Shown here piece by piece: positions 1 through 64,000 of a stretch of DNA of 64,000 nt. Source of the stretch: Atopsyche davidsoni. Its lineage: Eukaryota; Arthropoda; Insecta; Trichoptera; Hydrobiosidae. Location of the stretch: assembly GCA_022113835.1 (NCBI GenBank), contig JAILWY010000003.1:12237501-12301500 (forward strand), given 5' to 3'. The notes under the pieces were generated by a model. That model was given only the letters and a program-made list of their open reading frames with translations. It ran no database searches and was not told the DNA's origin. Position 1 is the first letter of the stretch. Every line of letters starts with the position of its first letter. Made by a program: the position numbers and the translations under genes.

Positions 1-297
1 CAACCTTTTAGCACCCAAGAGCATATTCTAGAATACCGGTTAGACGGCTGGCACCATTTATTTTTCCAAGGTGTAGAATAGTCAATAGTACATATAATGC
101 ACAAAAAAGTATTTAATATATTTTTTATGTAAAATAGTATAAAATTCTGGTAAGAATTTTTATTTTGAAAATTATAACGATATAATTATTTTAGCTTATA
201 TTTCTCTGTTTAATTTATAATTATTAATATTTGTTAATTATTAATATTGCGGGCACACGCAAAACGGTCGGCGGGCGCCGTGGCTTGGGGACCACTG
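1..297. mobile_element. hAT-like MITE, copy 1 (cut by window edge)
   Basis: The right end reads CTTGGGGACCACTG and the left part matches the second copy at 12,277-12,479, including the segments GCACCCAAGAGCA and GGCACCATTTATTT. The terminal sequence CAGGGGTCCCCAA/TTGGGGACCACTG, known from copy 2, is of the kind seen in hAT-derived nonautonomous elements. The first bases of the element lie outside the window. No coding capacity is seen. Confidence 0.6.
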
Positions 298-1105
298 CTC
301 TAGGGTGCGAGCTGGGAGGGGAGAGGAGAGACCCTGTTCTCATTCTACGCGTGTTTGATATTGAATACGAGTGGGAGACATCCAAGTTCAGATAATCTTG
401 ACACGAGGAGTATATAATCACGCTTCTCTTTGGAGGTCGTTAGACCTAGTAGGTAGGAAAGTAATTGAAGATTAAAAATCTATTTTGTAACCATCGCCCA
501 AGCAACTAAAAAAAAATTGTTTTGTGTTGATAGATAAGGATCATGTTTACTAAATAACAAATATTTATTTTGTAACCATGCTCGACGATAATTTTATAAA
601 ACTTAAATAGGTAGGCACTACAAAAGCACCAAATTAAAACCGCCCGGCAAAAAAGCCCCAATCATGGGGATGTCGCTGTATAAGGGTCGCCAGATACAAC
701 CTGAATTCAAAGGCCATAATGAGGCTGTTCGCTGAATTCGGGGATGAAAAAATTGAAAGGCCTCCCCTGGCCTTTGTGTCCGCTTGAATGCCACCTCCAG
801 TGGAAGTCCTTTTATTGGCACGGATTTGTATGGCATTAGTGAAGTGGTAAGATCTACGGACTCAAATCATTTTGAAAAAAGTGGTCAGTGGGCTGCGCCT
901 TTTCTTAAATAAATATTAAATTCGTTTAAAGAATTTAAGACCCAAGAAACCGAAATTCTCACGCCACTTTTGCTAACAAAACGAAGCGTGGAGGTAGAAT
1001 TTCTACAATGTGTGAGTTTATATATATATAAATATATATTTATTCTTATTTATAAAACGATCCATATCGACACGTCTAGAGTAAGTATTGGATAACTTGC
1101 TAGAA
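298..1105. other. Intergenic, no gene seen
   Basis: AT-rich DNA with short open frames that have no recognisable domain, start context or splice structure. I see no gene in it. Confidence 0.5.
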
Positions 1106-1168
1106 CGGAGATCGAACCGGAGACTTCTAGATGCAATATCAACAGCCCAACAACTGAGCCAACAATAT
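1106..1168 (-). repeat. tRNA-derived SINE head
   Basis: Read on the minus strand, this stretch has a tRNA A-box-like TGGCTCAGTTG and, about 40 bases later, a B-box-like GGTTCGATCTCC, the spacing of an internal Pol III promoter. The stems do not close into a cloverleaf, so it is better read as a SINE head than as a working tRNA. The following 90 bases end in TA-rich sequence. Confidence 0.45.
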
Positions 1169-1659
1169 ATTATAATAATTTCATAGCAAATAGTTTGTTT
1201 ACAAAACTCTTACTCTTTCTTATCGTCAAACTGAGCTTTCCCTGCCGCTGATGTTAAGCCACTCAACTGCTGAACCCGTTTATTGGCTAGCTGTAAGTTG
1301 GTGGCGCGATTTGTTGCTACGTGTGTGGAGGCCTTAATGCGATTTCGCAAAGAAAATGATTAGTTGTAATTTGGCGTTGCGTTTCGCTGAGACCGCCGGT
1401 GCTCACCACCAAGTCGTGACGTCAGAGCGCGTCGTGTAAAGTGGACATAATTCTTCATAACAATGATTACCGGATCGCGTGCTGGCTCGGACCGTGACCG
1501 GAACCGCTTGCGAACCGCACGCAGAAAACAAACCGGAACTCAAATCGGGATCTGATGCTTCGTGACGTCAGCGGATTCGTGTTTGTGCTATTTCGTGTGT
1601 TTATTGATTTTTGAATTACTGTAGCTAAAGTATATTACGATTACGACTGATAACAACCG

Positions 1660-1705
1660 ACTAGTGGTCTAGTGGTTAGCACGCCTGCTTCAAACCCGCG
1701 TAGAG
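1660..1705 (+). repeat. Truncated tRNA-like SINE head
   Basis: Contains AGTGGTCTAGTGGTTAGCAC, a tRNA A-box-like sequence, followed soon by TTCAAACCCG. It is too short and poorly paired to be a tRNA gene. Confidence 0.35.
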
Positions 1706-1790
1706 CGATAATGTGCAGCTATCCAACAAACTGCATTACGGGTAGCGTTTTGGAACGTCGTAAAGCTCGTTATAAGGCGATAGAGCGATA

Positions 1791-1931
1791 AAGCGCACTA
1801 CGCGTGTAGCAACACAACTAACAACCGATCGACAAATTGAACCGTACGGCTTTCGGCAAAAACCAAAAAAAAAGTTTAATAGTAATTAGTGGGTCGGTTG
1901 TCAGTGGTGGAGCTACGCGTGTAGTGCGCTT
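1791..1931. mobile_element. Foldback MITE, exemplar copy
   Basis: A clear palindromic element. The left end AAGCGCACTACGCGTGTAGC is matched by the right end GCTACGCGTGTAGTGCGCTT. The arms continue inward as CAACACAACTAACAACCGA and GTCGGTTGTCAGTGGTGG. The centre is A-rich and codes for nothing. This is the best-preserved copy of a family with dozens of arms in the window. No target duplication is clear at this copy. Confidence 0.75.
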
Positions 1932-4772
1932 CAGGCTTGTAGCACGCAGGTATGAGTTTAACCTTTGATAGATTTGCCGCGATACGAGGGCCGCTCACGA
2001 CCTCATGCTCGTGAGCGAGGGTTCCCGTAATTGCACGTGAGTCGCGTGCGGGGGGGTCACGCGAGACCCCGGGGCAGTGCTGGCCGCAAGGGACAAGCTG
2101 GCTGCCTGTCACGATGCCAATTTACAAGTGCATTGTTCTATTAATTTACACTAATTACTACTTACGCTTATGTCCGCTACATCCTCGCAATTTGAACACT
2201 TGTTGAACAAAATGAAAAAAAAAAAAAATTTGTGATATGCTCGTATGGTAAATGGTTCTTGGGTGCTATGGCGCTATACTTCTGTGAATTAAAGAAGTTT
2301 GGTCTTGGTGCTAGGGCTGTATCCCTGCACCAATCGACTGCCATTCATAAAAAAATGGCCCATAGCTATCCACACGATGCAGTTTGTCGGTTAGTTGTCA
2401 CTTGTGCAGTGCAATATGTTTTATAGGCTTCAAAGCAGACGTGCTAACCACTGGAGCACGTGTCACTTGTTATATATAAAATAGTACAAACAAGTCTGCT
2501 GACGCCATGAAGCATTCAAAAATCGTGTTATTGTAAAGCCAGTTGTCGGTCGGTTGTCAGTTGTGTAGCTACGTGTGTAGTGCGCTTTAAATACCGTTCG
2601 TTATAAGAATGCAATTCTTCGGTTAAAACAAAAAAAAAAAAAAAAGCACAGTTGAGGCACGTAAGCTTTCCCTTTATCACAAAAACATGATAGCATTAGT
2701 CTCCGAGACGGGCCGGCGATAAATTCTGGAACGACACTAATGTCTGCCAATCAAAACAAAGGGCCGTCGGGCGACAAAAAAGGGACGAGAGGCCCGCATC
2801 CCTCGGTTCCTGGAAGAGCTCGGCCCCGCCCGGCAACCCACCTGCCCGGCTCGCTCGCAATCCGTATTCCTTCATTTGAGAAATGCGACACGGTGATTTG
2901 ATTTGGATATTTTATAATTCAAATAAATAATATTGCAATCCAAAGAATTGAAAAGTAAATAAAAATAGGTAATGTTTCACAAATTTACATGCTGATTCTG
3001 ATTAAATGTCCTTTATATATTTTTCAATAAAACCATCAATCAACCAGAAGACTAAAAAGGTTGGTTAAAAAAAATATATACTAAACATACCATTTAGACG
3101 ATTTTAACACTTTTTTGTTTGTGTATATTAAAAAAAATACACAATGGAATTACTTTATAAAATAATTTTAAAACAAATTTAACTTAAAATATGAAATAAA
3201 TAAAAGACGTTAATTTTTTGTAATTTATTGAATAGAAGATTTTACCAAAACTCATTCCTTTAATAATATTCACAAAAATAAAATTTAAAGAAAATGTTTA
3301 ATTTTATTCAAATAAAAATGCAAATTTTTTAACCCGTCTTAAAAGTTTTTTGGGTTGAATTTCTTTCCTTCTTCGCACCTGTTTCTTTTACCGTCTCCTC
3401 ATCAAGCAGCTTGGCAAATGTATGAGATTACTGAGTGAAAAATATAATGCATAATCGTTTGTGTCACAGTGTGTGTAGACTGCTTGACTCATTCATTCTA
3501 TAGAATATATTGTTGTAATATATATTTTTTAAAAGGATTAAAATTAGTAGCCACTCTGAATTTGTTGCATAAAACTACCTTGATAGTTTATAATACATTA
3601 TTAAAAATCATTATTTCGGTAGTATTTTCAAGGCGGGTAAATATATAGTAATAGCCTCGGGGCCACCTCGGCTCAGTCAAGTGTGGTCACCCTATTGCCC
3701 AATATGGTATTGACTGTCGATGTCCCCCGATGGCACACGCAGAGCTCGCTTATTGCCGGACCTTGGGAAAAAAGGGAAAGTCCCTGTTTAATGAGCCGGG
3801 AATCGATATGAGACATCTTGAGAGGACGGAGTGGCTCAGGGGTGGAGTGATAACATCCCCAAGAAATGAATCGATGCCATCAAAAACCTGCCTGTGATAG
3901 TTGTTTTTTTCATCATAATTGATATTTTAAAATAAGTAGATAATGCCTTTTTGATCATATGGAAAACAAAAGTAACAAATCACAACAGGTCAAAAAAGGC
4001 TTAATGGTTTTTGCGATTCGTTGGTCGGTTGTCAGTTGTGTCGCGAAGTGTGAAGGATTAATTTCAACACAGTAGAATTGAGCCCTAAAGAGCCAAGTGG
4101 GTCGGAGACGACAGCCTTTTCTGCGCAACAGGGAGTCGAGCTCGTGCATCCTGTACCACCCATTCCATGCTGGGTGCGTGCGACCAGCGCTACACAGGTG
4201 GAGTACTACTCTGCAGCCTCAGGGCTGTCACCCCACCACCATATTATGTTTTAAATAAATTTAAAAAAAAAGAGTTCTTTACTATTTTTACAATAGTTGT
4301 TAGGGCTATGCATACAATACGGTATATGCCTATCCCTTGTTGTGGGGCTTACTAGATGTGGCTTGGGTGGTGACATGCATAGATTTCTCTATTTTCGTTA
4401 TTGAGTTTGTGTTGGAAAAAATATGTGTAAAAAAACTGTTTTAAGCACGTAGTAACACAACTGACAATTAACCAACAAATTGCACCACGTGACCAATATG
4501 TAATAAATGATATTTGTTACAACAAACCATGAAAACAAAGCGTTTTTATTTTTAAAATATACAATCACAGCTGTCATGTTTAGCATATATTAGGACAAAA
4601 AAAAAACCTTTCAAAGCGATAATTGATTTTATTAGTACAAAAAAACTAAACGAGGATAAAATATATAACATAACATATATTGTCAAATCACCACGTATTG
4701 AAACGTTTTAAATATATTACATTTTTTTGTCGGCGGGGAGCCCTCGCTCCGACTACCGGTCCCCAATTGCAG
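1932..4772. other. Repeat-rich intergenic region
   Basis: Holds single arms of the foldback MITE at about 2,535-2,591, 4,015-4,045 and 4,443-4,485, a GC-rich pocket at about 2,700-2,870 that may be an old repeat, long A/T-rich stretches, and a GC-richer patch at 3,640-3,860 of unknown nature. No gene is supported. Confidence 0.5.
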
Positions 4773-4984
4773 CTGATGAGTGAACGAGATAAGCAACTGG
4801 ATCCTCGGTCCTTATCTAAAGCCCGGAGACAGGAGCGATTATTTACCGAAGGAAAAAATGTCAATATTGGTTTGGTAAAGAAATATTGGAATCTCAACTC
4901 GCCAGCCAAAACAGGCGACGCTACTTGCAAGCGAGAGCAGTCGCGACACACGGGGGATACCTCTAAAGAACTTTATGCAAGCAG
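4773..4984 (+). CDS. Possible orphan coding exon, hypothetical
   Basis: An open segment in one frame is bounded by an acceptor-like CCCCAATTGCAG and a donor-like AGCAG|GTACAA, and would be a 212-base exon. It encodes a charged peptide beginning LMSERDKQLDPRSL and including NIGLVKKYWNL, with a composition more like protein than the surrounding AT-rich noise. I recognise no family, and I see no partner exons nearby. It could be a fragment of an old transposon gene or chance. The frame is also open upstream of the proposed acceptor, so the splice site is not forced. Confidence 0.22.
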
Positions 4985-6101
4985 GTACAAATCGCGACAA
5001 CAATCACAAATAGTATTATTTTTAATAATATTTTTCCTGTATAACAAACCAACACAAAAATTAACCCCACTAAGAGTTTTTAAATAATATCCTTTGTCGA
5101 CTGCGTAGTATTGGTCTGATAGCTGTCGTGAATTATTTGCATCGAGTGTCGATTTCACTGATTTCGCCGGAAAACATGTAAACCATAAAAAAAATACACA
5201 AAATAAAGAGACGCTGTTGGATAATTGCAAATCGGTTGCATATTGTGTCGCTTTGAAGCAGTGAACATCATCAATGATGGTTGTTGGGTGTGAAGTTTCG
5301 TCGCAGTTTTCTCGTTCTGTTTGGCTTCGGTAATTGGAAATCTTTATAAATAATGATATGATTATGAGAAATATGATTATATGTCGAAAAAAAGAAGTAC
5401 GAAACATTTAATTAATGATCATCAGAACTACACAATAAATTTACGTCGAAATTATACATGTGCACTTATTGCGTTATTTATGATTTATTTACTTATTTAA
5501 TAATCATAGAATAAAAGTGCATGCCCAGTTTTTTTAGTTCGATATGAATTACTGCACGCTACTTCGTTTTACTTCACGTAACAATTAATAAATTAATTTT
5601 ATTTTAAAATTGTATGGTAAGTTAATTAAAATGAATTACCTGCGCGTACCTGGGGTTACTTATCTCGTAAAGTAACTTTTAAAATACGTAAGTCGTTGTT
5701 GGTTCGCTTCTGTGGCTTCATTATTTCAGTTGTACTCAACCAATTATGGCTCAACCAGGTCCCACACTATGGTGCAATCAAACACCGCACTAAAGAGCAC
5801 AGCGCGGAATAAAAAACCTATTTAAATCTCCATTAATTACAACAAAAAGCCCTTTTATTCCTCTGACAACACCATCTATAGACAAATTACTAAAACAACC
5901 CAAAAAAATAACGAAAAAAGGTTCGAACTTCTCACGAGGTTTAAGTCGTTTTTTTATCCTGACCCCAAATGAGCGGGGAGCCTGCGACTAGGACTGCCTG
6001 TGGGGGGACAGCGGGTGGAAAAAACTTGGGAAAGTCAAAAAACACACTTCAAATCGTCTGGGACGATAGCTAAAGTTCCACGCAATCTCTTAAGAACTAG
6101 A

Positions 6102-6250
6102 GCAGCCTACACATGTAGAAACACAACCGAACGGTTATAAGTCGATAGCTTCACCTTATTATGTTTATAGTGTTTCTGTGATTGTGTTGATGCTATTGGC
6201 TAATGACTGTTCGGTTGTAAATTGTATCGCAGCGCGTATAGGCAGCCTAA
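6102..6250. mobile_element. Foldback MITE copy
   Basis: Left arm CAGCCTACACATGTAGAAAC and right arm GTATCGCAGCGCGTATAGGC are imperfect inverted repeats of the same family as the element at 1,791. This copy has the GGC(A/G)GCCT type of outer end rather than GCGCACTAC. Confidence 0.65.
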
Positions 6251-7553
6251 AACGCATAGCAAAATATATGAAAATCCCAAAAAAACTCAAGATAAAGAGG
6301 GTTTTTTTAAGTGTATATATATTTCCTTGGATCTGAAAGCAATTAATTAAAAAAATCACATTCGAACCAAAGATCCGAGGGAATCGTAAGTTATATATTA
6401 TACAAGAGATCCTTGTATGTACATTCTTGACACGCGAATATTTATTTATAGTCAAAAAAATAATTGTCCTTCGCTCGAATAAGAAATCGTGGTCTCCCTA
6501 TTTGGAGGCACTCGCTGCCACTCGACTATTGCCTCGGAAGGACTCAGACACAAAAAACCAAACTTTACATAAGCGGTCGGGTGGATTCTCAGGATGTCGT
6601 CTGATGCGCGGACTGGGGGTTTGATTCTTGGTCGATTATAAAATAAAAATAAAACACTCCGGTAGCCATGCAGAGCATCTGCTGGTGGAACTTTTGTTGG
6701 AATTCTTGGAGAGATTATACTACATCTTTTTATTCTACTTTGGAGTTCTGTTTATGCTGAAGCGCGCTACACACGTTGCGACACAACAAGGCATCAAGGC
6801 TGTTTTAACCGAATGGCTTATTTTACTGTAAAGTTGCTTCTTGTTCTGATATAAATATATGACAAAGTGCGCTTAAATATTTATAAAGTATATACTTAAG
6901 TAAAATCGATTAATTATTATAAATACATTTCGTTTATCATATTAAAAAGTGATTTCAGGATGAAGACAATAAAACCATATATTTGCTTTTCATAATAAAA
7001 TGCAATTGTCTCAAATGAATCAATATTTAATATCTAAAATCAAACAATTTTACTCCACACATATCTTCATAAATATTAATGGTGTCTAAAAATAATAGCA
7101 TCTTCCGAAAACTGAGATGCAGGTTTTTAATTCATTTATAAAATAATAATCTATGCTGTCCACATTGAAAAAATAAAAATTTCAGCATATTTAAACCACT
7201 AAAATTTCAATAAAAAAAATCACTTGCTTCGAAGCTGTGAGAATTAATAAAAAAGACCAATTTCATCGAATATATCCAATCTTCATAACAGATAAAATAA
7301 ACTTGACGTTGATGACTTGAGACGAATCGAAACCATCTCTAAAAATACCCAATTTTTTCAACTCGTAAGTACCTTCAATTAAAACTATAATTATGTATTT
7401 CAAAACTTTTAATTGAATACAGTGTGGTGATGATTTCACGTGGCGCTAATGATCTTTTTGTTGTGAAGAACGGGTATCGAGCCATTAAATGAGAGCAGTG
7501 TCAAGCATTGTACTTTTACAGCGGGCAATATAGTGCCGCCGGGAAATACACAC

Positions 7554-7683
7554 GGCCTACACACGTTGCGGCGCAACCGACAAAAAAACAGAAACTAGAA
7601 ATACAAATATAAAAAATTAAAGGATGCTATAAGGAAATCACAGGTCGGTTGTCGGTTGTGTCGCAGCGTGTGTAGGCGGCTTA
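7554..7683. mobile_element. Foldback MITE copy
   Basis: Left arm GGCCTACACACGTTGCGGCG and right arm TCGCAGCGTGTGTAGGCGGC pair well. The inner arms carry CAACCGACA and TCGGTTGTCGG. The element has no coding capacity. Confidence 0.7.
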
Positions 7684-8748
7684 AGTGAGCGGCGCCATCC
7701 TCGTGCGTGGGCGGTCAGCTGGAAACGATAATAAATATTCTACGATCAGTCGCAGCTAAGGCGCTCTCGAGTCGTATTACTCACTAATTGGACACGCGCT
7801 GATTTCATCTACGATACATTTAACACTGATTATGCTCTCTTAATGATAGAATTTTAACCGCTTCATGGCCCAGTGGCAGGCACGCTCGCTTGCCCAATCA
7901 TAAATTGTCTCCAAGTCGTCATCAAATATCCTGCATGAAAAAAAACCTTTCTAATTATAGTTTTCTGTGATTTTCCTGTATACAAAAAATGTCGCAGAGT
8001 ATCAAGCAGGATACTATCTTTGAATGCTTCTCTTACGCGAAGCAATTTTTTTCGCGTTAGTTAAAATTTTTTCATTAAACAAAAGTTACTAGGTCTAGTG
8101 AAATTATATGTTTCTGTTATACTTGTATGTATTTAAAAGCTTGAAGACGGTTAGAGGTTTTTTTAGTAAGAAGTTTCAGGTCATACGATTTAAGTAGATA
8201 TAATACACGAATGAGTAAAGTATAAATTTGCAGTAAACGCAACAAGAGGCAGTTGAAAAGCACATTTCTTGGCGGAGTAGGCTGAGACGACCATAATTCA
8301 GCATGCATGTCTGTAGCAGCGGAATTCCAAGCAACTCTATAAAAGTACATCCAAGGAATCGAACGGGCAACGTTTCTCACCGAGACTTGCATTCAAATCA
8401 AACGTATAATATCGGCTGATTTTATCGCTAAGTTACGTACGCCGGCTATTATTGCTCAGCCACGCACGCCACGCTGGCTACGATTTACGGCTGCTTTGTG
8501 TCATAGAGCTTTGCTGATTTCGTAACAAAACATCAGCAGCGAAATCAAACCAAGCACCCTAAAAAATATTATTATTATTACAGAACTGAGGTTTCAGAGC
8601 TTTTTTTGCTTGCTGAAGATGAACTACCAGCGAATTGCATTAAACAAAAAATTGCTCAAAAGTCGACGATAATTGGTATTTACACAATGGCCGATAGCAC
8701 GCTACACACAATGCAATTTGTCGGTTTTTTTGTAAGTGCATAGCGTGT

Positions 8749-9105
8749 TTTATAGTCTTCCCAAACAAAAAAATCACACCAAAGGGGAAGCTATTGGCTT
8801 GTATCTATTTATGGATTGGTCAATCAGATGCGTATTTATTACCCATTACGGGTTTATTATATTATTACTAATATGATTAGGCACATTAGTTCATACATAG
8901 AAGATGATTTAACGAAACTCTCAGAAAAAATATTCGTACACCGGTCATGTAAACCAGGAGATGTGGGTTCAAATCCCACACAAATCGCGATGATATTTTT
9001 CTGAGAGTTTCTTTAAAATATATGAACTAATGTGCCTAATCATATTAGTAACTTTATAGTCTTCCCAAACAAAAAAATCACACCAAAGGGGAAGCTATTG
9101 GCTTG
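8749..9105. repeat. Hairpin element with tRNA T-arm, flanked by 53-bp direct repeats
   Basis: Two 53-base direct repeats (8,749-8,801 and 9,053-9,105, both starting TTTATAGTCTTCCCAAAC) enclose a long hairpin. Outer arms at 8,865-8,895 and 9,021-9,051 pair over 31 bases without a mismatch. A second stem is formed by GAAACTCTCAGAAAAA near 8,913 and its complement near 8,995. The loop contains a perfect tRNA-like T-arm at 8,963-8,979: GTGGG, loop TTCAAAT, CCCAC. A related element lies at 19,144-19,352. It may be a structured MITE or tRNA-derived SINE; the flanking repeat is far longer than a usual target duplication. Confidence 0.7.
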
Positions 9106-9561
9106 CTCACCGCTCGGTTGACGTTGGTGTCGCAGCCTGTGGGGGCAGATGTGATATGTGAATATGTATTAAATGTGGTCCAGGCATAGCTGGGAGCCGC
9201 GTGAGGGGGCCTTTAACCGCCGGCGTGAGTTATGTAGCAGCGCGCAGAGCTCGGCGGCCGGCGGGTGCCGCTGCATACTAACCACGTCTCAATACAATGC
9301 TCCCGCCGGGCCGCACAATGGCTGGCGACCAGCTGATGGCACCAAGAGCACACTGACGGTGAGGCACAACCATGATCGAGTCAAGCGGTGCTTTTAAAGC
9401 AAAACTGATGCTCTGCCACGGTCGAGACAATCGTGATACTAAGTATTACTGAAGTTGTGGTGCAGCAGAGCAATGCTGGTCTTCTTCATCAAGTGCCTCT
9501 CCTCAGAGCATATTGGCACTGAGAATATACTCATACTGAGCCAGTGTGGTGGGTCCCCAGG
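9106..9561. other. Intergenic, no gene seen
   Basis: Moderately GC-rich sequence at 9,170-9,330, then ordinary AT-rich DNA. A single weak MITE arm occurs near 9,110-9,145. Short open frames show no recognisable domain. Confidence 0.4.
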
Positions 9562-10078
9562 TTTAAGGGTCTTGCTACTTAACCTTGCTTGCTGGTGTCC
9601 ATCCCCCGTCTGCTACATATAAAAACCGTTTTACCTGGCGAAATCGTGTCATTTAATTAATTTAATTGTCACTTTATTTTTCTATGTCGAAAGTAGATTT
9701 TTTTTTATAGAGTATTGAAAAAACTATAAATTATATTTATCTATTTTTTATTATTTAATTAACGTCCATTTTCAAGGTCAAATAAAATCTTGAAGATGTT
9801 GAAAAATTGGATAAAATGACGACTTTTAAAATAATAAATCGCACAGGGTTTATGTTTAATCTTTTAATTCCAATTGAAAAAAAGACTTTTAAATGTTTAG
9901 GACTCTAAGAACAGGGACATGACGAATCTCCAAATTCCTACACTTCAATCGGAAAAACACATATTTATCATATTAAAAGTAAATTTACAAGAAATTAAAA
10001 AATATTCTGTTCGGATTTTTGATTGGTGCAGTCGATTTTTCGTAAAACGGACCAGAAAATGATAAAAAAAACTCGATT
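9562..10078. repeat. Repeat R1, copy 1
   Basis: About 515 bases that reappear in inverted orientation at 39,121-39,658. Shared landmarks include AAGGGTCTTGCTACTTAACC, AACGTCCATTTTCAAGGTCA and AGTCGATTTTTCGTAAAACG. The second copy sits inside the last intron of protease gene G. Neither copy codes for a recognisable protein, so this is probably a nonautonomous transposable element or LTR-like piece of unknown class. Confidence 0.65.
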
Positions 10079-10084
10079 ATTATT

Positions 10085-10267
10085 CGTATTGCTGCTGCCC
10101 AATAGCATTATCATATACTCCTTTCCTTACAAATCTCTTGCGTTAAGATCTAATACTCCTTCCGCAGACAATTCCAAGTCTACTACTCCATTACCGATCA
10201 TTTACAAACCCTTAGGGTACAGAATAGCAGCCATGCACAAGCAATATAATGAAAAGAGCGGAGAGGC
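10085..10267. repeat. Repeat R2, copy 1
   Basis: About 180 bases that recur in the same orientation at 24,965-25,145, sharing for example CGTATTGCTGCTGCCCAATA and GCAGACAATTCCAAGTCTAC. It directly abuts R1 here but not at the other R1 copy. No function recognised. Confidence 0.6.
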
Positions 10268-10817
10268 AACGCTAGTAACTCATTTTAATTTATCTTTTTT
10301 GAAAAGCACTATTAATGTAAAAAAATAAATAATAATAAATTTATGAGGCACAGCTGATGATGACTACATCTAGCTCAGATTCTGAACTCATCGCTCGCCA
10401 CTGATATAGAAGATAATATATTAAAAAAAACAATTAACCTCCCATCTTGAAAAAAGTAAAAAAAAATATTTTAATTTAAAGTTTGTATAATTAGGCGTGC
10501 AGTGCCTGCATTTACGAGCTGCACTGTAGATACAATCACTAATAACACGGCGGCCCTGGCGCACAATGCCGAGAGCTCCGTTTAGTGAGTTTGGGCCCAC
10601 CTATAGATAGCTCCGTCACACCTCCAACAATAATAATATTGTAATGCGCTGTGGGCCGTGCTGGTGCATTATCATAATATGGAAATCCAACCAAACACAC
10701 TGCACCAATACCCGACCAAGCAGAGCTGTCATCGGCCGTGTAAGGCTCCTCTTTGAGCAGGACCACAGAATTTGTAGCCCTATTACACAGTTTTTGCTCT
10801 TTTTTACATATTTAATT

Positions 10818-10905
10818 AATGAAGTGCACTGCACCCGTAGCAACACAACTAACAACCGACCAACAAATTGCAACAGTGCATTGCCATCGGCCATTTTATT
10901 TCAGT
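10818..10905. mobile_element. Foldback MITE, left arm
   Basis: AGTGCACTGCACCCGTAGCA followed by ACACAACTAACAACCGACCA and AACAAATTGCAAC matches the exemplar family of GCGCACTAC type. The right arm is missing or highly degraded. Confidence 0.6.
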
Positions 10906-11608
10906 GTGTTATTTAATTTGTTGTCGCGATTTGTAATTCCGCGAGTACAGCGTTTAAATATACACACACTTACTAATCAATTAATTATATTTATACCCTT
11001 TATTGTGGAAGGAGCGTAATGAAAATAAGCAGACACGCACGCCCGTAGAGAGGGACGCAAATAGCCCGACCGAGGTGTGAGGCCTACAGGATGAAGGGCC
11101 CGAGCGAGCCGGCGCCAGGGATCACACATTACTCTCCTGACATGAGCCCACGGCAGCGCAGGGCCAAACTGGAATTTAACTTATTTAATATCTATTATGA
11201 AACTATTATTTTGTACAACTATCTACATATTTTTATTATTCAGTAGATATGTGTCAATGTTGTATTAATACAAACCAACTTAATAAATTTTTTTCTTACC
11301 TTCTGGTTACCCCGGCCTGGTGAGTCATCAATTCTAGAGAATTCCATTTGCATAGCGCACAGCTTTTTTTTTTAATGTGTTTATAAGGAATTTTTTAAAA
11401 ATATTTTTGAAAGTTTGCTATAAACTTTCTATAATTGTAATAAAGTTTTTATTGCTATTGCCAGTTCGTATTAGATTCTAGGAAATGAGAATTTTAATAA
11501 TGCTTGTCCCCATAACAATATCATCTTAGGAATTAAGGCATAGGAAATAACACGTAGAAAACAAGCGAAAATGCTTGGAAATGTATGATATACATATTAT
11601 AATTTAAG

Positions 11609-11706
11609 AGGCCTACGCACGTCGCAACACAACCGACTGTCAAGTAGCCAATAGCGACCTTTTCATGTTTTGTTTTATCAGTCGTGTTGCGACGTGTGTA
11701 GGCCGC
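11609..11706. mobile_element. Foldback MITE copy (short)
   Basis: GGCCTACGCACGTCGCAACA at the left and TGTTGCGACGTGTGTAGGCC at the right are near-perfect inverted repeats, giving a compact element of about 98 bases. Confidence 0.7.
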
Positions 11707-12276
11707 TCTATAGCTCGGTGTCGGTGGTGTTGTCTCGCATGAATGCCGCCTGAACTTCAGTTACGAGTCGATAACGTCCGAAGGCGTCGAAATATAAATG
11801 GGTGTAATAAAAATTCAAAAGAACGAAAAAAACAGGGTAACCATAATTCCTAATATTATGCAAGACTGTTCTCCCTGTGCGTTGAGTGAGGTCAGCTGTC
11901 AAGAGCGTCTCATTTGATTATTTACTGGGCCGGGCAGCCCCGCCGGGCCCGCGCCCTCGCGCCCTCGCGCCCTCCTGCCCCCGGGCCTGTGAGGGCGCGG
12001 GGGCACCAAGCCCTCCCCCCTCCCCCGCCCCTCCCCGCGCCCCGTCACCTTGAGAGCTGCGCCTGATTGAATTCCTGAGTTGGAGCTGGTGCAGAGATTG
12101 ATCGACGCCATTGTTTCCTGCGCCGGCTGTACTGACTTATCGGCCATAATGACCGTATTTTACACGGTGCCTCTAAAGTCGTGTTTTCCCCTAAGCTGCC
12201 TGAGCACGCTGCGACCAGTGAATTGCAACAGCATAACGTCACTGCGCTTTTTTTGTCATTTTTATAACATCTACAG

Positions 12277-12479
12277 CAGGGGTCCCCAACCTTTTTGCAC
12301 CCAAGAGCACATTCTAGAATGCCGGTCGGGCGGCGGGCACCATTTATTTTTTCCAGTATTATTTTTTTTCGTAACATTTTATTGTAAATTTAAATATTTT
12401 TTATCGTGGTAGCGGCGGGCATACGTAAAACGGTCGGCGGGCGGCATGGTGCCTGCGAGCATAGGGTTGGGGACCACTG
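12277..12479. mobile_element. hAT-like MITE, copy 2
   Basis: Starts CAGGGGTCCCCAACCTTTTT and ends GGTTGGGGACCACTG, imperfect terminal inverted repeats. The inside matches copy 1 at the window start, including GCACCCAAGAGCACATTCTA. The eight flanking bases on each side do not form a clear duplication, so insertion is old or one end has changed. Confidence 0.65.
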
Positions 12480-12487
12480 TAAGGTAA

Positions 12488-12668
12488 GGTAGTCAGTTGT
12501 GTCGCAACGCGTGTAAACTGCTTTGACCTGAATACAACCGATCGGCGATTACCCTATACACAGTGTTTATTTTTTTAAGTAAAACCATAAACCTCAAAAA
12601 CCAAGAAAACACTAAAGGGAAAATTCCGTTCAGTTGTCGGTTGCGTCGCAACGTGCTTATCGCAGCTT
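12488..12668. mobile_element. Foldback MITE arms, rearranged
   Basis: Carries GTCAGTTGTGTCGCAACGCG near 12,491 and CAGTTGTCGGTTGCGTCGCA near 12,630, both in the same (right-arm) orientation, suggesting two adjacent partial copies rather than one hairpin. Confidence 0.55.
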
Positions 12669-12679
12669 TATTACTTCGT

Positions 12680-13949
12680 TGCGTACAGTCAATCAAATCT
12701 TCATTTGGCCGCATTCTCCCGTCGGTTGGTTTCCACGCGCCTAGGTGGTAAAAAGTTGGTTATATTTCGTTTGAGTCGCTAATGACTGACTCAATATTAA
12801 GTCCATTAAAGTATCGTTAATAACGGCGCGCTGTGTCTCCGGTGAAATTAACGGGCGCTAACATATTTCAAAATTTAACCAATTCCCCGCTAACGGCGAC
12901 TTAATAGCGGTGGAAAATTCCACTCGGCCTTCAATAATAATTGTTAAACAAATGAATACGCATATTTAGAAATTTACTGCCCAAAGTACGCGCTTAACAA
13001 TCGGTTATTAAGAGGAAGGTTATTAAAATCGTAATTATTTCACTTTAATTAGCTTTTGAGCACGATGTCTAGAAATTCATTAAAGGCTAATTATTATTTT
13101 TTTATTCAAAATGTTTATAAGCATTATTTATTTAATGTAATATTTCTATTTTAAAATCGCTTAATTTGAGTGTTGTTTTTTATTAATCGATCACTTTTCT
13201 GGAAGTACCATTACTTTTGAGACACGTGTATGACACCTGTTGATTAATTAATATTCTTTAATTTAATTTTAAAAAATTTGATGTTTTCAATAAAATAATG
13301 ATTTATTAGAAAATTTCAAAATAAAAAAAAAATGTTTTTTTATTCATCATATTATATGAAATTTTTATAAATAGTACAATGTTTAATATTTCCTTTTTTT
13401 AGTACTAACATCCGCTAGAAATACACGCTTACGTATAAGTCGACGTTATAAATATTTGGTGTCATTTTAATTCGTTATCGTATGCTCTGACTGTGTTGAT
13501 GTTAATAGACGTGTTTAAAATGTATACTTGACGCCGCACAAGTGTGAGTATAAAAAACGTGTAAGCCTCCCCTACGTCTAATATCAAACGTTACACACAA
13601 GAGTGAGCGGCGGACCTCCCCCCGCGCTCTCCCCTGCCCACCCCGGCCTCCCCGAGCCGAGTTAAATAAATATTTTTAATTATGTCCAATTTTATATTAA
13701 AATACGAATAAATGTCACAATTAATTTTTAATGCTATCTATTTGTGATATCTTTCTGCGCATTATATAAACCAAGTACGCAAGTACCGCCATGTGTAACT
13801 TTATTTGTATAAAATTTCTGAAAACAAAGTAATAAAAGAGTCATTAATTTTTTTATGAATTTCATAAATACACTTACGTCACAATTCTTTGTGTATATAT
13901 TTTTTAAATTTAAAATTATTACTCGAGTTAATTTAATTATTGCTTGTGT
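12680..13949. other. AT-rich intergenic region
   Basis: AT-rich sequence with homopolymer runs and a short C-rich stretch at 13,610-13,660. No gene, RNA or clear repeat is seen. Confidence 0.45.
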
Positions 13950-14020
13950 TGTCACCGCCTTGCGGTCTAGCGGTTAGCGCGGTTGCATTCCGCCCGTGGG
14001 TCCCAGGTTCGAACCGCGGG
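13950..14020 (+). repeat. tRNA-like SINE head or tRNA pseudogene
   Basis: Contains GGTCTAGCGGTTAGCGC, close to an A box, and AGGTTCGAACCGCGGG, a B box, at tRNA-like spacing. The acceptor stem does not close with the bases on either side, so a functional tRNA is unlikely. A second B-box-like GGGTTCGATTCCA follows at about 14,092. Confidence 0.45.
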
Positions 14021-14699
14021 TAAAGAAATTTATGCAAAAAAGTTGTAAACAGTAATGGATTGCGTCACTTAGCCACAAAGTGACAGTATGTGGGTTCGAT
14101 TCCATTCAGTGTTTAATATTATATAAATGTATTTTTGTATATTTTAAAAGTGTTACTCATGCTTAAATCAAATGCAAATCCATTAAATATTCAATCGTTT
14201 CAAGGTCAACGATATACCGATATAACGATAGGGCATATTCCAGAGACGTCAAAGACCGGTTACAGTCATTCTCAGAATCTCAGTCTCGATGAGGATACAA
14301 GTTGTAAGTTATCCGAATCGGCCGTTTCAAGTTAATTATGGATGAATAAAACATATTGAAGTTGAAGAAAATTATCGCCGGTATGTACTTGCATTTTGGT
14401 CAATGTGTCGAGTTGATAAGGATTATTATTTTTATTTTTTATCGAAGGGCTCATTTGTGTAAAGATTAGATTAAAATATTACCAATAATTATTGATTCAT
14501 TGAATGCTATCTCGTCACAAAAAATGGGCTCAACATAATCGAGAAGATACAAAAGAGAATAAAAAAACATTACAAATTACACGTCGGAAGGCCTGCGGGA
14601 GATAAGTGCTCCTCCAAACAGATATGGTCCCACTTAAGGTGACATACTCCTAATTAATTAATATGCCAATGCAATATATATATGAATGTAATAATAGTA
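14021..14699. other. Intergenic; weak open segment
   Basis: An open segment at 14,135-14,335 on the plus strand ends with SLDEDTSCKLSESAVSS and could be an orphan exon, but no domain, splice partner or homologue is recognised. Otherwise AT-rich and featureless. Confidence 0.3.
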
Positions 14700-15540
14700 G
14701 ATATTTGAAGGCACAGTGAGTGTGGCAGCCCTGAGCGCGGCGATGAGCTCCGAAGCTCTCCCCTCGCCGCCAGTAGATGGTATCTGGCGAGGAGTGCACC
14801 GCCGGCACGCACACTAGCCCGCGCCGCGCACAGTCAGCGCGCGTTTATTTTTTCCTGTCGCCATTTTTGCCGGTAACCCATACAAATTTATGCCCCGCAA
14901 ACGCTTCTCTCCACTGTACCGCGGGTCCACGCGGACCCGGAGGAGCGCGGCCGTTGGGCGCGGGCGTGCGCCGTGATTGGCGCGGGCGCGAAGAACGCTT
15001 ATTGCGGGCGTGGTTTTCCGGATCCGTGGGCCGCGATTGGCGAAGGCGCCGGCGGAGCGCGTCGCGGTTGGCTCGCCGGGTTTTCGTGCGGAGCGGGTCC
15101 ACGCGGAGTCGTTTATCTATTCGTGTCGGGTTTGAGGATCGGTGCGCCGGGCGGGGAGGCGGGGGGGGGCGGGGATAGGGGCAATCGGCGCGGCGGTGTG
15201 CGTGCGCGAGGGGGACGCGGCTAGCGCGCGGAGGGAGAGCGGAGAGCCGCCCCGCCGTATTCTCGCAGCGGCCATTTTGAGGGTGTTTTTTTGTCGGGCC
15301 GCCGTTTTTTTTCGCTTCGCTTTCCTCCGCGCGGCCGGAGCTTTCGGAGTTGTGTTCCGTGTGTTTGATAATATGATTAGCGCGGCCGAGCCGGAGCCGG
15401 AGCGGAGCCGGAGCCGGAGCGGGCCGGAGCCGGAGCGGAGCCGGAGCCGGAGCCGGAGCGGAGCCGGAGCCGGAGTCGGACCGGCCGACCGGCGCCCGCG
15501 CGGGTGTCGCGGCGACGTTTTTTTGCATTTTGATCGTTTT
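14700..15540. promoter_or_regulatory. CpG-rich island, probable promoter or 5' exon region
   Basis: A sharp GC- and CpG-rich block in otherwise AT-rich DNA. Long open frames exist on both strands but overlap each other and give low-complexity Arg/Ala/Pro/Gly peptides, which is what stop-poor GC-rich DNA does by itself. An island of this size in an AT-rich insect genome often marks the promoter and 5' untranslated exon of a regulatory gene whose coding exons lie elsewhere; that is inference. Confidence 0.4.
15388..15477. repeat. GGAGCC/GGAGCGGAGCC tandem repeat
   Basis: About 90 bases of imperfect six-base units GGAGCC with interspersed GGAGCG, inside the CpG-rich island. It would encode alternating Glu-Pro or Ser-Arg runs, consistent with simple-sequence expansion. 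Confidence 0.7.
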
Positions 15541-18500
15541 TAATTCGCTGCGAATCGATATTGCACGAATATTAACGAAATTCCCCGATCGTTATTGGAA
15601 GTGATGGGCCCAATTTTCTGTATCCAATTTGTGTGAAATAATACGTGAGCGTGATACGCTCCGATGCTTGTAAAAAAATATATTACTTTAATTCGATTTT
15701 TTTTTAATTCGATGTTCCATTGTAAGTGAAAATATTTGCTACCGCAATAACAGGGCAAATTAAATATCATTTCCTATGGTGATCTTTTAATATATTTCTT
15801 AAAAATATTTCGACGGATACTCAAATAAATTAATAATTAAATTGAAATATATGTATTATAAATCAAAAAGATAACCTCGCCCAATCCGATCCGATCGATT
15901 ACATATTTCAAATGGTGTTGACGTCTTGTTCACAAATAAGCGAAAGAATAGTCCCGAGCCAGCCGACCTTCTGCGGAGTTGCTAATTTCTATTTGTCAGC
16001 AAATTTGCCGACATTAAAATCTATAAACTCGGAAAGGCTCTCTGCCCATTACTGTTGACCCAAAAATTCCCGGAATAGAGTGACGCCCGCCCGCCCGGCC
16101 CCCTTGCTGAGCGATTCGCAAACAACAGCCTTACCCGGCCACTTAGTGCGGCGAGCTCCTCGCGCCGGCTCTCGTCTGTGCATTTCTAAACACCCTGCCG
16201 TAATTATTGAGCGTATGTTTGTAAACAGGAGCTCAAAACCCACGGTATCAACGGGAAAAGTAAAACAAGGGGGCTATTTAATTGCCATCGAATAAATTTG
16301 CTACTTTGAGATCTAAAGATTATCTAAACGTTTACATTTGACAGGTTGTGATTTTGTTTTTTTTTTATTACTATTCATTACAAATAGTTTATTTAATGAA
16401 AAATCGATAGTGTGACGTGAAAATAATAATTTTAAATAATTAAAAAAAATAATCAAATTTCAAGCTTTTAATTTTAACTACCGCTGTGATATGTCATTTG
16501 TTTTTTTTTATTTTTTTTTTTATTTGTATTGCTTTATAAAATACATTTTTTCTTGTGCCTAAACTAAAAACATTGTATTTCATATCTGTTTATTAAGTGA
16601 ACCTAATTCGACCTCGTTATCTCAAAGAGAAGTGGAGATATTGTTGAAATTGTAATTAATGTAACCAAAACAAACCGCGATAACCACTCGAGTATCAGAA
16701 TTTTTTATTTTAATGGGGTCGTAGGTTGTGTTACATCTGTATCAGATTAAATATTCCACTATAAAAAAAACTCACAGAAAATAGTAATAGGGGAGACTGG
16801 TCATCAACCGAACAAAGAAAAAACAAATCCTGAAATAACAATGAAATATTAAAATAAAAATTATTTAATTAATAATAAAAAAAAAATCTTAACTTCTTAA
16901 ATCTTTTCTGGGAGTGTGATTGTTGAGTTTGTGATTGTGTAAACAGGTGCTTCAAGCCGTGTACACAGTGTAATTCTCAAGTGTAATTTTCATGAAATCT
17001 TGATAAACTTTGTACTCAAGCATCTGCCTTTTACATATCTACACACTTATAACATCTTTTGAAATTTCACCATATTAATTATATGATCATCGCCGCCTCA
17101 GAACCCAGAGCTCCAATGACACTCGACCAACATTTATTAATCCGTGATTTTTAGTCATTAGCCTCTATTGTTTATCCAACTCAAAAAATCCAATACTTTT
17201 GATATTAAAATTAGTAAGTTACAAAAAACTATTGCATCACATGAACGGAACAAAATTCAAGCAGTAGGGTGACCATAGGCAAATAAATTTTAATAAATAT
17301 TTCTCACTAATTTAAATGTTAGTTTGAAGGTCTAGAAGTCGGGGTCTCCCTGCAGCAGCTGACTTCTTACATCTCTACTGCAGTCATGGTGGATCCCATG
17401 AGCGGCGCTCCCCCCGCGTCGGGGGTGACGCCACCCTCGTGGGGCCCCAGGAGGGAGTCCACTGACGAGGGACGAGGGGGTAGAAAACAAGAGGATTGTA
17501 GTTCGACTTTGTTTGGATTGAAAATATATGATGATTAAAGTATTTATTCCTAGATATTTAGAGGGTTACGAATTTCTATATCATGAATATAAATGAAGAC
17601 ACAAAATATAAATATACTGTTTTATTTAAACTAGAGCCCTCTTCTACTTGGTAAAAAAATAAATTTAAAAAATAAATTTAAGGTCGGGGTATCTTTTTTC
17701 GTGACGTATTTATTCAGGAAAGAGGAAATGACGTCATAAGCTTCTTGATGAATATTACGTTTATGGTATATTTCAATAAATTTTAATATTAAAATTATAA
17801 AGCATGTTCGCAGTTGGAACGCCTGGTCACCCCACACCGGCATGGAAATATCTTAGTACAGTGGAAATGCTTGTCAAACTTAAAAAACAAAGTCTATGAA
17901 GAGCTCGTAATTCATTATTGAAATTTAATAAAATGCTGTTTTATAATTATTTCTTTAAAACAAAACAGTTTTCTTGTTTTAACTAAAATAATTATTTAAG
18001 ACAACTATTATCGTGTTGATTATTCATCATTTCAACAAAAACTGATAAAACAATTGGACATTTTTACTTATTTACAACATACAATTATTGAAACCTTAAG
18101 AGAAAGTATTGCTCATTTGGGTAAAGACTTAATTATCTATTTTTAAAATAGTCATTAAATCTGAGACCGAATGACAGCACACACATTTCGCTTAAAGGCA
18201 CCCGTGAAAGTTGGCTCGCAATAAAGTTTGGGAAGCGCTGGCCCGCAAGCCTGAATTGAATTATGCACCTAATACGCTCGTTGCCAACTAACAAGTTGCA
18301 CAGAAATTTGAATTGTGAGTGTCTGGAGTCGGAAGTTGTCAGGCTGCTAGTTTCATATGGATATAATCGAATAACTCGATTATTCACAATAATCGATTTA
18401 ACCAATTATGTTTACCAAAAAAACTAGCCAATAATCTAATATAATATATTAGATATAAAAACAAAATACGTGAGAAAAATATATTAGAATAATTTAGCAA

Positions 18501-19143
18501 ATATTAAGCCTGATTGATCTAGTCTTTAAATTGGATATAACAAAAACAGTAATGAATAACATAATTTTATAATTTATAAATCTAATGCAATACATAAAAA
18601 GATTTTTTTCTCGTTTTTCTAAAAAAAGGTGAATACGTATTCAATAAGTTAGATTTCACCTTCGTAGCTTCCTTTAAAAACTTTTTAAGGTGCACAGTGC
18701 TGGGGTGGAAGAGGGGTGGGGGTTAACTATTGGGGTGGGCGCCCTTGGGGAGGGGGGGGCGGACATGATAGCGGGCGGGGGAGGGAGAGGTCGTGCCCAG
18801 GGTGGGTGGGGCTGAGATGTCATTATCCATGTCTCCAGTCTGCTAACTCTAACCCTGCTCCACTACACCAGGGATGCACAGACTCCTGGAGATCAAGGGC
18901 TAAGGGTGGGCACAATCGAGCATGCATAATATATTAAATAATTGTTTTTCAAAATCGATTGAACAATAAATGAATTAACATTACTGTCTCATTTGAAATG
19001 TAAACATTAAAAAAGCACGTAAAAACGAGGTTGGATAATCGAATAATTTATTTGTAAAATTTCCACGTAATATGAGTAAACAGCAATATGTTGAATCATA
19101 CATTTTAAGTCGACTATATAATATTAATTTTAGATTAATGTTA
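15541..19143. other. Intergenic region
   Basis: Long AT-rich stretch with a GC patch at 16,080-16,200, another at 17,390-17,480, and a G-rich tract at about 18,700-18,830. None shows a recognisable gene, RNA or transposon end. Confidence 0.45.
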
Positions 19144-19352
19144 ATCAGGATGCGTATTTATTTACCCATGCAGGTATTAGTATGTTTATGTGATTAAGCA
19201 TATTTTTTTAGCATAGTTGGATAAATGCACCGGCCATGAAAGCTTGGGGATGTGGGTTCGAATCCCTCACAAGTCACGATGATATTTTCTGAGAGTTTTC
19301 TTTAATCGTTTTCAATGTGTGAAAAAATATGCTTAATCACATAAATCGACTA
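19144..19352. repeat. Hairpin element with tRNA T-arm, copy 2
   Basis: Starts like the element at 8,823 (ATGCGTATTTATT, ACCCAT). Arms at 19,185-19,208 and 19,322-19,345 pair perfectly over 24 bases, although their sequence differs from the arms of copy 1. The loop holds a T-arm-like GTGGGTTCGAATCCCTC and the shared GATGATATTTTCTGAGAGTT. The inner second stem of copy 1 has lost its left half here, and no 53-base flanking repeats are seen. Confidence 0.65.
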
Positions 19353-19698
19353 TATAAATCATCACTTAAAGCTAATTTTAATTTTAGCGTGAATTTCAAA
19401 ATACAAGTTTGTTAAATCTTTAAATATTTTTGTCTATAATAGTAATAATTAATCAAGGATCAGATTCTGACTGGCGAGGATTGTTAACTTTATTAAATAA
19501 ACGATGCGGCATTAAGATTTGTTAGGATATACACCTTTTTGAAATTTTGAATTTTCTTCATGATAGTTTTTTGATTGGGACGACCATGCACAGAAATTAT
19601 ATTGGCCAAGGCGCAAGACCACGATACATATGGAGAATATTAAGAAAAGTCTGTTGTTTTTAATCCAGTATATTTGTACCCAAAGTAGTAAATCTGAA

Positions 19699-21669
19699 TC
19701 ACTCATCATTAAAGAACTTCAACTTGTTTTCGTCGATCCACTTGGCGTAGGTGCTAACCCGGACAAAGACGTCCGGCATGTATGTTTTGCGGCTGTCAGG
19801 GCCCACTCCGGAGGCGATGCCGACCTGCAGGCCGGTGTGGAGGTCCACCAGGGGGCTGCCGGAGTCACCCTGGAAAATACAAGACCCAGAGCGAATTTTT
19901 CAACCAATGCAAGCAACGTACCAATATAACTGTAGCAATTTCGTCGTTTTCAGATGTGTGGTCGTTTTTCGTTCGTAAAAAATATTTTTATAATTATTTA
20001 TTGTATATAATAGTAAAATAGTAAATTGTACTTCTGATATACGTAATATACATATTTTTTATTTAGAAATTATTTGTGCTGAAATAATTATACACCCCTG
20101 CATGCTATGCTGAAAATAAGTATATAAGAGAAATGAACCGATGAAAGGGAAACTCTCGGGCTATGTAACATCCGGCAGACTTATGTTGGATGTTTAAGGG
20201 CATTTTATAATGAATAAGGGCTGGGTAGTGGACTCTTACTACAGATAACTGCCGTTACTTGACTACAGGCAAAGTCGCAGTTACAACACAACTGAAAACC
20301 AACCAATAAATTTTAACGACCGACAAAACACTTCACAAACAGTTTGTAAACAAGTGTATAACCCACAGGTAGTTTCCACTTACAAAGGAAGAGCCATTTT
20401 CGATGCTGTTGAAGGTGCAGATCTCGTCAGTGATGCGGATGTAGTGCTTGCACACGTCTGTGCTCATGGTCCAGAGGTGCAGGTGCTGGAGGTGGTCGGG
20501 TCTTTCGCCTTGAATCTAAATTGAAAAGAGCTCACTGAAGAAGGCACTACGGTCACAATTGAAATTAACTACAAAAAATATATTTATAAATTAACTACAT
20601 GTAAAACAATGAATATCCAAGTAGCTATGAGAAAAGTATATTTTTAAAAGTAAATATTTTTAGAAGGTCAGATTTCAGTTCAATTTTGAAGCTCTTGGTA
20701 GGAGAAAGCATTTCCAATAAAAATGACGTAGTCTTATAGCCTTTTCAATTTGCATATTTAGTGTTTTGATTTTAAATAATATAAACTACATTAAATTCTG
20801 TACCTTGAAAATGTAAGTTGGCCTGGTCATGTTTATATGTATAAAGCCATCTACAAACGCGACAACGAATAGCAACAAAAATGCCATTTTTTGGCTAAAT
20901 AACATACAAATCATGTGTTTTGTTTAAAAGTTGCCAGGGGCGATTTACTGTTGCAATTTGTTGGTCGATTGTCAGTTGTATTACTAGGTAAAGTAGCCGA
21001 ACTGCATACAGCATTTAAAAGACATATCATACTCACGGAGGTTAAACCCCATCCAGTCAAGGTTAGTCTTTGGTTTTCTTCAATATAAGGGTCTTCCGCA
21101 TACTTGATGGGCTGCACGGAATCACCAAATTTGATCGAGGTCCACAGAATAATTAGACCAATGTCGTGCAAATGACGGACAGGTTTATATTCGGGATGGA
21201 TTATAAATTTGTAAGAGTTGAATGTTTGTCCTCCTTTATTCAGATCGTTGCTGCCGACAGTAACATCGAAGTCCCACGGATTCTCGTTGCTGAAATGAAA
21301 AGTTTTGAGAGGCCTACACACGTTGAGAGGCCTACTCATTTCAGCAAGGTGACAAGTCGATTAGATTAAAACGTGTGTAAGCAGTTTTATCGGTCGGTGT
21401 ATTGTCTCGTGTGTTACTGTAGAAGCACCGAATATACCAGTAAATATACTGTAACAAGACTAAAAATATTGACAATTCAATAACAGTGTATACTGACTAC
21501 AGGCAGTGGGCCGCTGTGAGGATGGTTCTCTGGGAGATGATGGACCCCCCGCACACGTGCTCGGATCCTTCCACCAGCTTGATGGACGCCATGTAAAGCG
21601 CAGCCCCAGGAGCAGCATCCTCGCCACCGATGATGCGCGAGTCAATGTCGAGCCCCCCCACCTGAGCAC
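19699..21669 (-). CDS. Protease A: chymotrypsin-fold serine protease, first exon not found
   Basis: Secreted S1A endopeptidase by family. Exons on the minus strand: 21669-21498, 21289-21037, 20515-20384, 19869-19699 (TGA), about 242 residues without a signal exon. Seen: activation site DIDSR^IIGG, CGGSII, TAAHC (His57), HLHDIGLIIL (Asp102), GWG, Cys168 and Cys182, GDSGSPL (Ser195), with Asp226 in MPDVF. Position 189 is Gly. Odd: exon 4 ends ENGSSF where paralogues have a Cys, and exon 5 reads GPDSRKTYM without Cys220, so the pocket disulfide is gone on both sides. No phase-1 signal exon or shared upstream motif lies between exon 2 and gene B. An AATAAA on the coding strand sits at about 19,489-19,494. 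The 3' flank is nearly identical to that of gene C. It may borrow the first exon of B, or be decaying. Confidence 0.8.
20804..20887 (-). CDS. Candidate alternative secretory first exon inside gene A
   Basis: In the intron before the Cys168 exon of gene A, an ATG opens 28 codons beginning MAFLLLFVVAFVDGF, a good signal-peptide pattern, ending at AAG|GTACAG, a donor-like site in phase 0. The next acceptor is that of the Cys168 exon, also phase 0. If used, the product would be secreted and lack catalytic His and Asp. It could equally be a chance hydrophobic frame in AT-rich DNA. Confidence 0.2.
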
Positions 21670-22022
21670 CTGCAGAATGATGCACGTGAGGTGAATATTA
21701 TCCAAAAAAAGTAATTTACATTCCGTTGTTGGTTAGTAGACAAGCGTTGGGAGGCATCAAATTAATATTTAACTGTCTGGCATATTTATGCTATATGTTG
21801 GAAAATCACAGAAAACTGTATTATAGCGGTTTTTTAATCTCTGAATACAGTGACAATAAACTCAAAAAGGAGACAAAATTATAAAAGCAAATTTAAATAA
21901 AAAAACTATTTTTAACTCCACTTGAATTTACTATAAATCCAAAATTTAATCGGTAAGAGAGTGCGCTATATACTATACTGCAAGTCGGGTTAGGTCAAAT
22001 GGCATAATGTTTGGTATTTTAA

Positions 22023-22107
22023 AGCGCTCTACACACGCTACAACAAACCGCGACAGGGATTTATCGGTCAGTTTTGTCGCGACGTGCGTAGATTCCTGAA
22101 GACATTA
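22023..22107. mobile_element. Foldback MITE copy (short)
   Basis: AGCGCTCTACACACGCTACA at the left and TTTTGTCGCGACGTGCGTAG at the right form an imperfect hairpin of the MITE family, between genes A and B. Confidence 0.55.
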
Positions 22108-22119
22108 AAATGTCAAGTT

Positions 22120-22286
22120 TAAAGCCGATTACACACGCAACGAAACAAGTTACGACCAATTTCCAATTATCCAAAAGCGTTTCTTTGTTTCGGGTGATTT
22201 TATGGTTTAGCCAAAGAAATAACTCAAAAGAGGACTCTATTAGTTACTATTCGGTTGTCAGTTGTGTCGTGGTGTGTAGAGGTCTT
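22120..22286. mobile_element. Foldback MITE copy
   Basis: Left arm GCCGATTACACACGCAACGA and right arm TTCGGTTGTCAGTTGTGTCG, then TGGTGTGTAGAGG. The inner part resembles the degenerate copy at 5,130-5,260. Confidence 0.55.
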
Positions 22287-22369
22287 AACAAACAAAGTCA
22301 ACGCTTATGTTATATTTTTAATTCTGTATATTTGTTTGCTGATGAGTAGGAAAGACAAGCATCATTAAT

Positions 22370-24194
22370 TCATTCCATCTTGTGATAGTCGATCCATCTG
22401 TAATAGCTGCTGACTCGGGTGAAGATATCCGCCATGACTATTCCGCAACTCTTGGGGGGTCCCCTGGAGACGATGCCTACTTGCAAGCCCGTGTAAAGGT
22501 CCACCAAGGGGCTGCCGGAGTCCGCCTGGAAACCACAGGATACTGATAAAATATATTGACTGATGAAAATTGTCACGTCGTGATACACCTGGCCAACAAA
22601 TCATTTTTTCGATAAAATAATCATTGACGTAGCAATAACCTCATATGGTTGTTTTATCGAGAAAAATGGCAAAAAATGTCTAGTAGATTTTTTATTGCGA
22701 TCAGTTGATGGTCGGTTGTCAGTTGTGTTACTGGTTGTGTAATGGAATTAAGAGGTTTCCACTTACGTAGCAAGTTCCTCGTTTCCTTCCCATGAAGGTG
22801 CAGATCTCGTCAGTAATGTGATCGTAATGCTTGCAAACATCCGTGCTTATTGTCCACAGGTGTATGATTTGAAGTTTTTTGGCTTGAGGACCTATGTACT
22901 AAAAATGGAAATGACACCATTGGACTAACAAAGCCGCCAACCAGCTGACAAAGTGCACCACACTGTCGTCCGTTGGCGGTTATGTTGAGATGCCCATAAG
23001 GGCTTTAAGGATTCAATAAGAAAATGTATTGGCAGATAAACTATCATATCATCTGATAGCGGTTGAAAATATTATACGGAATTCTTTTAATTATATTCGG
23101 AAATAAAGCACACTGTACACGTAGCAATACAATTGTATTGGCTACGTGTGTAGTATTCAACTTACACGGGTTCTTCCCCAACCTGTCAGGGTGAGTCTTT
23201 GGTCTGCTTCAATGTAACGGTTTTTCGCGTACTTAATCGGCTGTATTAAATCAGTAAAGTTAATTGTAGTCCTCAAAATGATCATTGCAATGTCGTGCAA
23301 ATTATCGACAGGGTCATATTTTGGAAAGATGGTAAAGTTGTGAGGGATGTGAGTCTCTCCTCCGTGGTCCAGGTCGTTGGTACCGACGGTGATTATCAAA
23401 TCCCAAGGGTTCTCATCGCTGAAACATGTTAACTTGGTTAGAGAATTTTAATTCGAGTAATTAGTTGAGCGTACAAAACACGTAGCGACACAACTGACAA
23501 GCAATAAATTGATACTTGTAATATTTTGCAGTCAAGGTCGATAGTAATTTGTTGTTGCAATATGTATGTCGGTTGTCAGTTGTATCACTACGTGTGTAGT
23601 TTACTAGTAATGAGCTGTTTCTTTGTATTTTTACAAACTAGTTTTATACTGACTGTAGACAGTGGCCTGCCGTCAGGATGGTCTTCTTGGAGATGATGGA
23701 GCCTCCGCAGATGTGGGTGCGACTCTTCTTCCGCCTGATGGACACGGCGTATGGGGCGACTCCGGGGTCGGCTTCATCTCCACCAATGATGCGAGAGTCC
23801 ACGTCAAATTTTTCAGCCCTTGTACCTGTAAAATAAAGCCTTGAGGCTCAGTAGCCAGCGCTTGCTTACCGACCGATAAAAGTAAATATTTTTTTTCAGA
23901 TTTATTTAATTTTACAAAAAATATAAATTATCTACATATTCAAAAGGAAAGCTTTGAGAAAAAACGCTATCAAGTGTAAATTTTCTGTGATCTCCCTATA
24001 ACCAAAAAGCCAATATTATACGATCAGTATTTTTACAGCTCCGTGGCTCAGTGACAGACTTATTTACCTGTCATAATTACCTGAAAGGAAGCGATTTCGA
24101 GAAAAAGCAAATTCCGGATACGTATCAAGCCTAAGTGCTGCTTACCGAGAAACAGCGCCGAGACACCGACCAGGAGTAGTGCGAGCGCGTGCAT
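22370..24194 (-). CDS. Protease B: chymotrypsin-fold serine protease with Ala193
   Basis: Five exons on the minus strand: 24194-24146, 23825-23654, 23418-23166, 22898-22767, 22525-22370 (TGA); 253 residues. The signal peptide is [17 protein letters not shown]. Activation at DVDSR^IIGG; TAGHC (His57), LHDIAMIIL (Asp102), GWG, Cys168, Cys182, Cys191 and Cys220 present. Position 189 is Gly and 226 is Asp, a brachyurin-type pocket. Odd: the last exon starts GCG GAC TCC, so the motif is ADSGSPL rather than GDSGSPL, replacing oxyanion-hole Gly193. All other residues expected for activity are intact, so this may be a protease with altered rate or specificity rather than a pseudogene. The ATG is chosen because it starts a good signal peptide and the exon has a GTAAGC donor. 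Introns carry MITE arms. Confidence 0.88.
23107..23155. mobile_element. Foldback MITE reduced to its ends
   Basis: CACACTGTACACGTAGCAAT followed almost at once by ATTGGCTACGTGTGTAGTAT: a 49-base miniature in intron 3 of protease B with virtually no centre. Confidence 0.55.
23465..23609. mobile_element. Foldback MITE copy
   Basis: In intron 2 of protease B. Left arm CACGTAGCGACACAACTGAC, right arm GGTTGTCAGTTGTATCACTA then CGTGTGTAG, with a complementary ACTTGT/ATAGTAATTTG centre. Confidence 0.65.
24042..24110 (+). repeat. tRNA-like SINE fragment
   Basis: GCTCCGTGGCTCAGTGACAG is A-box-like; a weak B-box candidate (GCGATTTCGAG) follows. It lies in intron 1 of protease B. Confidence 0.3.
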
Positions 24195-24298
24195 TGTGGA
24201 GTGCGAATTGACTTCCACAAAACACTATATTATATTTAAATGTGTTACTATGATATATTTAAATGTAAAAAATAAAAATAAGTTAATTTGATTTTCAT

Positions 24299-24325
24299 CT
24301 GCAGTTTCCAACACATGTTTCGTGA
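24299..24325 (-). promoter_or_regulatory. Shared protease upstream motif (gene B)
   Basis: CTGCAGTTTCC, AACACATGTTTCG on the plus strand, 105 bases upstream of the ATG of gene B (which reads on the minus strand). It aligns with similar sequences upstream of C, pseudo-D, F and G. A TATA-like run lies between it and the ATG. Confidence 0.5.
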
Positions 24326-24964
24326 AACCGTTGGTTACGTTTTCAATGGTACAAAATAACCACACAGTTTGTTTATGATATCATGTATTATTGAATAAAT
24401 ATATTTTTTTATTAGTTTCGATAAAATAGCTCCTTGAACATGGTTTACAAATAAATCGATGCTTTTCAAATTAATCATTAGTAAATTAATTTAAAAAAAT
24501 ATACATAAGGGAAAAAAAGTATTTTAAGTCGTTGATATTCGAGGTCGTGTCATAAATGGAAAACGAGATAAACTACTTCGATAATTTTACTATAAAAATA
24601 TAATAATATTACTTTACAATTTGTTATTTATTTTTGCATCATATTTCCGTTTGTATTTTTTATAGTTTACGGTTGATATGTTATTCAATTGAAGTGTGAA
24701 ATCACTTACTTTTCAATAAATATATTGTTTGAAATAGAGTTATCATTGTTAACGGTAGTAATAATGTATTTTGATGTTTCGTCGAAGAAACTCATTTATT
24801 TTCAATCATAAATATTTTAATGCAAATGAATTGATTCGCCGGAGGTTTTGAAGACCCTCCTATCCCCAAGAAAGACCTAGTGTTCGTGGTTTTCTAAGGG
24901 GAAAATAGTGTAGTGGGTCCCCGGTTCCTTCTAAACTGCTGTTTTATATTGGAAGGAAAAGTAT
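24326..24964. other. Intergenic spacer between B and C
   Basis: AT-rich DNA with no gene or clear repeat before repeat R2. Confidence 0.4.
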
Positions 24965-25145
24965 GCGTATTGCTGCTCCCCAATAGCATTATTATATAAT
25001 TCTTTCCTTACAAAGCTTTGACGTTTATATTTGATACTCCTTCCGCAGACAATTCCAAGTCTACACTCCATTGCCGATCCTTTACAAACCCTCAGGGTAC
25101 AGAATTGCAGCCATGCACAAGCAACAGAATGGGGAGAGCGAGGAG
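24965..25145. repeat. Repeat R2, copy 2
   Basis: Matches 10,085-10,267 in the same orientation, with shared landmarks GCAGACAATTCCAAGTCTAC and AGCCATGCACAAGCAA. Downstream sequence differs from copy 1. Confidence 0.6.
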
Positions 25146-25549
25146 GATATTTATTATTTAATACAATAAGTTTAAAGGTTATCGAAAACCGTATAAAACA
25201 ATGGGAAAATCCTAGAAGATTTTGGCGATACAAAAAGGGCGAACTCACACGTCATCGCGGACTAGCCCTACACCCAATGCAAGTATCGTGGCTAGGTAAC
25301 AATTCATTATGCCGAGATAAATATTTCTGACTCGCGAGGATTGTTAACTTTATTAAATAAACGATGCGGCATTAAGATTTGTTAGGATATACACCTTCTT
25401 GAAATTTTGAATTTTCGTTATGATAGTTTTTTGATTGGGAGGACCATGCACAGTAACTGTATTGGCCAAGGCGCAAGACCACGATACCTATGGAGAATAT
25501 TAAGAAAAGTCTGTTGTTTTTAATCCAGTATATTTGTAGTAAATCTGAA

Positions 25550-27071
25550 TCACTCATCATTAAAGAACTTGGACTTGTTTTCGTCGATCCACTTGGCGTG
25601 GGTGCTGACTCGGGTGAACACGTCCGGCGTGTCGACCGCGCAGTTCTTGTGCGTTCCCCGGGAGTTGATCCCGACTTGCAAGCCACTCTCGAGGTCCACC
25701 AAGGGGCTGCCGGAGTCTCCCTGGAAGCCACAGCATGCTGGATGAAGGACTCTACACCCGTCGCGACACAACTGACAACCGGCCAACGAACCAACAACAT
25801 TTTTAATACGAGTTGCTATCGATTTATTTCTGCGTGTGTTGAGCGCTCAAGTGACGTCTTCTTTTTTGTCAGTTTATTTCGTTGTCAATTGTGTCGCAAC
25901 GCGTGTAGACGGCTCTAGCCTGACTACTGGCAGGACACGTAATTAATGAATAAACACGCCAAAGAGGCTTCCACATACGTAGCAAGACCCTTCTCCCTTG
26001 TCGCTCAGTGTGCAGATCTCGTCGATGACAAAAATCCACCAGGTGGACCTGCACTCATCCGTGCTTATTGTCCAGGTGTGAAGGATCTGGAGCTTTCTGG
26101 ACGAGACGCCCGGGTGCTAACAACAATAAAGCTCTTCAAACAACTTAGCATGTTACTTATCATTAGTCTCCTATGTCCATGATACTAAAACCACAAACTA
26201 AAAGTATTTTACACTTATGTAGACTCTACAAGTGCAGCAAAAAATCGCGACAGCATAGGGACATCGCAACAAACAGATTTTTGTGCCATTTTACTCTTTC
26301 AGCAAAAATTCCCCTACTTACTGATATCTTGCCCCACCCTGTCAGGGTGAGTCTCTTGTCGTCTTCGACATATCGGTCGTTCGCGTACTTGATGGGCTGC
26401 ACACGGTCACTGAACTTGATCGGGGTCCAAAGAATAATCAAACCAACGTCATTCGAATAGTGAACTTTAGTATAATTTGGATGAATTATGAATTTGTATG
26501 AGTTGTATGACTGTCCTCCACAATCCTGATAATTACTACCGACGTAGACATCGTAATCCCAGGGGTTTTTTTTGCTGAAATATAACAATTGATTATCCAA
26601 AAGATATTCAGTTTTATCGGCAAAAGAGATTACGTTGGTATTTTTACAAAAGAGTATATACTGACTCCAGGCAGTGGGCCGCCGTCAGGATGGCTCTCGT
26701 GGAGATGATGGATCCCCCGCAGAAATTCCTGCGAATTCCCACCCTCTGTATGGACGCCACATAAGGGTATGGCCCGGGGGCGTCTCTGCCTCCGACGATG
26801 CGGGGCTTGACGTCGAGCTCTCCAGCCTGAGCACCTGTAGAGTAGAGCATGCATTGCATCATACATTACATTCAACTTACTGAATTGCACTGAGACGCTT
26901 TGTGCAAGGACGCGTTTTCAGATTGTTATTCGAGATGACTGTTAATAAAGCAACTTGGAACAGCCGATTCAGAACTCCGAAGCCAAGCAGCAGGTCCCCA
27001 GCAGTGGTCAGATGATGTTCCCTGCATTCTTGCTTACCGAGGACCAGCAGCAGCAGAGCGAGTGGGCACAT
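25550..27071 (-). CDS. Protease C: chymotrypsin-fold serine protease
   Basis: Five exons on the minus strand: 27071-27038, 26834-26666, 26574-26322, 26116-25979, 25720-25550 (TGA); 254 residues. Signal peptide MCPLALLLLVLG; activation VKPR^IVGG; TAAHC (His57), SNDVGLIIL (Asp102), GWG, Cys168, Cys182, Cys191 and Cys220, GDSGSPL (Ser195). Gly at 189 and Asp at 226. Exon 4 is six bases longer than in A, B, F and G, adding two residues (near STWWIF) to the 168-182 loop. The signal exon is the shortest of the family. An AATAAA on the coding strand is at about 25,349-25,354. The last 20 codons and 3' flank are nearly identical to gene A, while the middle of the last exon differs. A MITE lies in the last intron. 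Confidence 0.9.
25746..25917. mobile_element. Foldback MITE copy
   Basis: Inside the last intron of protease C: left GACTCTACACCCGTCGCGAC, right TCAATTGTGTCGCAACGCGT then GTAGACGGC. Confidence 0.6.
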
Positions 27072-27167
27072 CGCGGACTGTGGGCCTTCCGCAAGTCGCA
27101 ATGGCACTTGGTTGTGTGTCATTTTTATATTGAAAATACTTTGAGAAATAGATTTTATCATGTAAAT

Positions 27168-27194
27168 CTGAAATTCCTAACATATGGTCCGTAG
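27168..27194 (-). promoter_or_regulatory. Shared protease upstream motif (gene C)
   Basis: CTGAAATTCCTAACATATGG then TCCGTAG, ending 97 bases from the ATG of gene C. It aligns with the motif of gene G at CTAACA(C/T)(G/A)TGGT(T/C)CGTAG. Confidence 0.5.
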
Positions 27195-27474
27195 AACTGA
27201 AAACCCCACTACGCGTGTAGTTAAATTTTTGAACCACGCGTCTTTTCGTAGTTTGAAGCTATCGTTATAATATTTTTAATATTGAATTATGCATATAAGT
27301 TTTTATTGATATAAGTTTTATGAGTTACAATTTTTTGATACATTTAAATGTGTGACATGTAATATGACATAATAAAATATATGTGAAAGAACAACAATTT
27401 GTAATGTTTAGAGGTCTTTTCTTGAATGAAGACTTCTTAATTATGTGATTTATACCCAAAATAGATAAGTAGAA

Positions 27475-27646
27475 TCAGCTTTTTTTAATGTACTTTGACT
27501 TGTTTTCATCGATCCACCTGGCGTAGTTGCTCACTCGGATGAAAACGTCTGGCAGTCCCTACAGCGCAGTGTTTTGATGCTATCCTGGAGGCGATGCCGA
27601 CTTGCAAGCCATTCTCAGGATACACCAGGGGGAAGCCGGAGTCTCC
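27475..27646 (-). pseudogene. Pseudo-D: orphan last exon of a serine protease
   Basis: After an intact acceptor (TTCCAG), the minus strand reads GDSGFPLVYPENG and then LQVGIASRIASKHCAV in one frame. A one-base excess near 27,560 then shifts the frame; the neighbouring frame continues LPDVFIRVSNYARWIDENK to a TGA. The length is 172 bases, one more than the exons of A and C. Exons for His57, Asp102 and Cys168 were not found upstream, yet the shared upstream motif persists at 28,024. This is the remains of a deleted tandem copy. Confidence 0.8.
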
Positions 27647-28023
27647 CTGGAAGCCACATCATCACTGGGTACACCTTCCTACTGACGAGAAGTCCTCCGA
27701 GCCTACTACACACGTAGCAAAATAACCGTCTGGAGCGCTATGACTCCCTATTCGTCATTTTGTCACGGTTTTGGCGAAAAAACGGCCAGTTGGGTTGTTA
27801 TGTGTCTAGTGAGCTTTGACCTCCTCCATTTGGAATAAATCTTCGTACGCTACAGAAACTGGCGTAACCCAGACTTTGCAGAGATGTGGTCCACCACATG
27901 TGTGCTCACCTATATATATAAGTGATGAATTTGAGGTGATGATTAATTTCAATTTGTGTTTATGTGAAACTCTCTTGGGTACACAGCACCCCTCAGACTA
28001 GTGTTGGTGTATAAAGTGTAAAT
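27647..28023. other. Remains of the deleted part of pseudo-D
   Basis: Contains MITE-like arms at about 27,705-27,815 and TATATATATAAG near 27,913, but no recognisable protease exons. The expected start codon position (about 27,927, from the motif spacing) has no signal-peptide frame. Confidence 0.35.
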
Positions 28024-28050
28024 CTGCAGCTCTCAACACGTGTTCCGAGT
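28024..28050 (-). promoter_or_regulatory. Shared protease upstream motif (pseudo-D)
   Basis: CTGCAGCTCTCAACACGTGT then TCCGAGT, aligned with the motifs of B, C and G and in the same orientation relative to the dead gene. It shows that D once had the same upstream arrangement. Confidence 0.5.
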
Positions 28051-28616
28051 TTATCAAAAAAATCGGTGCAGTTGGGTCATTTCGCGTGATTCAAGCCGAC
28101 ACTCCAGACTAACGGAGACACGTGATAAGCTAGAGTTACTGTGCCTAAACAATTTATTTCTCTTAGCGTAGGCAATATTGTTGGAAAAACTATATTTTAA
28201 ATTAACAATAAACTATACGAGGATTTGAAAGAGTTAGCAATATATATTTATAATTGTAATAAATAACTTGTGCTTAATGTTAGTTAGTCGGAAATCTTAG
28301 ACGCAAGTTAAAAATAATACAATTTTATGCCAGTGGTGTACGTTACAAATAAAAAAACAACCGACAAAACATATTGCATTGAAAACTGCTATCGGCGATT
28401 CTTCTTCACAATGGCGTTAACTTATTGTCCTCTTTTTGGCGATACCGCAAAAAGTGAAGTATTGTACTTTACTTACAAGTGATAATGTGCGCCGCACGCC
28501 ACTGTGCACTACTCAGGTATTTAAGGTAGATAAAAGGTCTCCGATGAAATCATCTTGCAGTGCCTTACTGACGGTGAATAGTTACTTATTATATTTCAAA
28601 ATCTAAGGTCTTCATT

Positions 28617-31600
28617 ATGTACAAGATCTTTGTTTTATTTTTGATTGGCGTCCAAGCTGTTTGTAGCAGTGAGTATGATTGTACAATTTTAACTCCTGGT
28701 GGTGTAAGAGATAGAACACTCGCTTGCCGACTATAAGGTTGCGGTTTCGGTCCTGTTAAATTTGTAAATTGGGTGCAAACCGATCGTGATTTATCTTAAA
28801 TAAACAAATGCCGGAGATGCAACAAACCTTTTCATATCAGATTCTAGTGCTCGCTTACATGTCAGTTCTTGACACATCTGCATTGTTTTATGAAATTGTG
28901 TCTTCTGCCAAACCTGCTGCTAACCTTCTGAATAGCTGATTATCGAAAATAATAGTTAACTCTTAAGAGCCGTTTTTTACTACACACGGGTAGTATAAGG
29001 ATTAGTTTACATGCGCTTTATTTTCAATTATTGATTCATTATTTTAAAAAAAATTCGGATTTCGTGTTTTCTTTCTAAAACCGGAAATTGTAATGTATCT
29101 GATATTAAATGTCGTAAAACAAATAATGTTTTGAAACGCTAAGTGTGTGAATATTTTTTTAGTGGCTTACAGTTGTTTAAAATCTTATCACGCAACTATT
29201 GGAAAAAATACAGTCATACAAAGAAAAATATTACAACATATAAAATTCCCATAAAAACTAGTCTGAAGCAAAAGTATGTAGTTTTTATGTGATTTCATAA
29301 CATTTTTATAGCGCGTCGAAAAATATTTTATTATTAATATATATATATGGAAATTTGTTGGTCGGTTGTCAGTTGTGGCGCGATGTGCGTCGGTGGCCTT
29401 GGGTGGGTAATTTTTGGGTATTGTCGCAGGTCCTGTGGTCGGTGGCAGGATAGTGCCTGCACGAGCTGTGCCTTACCAGGTGGCCGTGTACGGGTTACGG
29501 GCCTTGTGCGGAGGCTCCATCATCTCTTCTAGAACCGTCTTGACAGCTGCGCACTGTTTATTTGACAAAAACAAGTAAGATATCTATAAATTATTGTTTC
29601 AAAAACTTTTTCATAAATTAAATGCTTTTAGATTTGTTTTTCACACTCAGTGAAACAAACCCTTCAACACATACTGCGACAATACTAATGAACAAATTGC
29701 TCGCAACTATTTTGTCTATAAAATGGCGAAAATATTATTTATAGCAATTTTCTTGTTGCTCAGTTGTGTTGCTACGTGTGTAGTGCGCTTAAATATGCAC
29801 GCACAAGTATGCGTGTTAATAGTTGCGTATGTTTTAAAAATATTCAATTTTATGTTATTCATGACGGTAATGATCCGCAATTGTTTTATCTTGATACTAA
29901 AAATTACAATTTAATAAAAATCTAAGCTCTCTCTAAAGTAGAGTATATATGATCTATGGCATGGCAACTAAATAGTGGGGCTTTAGCGTTTTAGATCCCA
30001 GTGTGTGAGCATGGATGTGATTGTGAAACGCTGTTGTTTCGGTCGGTAATATTCTTGAATTGTTGACAGGTTGCAGCCTTCTGATAATTTTGTCATCTTG
30101 GCTGGTACCAATGACATGTCCAGTCTTCTAAAGCTCTCTCTTGGAAAAACCCCTCCCTCAAGGCTCTTTCACAGAAACATTCACCTACCTCGTCAAATCA
30201 TCATTCACCCAGAGTATAATGATACAGGCTATGATGGTGACATAGCCTTGGTAATCCTATCGCAGCCGATCATATTCTCTAGCGTGAAGCAGCCGGTTAG
30301 AATCGCAGGAGGTGACTACCACATGGACGACAACAAGATGCTCACAGCGACCGGGTGGGGGTATATCGATGTAAGTAGAGTGTCAGTGGGCGGAAGTCGA
30401 GTACTTAGTGGAGGAGAGTGCCTCTCTCACGCTGACCGGGTGGGGCTGCTCAGTGTGGAGATCTGTGATGATTGCACTTGAGCGGTTTACACACGATACA
30501 AAAAGGGTGACCACTGACAAAAAAAATTTGGTCAGTTCGATATATATATTGTCTTTTTAAAAATTCAATGTCTTGGTGTCTTTTAGGCTAACAGAAATGT
30601 TCGTAACAATTATCTTCGCACAGTTAATTTAAATTATGTCAACAATTACGAATGCTGGAAGACATTTCTAAACGTCAAACTCGTACGTATAATATTTTTA
30701 TTTACATTTTGGACTAAAAATCGCGGTTTTCTGACCATTGATCCAATCATTTGATACGATCAAAAACGAGCTACTCAAAAAACTCGCATTTTTTCCCTTT
30801 TACTATTAGCCATTTAATCACACAGCAATACAACTGACAACCGACTAATAAATTGCCATCGACTTGTTAATATATAATGACCATTGGCATAATTTTTTGG
30901 CGAAGCCAGTGAATGGGCGAAAATATTTAAAACATGGTTAATTGAGTTACATTCGATGTAATTTGTTGGACGGTTGTCAGGTGGAACGATGTGTATTTAT
31001 TGTTTTTTTTTTATTGAAGATGAATTTTACCGAAAACCGTCTAGAAAGCAAATTGGAATTAATTATTGACAGTTTTGAGGACATCGATTCAACGGGCGTG
31101 GTTCGCATGATCTGCGCTTTCTTTGACCTCGAAGAAGAGGAGTGCATTGTACGTACCCTTATTGCTAATTTTTATAATTTTGTACAACATTTAAAAAAAA
31201 AATCTTTAAATAAATATTATAGAATTAAAGATTTTTTTAGGATTTGATTATGATTTGAATAATATAAGTAAAAGAATAACTATTTTTTTTACCATTTTAT
31301 TTAATTCTCTCTACAACCGGATAGTACTTTTTGAAATGCAGAAACGATGATTGGACTTCCTCATTTGACTACGGTTGTTGCAGACCACACATTCAGATTG
31401 AATCTACTATAATAATAGCCATTGTGTGTGTGTGTATGTTTCATTTTTTGCTTCTCTATAGAATATCTTAAAAGATACAACGCTGATTTTTTGCACGTAA
31501 GTTAAGTAAATTTTTCCACAGCTATGTGCCGAATTTCAAGACGATAGGATAATATTTTTATTCATAAACTAATTTAATTAAACTATAAAATATGCTCTAG

Positions 31601-33466
31601 CGAGTTTCAATATGTACGAATTATAAGATTTTATTGTTCAACACGAGAATTTCAAATTTAGAACTTAGAAATTTAGAAATTTTCAGTTTATGTCAGCTTG
31701 ACACAAGTACCAATTTTATTTTTTTGATTCATTGTTTGTGACACGAAATGTGATATTTCCTAGAATGGCTTTGCTTTCGAAATTAATATCCGGATATTCA
31801 AAATATATGTGTACAAAATGAAATCAAATATTCATCTAATTGTCAGCCAAACATATGTTCAAACACTATTGCATCGTTCATCGAATACGTCATTTTATGA
31901 CGGGCTACATTTCTAGTACTAAAATATTTTCTGAAATATGTTACTCGTGTGCATTACATGGAAACATTTTAAATTGACATATTTTATATAATTAGTGGGA
32001 CTGAAAAAATCACTCACATATCATAAGTTATCAATAATCATTACCATCCAAATTTAGTTATAAAATTGTAAAAACACACCATATAAGCAGCTAAACACCT
32101 ATAACCATCGCCCAATTGCCATTGACAAATTTTTTCGATAAATTAAGAATTAGCTTTTTTTTTTTACTGTTACATTTTTCGACAAAGCTGTACAGTTTGA
32201 TCATAAAAATTGGACGGTAATTTGTAGGGTAGTTTGTTAAAATTAATGGCTAAAAAATAGTAATTTGTTGGTCGCTTGACTTCCCCGCTTGAATTTCATG
32301 CTGCCAGTCGTTGTAACTTTTAATTCTTAACTACTTAATATTTATATTTAAAATAGAATTTCATGTTTTAGAGAAACAGTACGTGGAAACCTCTTATTCT
32401 CAATTTTATTAAAACTATAATTAACGGAAGCCAGGAGGAAAAGCTCTGCTCAAACACCAACTCGGCTGATAGCGCATGCACGGTAAGTTGCACGGCATTG
32501 AGAATAATATATTTTAATTCTTTGATTTGTAAACGTATTATATTCACATAATGAAGATAAATGCGATAGCAACTCTGGTCAATTTTCTTGTGTTATTAGG
32601 AGAGTTCATGGGGGTCCAGCATAGACGAAAACCCTAAACGAGTCTTCGCTGTAATTTTAGAACATGAATTACGAGATATAGTAGGAAAAGATAAAGAGGC
32701 AAGCAACCTCTGTACAGTCAGCAACCCAGGAAGTGGCATTTGTTCAGTAAGTGATTTTCAATTTTCTTTGCTTCTTTCCAAATCCACAGTTTTCTGATAA
32801 TCTAAGAATAAGTCAACAAACTACACTAATCAGTTGGCGTTCACAAAGAAAGAAGCAAAAATAGGCAATTATAGCTCTCTTTGGCATGATATGCCTCCAG
32901 CATATGTCGTCTATAAGCCTGTATGATAGATACAAATATTCTATAAGACTGCTGCTGCACAGTTCAATTTCAGTTTTAAAAAACAGTTTATACTTTTAAA
33001 ATCTGGAAATGTTTTATGCTTCACCCGGATTCGAATTCCGCCCCGACCAGAACCTTGGCTCGGTGCTTCCTACCCTTGATGGTGTCCACTGGTGGAATAA
33101 ACACGAAAATATAATCGCTGTATACTCAGCAACAAATCGCAACAATTTTTAATATGTAATTTTTGATAGGTCAAATACCGAATGGCATTTTTAGTTGTTT
33201 AGATTTGTGCCATCTTTTATGCGATTTTGCTTAAAATCTTTGCTGAGTCGAATCGTTGTTGCGATCTGTTTCTACGTGTGTAAGGAGCTTAAAAATGAAC
33301 ACGCTATTTCCAGGGAGACTCCGGCGGACCCTTAGTGGACCTTAGAACCAATACCCAGGTCGGGATTTCTTCCTTTTTATTGAGTTCTTGTGCAGATGGA
33401 TTACCCAACTTCTTCACCAGGGTCAGTTTTTACGCCGACTGGATAAAGGAAAACATCGTCCAGTAA
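28617..33466 (+). CDS. Protease E: serine protease with tandem cassette exons
   Basis: Plus strand, exons 28617-28668, 29430-29574, 30070-30370, 30587-30682, 31020-31148, 32372-32482, 32600-32746, 33314-33466 (TAA). Using all gives 377 residues; family members have about 250. Signal peptide MYKIFVLFLIGVQAVCS is followed directly by SPVVGG, so no Arg/Lys activation site is seen. CGGSII, TAAHC (His57), GDIALVIL (Asp102), GWG, Cys168 in YECWKTF and GDSGGPL (Ser195) are intact. Position 226 is Asn (LPNFF), unlike the Asp of its neighbours. The Cys168 exon is split after FLNVKL, and the three following phase-0 exons each end in a Cys-x(7-9)-Cys module matching Cys182-Cys191. The shared upstream motif is absent. 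Splice sites are good throughout, so it appears functional; how the three exons are used is unknown. Confidence 0.82.
28695..28758 (+). repeat. tRNA-like SINE fragment
   Basis: GGTGGTGTAAGAGATAGAAC then GGTTGCGGTTTCGGTCC resemble degraded A and B boxes. It sits in intron 1 of protease E. Confidence 0.3.
31020..31148 (+). other. Gene E cassette exon 1 (Cys182-Cys191 module)
   Basis: Acceptor after a long T run (ATTGAAG), donor ATT|GTACGT, 129 bases, phase 0 at both ends. Encodes 43 residues: MNFTENRLESKLELIIDSF, an acidic spacer, then RMICAFFDLEEEECI. If joined directly to the GDSGGP exon, residues 189-192 would be Glu, Glu, Cys, Ile. Confidence 0.7.
32372..32482 (+). other. Gene E cassette exon 2 (Cys182-Cys191 module)
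   Basis: Acceptor CATGTTTTAG, donor ACG|GTAAGT, 111 bases, phase 0 at both ends. Encodes 37 residues: STWKPLILNFIKTIINGS, then EEKLCSNTNSADSACT. Joined to the GDSGGP exon it would place Ser, Ala, Cys, Thr at 189-192. Confidence 0.75.
32600..32746 (+). other. Gene E cassette exon 3 (Cys182-Cys191 module)
   Basis: Acceptor TTGTGTTATTAG, donor TCA|GTAAGT, 147 bases, phase 0 at both ends. Encodes 49 residues: ESSWGSSIDENPKRVFAVIL, a charged spacer, then NLCTVSNPGSGICS. It is the cassette next to the GDSGGP exon and places Gly, Ile, Cys, Ser at 189-192, the Gly189 of the neighbouring proteases. Confidence 0.78.
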
Positions 33467-33891
33467 ATCTGGAAACCGGTTGAAATCTTCCGAGTGATTT
33501 TCAAACCAAATTATTATTTATATAATGTTATAAAAGCCTATACACACGCCGCGACACAACTGGCAACTGAGCAAAAAAATGCCGTTTGCAATTTTAAAGC
33601 GATTTCGCCAAAAAAATTACTCAAAAATGACATACGAGTATTTAAATTTACAATCGCAATTTGTTACAGCATGTGAGGCTTGAAGATCAAACTTTAATTA
33701 TCATATATTTTTAATTAATTATTTGTATTCTACCAAAACGTGTATCTTTTATAACACTATTAATTTTACAAATGCTTATTATTATTATTTCATTTAAATA
33801 AAATTATAATTTTTCTAAAACATTTCCATTTATTAATTATGATATTATTGTTTGAATATATATATAATATATATATATAAATATATGTATA

Positions 33892-33970
<79 letters not shown>

Positions 33971-35627
33971 ACAATAAAATCTGACCTTTAAGACAAGTAT
34001 TTTTATAAACCAATTCTGTAATTAATTATGTGCAAAGATACAATCTAACTTGTATGTGTTTGTTGTGTTTATATATTGACCAAAATGTTGAACAATATCA
34101 AAAGCAAATAAGTATGATATTTACATGAGGTTTTCCCAAATCCTTTGAGATTTTATGAACATATGAATCCAAATGATATTTAACAGATATTTGAATGAGC
34201 TTGAATAAATTTTCGTTTTAACTGTTCATTAAAATGTTATTTTTTAACGGCTGTGTTTTTTCTTTAAATTGATTTCCTTTTTTTTCACGACTCCCTGACC
34301 TTCGGGGTAAATTGATTGTCGCGCATGTAAAATGTGCCAGATGTCATTATTTGTAAATAAATGGCACGGAAAAACTACATTGAAAATAGATTACGACCTC
34401 AATTGTAAAACAAACTTGTGGGTGAGTTTCTGTTTAATTATATTTTATTTTTTTATAAATAAAAATCCTACCTTTTTTTCATAGCATCCTGTATTTATAT
34501 AATTTTAATCGGTGTGTCCATCTCTTGTGTAATTATCTTTCGAAGACATTCTAGTTTATATAATCTAAATAAACAAGTAGTTTATAACTATAAAAGAGCA
34601 GGGAAAAAGTAGATAAGCAAGCAATTGGAAGCACTCGCAATTGTGTTCGGTTTGGTAGAAATCCAGACACGATTTTTTCTAAAAAGAGTGTTGGTTTATC
34701 TTTGAGCTTGAAGATAATTTATAGTTTTTTAGAATTATTGCTCTAACCGAATTCGAGCCCAAGACTCAACCACTGAACGACAAGGAGGTAAATTAAAAAT
34801 CAATCCATGAACATGTTTACTTGAATTTTTTATTACCTTAATTTTATGAGTGCATGCTCAAATTGATTAAATCACGCTTATAAACTATACCAAAAGTTAT
34901 TATTTTTAAATTGCAGAGAAAATTATGACGCATTTAAATTTGATTATTTTCCGTTACTTTGGTGTTAGGCTTATAATTTTTTTTCTAAGATATATATTAC
35001 TGAGCTGAAAGCTATTTTTGGCCAATTTGTCCAAATATTCTACGAAATACGACTATGCATTTTTAAAAATTTATTTCCTAATATATATATAAATAAATAC
35101 TATTGAGACTTTTAAAAGGTGTATACTCTGCTGCTGGCCGGCGTCTCGTCGTTCGTAAGCCAAGTGGATCAACCGGAAAAAAAAAGCGATTAAAATCTAA
35201 ACGCTAGAAATTTTAGATACGAATATACTCAATTATAAAGCAATATTAGATTTAAAATCGTATGTAAATTTAAAACCTTTATTATTTAAAAATAAACCAA
35301 AATAAATATATTATTTACTCAAATAATCTTGCATGAAATATTTTCAAATAATCACATTTAAATTTATTTAATGGTAAGTAAATAAATTGTTCGTTGAATC
35401 TTAGGAATTTCTTCATATTAAAAATTCTTTAAATGTAAAAATATATATGTAACTGTTATTTTTACATTATTAATCACAACACGAGTCCGGATACTCGAAA
35501 TCATTTAATTTAATAAATGCAGGTTTTAAAAAAAATTGCCTCATTGATTGGTTAAATTTTGTGATGATATAGGACCCGTAAGTTCGAGGCGTTTATTTAT
35601 TATTAATGTTAATTTATTAAACGTTTT
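33467..35627. other. Intergenic spacer between E and F
   Basis: Has a MITE left arm at about 33,535-33,580, the AT microsatellite below, and a minus-strand tRNA-like SINE piece at about 34,740-34,788 (GTTCAGTGGTTGAG then GGGCTCGAATTCGG). No gene is seen. Confidence 0.45.
33858..33968. repeat. AT dinucleotide microsatellite
   Basis: Almost uninterrupted (AT)n with a few TGTATAT interruptions on its left side, between proteases E and F. Likely polymorphic in length. Confidence 0.9.
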
Positions 35628-35649
35628 TACGAAACACATATTGAGAGTG
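35628..35649 (+). promoter_or_regulatory. Shared protease upstream motif (gene F)
   Basis: TACGAAACACATATTGAGAG then TG, ending 97 bases before the ATG of gene F. It matches the reverse complement of the gene B motif (ACGAAACATGTGTTGGAAAC) and occupies the same position as in C and G. Confidence 0.4.
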
Positions 35650-35745
35650 TTAGGACTTTATAATGTAAAGTTATAAATATAATTTTAATACGTAAATGCA
35701 TTTAGTACAAAAACATCGTAATTCGCGAAAGGTTATAATTTAAAA

Positions 35746-38082
<2,337 letters not shown>

Positions 38083-38862
38083 ATCTAAATTTCTATAAAA
38101 AATAAAACTACCTAATAAACCAGCAGAAGGTAAGACTACATTCTACGTGAAAAAACATCCCTCTACAGTAAAGAGAATGTTGAAAACCTGTTAAAAAGCA
38201 GAATCTAGGTTCTCACAAGGGATGTTATTTATTTATTTTCTTATAATGTGTCACACTATGGTGTGGTTTGCTTTTAAAGTATGAAATAAACAAGGGCGTT
38301 AGTTTTTAACCTTTAATAAGTTATCATTCCATTGGGAAACTGTACGCTTCTCGTTGGATTAGTACTTGCAGTCGAGAAGAGTGTCTCACCTGAGTGTCAT
38401 ACCAATCAGAGTCATACCTGCTCGTATGACTCGTATCGGGTTCGATACGAGTGTGGGTCTTCAAAACATTTTGTATACTGCTGTGTTTATTTTAATTTTT
38501 CTCGTATAGTAGAAAAATTTCAAATATATTATTGTAAAAAATAGAATAAGTGTGTTAATAAACATGTAATTTTATAATAAAAAACAAATTACTCTCAATA
38601 TGTATTCACCAAAAGAATCCTTACACTTTATACATTATGTATTGCATGTTAATGAAGAATATTAATTAAAACAAATCTCTTTTTTTTACTGTTTGCAATT
38701 ATTAAAAATAAATAAATTCACGCGCATTGCAAACGGTGTTGTAATGGGATGAAACTCATTTGTGAATTCATTTAAAGTTATTTATCATTAAATCTTAAAT
38801 CTACATATAAATACCATGCTATGCATTACACTATATTTAGCTGCATCTCGAATAGCCGGATA
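38083..38862. other. Tail-to-tail spacer between F and G
   Basis: Genes F and G converge here. A local inverted repeat (CTCGTATCGGGTTCGATACGAG) in about 38,427-38,449 forms a good hairpin of unknown role; the rest is AT-rich 3' flank. Confidence 0.4.
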
Positions 38863-40944
<2,082 letters not shown>

Positions 40945-41040
40945 CGCAGAGTGGGTCCTTTTATAAATCACTATAATATTTTTCAATGCGGTTCTATTAT
41001 ATATATAGGCATATATGTCAAATAAATTTGTCATAAAAAC

Positions 41041-41068
41041 CTGCAGCTCTCTAACACGTGGTTCGTAG
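41041..41068 (-). promoter_or_regulatory. Shared protease upstream motif (gene G)
   Basis: CTGCAGCTCTCTAACACGTG then GTTCGTAG, ending 97 bases from the ATG of gene G. The centre contains the palindromic E-box CACGTG. A TATATATATAGG run lies between it and the ATG. Confidence 0.55.
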
Positions 41069-43320
41069 TTCCGGCCACAGACAAAATACCCAAATTAAAG
41101 TACAAGGTTTTGTAATTATTTACAAAATCAGTTTCTTACAACTGTTGTATAGTTCTGTGAATTTAATTAACGTCTCAAAAGGCCTGAAAAAACTGTGCGT
41201 TTTTGTACAATAAATACTTTGATCACAACTAATATATATTATATAATAGTTGTAGTAACACTTCCTTAATGGTACTAACCTAAATACGCAATGAAGATTG
41301 AAAATATTATAGCGCACTATACACGTAGTAACAAAACTGACAGCCGACCAATAAATTGCATTAACCGAAATCCACTTGTAAATTTCTATTGGCCATTATT
41401 TGGCGATACAAACCGTGAAAATACTGACTTATAGAAATTCGTTTTTTGTTGGTCGGTTGTTAGTTTTGTTGATGTGCCTCAAATGTTTTGTCATCTCAAG
41501 TGTTGAATTTAATTAAAATTTTATAAATATGCATGCCGTTTTTTAATTATAGTTTATTTTTATTATTTGATACGAATAATAATAAAATTAGGTATTACGA
41601 AATTTTATTACAAAAAGAGCATTAACTATTTGATAATAAAAATAGCTATAATAAATATTAATATTTTTTTATATAGTTACCAAAATTCGAGCTGCTTGAC
41701 ATTTGAGAGTATTACTATAAATATGCAATAGATACATTTAAAAAACCCAAACGACTAAGTGAATTGTGTTATTTACATATTAAACTTATGGAAATAATAA
41801 ACGCATGCAGCATACTAAAACTCTGACAATTTTTATGTTCTCTACAAAAGTGGTGTTCTATTGAAAAGCATTATTTAGAATTTAACGTCCATGTCTAATT
41901 TTATTTAAGTTGGTTATACGTTTATTTATTGTTATAAATAATCGATGACATAGAGCAGAAAGTGGTTCTTAATCTTATAAAAATATGCATTTTAAATTTA
42001 AACAGCAACCATATTAAACGCACCTTTAAGACGATATTTATTAGTGGCACACTCGTACTGTATTCGTGTAAAAGTAGTTTTTAGCTTGTAAAGTTGTAGA
42101 AACAATAATTATTAATTATTTAATAGAAAGAAAAATATGATGAAACTGTGACTGTGACTGTGTTTTCGTTTACCTCTCTAAGGAAATGACTCAGAACAAC
42201 ACGATTTGAGAGTGAGTAGAAGAAAACAAATATACATATATAGTATATATTACACAGACATCGGATAAAACCCGTATTAGCGAAGGTTTTTTGTTCTTTT
42301 GACCCCGGAGATGATTAATAATTTTACTAGAATTAAAAATATATAAATTACTTGAGTCATCCATATTCGGATTCCGGACCTTTGACTCGGGGTGGAAGTG
42401 TGTTATCTACTGGATCATGGGGTATTCTGCTGGAATGTCTAGCGTTTATATGCATTTTATATAAATGTTTCCGCCAAGAATATGTTGGGAGCTGTGAAAG
42501 TACCGTCCAACAAATTGCAACAACGAATTGCTATCGTCCATTTTATCGGCGGAATTGAAAAAAACTGGCCGATAGAACAAAGTCGGTCGGATGTTAGTTG
42601 TGTGGCTACGGGTGAAGTGCGCTTTATTAGTTGCAGGGATCTAACTGCTTGCCATGCAGTGCATGCCGTGATGCTGGCGACGGTGTGGTGATGGGCGCGT
42701 CCTGGGAGCGGCGCGGACGTCCTGCAGCAGCGTCGCTTCCGGCTGGTCTGATGATGGACGGCGGTGGACAGGATGAGCTTGTTTAGCGTCGCAATTCACA
42801 GGTCAGCCCGCCTGACCCTCTCCCGGCGTGCCGGCACTGCAGGCCGGTGTGCAGTTTAAGTCTACGTTTTATGTTACAAATATACTATCTTTAATTTAGT
42901 CACGTGTGGAGTGCATGCCATGTCAGTAATAGAACACTGCATGCCCCGAAATATTCAATTTGTTTTAACTAATTTTGATAACTTTAACGCCACATCTCTA
43001 ATGCATTTTTTTCAAAACTATTTACTCACTAAATTTCAATACAAACCGTTGATATTGAAAAAATAGCCATAAATTATTTTTGTCTAAAAGAACATAAAAT
43101 AATAAATATTAAAATCATTATATTTATTTGGATTCAATGTTTCAACAGGGAGAGTTATTTGTGACTACTTGACTAAAAATTTATGTTAAATGATATGATA
43201 ACGAAAAAAAATCTACCTGGATAAATATATAACCATCCACATAATGAAAGAATAGCGCATAATCTCGATATAAAGAACGATTATTAGCGAAAGTTCCTGA
43301 AAATATTGAAGTATCTAACA
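41069..43320. other. Intergenic region
   Basis: Very AT-rich to 42,480, with a foldback MITE pair at about 41,310-41,480 (GCGCACTATACACGTAGTAA at left, TTGGTCGGTTGTTAG at right) and another at about 42,490-42,627. A GC-richer patch at 42,650-42,850 has no recognised content. No gene is seen. Confidence 0.45.
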
Positions 43321-43335
43321 AAGGCTTTCAGGGAA

Positions 43336-43440
43336 AAGCTTAGGGTTGGGGGGAGGGGGGGGGGGGGCTGGGGGGGGGGGCGACCCTGGCCGGGCGCATT
43401 ATAGGGGGTACTAATGAGGAGGGGGGGGGGGGGGGGGGCT
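43336..43440 (+). repeat. Poly-G tracts
   Basis: Several runs of 7 to 18 G separated by short spacers, with a second block after a gap of about 45 bases. The pattern would allow intramolecular G-quadruplexes. The exact run lengths could be assembly-sensitive. Confidence 0.8.
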
Positions 43441-43532
43441 GACCATGCCCGAGCCCTGCTTCTGCGGTGAGGACGGGCGGTTTTCATATCTTTGTTTTAA
43501 ATTTATGAATTATCATTCTTACAATTTTACTT

Positions 43533-43640
43533 AAGCTGTCTACACACGCAACGACACAACCGAAAACAGAACGGTGATTAGCCAAATGCGTAAAAAAGAC
43601 GCTATTTGGTATTCACCATTCCGTTGTCGGCTGTGATAAT
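43533..43640. mobile_element. Foldback MITE copy
   Basis: Left AGCTGTCTACACACGCAACG then ACACAACCGAAAACAG; right ACCATTCCGTTGTCGGCTGTG. The outer right end is lost. Confidence 0.5.
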
Positions 43641-43785
43641 AGTGATAGAGATAATACTCACCGAATTTCAGTATCGTAAGCTGGACCATGCGGGAATGGC
43701 TGTAATAGTAAATATATCCAGCAATATGGAAGTTGAAGTTGCCCTGGAGGCGCCGGGACTCGCCGCGGGCCTCGGGCCGGCCGCC

Positions 43786-43832
43786 GCACTGCCGCACTGC
43801 CGCACTGCCGCACTGCCGCACTGCCGCAGCAG
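43786..43832. repeat. CCGCACTG octamer microsatellite
   Basis: Five to six head-to-tail copies of the eight-base unit CCGCACTG in a GC-rich patch. Translations of it in several frames give Ala/Leu/Pro-rich peptides of no significance. Confidence 0.85.
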
Positions 43833-43839
43833 CTTGCGG

Positions 43840-46800
43840 TTGCACCGCACGAGCCTGCGGTCAGCCCGCCGGAGATCCCCTTCTGGAGCACACTTCTTAT
43901 AATTCTCACCGAGATCGCCTAGCCTTAACTACCTCATAACCGCCAAGTCCCTGAGCCATATATAAATAAATACACAGACACACATACACATATATATCTT
44001 AATAGTACAGTACCTGGAGAGAAAATAGTAAAACTGAAAAAATATCTTCAAAGGTTTAAAATTGGTAATACAACGAATGTTTACAAGTCTAGTGAAGATT
44101 TCATTAGACATTATTTTTATTGTTTCGTAAATAGTTGCGGTTTATTATTCCTTATTTCTTTAAATTAATTATCTCTTCCAGTGCTTCTAAATTACATTAC
44201 AAAGGACTCACTTAGAATTAAACGCGAAAGCCACACTTGCTTTGAATACACGTGTCCTAATTGGTACTAACCAGTGTTCGATTGTGTGTCGCAGATTATC
44301 TTCTTCAGCGTGTTTCGCTCTCGAAGAGTTTTCTCCGTCGTTAAAACTGCAGGCAATTAATGCGGCCTACACACTGGTCAATACCACCGACATCTGGGCG
44401 ATAAGTTGTAATACGTATATCATTATTGTCCCATCTTATGTTTTTTTTACATTGAAACTGGACGCCAACTCTATACACTTATCAGTATACGACATTATCA
44501 GTTGGAAGTCGGTTGTGTTGTGCTGTATGTTTTCATTGGGACAAGAGTATAAGAATAGTCAGCAAGCAAGAAAGTAAGTTAACCGCTGAGCCTCAAAATG
44601 ATTAAACATAACCTCTTGTTTATTATTTTTTATAGTTGCAAAATAAACACGAACTGTGTTAATAGTTTTAATGGTAGTTTATGAATCACTGTTCAGTGTG
44701 ATATTGTTTTTTTTATTCGGTCGGGACTTCTGAGAATGGGATAACGATCCGACCGCAAAACCAATGAAAAAACATAAAAAATGACCTAATGATGATGATC
44801 ATTTGATGCGCCTTGAAGTGAGATTATCACCTCAAGGGCACCTCGCAGCGCTTGTTACACGATCTAATGAACCTCCAAATTGCTCATTAGTTTTGATGTA
44901 GTGAAAATTTAGAAGGTAATAAACGCACGGAAAAAATGCGGAAAAAAGTTGATACTTTAGAAGTGAATCATTGCTCAATCATTGTGTCTACAACAGGCCA
45001 CTGCGGGGTATGAGCGTTTTGGGTATTTTAAAATATAAAATATATATTAGTGCATTTATTTTCAATTTTCAATGTTGTTTGCAATGATTATGGTGTTAAA
45101 TTGGGATATGTGAGTAAGAATCACCCAGTATTTCCATTTATTTTAAATGAACCAGTTTTTACAAATGATTTTTATATAAAGCCAAGATGTAAAAAGCAGA
45201 TACATATATACTTTTTATAATTGGTAGAATTACAGGAGGTAATCAGAATATTTAGTTTCGTATAATATTCCGAGCATATGCCACGGTCCGTGATTCCCAC
45301 CGCGTCCACCTTGTCTCACTTCCAGTCTCTTTATTACATGTGTAATTATCTCTTACAGAAATATTTCAGTGTAAAAAAAAAAACAACTGAAATTACTCGA
45401 CAGATAGCATCGCCTTCTTACAGCGGCGTCTGAGCGCCCGCGAGGTGTTTAACATATTAACTTTTTAATTGATTTTTTTGGCAGGAAATACTCCTCACAT
45501 TCCGGCGAGACACGTTAACAGATAAAATTTGATGTTTTTATTTTAATCAAAATGGTAAATTGATATTGTAATGATCGGTTATCGCGCCAATACAAATCGT
45601 TTTCAAATTAGTCGCGGCTTAGTTAACTCGCGGCTTAGTTAACTCGCGGCTTAGTTAACTCGCGGCGGCGGCCAGCGGCTGCGGTCTGGCCCGGCCCGCA
45701 GCACACGGCACTCAATCAATTCAATTACGGCTTCATTCTGTCTTTACCGACAAAACCATGAACATTGACACAATCTGGATATTGACACAACCGCACTCCA
45801 CTGCCGCTGGCTCCTAATTTTGCATCCACAAAAGAAAAACGAATTCTTAAAAAAAAAAAATTTTACATTACTAACAGTACTCCACTGTCAGTACCACATC
45901 ATACTGACGCTGTCGGTATATTTATTTATAATAGGCCACGATATGACCTCACCAGTGAGACAAATTCTATCTAGACGAAATCAAAAAAAAATTTCGATAA
46001 AAATATTTTTGAGTGCTACGCACAATGCAACTTTGTGGTCGGTTTTCAGGTGTGTTGCTACGTGTTTAGTGTGCTTAAATAATTTCAAAGAGGTGTCGAA
46101 GTAGGGAAACGCGTCGGCGTGGTGCCATTGCGCGCGTGCAGTTTGATTCCACTCTTTACTATTGCGTTTACCACAATGGCTGCCCGTATCTTTAAGAGCG
46201 CCATTTGTGTGTCGAGTTTTCCATTTATGTAAATGCGAGGTTTTGTTAACACTGCACTCCCGCGCGGCCCGCCGTAATGCTCCCGTATTAATTCAAAATC
46301 TAATCGCAATAAATTTCATAGTAAGAGCCTCGCGTGTCGGTCGGTCCTGAAGGCGTGTAATTATACGGGGAAATAAAACATAACTACAGCCGGGAACAAG
46401 TCCCGCGAGGAGAACGCGCCTTCGTGTTGTGGGCAGCTCCAATTCTCATACGTTACTGCGAGATATTTTAACTTTGAACACTATTTCGTACTCTGAGGAT
46501 ACGAAAACACCTGAGAAGATAAAATTAAACCAATACAAAACATAACCGCAGCCAGTAACTGAGTCCCGCGAGGGGAACGCACCATCACGTGTGTACTACA
46601 CCCGTAGAAACACAACTGACTAATAACCGACACCAACCGATAAACTGATTAAAAAACCCTGAAAGTTAGCCTATAGTACTACATACGATGTTATTTGTTG
46701 TTTGGTAGCCACTTATCTATAATAGCCACACACAGAGCTTAGTTTATTGATCCAAGTTTTGATTTACATAAAAAAATATTGATTATTATTTTTCTAAGAA

Positions 46801-47184
46801 TGTTGAATATTTTAGATTGAAATACTGCTTCCTTGTGGCAGCTACACATGGTGCTACTAAAGCGAATCAGAAACCTACGTAGTTGCTTCAAATATCTCCG
46901 GGCACCAGTCAGAGCCAATATTTGCGCAGATGCCCCTATCCGTGCCGGATGACGCCGACCAGGACTCTCGCGCATCGTGGACAAACATTTGCCCAGAAAT
47001 ACTAACCATAATTAAATTAACCACAGGGTTGCTCAACGCGCCACACACGCCAAAAAAATGCCTAATCGTTTTCTGGCCTTCAAAAAGGGCATATCATCTC
47101 CAATGCAGAAAGTGAAGATGTCCCATAATATCAATAAATTTCTACGCCAATTTTTCTACGGTAGTGAGTGTATATTATTATTAT
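43840..47184. other. Intergenic region with MITE arms
   Basis: MITE-like arms near 44,365-44,530 and 46,020-46,080, the 16-mer tandem repeat described separately, and two related segments (46,375-46,430 and 46,535-46,590) sharing TCCCGCGAGG and GAACGC(G/A)CC. No gene is supported. Confidence 0.45.
45613..45665. repeat. 16-bp tandem repeat with GTTAAC
   Basis: Three exact copies of CGCGGCTTAGTTAACT followed by a partial fourth (CGCGGC). Each unit contains the palindrome GTTAAC. It lies just before a GC-rich patch. Confidence 0.85.
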
Positions 47185-47431
47185 TGTAATATGCTCAATA
47201 AGCGCGGCCATATTTTATTCTACGCGCAATGGTGCTGGGGCACCGACGTCACTGCATTCATGTGTGCTTTTGGTTAGATTTTGACAACCGTGTTTCGTTT
47301 CATGCTATAAAAGACGCAGCCGGGTACGGTGTTGTCATGTAAAATAAACAATTATGTCACCGCGGCGCAACGCCTTCCTTATTTACTCTGGCCACACTGA
47401 AATGAGTTGTGTGGCGAGTGAGAGTCAACAC
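47185..47431 (+). mobile_element. Possible solo LTR
   Basis: Runs from TGTAATATGCTC to GAGTCAACA, has a TATA box-like TGCTATAAAAGACGC in the middle and an AAATAAACAATT poly-A-like signal about 45 bases later, which is the internal order of an LTR. No tRNA primer site, partner LTR or clear target duplication was found, so the ends are uncertain. Confidence 0.3.
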
Positions 47432-50400
47432 CGGCGCTAGACTGAGGGAAAACAGCGGATTATGAATACGCCGAAAACACAATCAGCTGCTCACACTCGG
47501 TACTAGCTGACGCCGCGCGGAGTCGGTGCGAGTTAGCAAAAAAATATTATTAATTTTTAATATATACATAAATATATAATATGTATATAAACACATAATT
47601 GGAATAGTTATTCTGCAATACATAAAATAGACAGAATAGAGAGATGTATGAACTGACGTGCCTGTTAATGATATTCCGATTGGAGTGCCGGCGCCGAGCG
47701 GAGCCGCTAATCGCACTAATCGATCCGGAGTCCCAATTACAATGTAATTACACGATTCCAAATTAATTGTCACTAAATAATTATTTGCGGAAAACCATTT
47801 GATTGTTTGGAATAATTATCATAATAACGATAAGCAGGATTATTTGCATCTCATTAGTGGAATTATTTCCCGTGGCAGATAATAAATATGTTACGTCACG
47901 CCCAGTGGCTTCCAAACTATTCGCAGATACCAGTGGCGTGTTGTACACATGAGCGACACACAACGGTCGCCCTTTATTAAAATCTCTATAAAAATTAAAT
48001 TATGATATCATTTCGATGTTGCAACTTGTCTTTTGAGAAAAAATATGGTTTGTTTTTATAAAAAAATGGTTACAATAATTGTACAAGCAGGGTCCGGCAT
48101 TTTATTCCGTCTTGTCGTGTGATTATTGGTGCATGAATTTCTCATGCGGGTGTGCGTGACCGCGCCCCGCAGCTTGGGAGCCACTGGGGGGGAGTGTTAC
48201 TGACCGCGTAATTACCCCGCCGACATTACACAGTGTGTCGGATATTAATTTTTAATTGGGAACTTGTGTAGCTCGCACTGGCTACATGGGCCGCCTCCAT
48301 GCCAGGCACCCCCGCCTCGGTGACGTCACGGTCCATCTCAAACTGCTCTCAGCGCATGGAAGATGAAGCTCATATTAGGAGCGCTAATTTTGTATGCAAC
48401 CTACAAAAGGTTCGATAGAGATTATAAAGAGAATCGAAAATCTAATAAATCTGTGGATGGATACAAAAAAAAATCCAGCTCCAAATGAGTCTGCAAATCG
48501 TCCGCGGATTGAGCTTTGGGGTCTACACACGGGACAGTACAACCGACAACCGGCCGATAAATTGTAACGTGTTTACGTGTCAACGACTTTGCGTTTACTG
48601 CATCAAAAAAAAGCATGCCTTGTGGAATCTCCACTTAAATTATAGCACACATAGCAACACAACTGACACCGACTAACAAATTTTTATTGACCATTTTTTT
48701 CGCGATTTAGCTATAAAGTTCATCTATAAAGTTGCAACGTGTGTTTTGCGTTTACTTTAATAAATATTAATATTAATGTGACTTTTTAAACTCCGGGGAT
48801 GGGCTCAGTATTGGGACCGAAGCGTCGGAACTTCAAAGAAAAGCGGTATAACTCCCAGGAAGTATTTATCATAAGTTAATGGTCCTGAATAAGGCTTCGA
48901 AGGACCGATAGTGGTGTAATGCCAACTGCAGGCATTAGGAGCTGGCGCGTCACGGCCGGCGCCCACTTGTTACTCGCGCCTCGCTGCACCCGCGCCTCGT
49001 CTGCTCCGCGCGTGTCGCGATATGGCTTAATTATGATGTTGCGGAGCGACGATTGGCGCGGTCGAGTAATCGGATATTCGTAACAATCGAAAAATGTTTA
49101 ATTCTACTGCACAACGTTTTGAGAATCAGCGGGTTGCCTGGCGCAGTGTGGTCATGTTTACTACCGTGAGTTTATAACCACACTATTATGTAAAAGTAAG
49201 TAATCAGAGGCAATTTTGACTTTATGCTTCTTGCTACGTTTTTGGTATGCGTCTTGTTATATTAAGGGAAAATCATTAATTTAAGTTAAATAAATATAAA
49301 TTCTCAATAGTTTCAACACTCTTGGTGTGACTTTGCTTCTATTTACACGCGTGAGAAACCTAGTAAAGATGGCGAAGCATGCTAAGAATGCTGAGTGTTG
49401 GCTCCCGGCCGTACACTTTTAGCTGCCTACGCACGTCGCGACACAACTGGCAACAGAGTAGCGATTGTATACTGACTTCCTTTATAGCTCTATAGTCAGC
49501 TGTGTATCAGGGTGCTATGCAGTTTTGCAGAGTGTGTAAGCAGCTGTACCGTTTTGCTGTCAGTTGATTTGCGGCGTGTTAGGCAGCTTTGTCGTTCGGT
49601 TTTTGGTTGTGTCGCAGCGTGTGTAGGCAGCTTTTATGTTTTCTCACAATTTGTCCCAGCACAGTGGCGCGCCGTCATTACCGGCAAATTGCTCCGCCAC
49701 GGATGTTGCGCAAGGCGAGAACACGCTCGGAGGACATCCCGCGATGGGATGATTGCCGGAGTGAGTGCACATGCCTGCTGCACTAAGAAAAATCAGACGT
49801 TTGAGTTCAATTATTACATCTTAGTCACTATTCTAAAAATATTAAAATATTTTTTCACATATTCATAAATTAATTTTAAAAAATTGTTTGATTAAGACAA
49901 ACGAATTGCAGAGTAACGTTTGTTATAAGCGCACTACACAAGTAACAAGACAACTGATAGCAGACCAACAAATTGAACCAACCGACCAACGGATTGCTAT
50001 CGTCTATTTTAAATCACAATTAAATAGCCGATAGCTAATTTTAGGTCGGTTGTCAGTTGTGTTTCTACGGATGAAGTGCAAGAATTGCGAGCATTTTTTG
50101 GTTGGTCCAAAAAATGTAATATCCGAAATTTAGTACAACATAGCATCTTATGATTATAAATGGATGATTTCTTTAAAAATAAACCACAAATTTTGTTATT
50201 TCATTGACAAGTGGTTGTACACGTTGAATTAAAAACATTTAATGTTCCAATTTAATAATTTTTAACATGGAATATTTTGAGAAATTCTTGCAACTTGTGC
50301 GTACATATTCAATATATATTAAATATTTTTTTGCGATTTCACTACATACAACAAGGCAAATGCCAGAGATGTTACTAACTTGACACAGCTGCAATCGTTC

Positions 50401-51570
50401 GCAATTGTTTGCTTACCTGCCTCTTCTTCTAACTTCAATTAATTATTTATGATTAGTCCAGCGATAGTCCCTCTAATTAAATTATCGTAAATAAGGATGT
50501 CAACCGGCGATGAAGCCACATAATATTAATGTCAATAGCTCGCATTTTATTTTTTAACTTTGCGTGTTTATTTATGTTGACCTGATTTAGATCATATCGA
50601 TGCATAGTATTTTTTTATAATATATAAACAATTTTGTTGCATTACGAGATATCTGAGTAAGACGCAACCGTCCGACTATCAAAGGAATCCATTTCGATAT
50701 CCGAAACGCAATCATAATAAGAAAATATCGCTTCACGTACAAATGCTGGAGATCGATAAAGCTGCTCCCAGCGCGGCAGGTTATTGTGTGACCAAACAAG
50801 TAGTTGGATATATTTCTCTATCTTTATGTTTACTCTACTAGCAGAAAAAACCCAACCTTAATTAATTTTAATTATATAAAATATTTTTATTGATAAATCC
50901 ACTTTTCATGTTCAAACTGGACGCAAAGAAATATTCAATGAATAAAAGACTAATGGCAATTTGTTGAATTCGAAGCAATCAATGGCAGTTTCAACTGCAT
51001 TGTTGTATATAAAACTTTTATCAGAAAGGGTTTTTTTCTCCAAGGGAAATTTATTTGCTAAATCGGAAAAATTAATAGCTCAACTTGGTTTCGGACCCAG
51101 AAACTAGTGGTTGGTAAAAAGTGTGCTGCTCTCTAGATTGTAATGCTCTCTTGACTCTTTAAACGTAAATCTAATGTGCAATTAGAGTGGCTGTAAAGTT
51201 ATGTACAATAATGCTACCAAGTAATAACTTATTTGACATTTAATTATTACAAATGTTGAAAGCTAGGTAAAAGTGTAAAAATGTGCATTTATGTCTTTAA
51301 GTCAAATACCTAATTCACTCTGAAGGCAGAGTATTAAACTAATGAATGCATGATTAATTGATTATACGAATAAAATTCGTAGTCTGATATAAAAACAATT
51401 CACATTGAATTCACACAATTTAGTAATGACTTCACATAGTTAAGAAATAAGTCGAGTGTTTGCATCAAATAAAAGTTAACTGTGTTTTTTTCAACGGGTT
51501 CCGGTGTGGGAGCTTCATTTTCAGCACCGAGGTCAGAATCGTGAAGACGTGATGATCAGGTCATAAACAG
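47432..51570. other. Repeat-rich intergenic region
   Basis: Foldback MITE copies or arms at about 48,515-48,560, 48,645-48,745, 49,423-49,460, 49,590-49,632 and 49,927-50,082. A GC-richer stretch lies at 48,930-49,070. No gene or RNA is recognised. Confidence 0.45.
49927..50082. mobile_element. Foldback MITE copy
   Basis: Left AAGCGCACTACACAAGTAAC then AACTGATAGCAGACCAACAA; right TAGGTCGGTTGTCAGTTGTG then TTTCTACGGATGAAGTGC. The inner arms pair through GCTATCGTC/GCCGATAGC. Confidence 0.6.
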
Positions 51571-51572
51571 AC

Positions 51573-51640
51573 TATCGGGTCATCTGCAGGCGATAGGACC
51601 CCGAGAGCGCCGCCGGGTCATCAGCAGTCGATTGGACCCA
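51573..51640. repeat. Two tandem GGGTC...GACCC hairpins
   Basis: GGGTCATCTGCAGGCGATAG then GACCC, followed ten bases later by GGGTCATCAGCAGTCGATTG then GACCC. Each closes into a short hairpin, and the pair is a diverged tandem duplication. Function unknown. Confidence 0.55.
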
Positions 51641-52382
51641 AACAGAGGATTTACGAGTAGGTTCTTGCGGTAGTAATACCTCGTAAGTCATCTCGGAAAT
51701 TTAGAGGCTGAAACATTCCTCTGGTGAGTCAGAAATTGTTGGCTCAATGCGTTTTAAATGTACATTGGGTTTTATAATCTAAGTTTGTTCACAATGGGTT
51801 CGTTTAAGTGCACTACCCACGTAGCAATATAACTAACAACCGACCGACAAATGGCAGTATAGACCATTAATTTGCGATTTTGCCAACTTCGTCGAAGTCG
51901 TTGTCGCTTAAATGATATGCTTGTTCAAAGAGAGTACCGATTAAGGAAATTTCTAAAATTTGAAGATGGTCATCTGCAACTATTAAAAGTAAGGAGGGTG
52001 AATTTTTTTTAAGGAAAATATTTAAATTGTGTTTTTGATATTGTGGTGGTTTTGTTGTACAACTTTGCGGATCACCCCGAGCCTAGAGCCTTGCCGGACG
52101 TGTTCAGCCACTCCTCCCCCACCCCGTCCCCGGCGGGGGCCTTGCTCCTCCACTCCCTCTTTATCACCTCATTGTTTTCGGAGCAGTACATTGTTGTGTC
52201 GGACATTCCGCAATAATATTATTGCATTCAAAACATTTTAAACAGCCACACAGAAGAGCCGTTTGTTTTAGTTTTTTTTTTATTCATCATATTGAATAAA
52301 AGAGGTTTAATGATTCTGATGTCACACTTGGTTTTAAGAAGAGCCAATGGCATGTGGGGTTCCTATTCATTCACCGCACCCT
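51641..52382. other. Intergenic, MITE arm
   Basis: A MITE left arm occurs at about 51,808-51,852 (GTGCACTACCCACGTAGCAA). A C-rich patch follows at 52,080-52,140. No gene is seen. Confidence 0.4.
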
Positions 52383-52560
52383 GATCAGACGAGAACCGGT
52401 GCTCTCAACATGGTATGGTCGTCGGTGAGGGTCGCTGAGATCTCATCTGATGTCTCAAACGAAATATCTGCACAATGATGTCACAGAGGGTAAAATTTAA
52501 AATAGTCCAGAGCGGTCACCCATCCAAGAACTACCCTCACCCGATGCTGCCTAAACTGAC
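52383..52560 (-). pseudogene. Permuted 5S rRNA-like relic
   Basis: Read on the minus strand, 52,560-52,505 matches the second half of 5S rRNA (GGCAGCATCGGGTGAGGGTA then CTTGGATGGGTGACCG), and 52,425-52,383 matches the first half (GACCATACCATGTTGAGAGC then CACCGGTTCTCGTCTGATCA). The two halves are in the wrong order with about 80 unrelated bases between them. It cannot be a working 5S gene. It could come from a junction of two tandem 5S units, from circular 5S DNA, or from a 5S-derived SINE. Confidence 0.7.
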
Positions 52561-53656
52561 CTAGAGAATATGTATTTATGTATTTTAGGTTTGGATTCAT
52601 AAGAAAATGAATTTAAATTGTAAATGACTCCCCTCGGCTGTGCAGGTGCAGGCCCAAGAAGAAGCCCTCTAAGACTCCGAGGCGCTCACTTGGAGCCTCG
52701 AGGTGAGAAATGAAGGAAACAATGCGCGGAGTTTTTAAATGCAATTGAATACATTTAATCATATGCATTTATTCTTCATTCCGAAGTATTAAAGGTTACA
52801 GGGTTGCAATAAAATTATTAAAAATCTAGTTTTTAATAATTTAAATAAAATATTTGTTTTATTCAAAACTTGAAAATTTTTTCACTGTAATATTTTTTTG
52901 ACATTTTTAAAAACAATACATGTAATTATAATAATTATTTTTTTTATTTTATGGTGATGATTTTAAAATACTAAAAAACAGTGGAAATTGCCCTAAAAAC
53001 ATAAATTTAATCATAGTAAAAATATTTTCGTAAATTAATATATTATTATTTTCTATTGAATTTTTTTAAATTTTAATAAAAATGATAATTAATTTAAAAA
53101 TTTTATTCCCTTTTACATATAGTGTGCAACTTGCCAATTTTCTAATTAAATGCTCTCTGTGGTAGTACCGAGCTCAAAATATGCAACAAGTAATTTATAT
53201 GAATATCCTAAATTTTAAGGCAGAAATTCTGTGAGGCTAAATGTATGTACTACACTCGTAGTAACCATTTTCATTGTCTTCATTAAATAATATAAAATTT
53301 ACGGGATTTCTCAGACTCATTTATATTCCGTGACCAAAACTGCTTACCTTGATTCCGGACTCACCGCACGCCACTCATATATATGGCGGCTGTCCGCAAT
53401 AAACATCGCCAGGTATCTGACAATTGTATCACTACCCATTAAATATTAAGTGCCCAAGAATCCTTCATTCGTGGGAGTGCTAGAGAGCTGCGCCTCGGGC
53501 AGCTTTCACAGCGTCCGGGCGTAAAATGGCAGTGGATGTAAACACATAGCATTACATTATACCTGTACAGGTGAATCATGTAAATTAACAGATCTTGTTG
53601 CAAATCGATCTTGAAAGTTTGAATTACTTAAAACCTATTTTATTTATTTTGCTGTC
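52561..53656. other. AT-rich intergenic region
   Basis: Long A/T runs at 52,800-53,130, then ordinary sequence. No gene or repeat end is recognised. Confidence 0.4.
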
Positions 53657-53722
53657 GCTGTAATGTCTGCTACTCACGCTATCGTGGAATAGTCAATACC
53701 GGTACGCCGCGTTTGTACACAT
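53657..53722 (+). repeat. R3 repeat, copy 1
   Basis: TAATGTCTGCTACTCACGCT then ATCGTGGAATAGTC and ACCGGTACGCCGCGTTTGT, about 66 bases. Related copies occur at 55,652-55,722 and 55,886-55,957. No function is recognised. Confidence 0.55.
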
Positions 53723-53742
53723 AGCTATTATTATTTTATATA

Positions 53743-55015
53743 CCAGGTGTACTTGTAATTAATTTCCGGTTTTTTTGTAAATAAAACACAATATTGCAAG
53801 AGAAGTGTTAAAGATATTTTATTCAAAATATTTTCCATCGTTTTCTATATATTTTTTCCACTTTTCCGGTAATTTGTGGATACCACGCCAATAGAATTGA
53901 CTGTCTTTGGTGGTGAACCACTCGGTGAGCCAATTTCGAAAATTTTCATAAGAATCGAAGCGCTGCTCAGAAAGTGCGTGGCCCAGCGAAGCAAAGAGGT
54001 AGTAGTCCGATGGGGCCAAGTCTGGTGAGTAAGCCGCATGATCAAGCATTTCCCACTGGAGTTGTTCCAGCGTGTCGCGAACGTGTTTCGACTTATGCGA
54101 TGGTGCATTGTCATGGAGCAAAATCACCTGCTTCTGTCTTTCTTTATATTCTGGTCGGTTTTCCGCAATTGCTCGGCTCAAATCTTTGATTTGTTGTTCG
54201 TAGCGAACGGCGTTCGCAGTTTCACCAGGTTTCAGCAGTTCAAAGTAGATAACACCGGTGTGGTCCCACCACACACACAGCATGGCCTTCCGACTGAAAC
54301 GATTTGGCCGTGCCGTCGATGTCGATGCTTCACCTGGACTCACCCACGATTTTTTGCGGTTAGGGTTCTCTAAAAAAATCCATTTTTCATCGCCAGGAAC
54401 AATACGATGCAGAAAAGACTTTCTTTTGTATCGTTGAAGCAGCATTTCACATGTCACTTTTCGATTTTCCATTTGTCTCTCGGTCAGTTCATGCGACACC
54501 CCCTTTCCGCACTTCTGAATTTTCCCCATGGCTCGCAGACGTTTGGAGATTGCTTGCTGTTGAACTCCCAGCGCTTCTGCAAGCTGTCGTTGCGTTTGCG
54601 TATCGTCTTCATCCAATACGCTTGCAATTCGACGTCATCAAACGATTTTCGCTTTCCGGAGCATGCGACGTCGTTCAGGTCGAAATCTCCATTTCTGAAT
54701 TGTCGAAACCACGTTTCACATGTTCGAAGTGTTAAAGCATGATTGCCATAAACTTCCACAAGCGCACGGTGGCTCTCGGACACTTTTTTCCATGAAAAGC
54801 AATGCATGGCGCATATGTTCAAAATTCGGTACGAATGCAGACATCTTTGACACGCAATAAAAACTTTCGAAAATAATTTTTTAGGAAAACGTCAACGCCG
54901 TTTAGACACTCGATAACTACTTAACAAAATGACATATAAGTGCTACCAACAGCAAAGCAAAATACAGAACACCATCTATCGAAAAAAACCGGAAATTAAT
55001 TAGGAGTACACCTGG
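53743..55015 (-). mobile_element. mariner transposon, 1,273 bp
   Basis: Terminal inverted repeats begin CCAGGTGTACTTGTAATTAA at the left and, on the other strand, CCAGGTGTACTCCTAATTAA at the right; they match at all but two or three of the first 35 bases. TA dinucleotides flank both ends. The length is usual for mariner. The near-identical ends suggest a fairly recent insertion, but the transposase is frameshifted. Confidence 0.93.
53819..54844 (-). pseudogene. mariner transposase, DD34D, frameshifted
   Basis: Family role: cuts and pastes the element through its inverted repeats. The start MSAFVPNFEHMRHA at 54,844 opens the usual mariner N-terminus. The reading frame then shifts twice by one base, at an A run near 54,785 and again near 54,619 just before LDEDDTQTQRQL. 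The remainder is open to the stop. The catalytic domain shows GDEKWI (first Asp), LLHDNAPSH (second Asp) and YSPDLAPSDYYLF (third Asp) with exactly 34 residues between the second and third, i.e. DD34D. A helix-turn-helix region includes LGVQQQAISKRL. The total span of 342 codons is the usual family length. As written it cannot make transposase, but it could be mobilised by one made elsewhere. Confidence 0.9.
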
Positions 55016-55083
55016 TATATTAACAAGAATCAAAGCACACGTGTTGGAAATTGGGAACCTGAAAATTTGTTTGTTACATTGTA

Positions 55084-55594
55084 TAGGGTGTCCAAAGAGA
55101 GTATCGGGTATTTGTTAGTTCAGTAAAACAAAAACTACTAGTAATCAAGTATTTTTTTTAATTGTTGATTATATGAATATAAAATGGAAAATTATTCCGA
55201 AAAGATGATGTTATCCAAATGGTGACCATTACGCTGCTGGCACTCTTCTAATCTGGAACGAAGATTGCTGATTACTCGCTGACACATAGCCCTCGATATT
55301 GCTGCCATTTCTGACCTGATGTTTTGTTTAAATTTCGTTATTCGGTTATCGGATTATTCTCATAAACCCTACTTTTAAGGTATTCCCATACGAAATAGTC
55401 AAGAGGGCTAAGGTCGGGGCTTCTGGGAGGTCAGTTGATGTTACTTCTACGCGAAATGACCTTATTAGGGAATAATTCGTTAACATCTTCAATTGATTGA
55501 TTGGATGTATGGCACCACGTTCATGAGTTGAAACCTTGAAACTCCTGCAACTCTGGGCCCAAAAATTTTCGCAGCATTATTTTTGGACACCCTA
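55084..55594 (-). mobile_element. Internally deleted DDE transposon remnant
   Basis: Ends TAGGGTGTCCAAA and TTTGGACACCCTA are inverted repeats flanked by TA. On the minus strand, broken frames give NKVISRRSNINWPPRSPDLS then PLDYFVWEYLKSRVYENNP, and near the end CQRVISNLRSRLEECQQRNG. These are the C-terminal signatures of a Tc1/mariner-superfamily transposase common in insects. The N-terminal part is missing and stops interrupt the rest, so it is a dead internally deleted copy. Confidence 0.75.
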
Positions 55595-55651
55595 TATTAT
55601 TACAGTAGTACAAAAGTATCCGATGGTTGCCCATCCGGCTGGTATTTTCGA

Positions 55652-55722
55652 GTAATGCCCGCTACTCACGCCAGCTCGGGACAATCTGTACTAGTTTCCG
55701 CTGGTACACTACGTGTTTGAAA
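55652..55722 (+). repeat. R3 repeat, copy 2
   Basis: TAATGCCCGCTACTCACGCC then AGCTCGGGACAATCTGTACT and AGTTTCCGCTGGTACACTAC. Aligns with the copies at 53,657 and 55,886. Confidence 0.55.
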
Positions 55723-55885
55723 TAATCTCAACAATAACATCCCTGTTCAGATTCACCACTGAACCAAGAGACGGTCAGAGGCAGAGTAAATATCTGAATG
55801 AAAATTAGTTTGTAATCTAGCACGAATCACCAGTATGATGAAGGCACTGAAGCGGGAGCGGTGAGGTTTGAGGTTCCGGCGGTCT

Positions 55886-55957
55886 GAAGTAATGCCTGCT
55901 ACTCACGCCAGCGCGGAACAGTCCGTACTAGTTCCCGGCGGTGCGCCGCGCTCGTGC
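55886..55957 (+). repeat. R3 repeat, copy 3
   Basis: TAATGCCTGCTACTCACGCC then AGCGCGGAACAGTCCGTACT and AGTTCCCGGCGGTGCGCCGC. The most GC-rich and perhaps least decayed of the three copies. Confidence 0.55.
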
Positions 55958-56937
55958 AGCAGCTAACGTCCCATTCCAAATTAATTTACCGTGAACGTAG
56001 CTGAGTAACTGCCAACTGAATTATTATTATTATCGTGCCTGGAAAAGAAAATAATTGAGTTCGTATTTTATTGGTTGTGTGTTTACTTAGGTAATTAGAT
56101 ACGCGGTGGATCAAAACTCACGCTACCGCCGCGAAAGGGAGGACCGCGGCTGATATCATTACTGGCTAACATTTTTTTTTGTTTCTGAGCGCTTGAGCTA
56201 TTCGAAAGACTTCTTCAGACTAAAAAAAGTCCCCGAAAGTCGAAAATACATACAAATGAAAATGATCATTGTCTCCAAGCTATTTAGCTACTCATATTTG
56301 TTTCTTAGCATAATATGAGTATAACTTCATATTTTAGAATGATAATTAAAAAAAATATGTATATTTAAGAATTCAGCACAGACTGCATGCCGTTGCTGTA
56401 ATATTTCATTCCTTTCGGCCCGGTAGATATTCTTCATTTAAAATGCCGGAATTAATTTAGGGGCGAGTTTTACTTCTTAACCCTCTCACGGCCGGGGGGT
56501 TCAAATTGGTCACAGGGGGCGCTACGTGATCCGCCCTGGCGGCGGGGGCGGGGGGAGGGGGGAGGGGGGCGGGGGCAGGGGGCGGGGGATTAAGGGGTGA
56601 GCCGGCGGATCGCCGCAGAAGATGATTGCTCTGTAAGGAATGCGATCGGGATTTTTTAAACTTGATTAGGATTTTTGGGGTGGCGGTTTATTATTCTATT
56701 TGGGAAATTCGAAATTGTAAAAATGGATTCACGAATTTGCAATTCTTGGGGAAGCGCTGAGATGTGTGCTTTCGAAAGAATGTACAGGCAATCCTAGCTA
56801 GCTATAACATCATAGACTGTTAAAATGACATACGAACAAAAGTTGGTGATAGCATATTTTTTATACAAGCAAAAAACCATCAATACTATTTTAAATAATT
56901 TTTTGTCGTATACAATCCAAACTCAATTACATATATG

Positions 56938-57013
<76 letters not shown>

Positions 57014-58879
57014 CATATAAGTAATTATCAATTTTTAAAACATCGCATGTATATCTATATCATATATTAAGTATATTTTACATCCAAGCCATATAAATCC
57101 CACTACACATGCTGCGACACAACCTGCAACTGGCCAGAAGCGCCCCTTTACCTTAAGTGATGATTTGGTCTAAGTTAGTTATCAGTTGTGTTACAGGGTG
57201 TGAAGCTGCATTGCCACACGACACGTGGAACACCATTAAAAAAACTCACTTTTTGTAACATATTAATATTAACGACTGTAAATATTTACTGTAGAATTGG
57301 CGCACAAGGCGTGATCCATATATATTTTTTTTAATATTTGGGCAAATCTGAGTCAAGGGACGAGCCTCGGGAGTGTTTTGGGGGAAGTTGTCCCCGTCCC
57401 GGGCCAGAGCAAACAAGCGGATCCTGAGTTAACAAAAACACACAGCATGTAACATGGAAGACGCTTTGTTGGACAAACACAAACGCGGGAAGAGCCGAGA
57501 TGTTCAACAAAAAATACAGAACCAACACCGCGCGCCGAGTTTTACTCAAATTTGTTAAATAAACCCACCTTATGTATAATTTTAAATTAAAAACACGCCT
57601 TAATAATTCGCCAGTTCAGCTATTTAAAAATTTCGCTTAAGAATAAATTGGATGTGTTTAATTCCCACGATAATCTGCAAAAAATAACTTGAAAGAAATT
57701 TTTGTATTTTTAGTATTAATTTGAATCAATCCACGATCGTTATAAGTGCTGTGCCATGAATTTACAAAAAAAAACAAACCAGTGCACATTTTTTTCTTTT
57801 ATCGCAAGAGGCGCGCTGGAGTACATTGCATGACATTACACGAGTATATTATGTAAATCTCTTTACGCAAAGCCTTATCTATTTTTTTTCAAATAAAAAA
57901 CTGTGATATTCGATATGTGATTTTTTAAAATAAAATAAGTATCTACTTTTGCAGTATAATATAATTTATTTTTGTAGTTGTCAAAAAGTTTAAAATAGTA
58001 AGTCGATTGAATTTAATTATAATTGTAAAAGTGTGTCATATTTTACGCCTATGGCTTATCGCATGCACAGTGATGACAATGATAGCCTTTTATTACCAAG
58101 CTCTGAAAGATCTGAACCCATTAAAATTCCAAATAAAAAGTCTACATTATCAAGATATCAATTATGATTTTTTAATTGATGAGAAACGGACATTCAAATA
58201 TTTTTATACTATTTTTTCCCTTTCAAATTTGAGCTGGTAAATAAATATCAGTATCGACGATCAATATAAGCAAATGATTCCGACACTCCGATGGGCCGGC
58301 ATAAAAAAGCAAAAATATCGAAAAAATAAATAAAATAAAATCTAATAAATAATAGGATTGTGGTAAGACACGACTTCTCTGCCCCCGTGCGGGTGCGAGC
58401 GAGAGGCCCGAGAGCCGCGCGCGCCAGAGCGAGACGCCGATACGACTCCGAGGAGGCCAGCGGTCACTCAACTTGTGAATTTCGCATATTTATTTTATAT
58501 TTTTTGCCTAATTCTGTTTTCGTGATGTTTGCCCGCTACTGGATTCGCTAACCTCGCGCATTTATTTCACTTAAAATATAATAAAAAAATGTAACCAAAT
58601 TTTTAAATAACATCGGTTAATTTTGCTCGATTGAAGATTGAAATATAGCGTTGCGATTGTGTTACGAAAAAAATCTATAAATTTTGTCGATCTTGGATTA
58701 AATTTAAAAAATAATTTAAATTTTTTTTAAAAATATTTTATAATCGTTTGAAACACAAAATATTTAAAAAAAAACTCAACGCTATTGCTGCCTACATAAA
58801 TCAAATACTAATCCAAATACCCACACGGCTGCATGTTAAAATAAACAAAATTAAATGTCTTCAATCTCGGAGTCACGCT
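55958..58879. other. Intergenic region
   Basis: G-rich tract at about 56,520-56,600, a MITE copy at 57,093-57,205 (TACACATGCTGCGACACAAC at left, AGTTGTGTTACAGGGTGTGA at right), and a GC patch at 58,375-58,465. No gene is supported. Confidence 0.45.
56938..57009. repeat. TA dinucleotide microsatellite
   Basis: Uninterrupted (TA)n of about 70 bases, bounded by TATGTATG at left and CATACATA at right. Confidence 0.9.
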
Positions 58880-60075
58880 CGAAGAACAGTTTGAGGGACA
58901 CCAATAATACGACACCGCGCGCGAGGGAGACGGCGCGACCGCTCGCGCGCGGGGGAGCGAGGGGGAGCGAGGGGCCGGCCGCTCTCCCCCTCCCCCTCCC
59001 CGCGTCTCCTTCAGTAACCGCGCGACCGTCGAGGCGAGCGCACGTCCGTCGCTGTCGAACTCGGCGTCTTTCGCGTGTGCACAATCTAGAAGCGTTCCAA
59101 ACCGAATATCGTAATTCTACACCCTGCCTGTTTTCGTTCGAGTAGTCTCAGTGCTAGTAAAATATAAATGCTCACTCGGTGTCGGTTCGCATAGTATAGT
59201 GTTTTTCGTGCTCTCGAATGTTTCGTACCGTGCTCGACGGATTTTTAGCCCTCTCCTGAACGAGCGGGCCACATGTGGTGTTTGAGTGAAGTTTTGTGAC
59301 CCTCCTCGGATTATTTCGGAGGAGCTCTCGAGGATTACTCATCTTTCAACGAGGTGGTACATTTCCCGCTCTGTTTTGTTTCGATGCGCTCCCTCGCGGA
59401 TCGTTCTATTTTTACGACAAACCCCGAGGACCCCGATTCTCGGAAGACACTCGACGTTCTCGGCCGAGCGACGAGGACGGGTCCAGCTCGGAGCCGGCTC
59501 GGGTCCGACGGAGCACCGCCAGCGCGGCTCCTCCGGGTCGGTGTCGGTGTCGGCGTCGGCGCCGGGTGAAAGTTTGTTTTCACGATCCGGCCGCGAGGTT
59601 GCCAAACGGCTCGGAGACGCGCATTCCTCGCTCGCCTGCCGAATTCGTCCTCGTCGTCCGTCGTCTCCGGGGCGCGAGTCGAGTCGGTCCCTTCGCGGTC
59701 ATCTCGGCACCGTCGGATGCGATTTCCGATCGGGGCGAGCGACGGATCGGACGGTCGGCTCCGACGCTTCCGCTTCCTTCCCGTCTCGGAATTCCGCGCG
59801 CCGGGCGTCCGGCGGTATTCCGCAAAGCCGTCTCAATTCTCGCGGTATTAACACGCCGGGCGGGCAGGGGGCATATCGATTTAATAATTAACCCGACACG
59901 GGCCGCGACACGGCGGGGGCGGCGAGGAGGAGGGGAGGGGGGCGCGTAACGGCGGCAGCGGCGGCGACCAATGGCGGCGCGCGCTCCACGTGGACCGGGC
60001 GGCCGCCACATGTTTATTCTCGCTTCCTGCGGCCCGCTCCCCTTCCCCGCCCCTCCCCTCCCCGCCCCTCTCGAG
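58880..60075 (+). promoter_or_regulatory. Large CpG-rich island, probable promoter or 5' exon
   Basis: The largest GC/CpG-rich block in the window. A TCAGT, which matches the arthropod initiator consensus, occurs near 59,148-59,152 (GTAGTCTCAGTGCTAG) at the downstream side of a GC-rich part. Overlapping frames of about 200 residues are open in two plus-strand frames and on the minus strand; their Arg/Ser/Pro-rich products look like stop-poor noise, not protein. A non-coding first exon of a regulatory gene lying outside the window is possible. The orientation is a guess from the initiator-like site. Confidence 0.4.
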
Positions 60076-63000
60076 CGTCTTGTGTTTGGGTGTCGCTGTA
60101 AATTATACTCTTCTCGATTTTTTAATTAGCCAATTAGGGTAATCTACTGTAATCGTATTATGATTGGATGAAAATATTCTGAATTTTTTATTAATTTCAG
60201 GATTGACAGTTGAGGATGTTTAGTAATTTTTTAAATCTGGCGGGGTGTCCTGCGCCGGCCCGCTCGTCCGATATAGCCCCGTCTTATCGGGCCCCGCGCT
60301 CCCCTCGTGCGCGAGCGGTCTGACCACCCGTATATATAACTGTCACTCCCGGTCTGGGATCGAACCCTCCTATTTGTCTTCAGGTCTCGTTTCATTCACC
60401 GGGTATACGCATACTGTGGGCCAGGTTAATATATATACTAATATTTTTTGTTCATATTATAAAACTCGCGAATTGTGCGTTTTGAATGTTGATCAAAACT
60501 AAACTTCAGTATCGTTCAAAAATTATAATAAAAAAAACAACATCCTGCCAATATCGTGCTGCTCTCCAATTATTCCGGGATAGCCGCCGACTTTCGTCTT
60601 CGGGCAGATCACTCGATGAAGAAAAGTCGAAATAAAAAAATTCTGAATGGAAAGTCCGTTCTTGCTCAGATAATTTGAATAGTCAATAATAAATGGCCGT
60701 TGTGAATATGCAACGTAGCCCGTGGGACTTGTGCCGGGGGTGGGGGTGGGGGTGGGCGCCCCTGCCCCCCGGCCGAGGTGTCGGGGCCCGCGGGCCGGTG
60801 TTTGGTGCGCCATTAGCGGTGCGCGGTCTGCGGTCTCGGTGCGGCGTGGCGTGGCGCGGCGCTGCAGCGGGGTCAACTTCCCGGGACTCGGTTTCGAATC
60901 TCTCAAGAGTACTCCCTCTTGGGATAATTTACGCAATTGATAAGCTTTATTTTGTTTACTAATAAAACTCCTCGCTCAGTTTCTAACCGCGATGCCCGCC
61001 GTAAGGGACGCGGAAGTGGTCCCCCCCCCCTCAGCATCAAATTGCAATAAATAATTTTTGTGCCGTTTTTTTACGAGACTTTTAAATTTTATAAATATGT
61101 TCGTAAAGCTGTCCAGATTGGAATCCAATTCGATGATTACCCGAGTAAATAAGCTTATTTATCAGCATAACGTTTTGGGTTGTTTCTTTACACTCAACTG
61201 CAATTGGGTGTTTTTAATACTCGAATGGTCACGCGAACGATCGAAACACGAGGAGAAATAAAAAAAATTATTACAACGTATTGTAGAAAACACATTTAAT
61301 ATGTATCTCTGGCTCAGCTCGCGGTGGCAAACGACTCGACTGAACGTATTTCGTCTATTTTCGAGTGGTTTACTTGTGCACTACCTTTCCTTAACGCCTG
61401 TTCTTCCCTCCGCTGTGGTGTTCGATCGGATGCGGACTGTTCTACTGCATATATATAATTTATACTTTAAAAGCATGTTTATTATTTTTACCCCAACTGC
61501 AGTTGGCCACGAATGCTCAGTTCCGCGACAAAACACATGTAAATTCTGTAATTTATTACAAGTGATTATACAAAACGCGTCGAATATTTATTGTCATTGA
61601 TTGCGCCGGCCAAGCACGCGATGACGACTCGATCGGCCTCGGCTGACGCCAGCTGTCAGTAGCGACCTGTCACGGGTCGGCCGATGATATCCAAGTACTA
61701 CCCAGACTTCATCCTCTCTGGTAACTAACTTCATTATAAAAACTCCCTGGATAATTTAGCGGCAGACATCCGAAATCTGAGAGTCGATTGCTGTGGATGT
61801 AGGTGAAATTACTTTATAATCCTCATGCAACTACTGTCTCGGTCAATCGGGGTTGTCAAAAATGAACCCGGATATTCCAAAAAACAATAGTCTTCAATTC
61901 ATGAATTTATTCTGTCCATGACGGACTAGTTTAATGTGTAATACTGCATACTTATATAACAAATACAAAAAGGTCAAAAGATTTCGACAATGAATCTCAT
62001 AGCCCATTGGCTATTCATATTTGCTAAATTGAATTCGGTATTTAGGAAAACGTTTTTTACTAGCGGTGCGAGTGCAGCTATTGTGGTTGAATTATTTGTT
62101 ATGCTTGTTAATCTTACAATATTTTTAGTATGTATAAAATGATCACACCTGAATTGGCACAGGACAGGATATATTTACTGATGACAACACTGATTATGGT
62201 AATATCTTTCAAAGGGCACATAAAGTTAATGATCGTTGATTATTTAATAGAACGTGATTAAATTACCTCGATGATTTGAATTGGCATTGGGATCGCGAGC
62301 GATTGTGAGTGTATAATATCACCAAACGGAGGTTATTTCGGACGGATGGGTCGCAGTCCCCGGCCGGCGCTTTAAAGTCATTCCAATTGATCAAAACACT
62401 CGTCAAAATATGAAATTGAACCCGTGTGGATGGAGTTTTTTGTCAACTTGCCAAAAAAAAGTATTATTAATTTTAACAGTTCATTGTATTTTTAAATAAA
62501 ATCGTTTGAGTATTTACTATTTTATTTACAACAGGTATAACACGCTGTGGTTTCATTAATTGAAATATATTAAAGCATATATTACGTATTTAACACGTGA
62601 GGGGTACAACAGTGCATGGTTTTTTTTATTTATTAATGTAACTATCGGTGGCGTGCAGTATAGTAATTAAGGGATGCAATTTTATCCATAAAATCCCAAA
62701 ATAAATATTAGTCCTTTATTATGTAGGATAAACCCACAATTTGCTAGAGGTTGCTGCACCTCTATGTTTGAATCTAGCCTAGTATTTTCAACTTTAAAAT
62801 ATAATATAAATACGTTAATTTATTCTAAATGTTTTTAATGATCAAAAACTTCCCACTGCGTTATTTTGATTATTTATATATTCGAAGTGATTTTACTAAC
62901 CACGTCAATAAAAATAAACGTTTTTAATACTAAATTATACTTAATATAGTAAATAAACTGGAAAAAGTTTAAAAATACATTAAAAATTAAACCCTCGGGT

Positions 63001-64000
63001 TATGTTTGGCAATATTCAAATAATAATCCATCGATAGGACTCGGGCTTACGATCGCGACCGGGAATTCCCCGAATGTTGAATCCATTTATAGCTCCGGCA
63101 GGGCGTCACGAGGAGGCTGCTCTCGCAGAACGCCGTAAGCGGCGATTAACAATTTCGAATGAATCAGGCATGGTCCTGATCGGCGACTTTCTTTCACATT
63201 CACTTAGGCGCCCTACACGCATAAAAACACAACTGACAGTCGACCAACAAATTGTTGGCGTTCATTTTTTTAAATAAAAAATCCCCCTAACTACAGTTAT
63301 GTAAAAAAACCCTTAACGTCAATGTTTTGGTGACCTATCTACAGTTCAAAACAAATCGTTTAATACATCTCTGTTGAGGTGCTGTATTGGGTATCTAGCC
63401 GCGTCAAATGGAGGTCCTTTGTTGTTTCTATTTTATTTTGTTACGACCGAAACGATTTGTCTATCATTATTTTTTTAAAATAAATTTCCAATAACCTACT
63501 AGAAGATAAATGATTCATTCGTTATGTGCAAGTAGAAGGGTTCTTCAGGAAACACCAATTTACATGGTTCATAGCACGATAATAATATAGAAATAGACCT
63601 ACACATCTCTTTTTAAGGAAATGTTAGAAATATTACATGCTTATTTGTTGATTTTCTATGCAGATGATACGCTTTTTGGGGGGTCGTATAAATTGTTTAT
63701 AATGATACACAAGATCAGTTTCGTAATCTAAAGCAGAGCTTTAATGCATTTTACCCAAAAAAAACACGAAGAATACACGAAATTAATTAATCTTCATTAC
63801 AAGAGTCGTTCATTATTTCTAACCAGCTCCTAAGCACCGGCTTTAGGTATTATTTACCGTGAAATCAGATGTTTAAAACGGAAGTCGCACAGCACAACAA
63901 AAACACATTTTCTCTCGAAATTAAGCAAATCGCCAGCACGACAAGCGCGACCGTCTCCCTCGCCCCGTCTCCCTCCCCCCCGGCCCGGCTCTTGTCTTTC
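60076..64000. other. Intergenic region to window end
   Basis: GC-rich patches at 60,240-60,330 and 60,720-60,880, a MITE left arm at about 63,208-63,258 (GGCGCCCTACACGCATAAAA then ACACAACTGACAGTCGACCA), and a C-rich end from 63,950. Otherwise AT-rich with no recognised gene, RNA or mobile-element end. Confidence 0.45.

Follow-up and report, generated by a model that had tools for sequence, protein, structure and literature searches.

Insect serpins are a described case of specificity changed by splicing: in the part of the source drawn on here, the specificity loop beside a conserved core is swapped through alternative exons that all join at one set hinge position; these exons lie at the C-terminal end and are documented by transcripts (PMC10513286). 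A single gene giving rise to two S1A proteases has also been described and, in the section of that paper used here, it is the entire serine protease domain that differs between the two (PMC3701661). Clusters of mutually exclusive exons have been defined with WebScipio by criteria that, in the portion of the paper cited, are a length difference of at most 20 aa, the same splice pattern and frame, and a relative alignment score of at least 15 percent (PMC3228551). Among the openly licensed papers listed in our searches, we came across no case of alternative Cys182-Cys191 exons in an S1A protease. The best-scoring solved sequence for the gene described here is PDB 1EQ9, which is listed as chymotrypsin and which we take to be a fire ant protein.

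Here we analyse this gene (gene E), found in a 64,000-nucleotide stretch of Atopsyche davidsoni DNA (the window). Like 1EQ9 and insect chymotrypsin-like S1A proteases, gene E carries C182-x9-C191 directly before GDSGGP; unlike gene E, 1EQ9 has a single module, a Cys168-Cys182 spacing of 12 residues, and Gly216 and Asp226 (printed alignments). Exons A and C of gene E align to 1EQ9 (A by phmmer; C: SHICTLTKRGEGACH). The anatomy of gene E fits the serpin plan, with the difference that serpins are inhibitors whereas gene E would encode a protease and is known from genomic sequence. Compared with the PMC3701661 gene, it is a pocket segment inside the domain, not the entire domain, that would differ.

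Results

Gene E holds three cassette exons in one intron

Gene E (28617-33466, + strand) is an intact S1A chymotrypsin-like protease gene with eight exons, all of whose frames are open in the spliced models:

28617..28668, + strand: exon 1, carrying the start codon and the signal peptide MYKIFVLFLIGVQAVCS; donor gtgagt in phase 1; open frame, placed by eye
29430..29574, + strand: exon 2, PVVGG N terminus and His57 (TAAHC); tblastn with five window paralogues, E 4e-9 to 6e-7
30070..30370, + strand: exon 3, Asp102 (GDIALVIL) and TGWG; tblastn to five paralogues and alignment
30587..30682, + strand: exon 4 ('0'), Cys168 half of the putative ancestral exon; phase 0/0, donor gtacgt; aligned to paralogue exons
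31020..31148, + strand: cassette exon A, 129 nt, 43 aa, end C-x9-C-I, Glu/Glu at 189/190; signature scan
32372..32482, + strand: cassette exon B, 111 nt, 37 aa, end C-x9-C-T, Ser/Ala at 189/190; signature scan
32600..32746, + strand: cassette exon C, 147 nt, 49 aa, end C-x9-C-S, Gly/Ile at 189/190; signature scan
33314..33466, + strand: last coding exon, Gly193-Asp194-Ser195, Cys220, Asn226 and stop; tblastn matches with six further S exons or fragments of the window

Relative to its paralogues, exon 3 contains an extra loop, and exon 4 lacks Cys182-Cys191. The three cassettes all lie within a single intron (30683-33313), at the coordinates proposed by the first-pass annotation, each with an AG acceptor and with both borders in phase 0. 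Every one of the eight subsets of A, B and C remained open when spliced between exon 4 and the last exon (ABC 377 aa, A 291, B 285, C 297, AB 328, AC 340, BC 334, none 248). The PF00089 Trypsin domain scored 132.2 (ABC), 129.8 (C) and 122.6 (none) bits in these three models, against a gathering score of 20.6, and His57, Asp102, Ser195 and Gly193 are present in frame (TAAHC, GDIALV, GDSGGP). S1A zymogens are usually, though not universally, activated at an Arg or Lys that precedes the IVGG-like N terminus; gene E has Pro before VVGG where the paralogues have Arg, which, as far as the gene model goes, weakens the view of an ordinary zymogen and leaves S1A membership untouched.

The cassettes share an exact signature that relatives carry once

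A, B and C each end at the donor in exactly Cys-x9-Cys-x. The module is placed as in the paralogues, with a spacing (exactly x9 in the three cassettes and in four paralogues) narrower than the x(7-9) first claimed. This strict signature was observed three times in the intron and in none of 400 dinucleotide shuffles; in a looser form (any GT, x7-9) the same shuffles gave a mean of 0.03 and at most 1. The antisense strand of 30683-33313 had no match, and elsewhere in the window only four were found on both strands, one for each of four paralogues. Translation gives EECI, SACT and GICS at 189-192 for A, B and C, in agreement with the first-pass annotation, and the long loop that it had noted was also recovered: hand-counted Cys168-Cys182 spacings are 40 (A), 34 (B) and 46 (C), whereas the window paralogues have 10-12 and other x9 genes 12-16. 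The parts upstream of the module (31, 25 and 37 aa in A, B and C) differ in sequence as well as length. GC content rises from 0.29-0.34 in the preceding 200 nt to 0.41-0.43 in the cassettes, a step that the Cys168 exon does not show (0.32 vs 0.44 upstream).

Other C-x9-C protease genes of the genome likewise have a phase-0 exon ending in C-x9-C-x and an intron right before Gly193, and the module ends one residue before the donor in A, B, C, the four window paralogues and 15 x9 genes elsewhere. These genes differ from gene E in that Cys168 and Cys182-191 lie in a single exon, with one module in each of the 19 genes traced (4 in the window, 15 elsewhere). The triple array is real, and it is unique among these 19 relatives. 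Left out of the x9 set were segments with no downstream protease exon and, in L011-L013, six peptides of an antisense repeat (donor gtatcg). A further x9 gene with one module (L036), whose last exon lies outside the piece examined, was excluded from the 19, and an additional x9 module within a long open frame (L005) was left out of tracing. No x9 exon was found in the fifth window gene (19.7-21.6 kb), and neither 10-kb flank of the window held a further protease motif. A genome search for a second copy of B or C, whose first look scored one candidate, found none. A plasmid search with one exon peptide returned two Streptomyces records.

One cassette per mRNA would exchange the pocket wall

From the sequence, we put at about even the chance that the cassettes are mostly used one at a time, splicing choosing the S1 pocket wall. 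We regard gene E as coding for a secreted S1A enzyme in the C-x9-C (insect chymotrypsin-like) class. In relatives, a single exon spans Cys168 to Cys191 and stops one residue later, at the intron that precedes Gly193. The corresponding exon of gene E appears to have been cut after Cys168, its second half being present as three cassettes, each with its own 25-37 residue insert before Cys182 and its own 182-192 wall. Splicing would pick E189/E190, S189/A190 or G189/I190 ahead of an invariant catalytic exon. The Cys168 exon, exactly one cassette and the last exon together give one each of Cys168, 182, 191 and 220; single use, provided that A and B are translated, would thus pair the canonical cysteine set with different residues at 189, 190 and 192, and specificity would presumably change. 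The modules are alike only at the docking end while the upstream parts vary, which suggests that only what must dock on Gly193 was kept.

Splice sites were scored with a small, intron-only PWM (17 donors, 37 acceptors). The donors of A (gtacgt), B and C (both gtaagt) rank 8th, 2nd and 1st of the 122 GTs in the intron, B and C sharing the top score with one decoy at 31496. The acceptors, although AG, rank 20th (A), 30th (B) and 25th (C) of 116, so that the earlier description of good acceptors and donors holds for the donors and only partly for the acceptors. Acceptor scores were 4.1, 3.1 and 3.7 for A, B and C, 4.3 for exon 2, 4.8 for the Cys168 exon and 8.2 for the last exon, the highest of gene E's seven with this small PWM. 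That the cassette acceptors score below the last exon's speaks for single use, but exon 2 and the Cys168 exon have acceptors much like them, and weak acceptors are therefore no special argument for regulation. Several observations speak against single use: all exons are phase 0/0, making joint inclusion equally in frame, the B and C donors are top-ranked, and the 117-nt intron between B and C gives no steric exclusion. No docking-site-like pairing was seen either, the longest inverted repeat being a dispersed element. Intron repeats at 29352, 30960 and 32262 were rejected as splicing elements, as they are the end of a dispersed element that matches the window 21 times when up to 2 mismatches are allowed. 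Two candidate fourth cassettes, 31325-31429 (x15) and 33195-33275 (x12), have an AG and a GTGTGT donor, but neither the x9 spacing nor the single residue after the second Cys, and were also rejected.

The cassettes are not recognisable duplicates

The N-terminal parts of A, B and C are unlike one another (p 0.61, 0.48, 0.22), and the idea that the three are diverged duplicates was not supported: no likeness was found beyond the Cys-x9-Cys end, and alignment scores stay below 0.15. The array shares with WebScipio clusters, as described in the portion cited, a tandem arrangement, similar lengths (43, 37 and 49 aa), GT-AG borders and the same phase (0/0 in A, B and C), but not sequence similarity, with relative scores of 0.01 (A-B), 0.01-0.02 (B-C) and -0.10 to -0.08 (A-C) against 0.15 (PMC3228551). 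Both this and the unlike N-terminal parts count against single use. The four window paralogue exons scored 0.33-0.61 by the same measure. What stands of the earlier interpretation is a non-random, intact set of exons with the module before the intron ahead of Gly193, next to 19 single-module relatives; a recognisable whole-exon duplication does not. The array was not left by a whole-gene duplication either, as no remnant of other protease exons lies in 30683-33313 (tblastn with the His57, Asp102 and Ser195 exons, no match at E up to 1).

Over the ten non-cysteine module positions, identity to the family is 0.11 for A, 0.14 for B and 0.28 for C, the closest cassette, and 0.49 among 18 distinct family modules. 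The distance of A and B fits a loss of pocket role, as expected if all three cassettes were constitutive. The precursor would then be 377 residues long, the cassettes contributing 129 of these between the Cys168 exon and Gly193, with the pocket formed from module C only and A and B adding a lobe to the 170 loop. Symmetric exons would require no regulation here, the ABC frame is open, donors are strong and intron sizes ordinary, and the ten cysteines from VVGG onward are still an even number. Constitutive use does not explain, on the other hand, why the x9 spacing and the single residue ahead of the donor are exact in A and B when everything else in each exon has varied; this argument is modest, since 12 residues may by chance stay free of indels. 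The insert moreover has no relative among 59 candidate database proteins (0 at E ≤1), and none of its size occurs between Cys168 and Cys182 in the 19 relatives traced; we consider this main rival rather unlikely.

The closeness of C to the family and to 1EQ9, and its position nearest to the last exon, could also mean that only C is used, A and B being relic exons of an earlier duplication that are skipped or included as noise; their acceptor ranks are unremarkable. Relics with no similarity left would not be expected, however, to retain an open frame, the x9 cysteines, phase and GT[AG]NGT donors, a pattern absent from all 400 shuffles, and this reading seems improbable.

Pocket residues outside the cassettes

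The constitutive last exon has Leu216 and Asn226 (our numbering, by alignment) and, because of these two, residues 189-192 alone are not predicted to set the pocket. Leu216 may occlude it regardless of cassette, a further point against single use. Residue 226 was scorable in 12 of 22 last exons (10 Asp, 1 Asn, 1 Gly); gene E has Asn where relatives have Asp226, and pocket charge would therefore come from the cassette.

Together with the Pro that replaces the activation Arg, Leu216 and Asn226 could be read as signs that the whole of gene E is a decaying or unexpressed copy. It has no close orthologue in the best 120 of 4941 (from a capped set of 7960 scored candidates) or in the best 120 of 3655 database proteins, where identity is 26-35 percent, and the neighbouring protease copy at 27646 (minus strand; tblastn) is a fragment. 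Against decay, the eight exons are open and the triad and oxyanion residues intact. Paralogue differences at codon positions 1, 2 and 3 number 178, 146 and 265 (Asp102 and Ser195 exons, eight rows summed, rows sharing sequences), a third-position excess that shows constraint in the family, as judged from these alignments, rather than in gene E alone. Altogether, we hold decay to be very improbable.

Discussion

If the cell picks one cassette at a time, one gene could yield proteases of differing specificity. We tentatively propose, with less than even confidence, that a single insect gene gives an S1A protease set in which splicing picks the pocket (182-192) and the 170 loop from among three cassettes and the acidic 226 has been relinquished to leave the charge to the cassette, a protease-side counterpart of alternatively spliced serpins. 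Protease arrays such as those in this genome suggest that insects broaden specificity through gene duplication; exchange of the pocket wall by splicing, if true, would be a second route to wider specificity and would mark the intron before Gly193 as a usable module boundary. It could then also bear on how plant-feeders answer protease inhibitors.

A non-random array of module exons in gene E

Gene E, an S1A chymotrypsin-like protease gene, carries three phase-0 cassette exons, A (31020-31148), B (32372-32482) and C (32600-32746), within intron 30683-33313. Both strands of the 64 kb were scanned for an AG followed by a phase-0 open segment of 90-160 nt, with a C-x(7-9)-C-x end lying directly at a GT[AG]NGT donor. 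Seven matches were obtained, A, B and C and one in each of four paralogues:

28617-33466, plus strand: gene E, exon set placed in the window sequence
37339-37470, plus strand: paralogue C-x9-C exon, signature scan
39836-39705, minus strand: paralogue C-x9-C exon, signature scan
26116-25979, minus strand: paralogue C-x9-C exon, signature scan
22898-22767, minus strand: paralogue C-x9-C exon, signature scan

The first-pass annotation had described a C-x(7-9)-C module placed as in the paralogues; the placement held and the spacing narrowed to exactly nine residues in 7/7 matches. The intron holds three matches vs none in 400 dinucleotide shuffles of it, which disfavours a reading in which C alone is used and A and B are relics, one that we judge improbable (this and the gradings of the readings below are judgements, not computed figures). 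The antisense of the intron gave no match. With the signature relaxed (any GT, x7-9), intron shuffles gave a mean of 0.03 and at most 1, and 10 whole-window shuffles a mean of 0.6. GC reaches 0.41-0.43 in A, B and C vs 0.29-0.34 in the upstream 200 nt, a rise that the Cys168 exon (30587-30682) lacks (0.32 vs 0.44 upstream).

Similarity among the cassettes is confined to the cysteine register

A, B and C, with 31, 25 and 37 residues ahead of Cys182, had been thought to look like diverged duplicates. Comparison did not support this impression: their pre-Cys182 parts resemble one another no more than shuffles do (A-B, p = 0.61; A-C, 0.48; B-C, 0.22) and their relative alignment scores are ≤0.02, vs a threshold of 0.15 under the PMC3228551 settings. 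They also match the paralogue exons, which are clearly alike among themselves, no better than shuffles do (lowest p = 0.09). Over the whole length, A-B (p = 0.0035) and B-C (0.0025) exceed shuffles and A-C (0.235) does not, but none is significant when the N-terminal part alone is shuffled (0.11, 0.08 and 0.73 for A-B, B-C and A-C), showing that what the exons share is the register of their cysteines. Position, phase and the C-x9-C end make common descent likely, although the remainder of the exons does not demonstrate it. The Cys168 exon is weakly similar to the paralogue exons (p = 0.012 to 0.22), of which it contains just the first half, and to exon B (p = 0.016, one of 28 comparisons).

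Gene E and its neighbourhood

Several protease genes and fragments occupy 19.7-40.5 kb of the window. Spliced models of gene E keep an open frame in each of the eight possible combinations of cassettes. A Pfam scan assigns the models with A, B and C together, with C alone and with no cassette to Trypsin, the last also matching Trypsin_2 below threshold. That gene E is dead seems very improbable. No orthologue appeared among the matches listed in protein searches. In 28617-29450, Pro precedes VVGG vs Arg in the neighbours, with the signal peptide just a few residues upstream, and the product may thus be no ordinary zymogen.

Other features were observed nearby. An inverted-repeat element (30815-30999) lies in the intron ahead of exon A, and its end, TTGGTCGGTTGTCAG, is matched 21 times in the window (≤2 mismatches). 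Just 3' of exon 3, a second TGWG-like stretch (30399-30446; weak tblastn match, E 0.32) contains a 20-nt repeat of 30341-30360 (85 percent) and is perhaps a partial copy of the exon 3 end. On the minus strand, 27502-27646 is a lone GDSGFP exon-like fragment matching in two frames, the neighbouring protease at 22373-22525 reads ADSGSP, with Ala at oxyanion position 193, and the protease gene at 19717-21634 has His57, TGWG and GDSGSP exons; the scan found no recognisable Cys168-Cys191 exon in the latter.

Relatives carry a single module

We next sampled the surrounding genome (370.7 Mb, 80 contigs) in 20 regions chosen around protease matches, out of 165 such matches. These yielded 15 more C-x9-C genes, on contigs C3 (near 3.35 Mb) and C8 (near 9.11-9.18 Mb), each with Cys168 and Cys182-Cys191 in one exon. 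In 15/15 this exon is succeeded, with no second x9 module in between, by the protease exon for Ser195 or its replacement, whose Asp194 codon lies 83 to 919 nt downstream; the last exon of one of these genes was read only in part. All 19 relatives traced (these 15 and the four window paralogues) thus have one module per gene. Ten further small regions contained x8, x10 and x11 spacing classes and one more x9 gene (region L036), with one credible module per Ser195 exon in regions that showed both; L037 has one extra chance match, and in L039 and L040 the pairing is not clear. A genome search with B and C found no second copy of either.

Seven of the 14 readable x9 genes, lying in tandem in regions L012-L014 (C8, about 9.12-9.15 Mb), have Gln or Glu in place of Ser195 (GDQGGP, GDEGGP, GDQGSP), all seven with Phe at 216; they form an array of probably inactive protease homologues.

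Cassette usage and predicted pockets

That the cassettes are used one at a time is, from sequence, an evenly balanced proposition. Every module would stand in exact register with Gly193, a single cassette would restore exactly the canonical disulphide set, and the constitutive part of gene E appears to have lost the pocket acid. Acceptor scores (splice PWM; A, 4.1; B, 3.1; C, 3.7) are below that of the last exon (8.2), which we count in favour; they are also close to those of exon 2 (4.3) and the Cys168 exon (4.8), and their ranks are unremarkable. Joint inclusion of A, B and C, which we consider rather doubtful, would fit the symmetric phases and strong donors of these exons, introns of ordinary size, and the low level of conservation within modules A and B.

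Alignments to the chymotrypsin 1EQ9, which anchor the numbering, bore out the residues read earlier at 189/190/192: E, E, I in A; S, A, T in B; G, I, S in C. In relatives, 189 is G, 190 is S, A, T or V, and 192 is F, Y, H, L, N or Q. The last exon of gene E (33314-33466) has, in our own numbering, Phe215, Leu216 and Asn226. Among 22 last exons, 12 could be scored, and Asp226 occurs in 10 of them; inspection by eye also places it in the 14 last exons that were readable in the 15 x9 genes. A Gly189-Asp226 pair is the mark of invertebrate enzymes of broad specificity, and elastases carry bulky side chains at positions 190 and 216. By these criteria, the isoform with C would be elastase-like and that with A might favour basic residues, both weak guesses given Leu216 in the last exon.

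Comparison with known systems

MASP-1 and MASP-3, two products of a single gene, diverge from each other in their serine protease domain (PMC3701661), and a lacewing venom study covers S1 proteases and alternative splicing, the isoform switching described in the accessible text being that of a serpin (PMC12758981). Drosophila SP212 is a new protease gene, unlike the exon array of gene E (PMC1949825). The accessible portions of these three papers describe no array of pocket-segment exons. By the WebScipio rule for mutually exclusive exons (PMC3228551), gene E fails on similarity; despite this, it may work like a mutually exclusive cluster.
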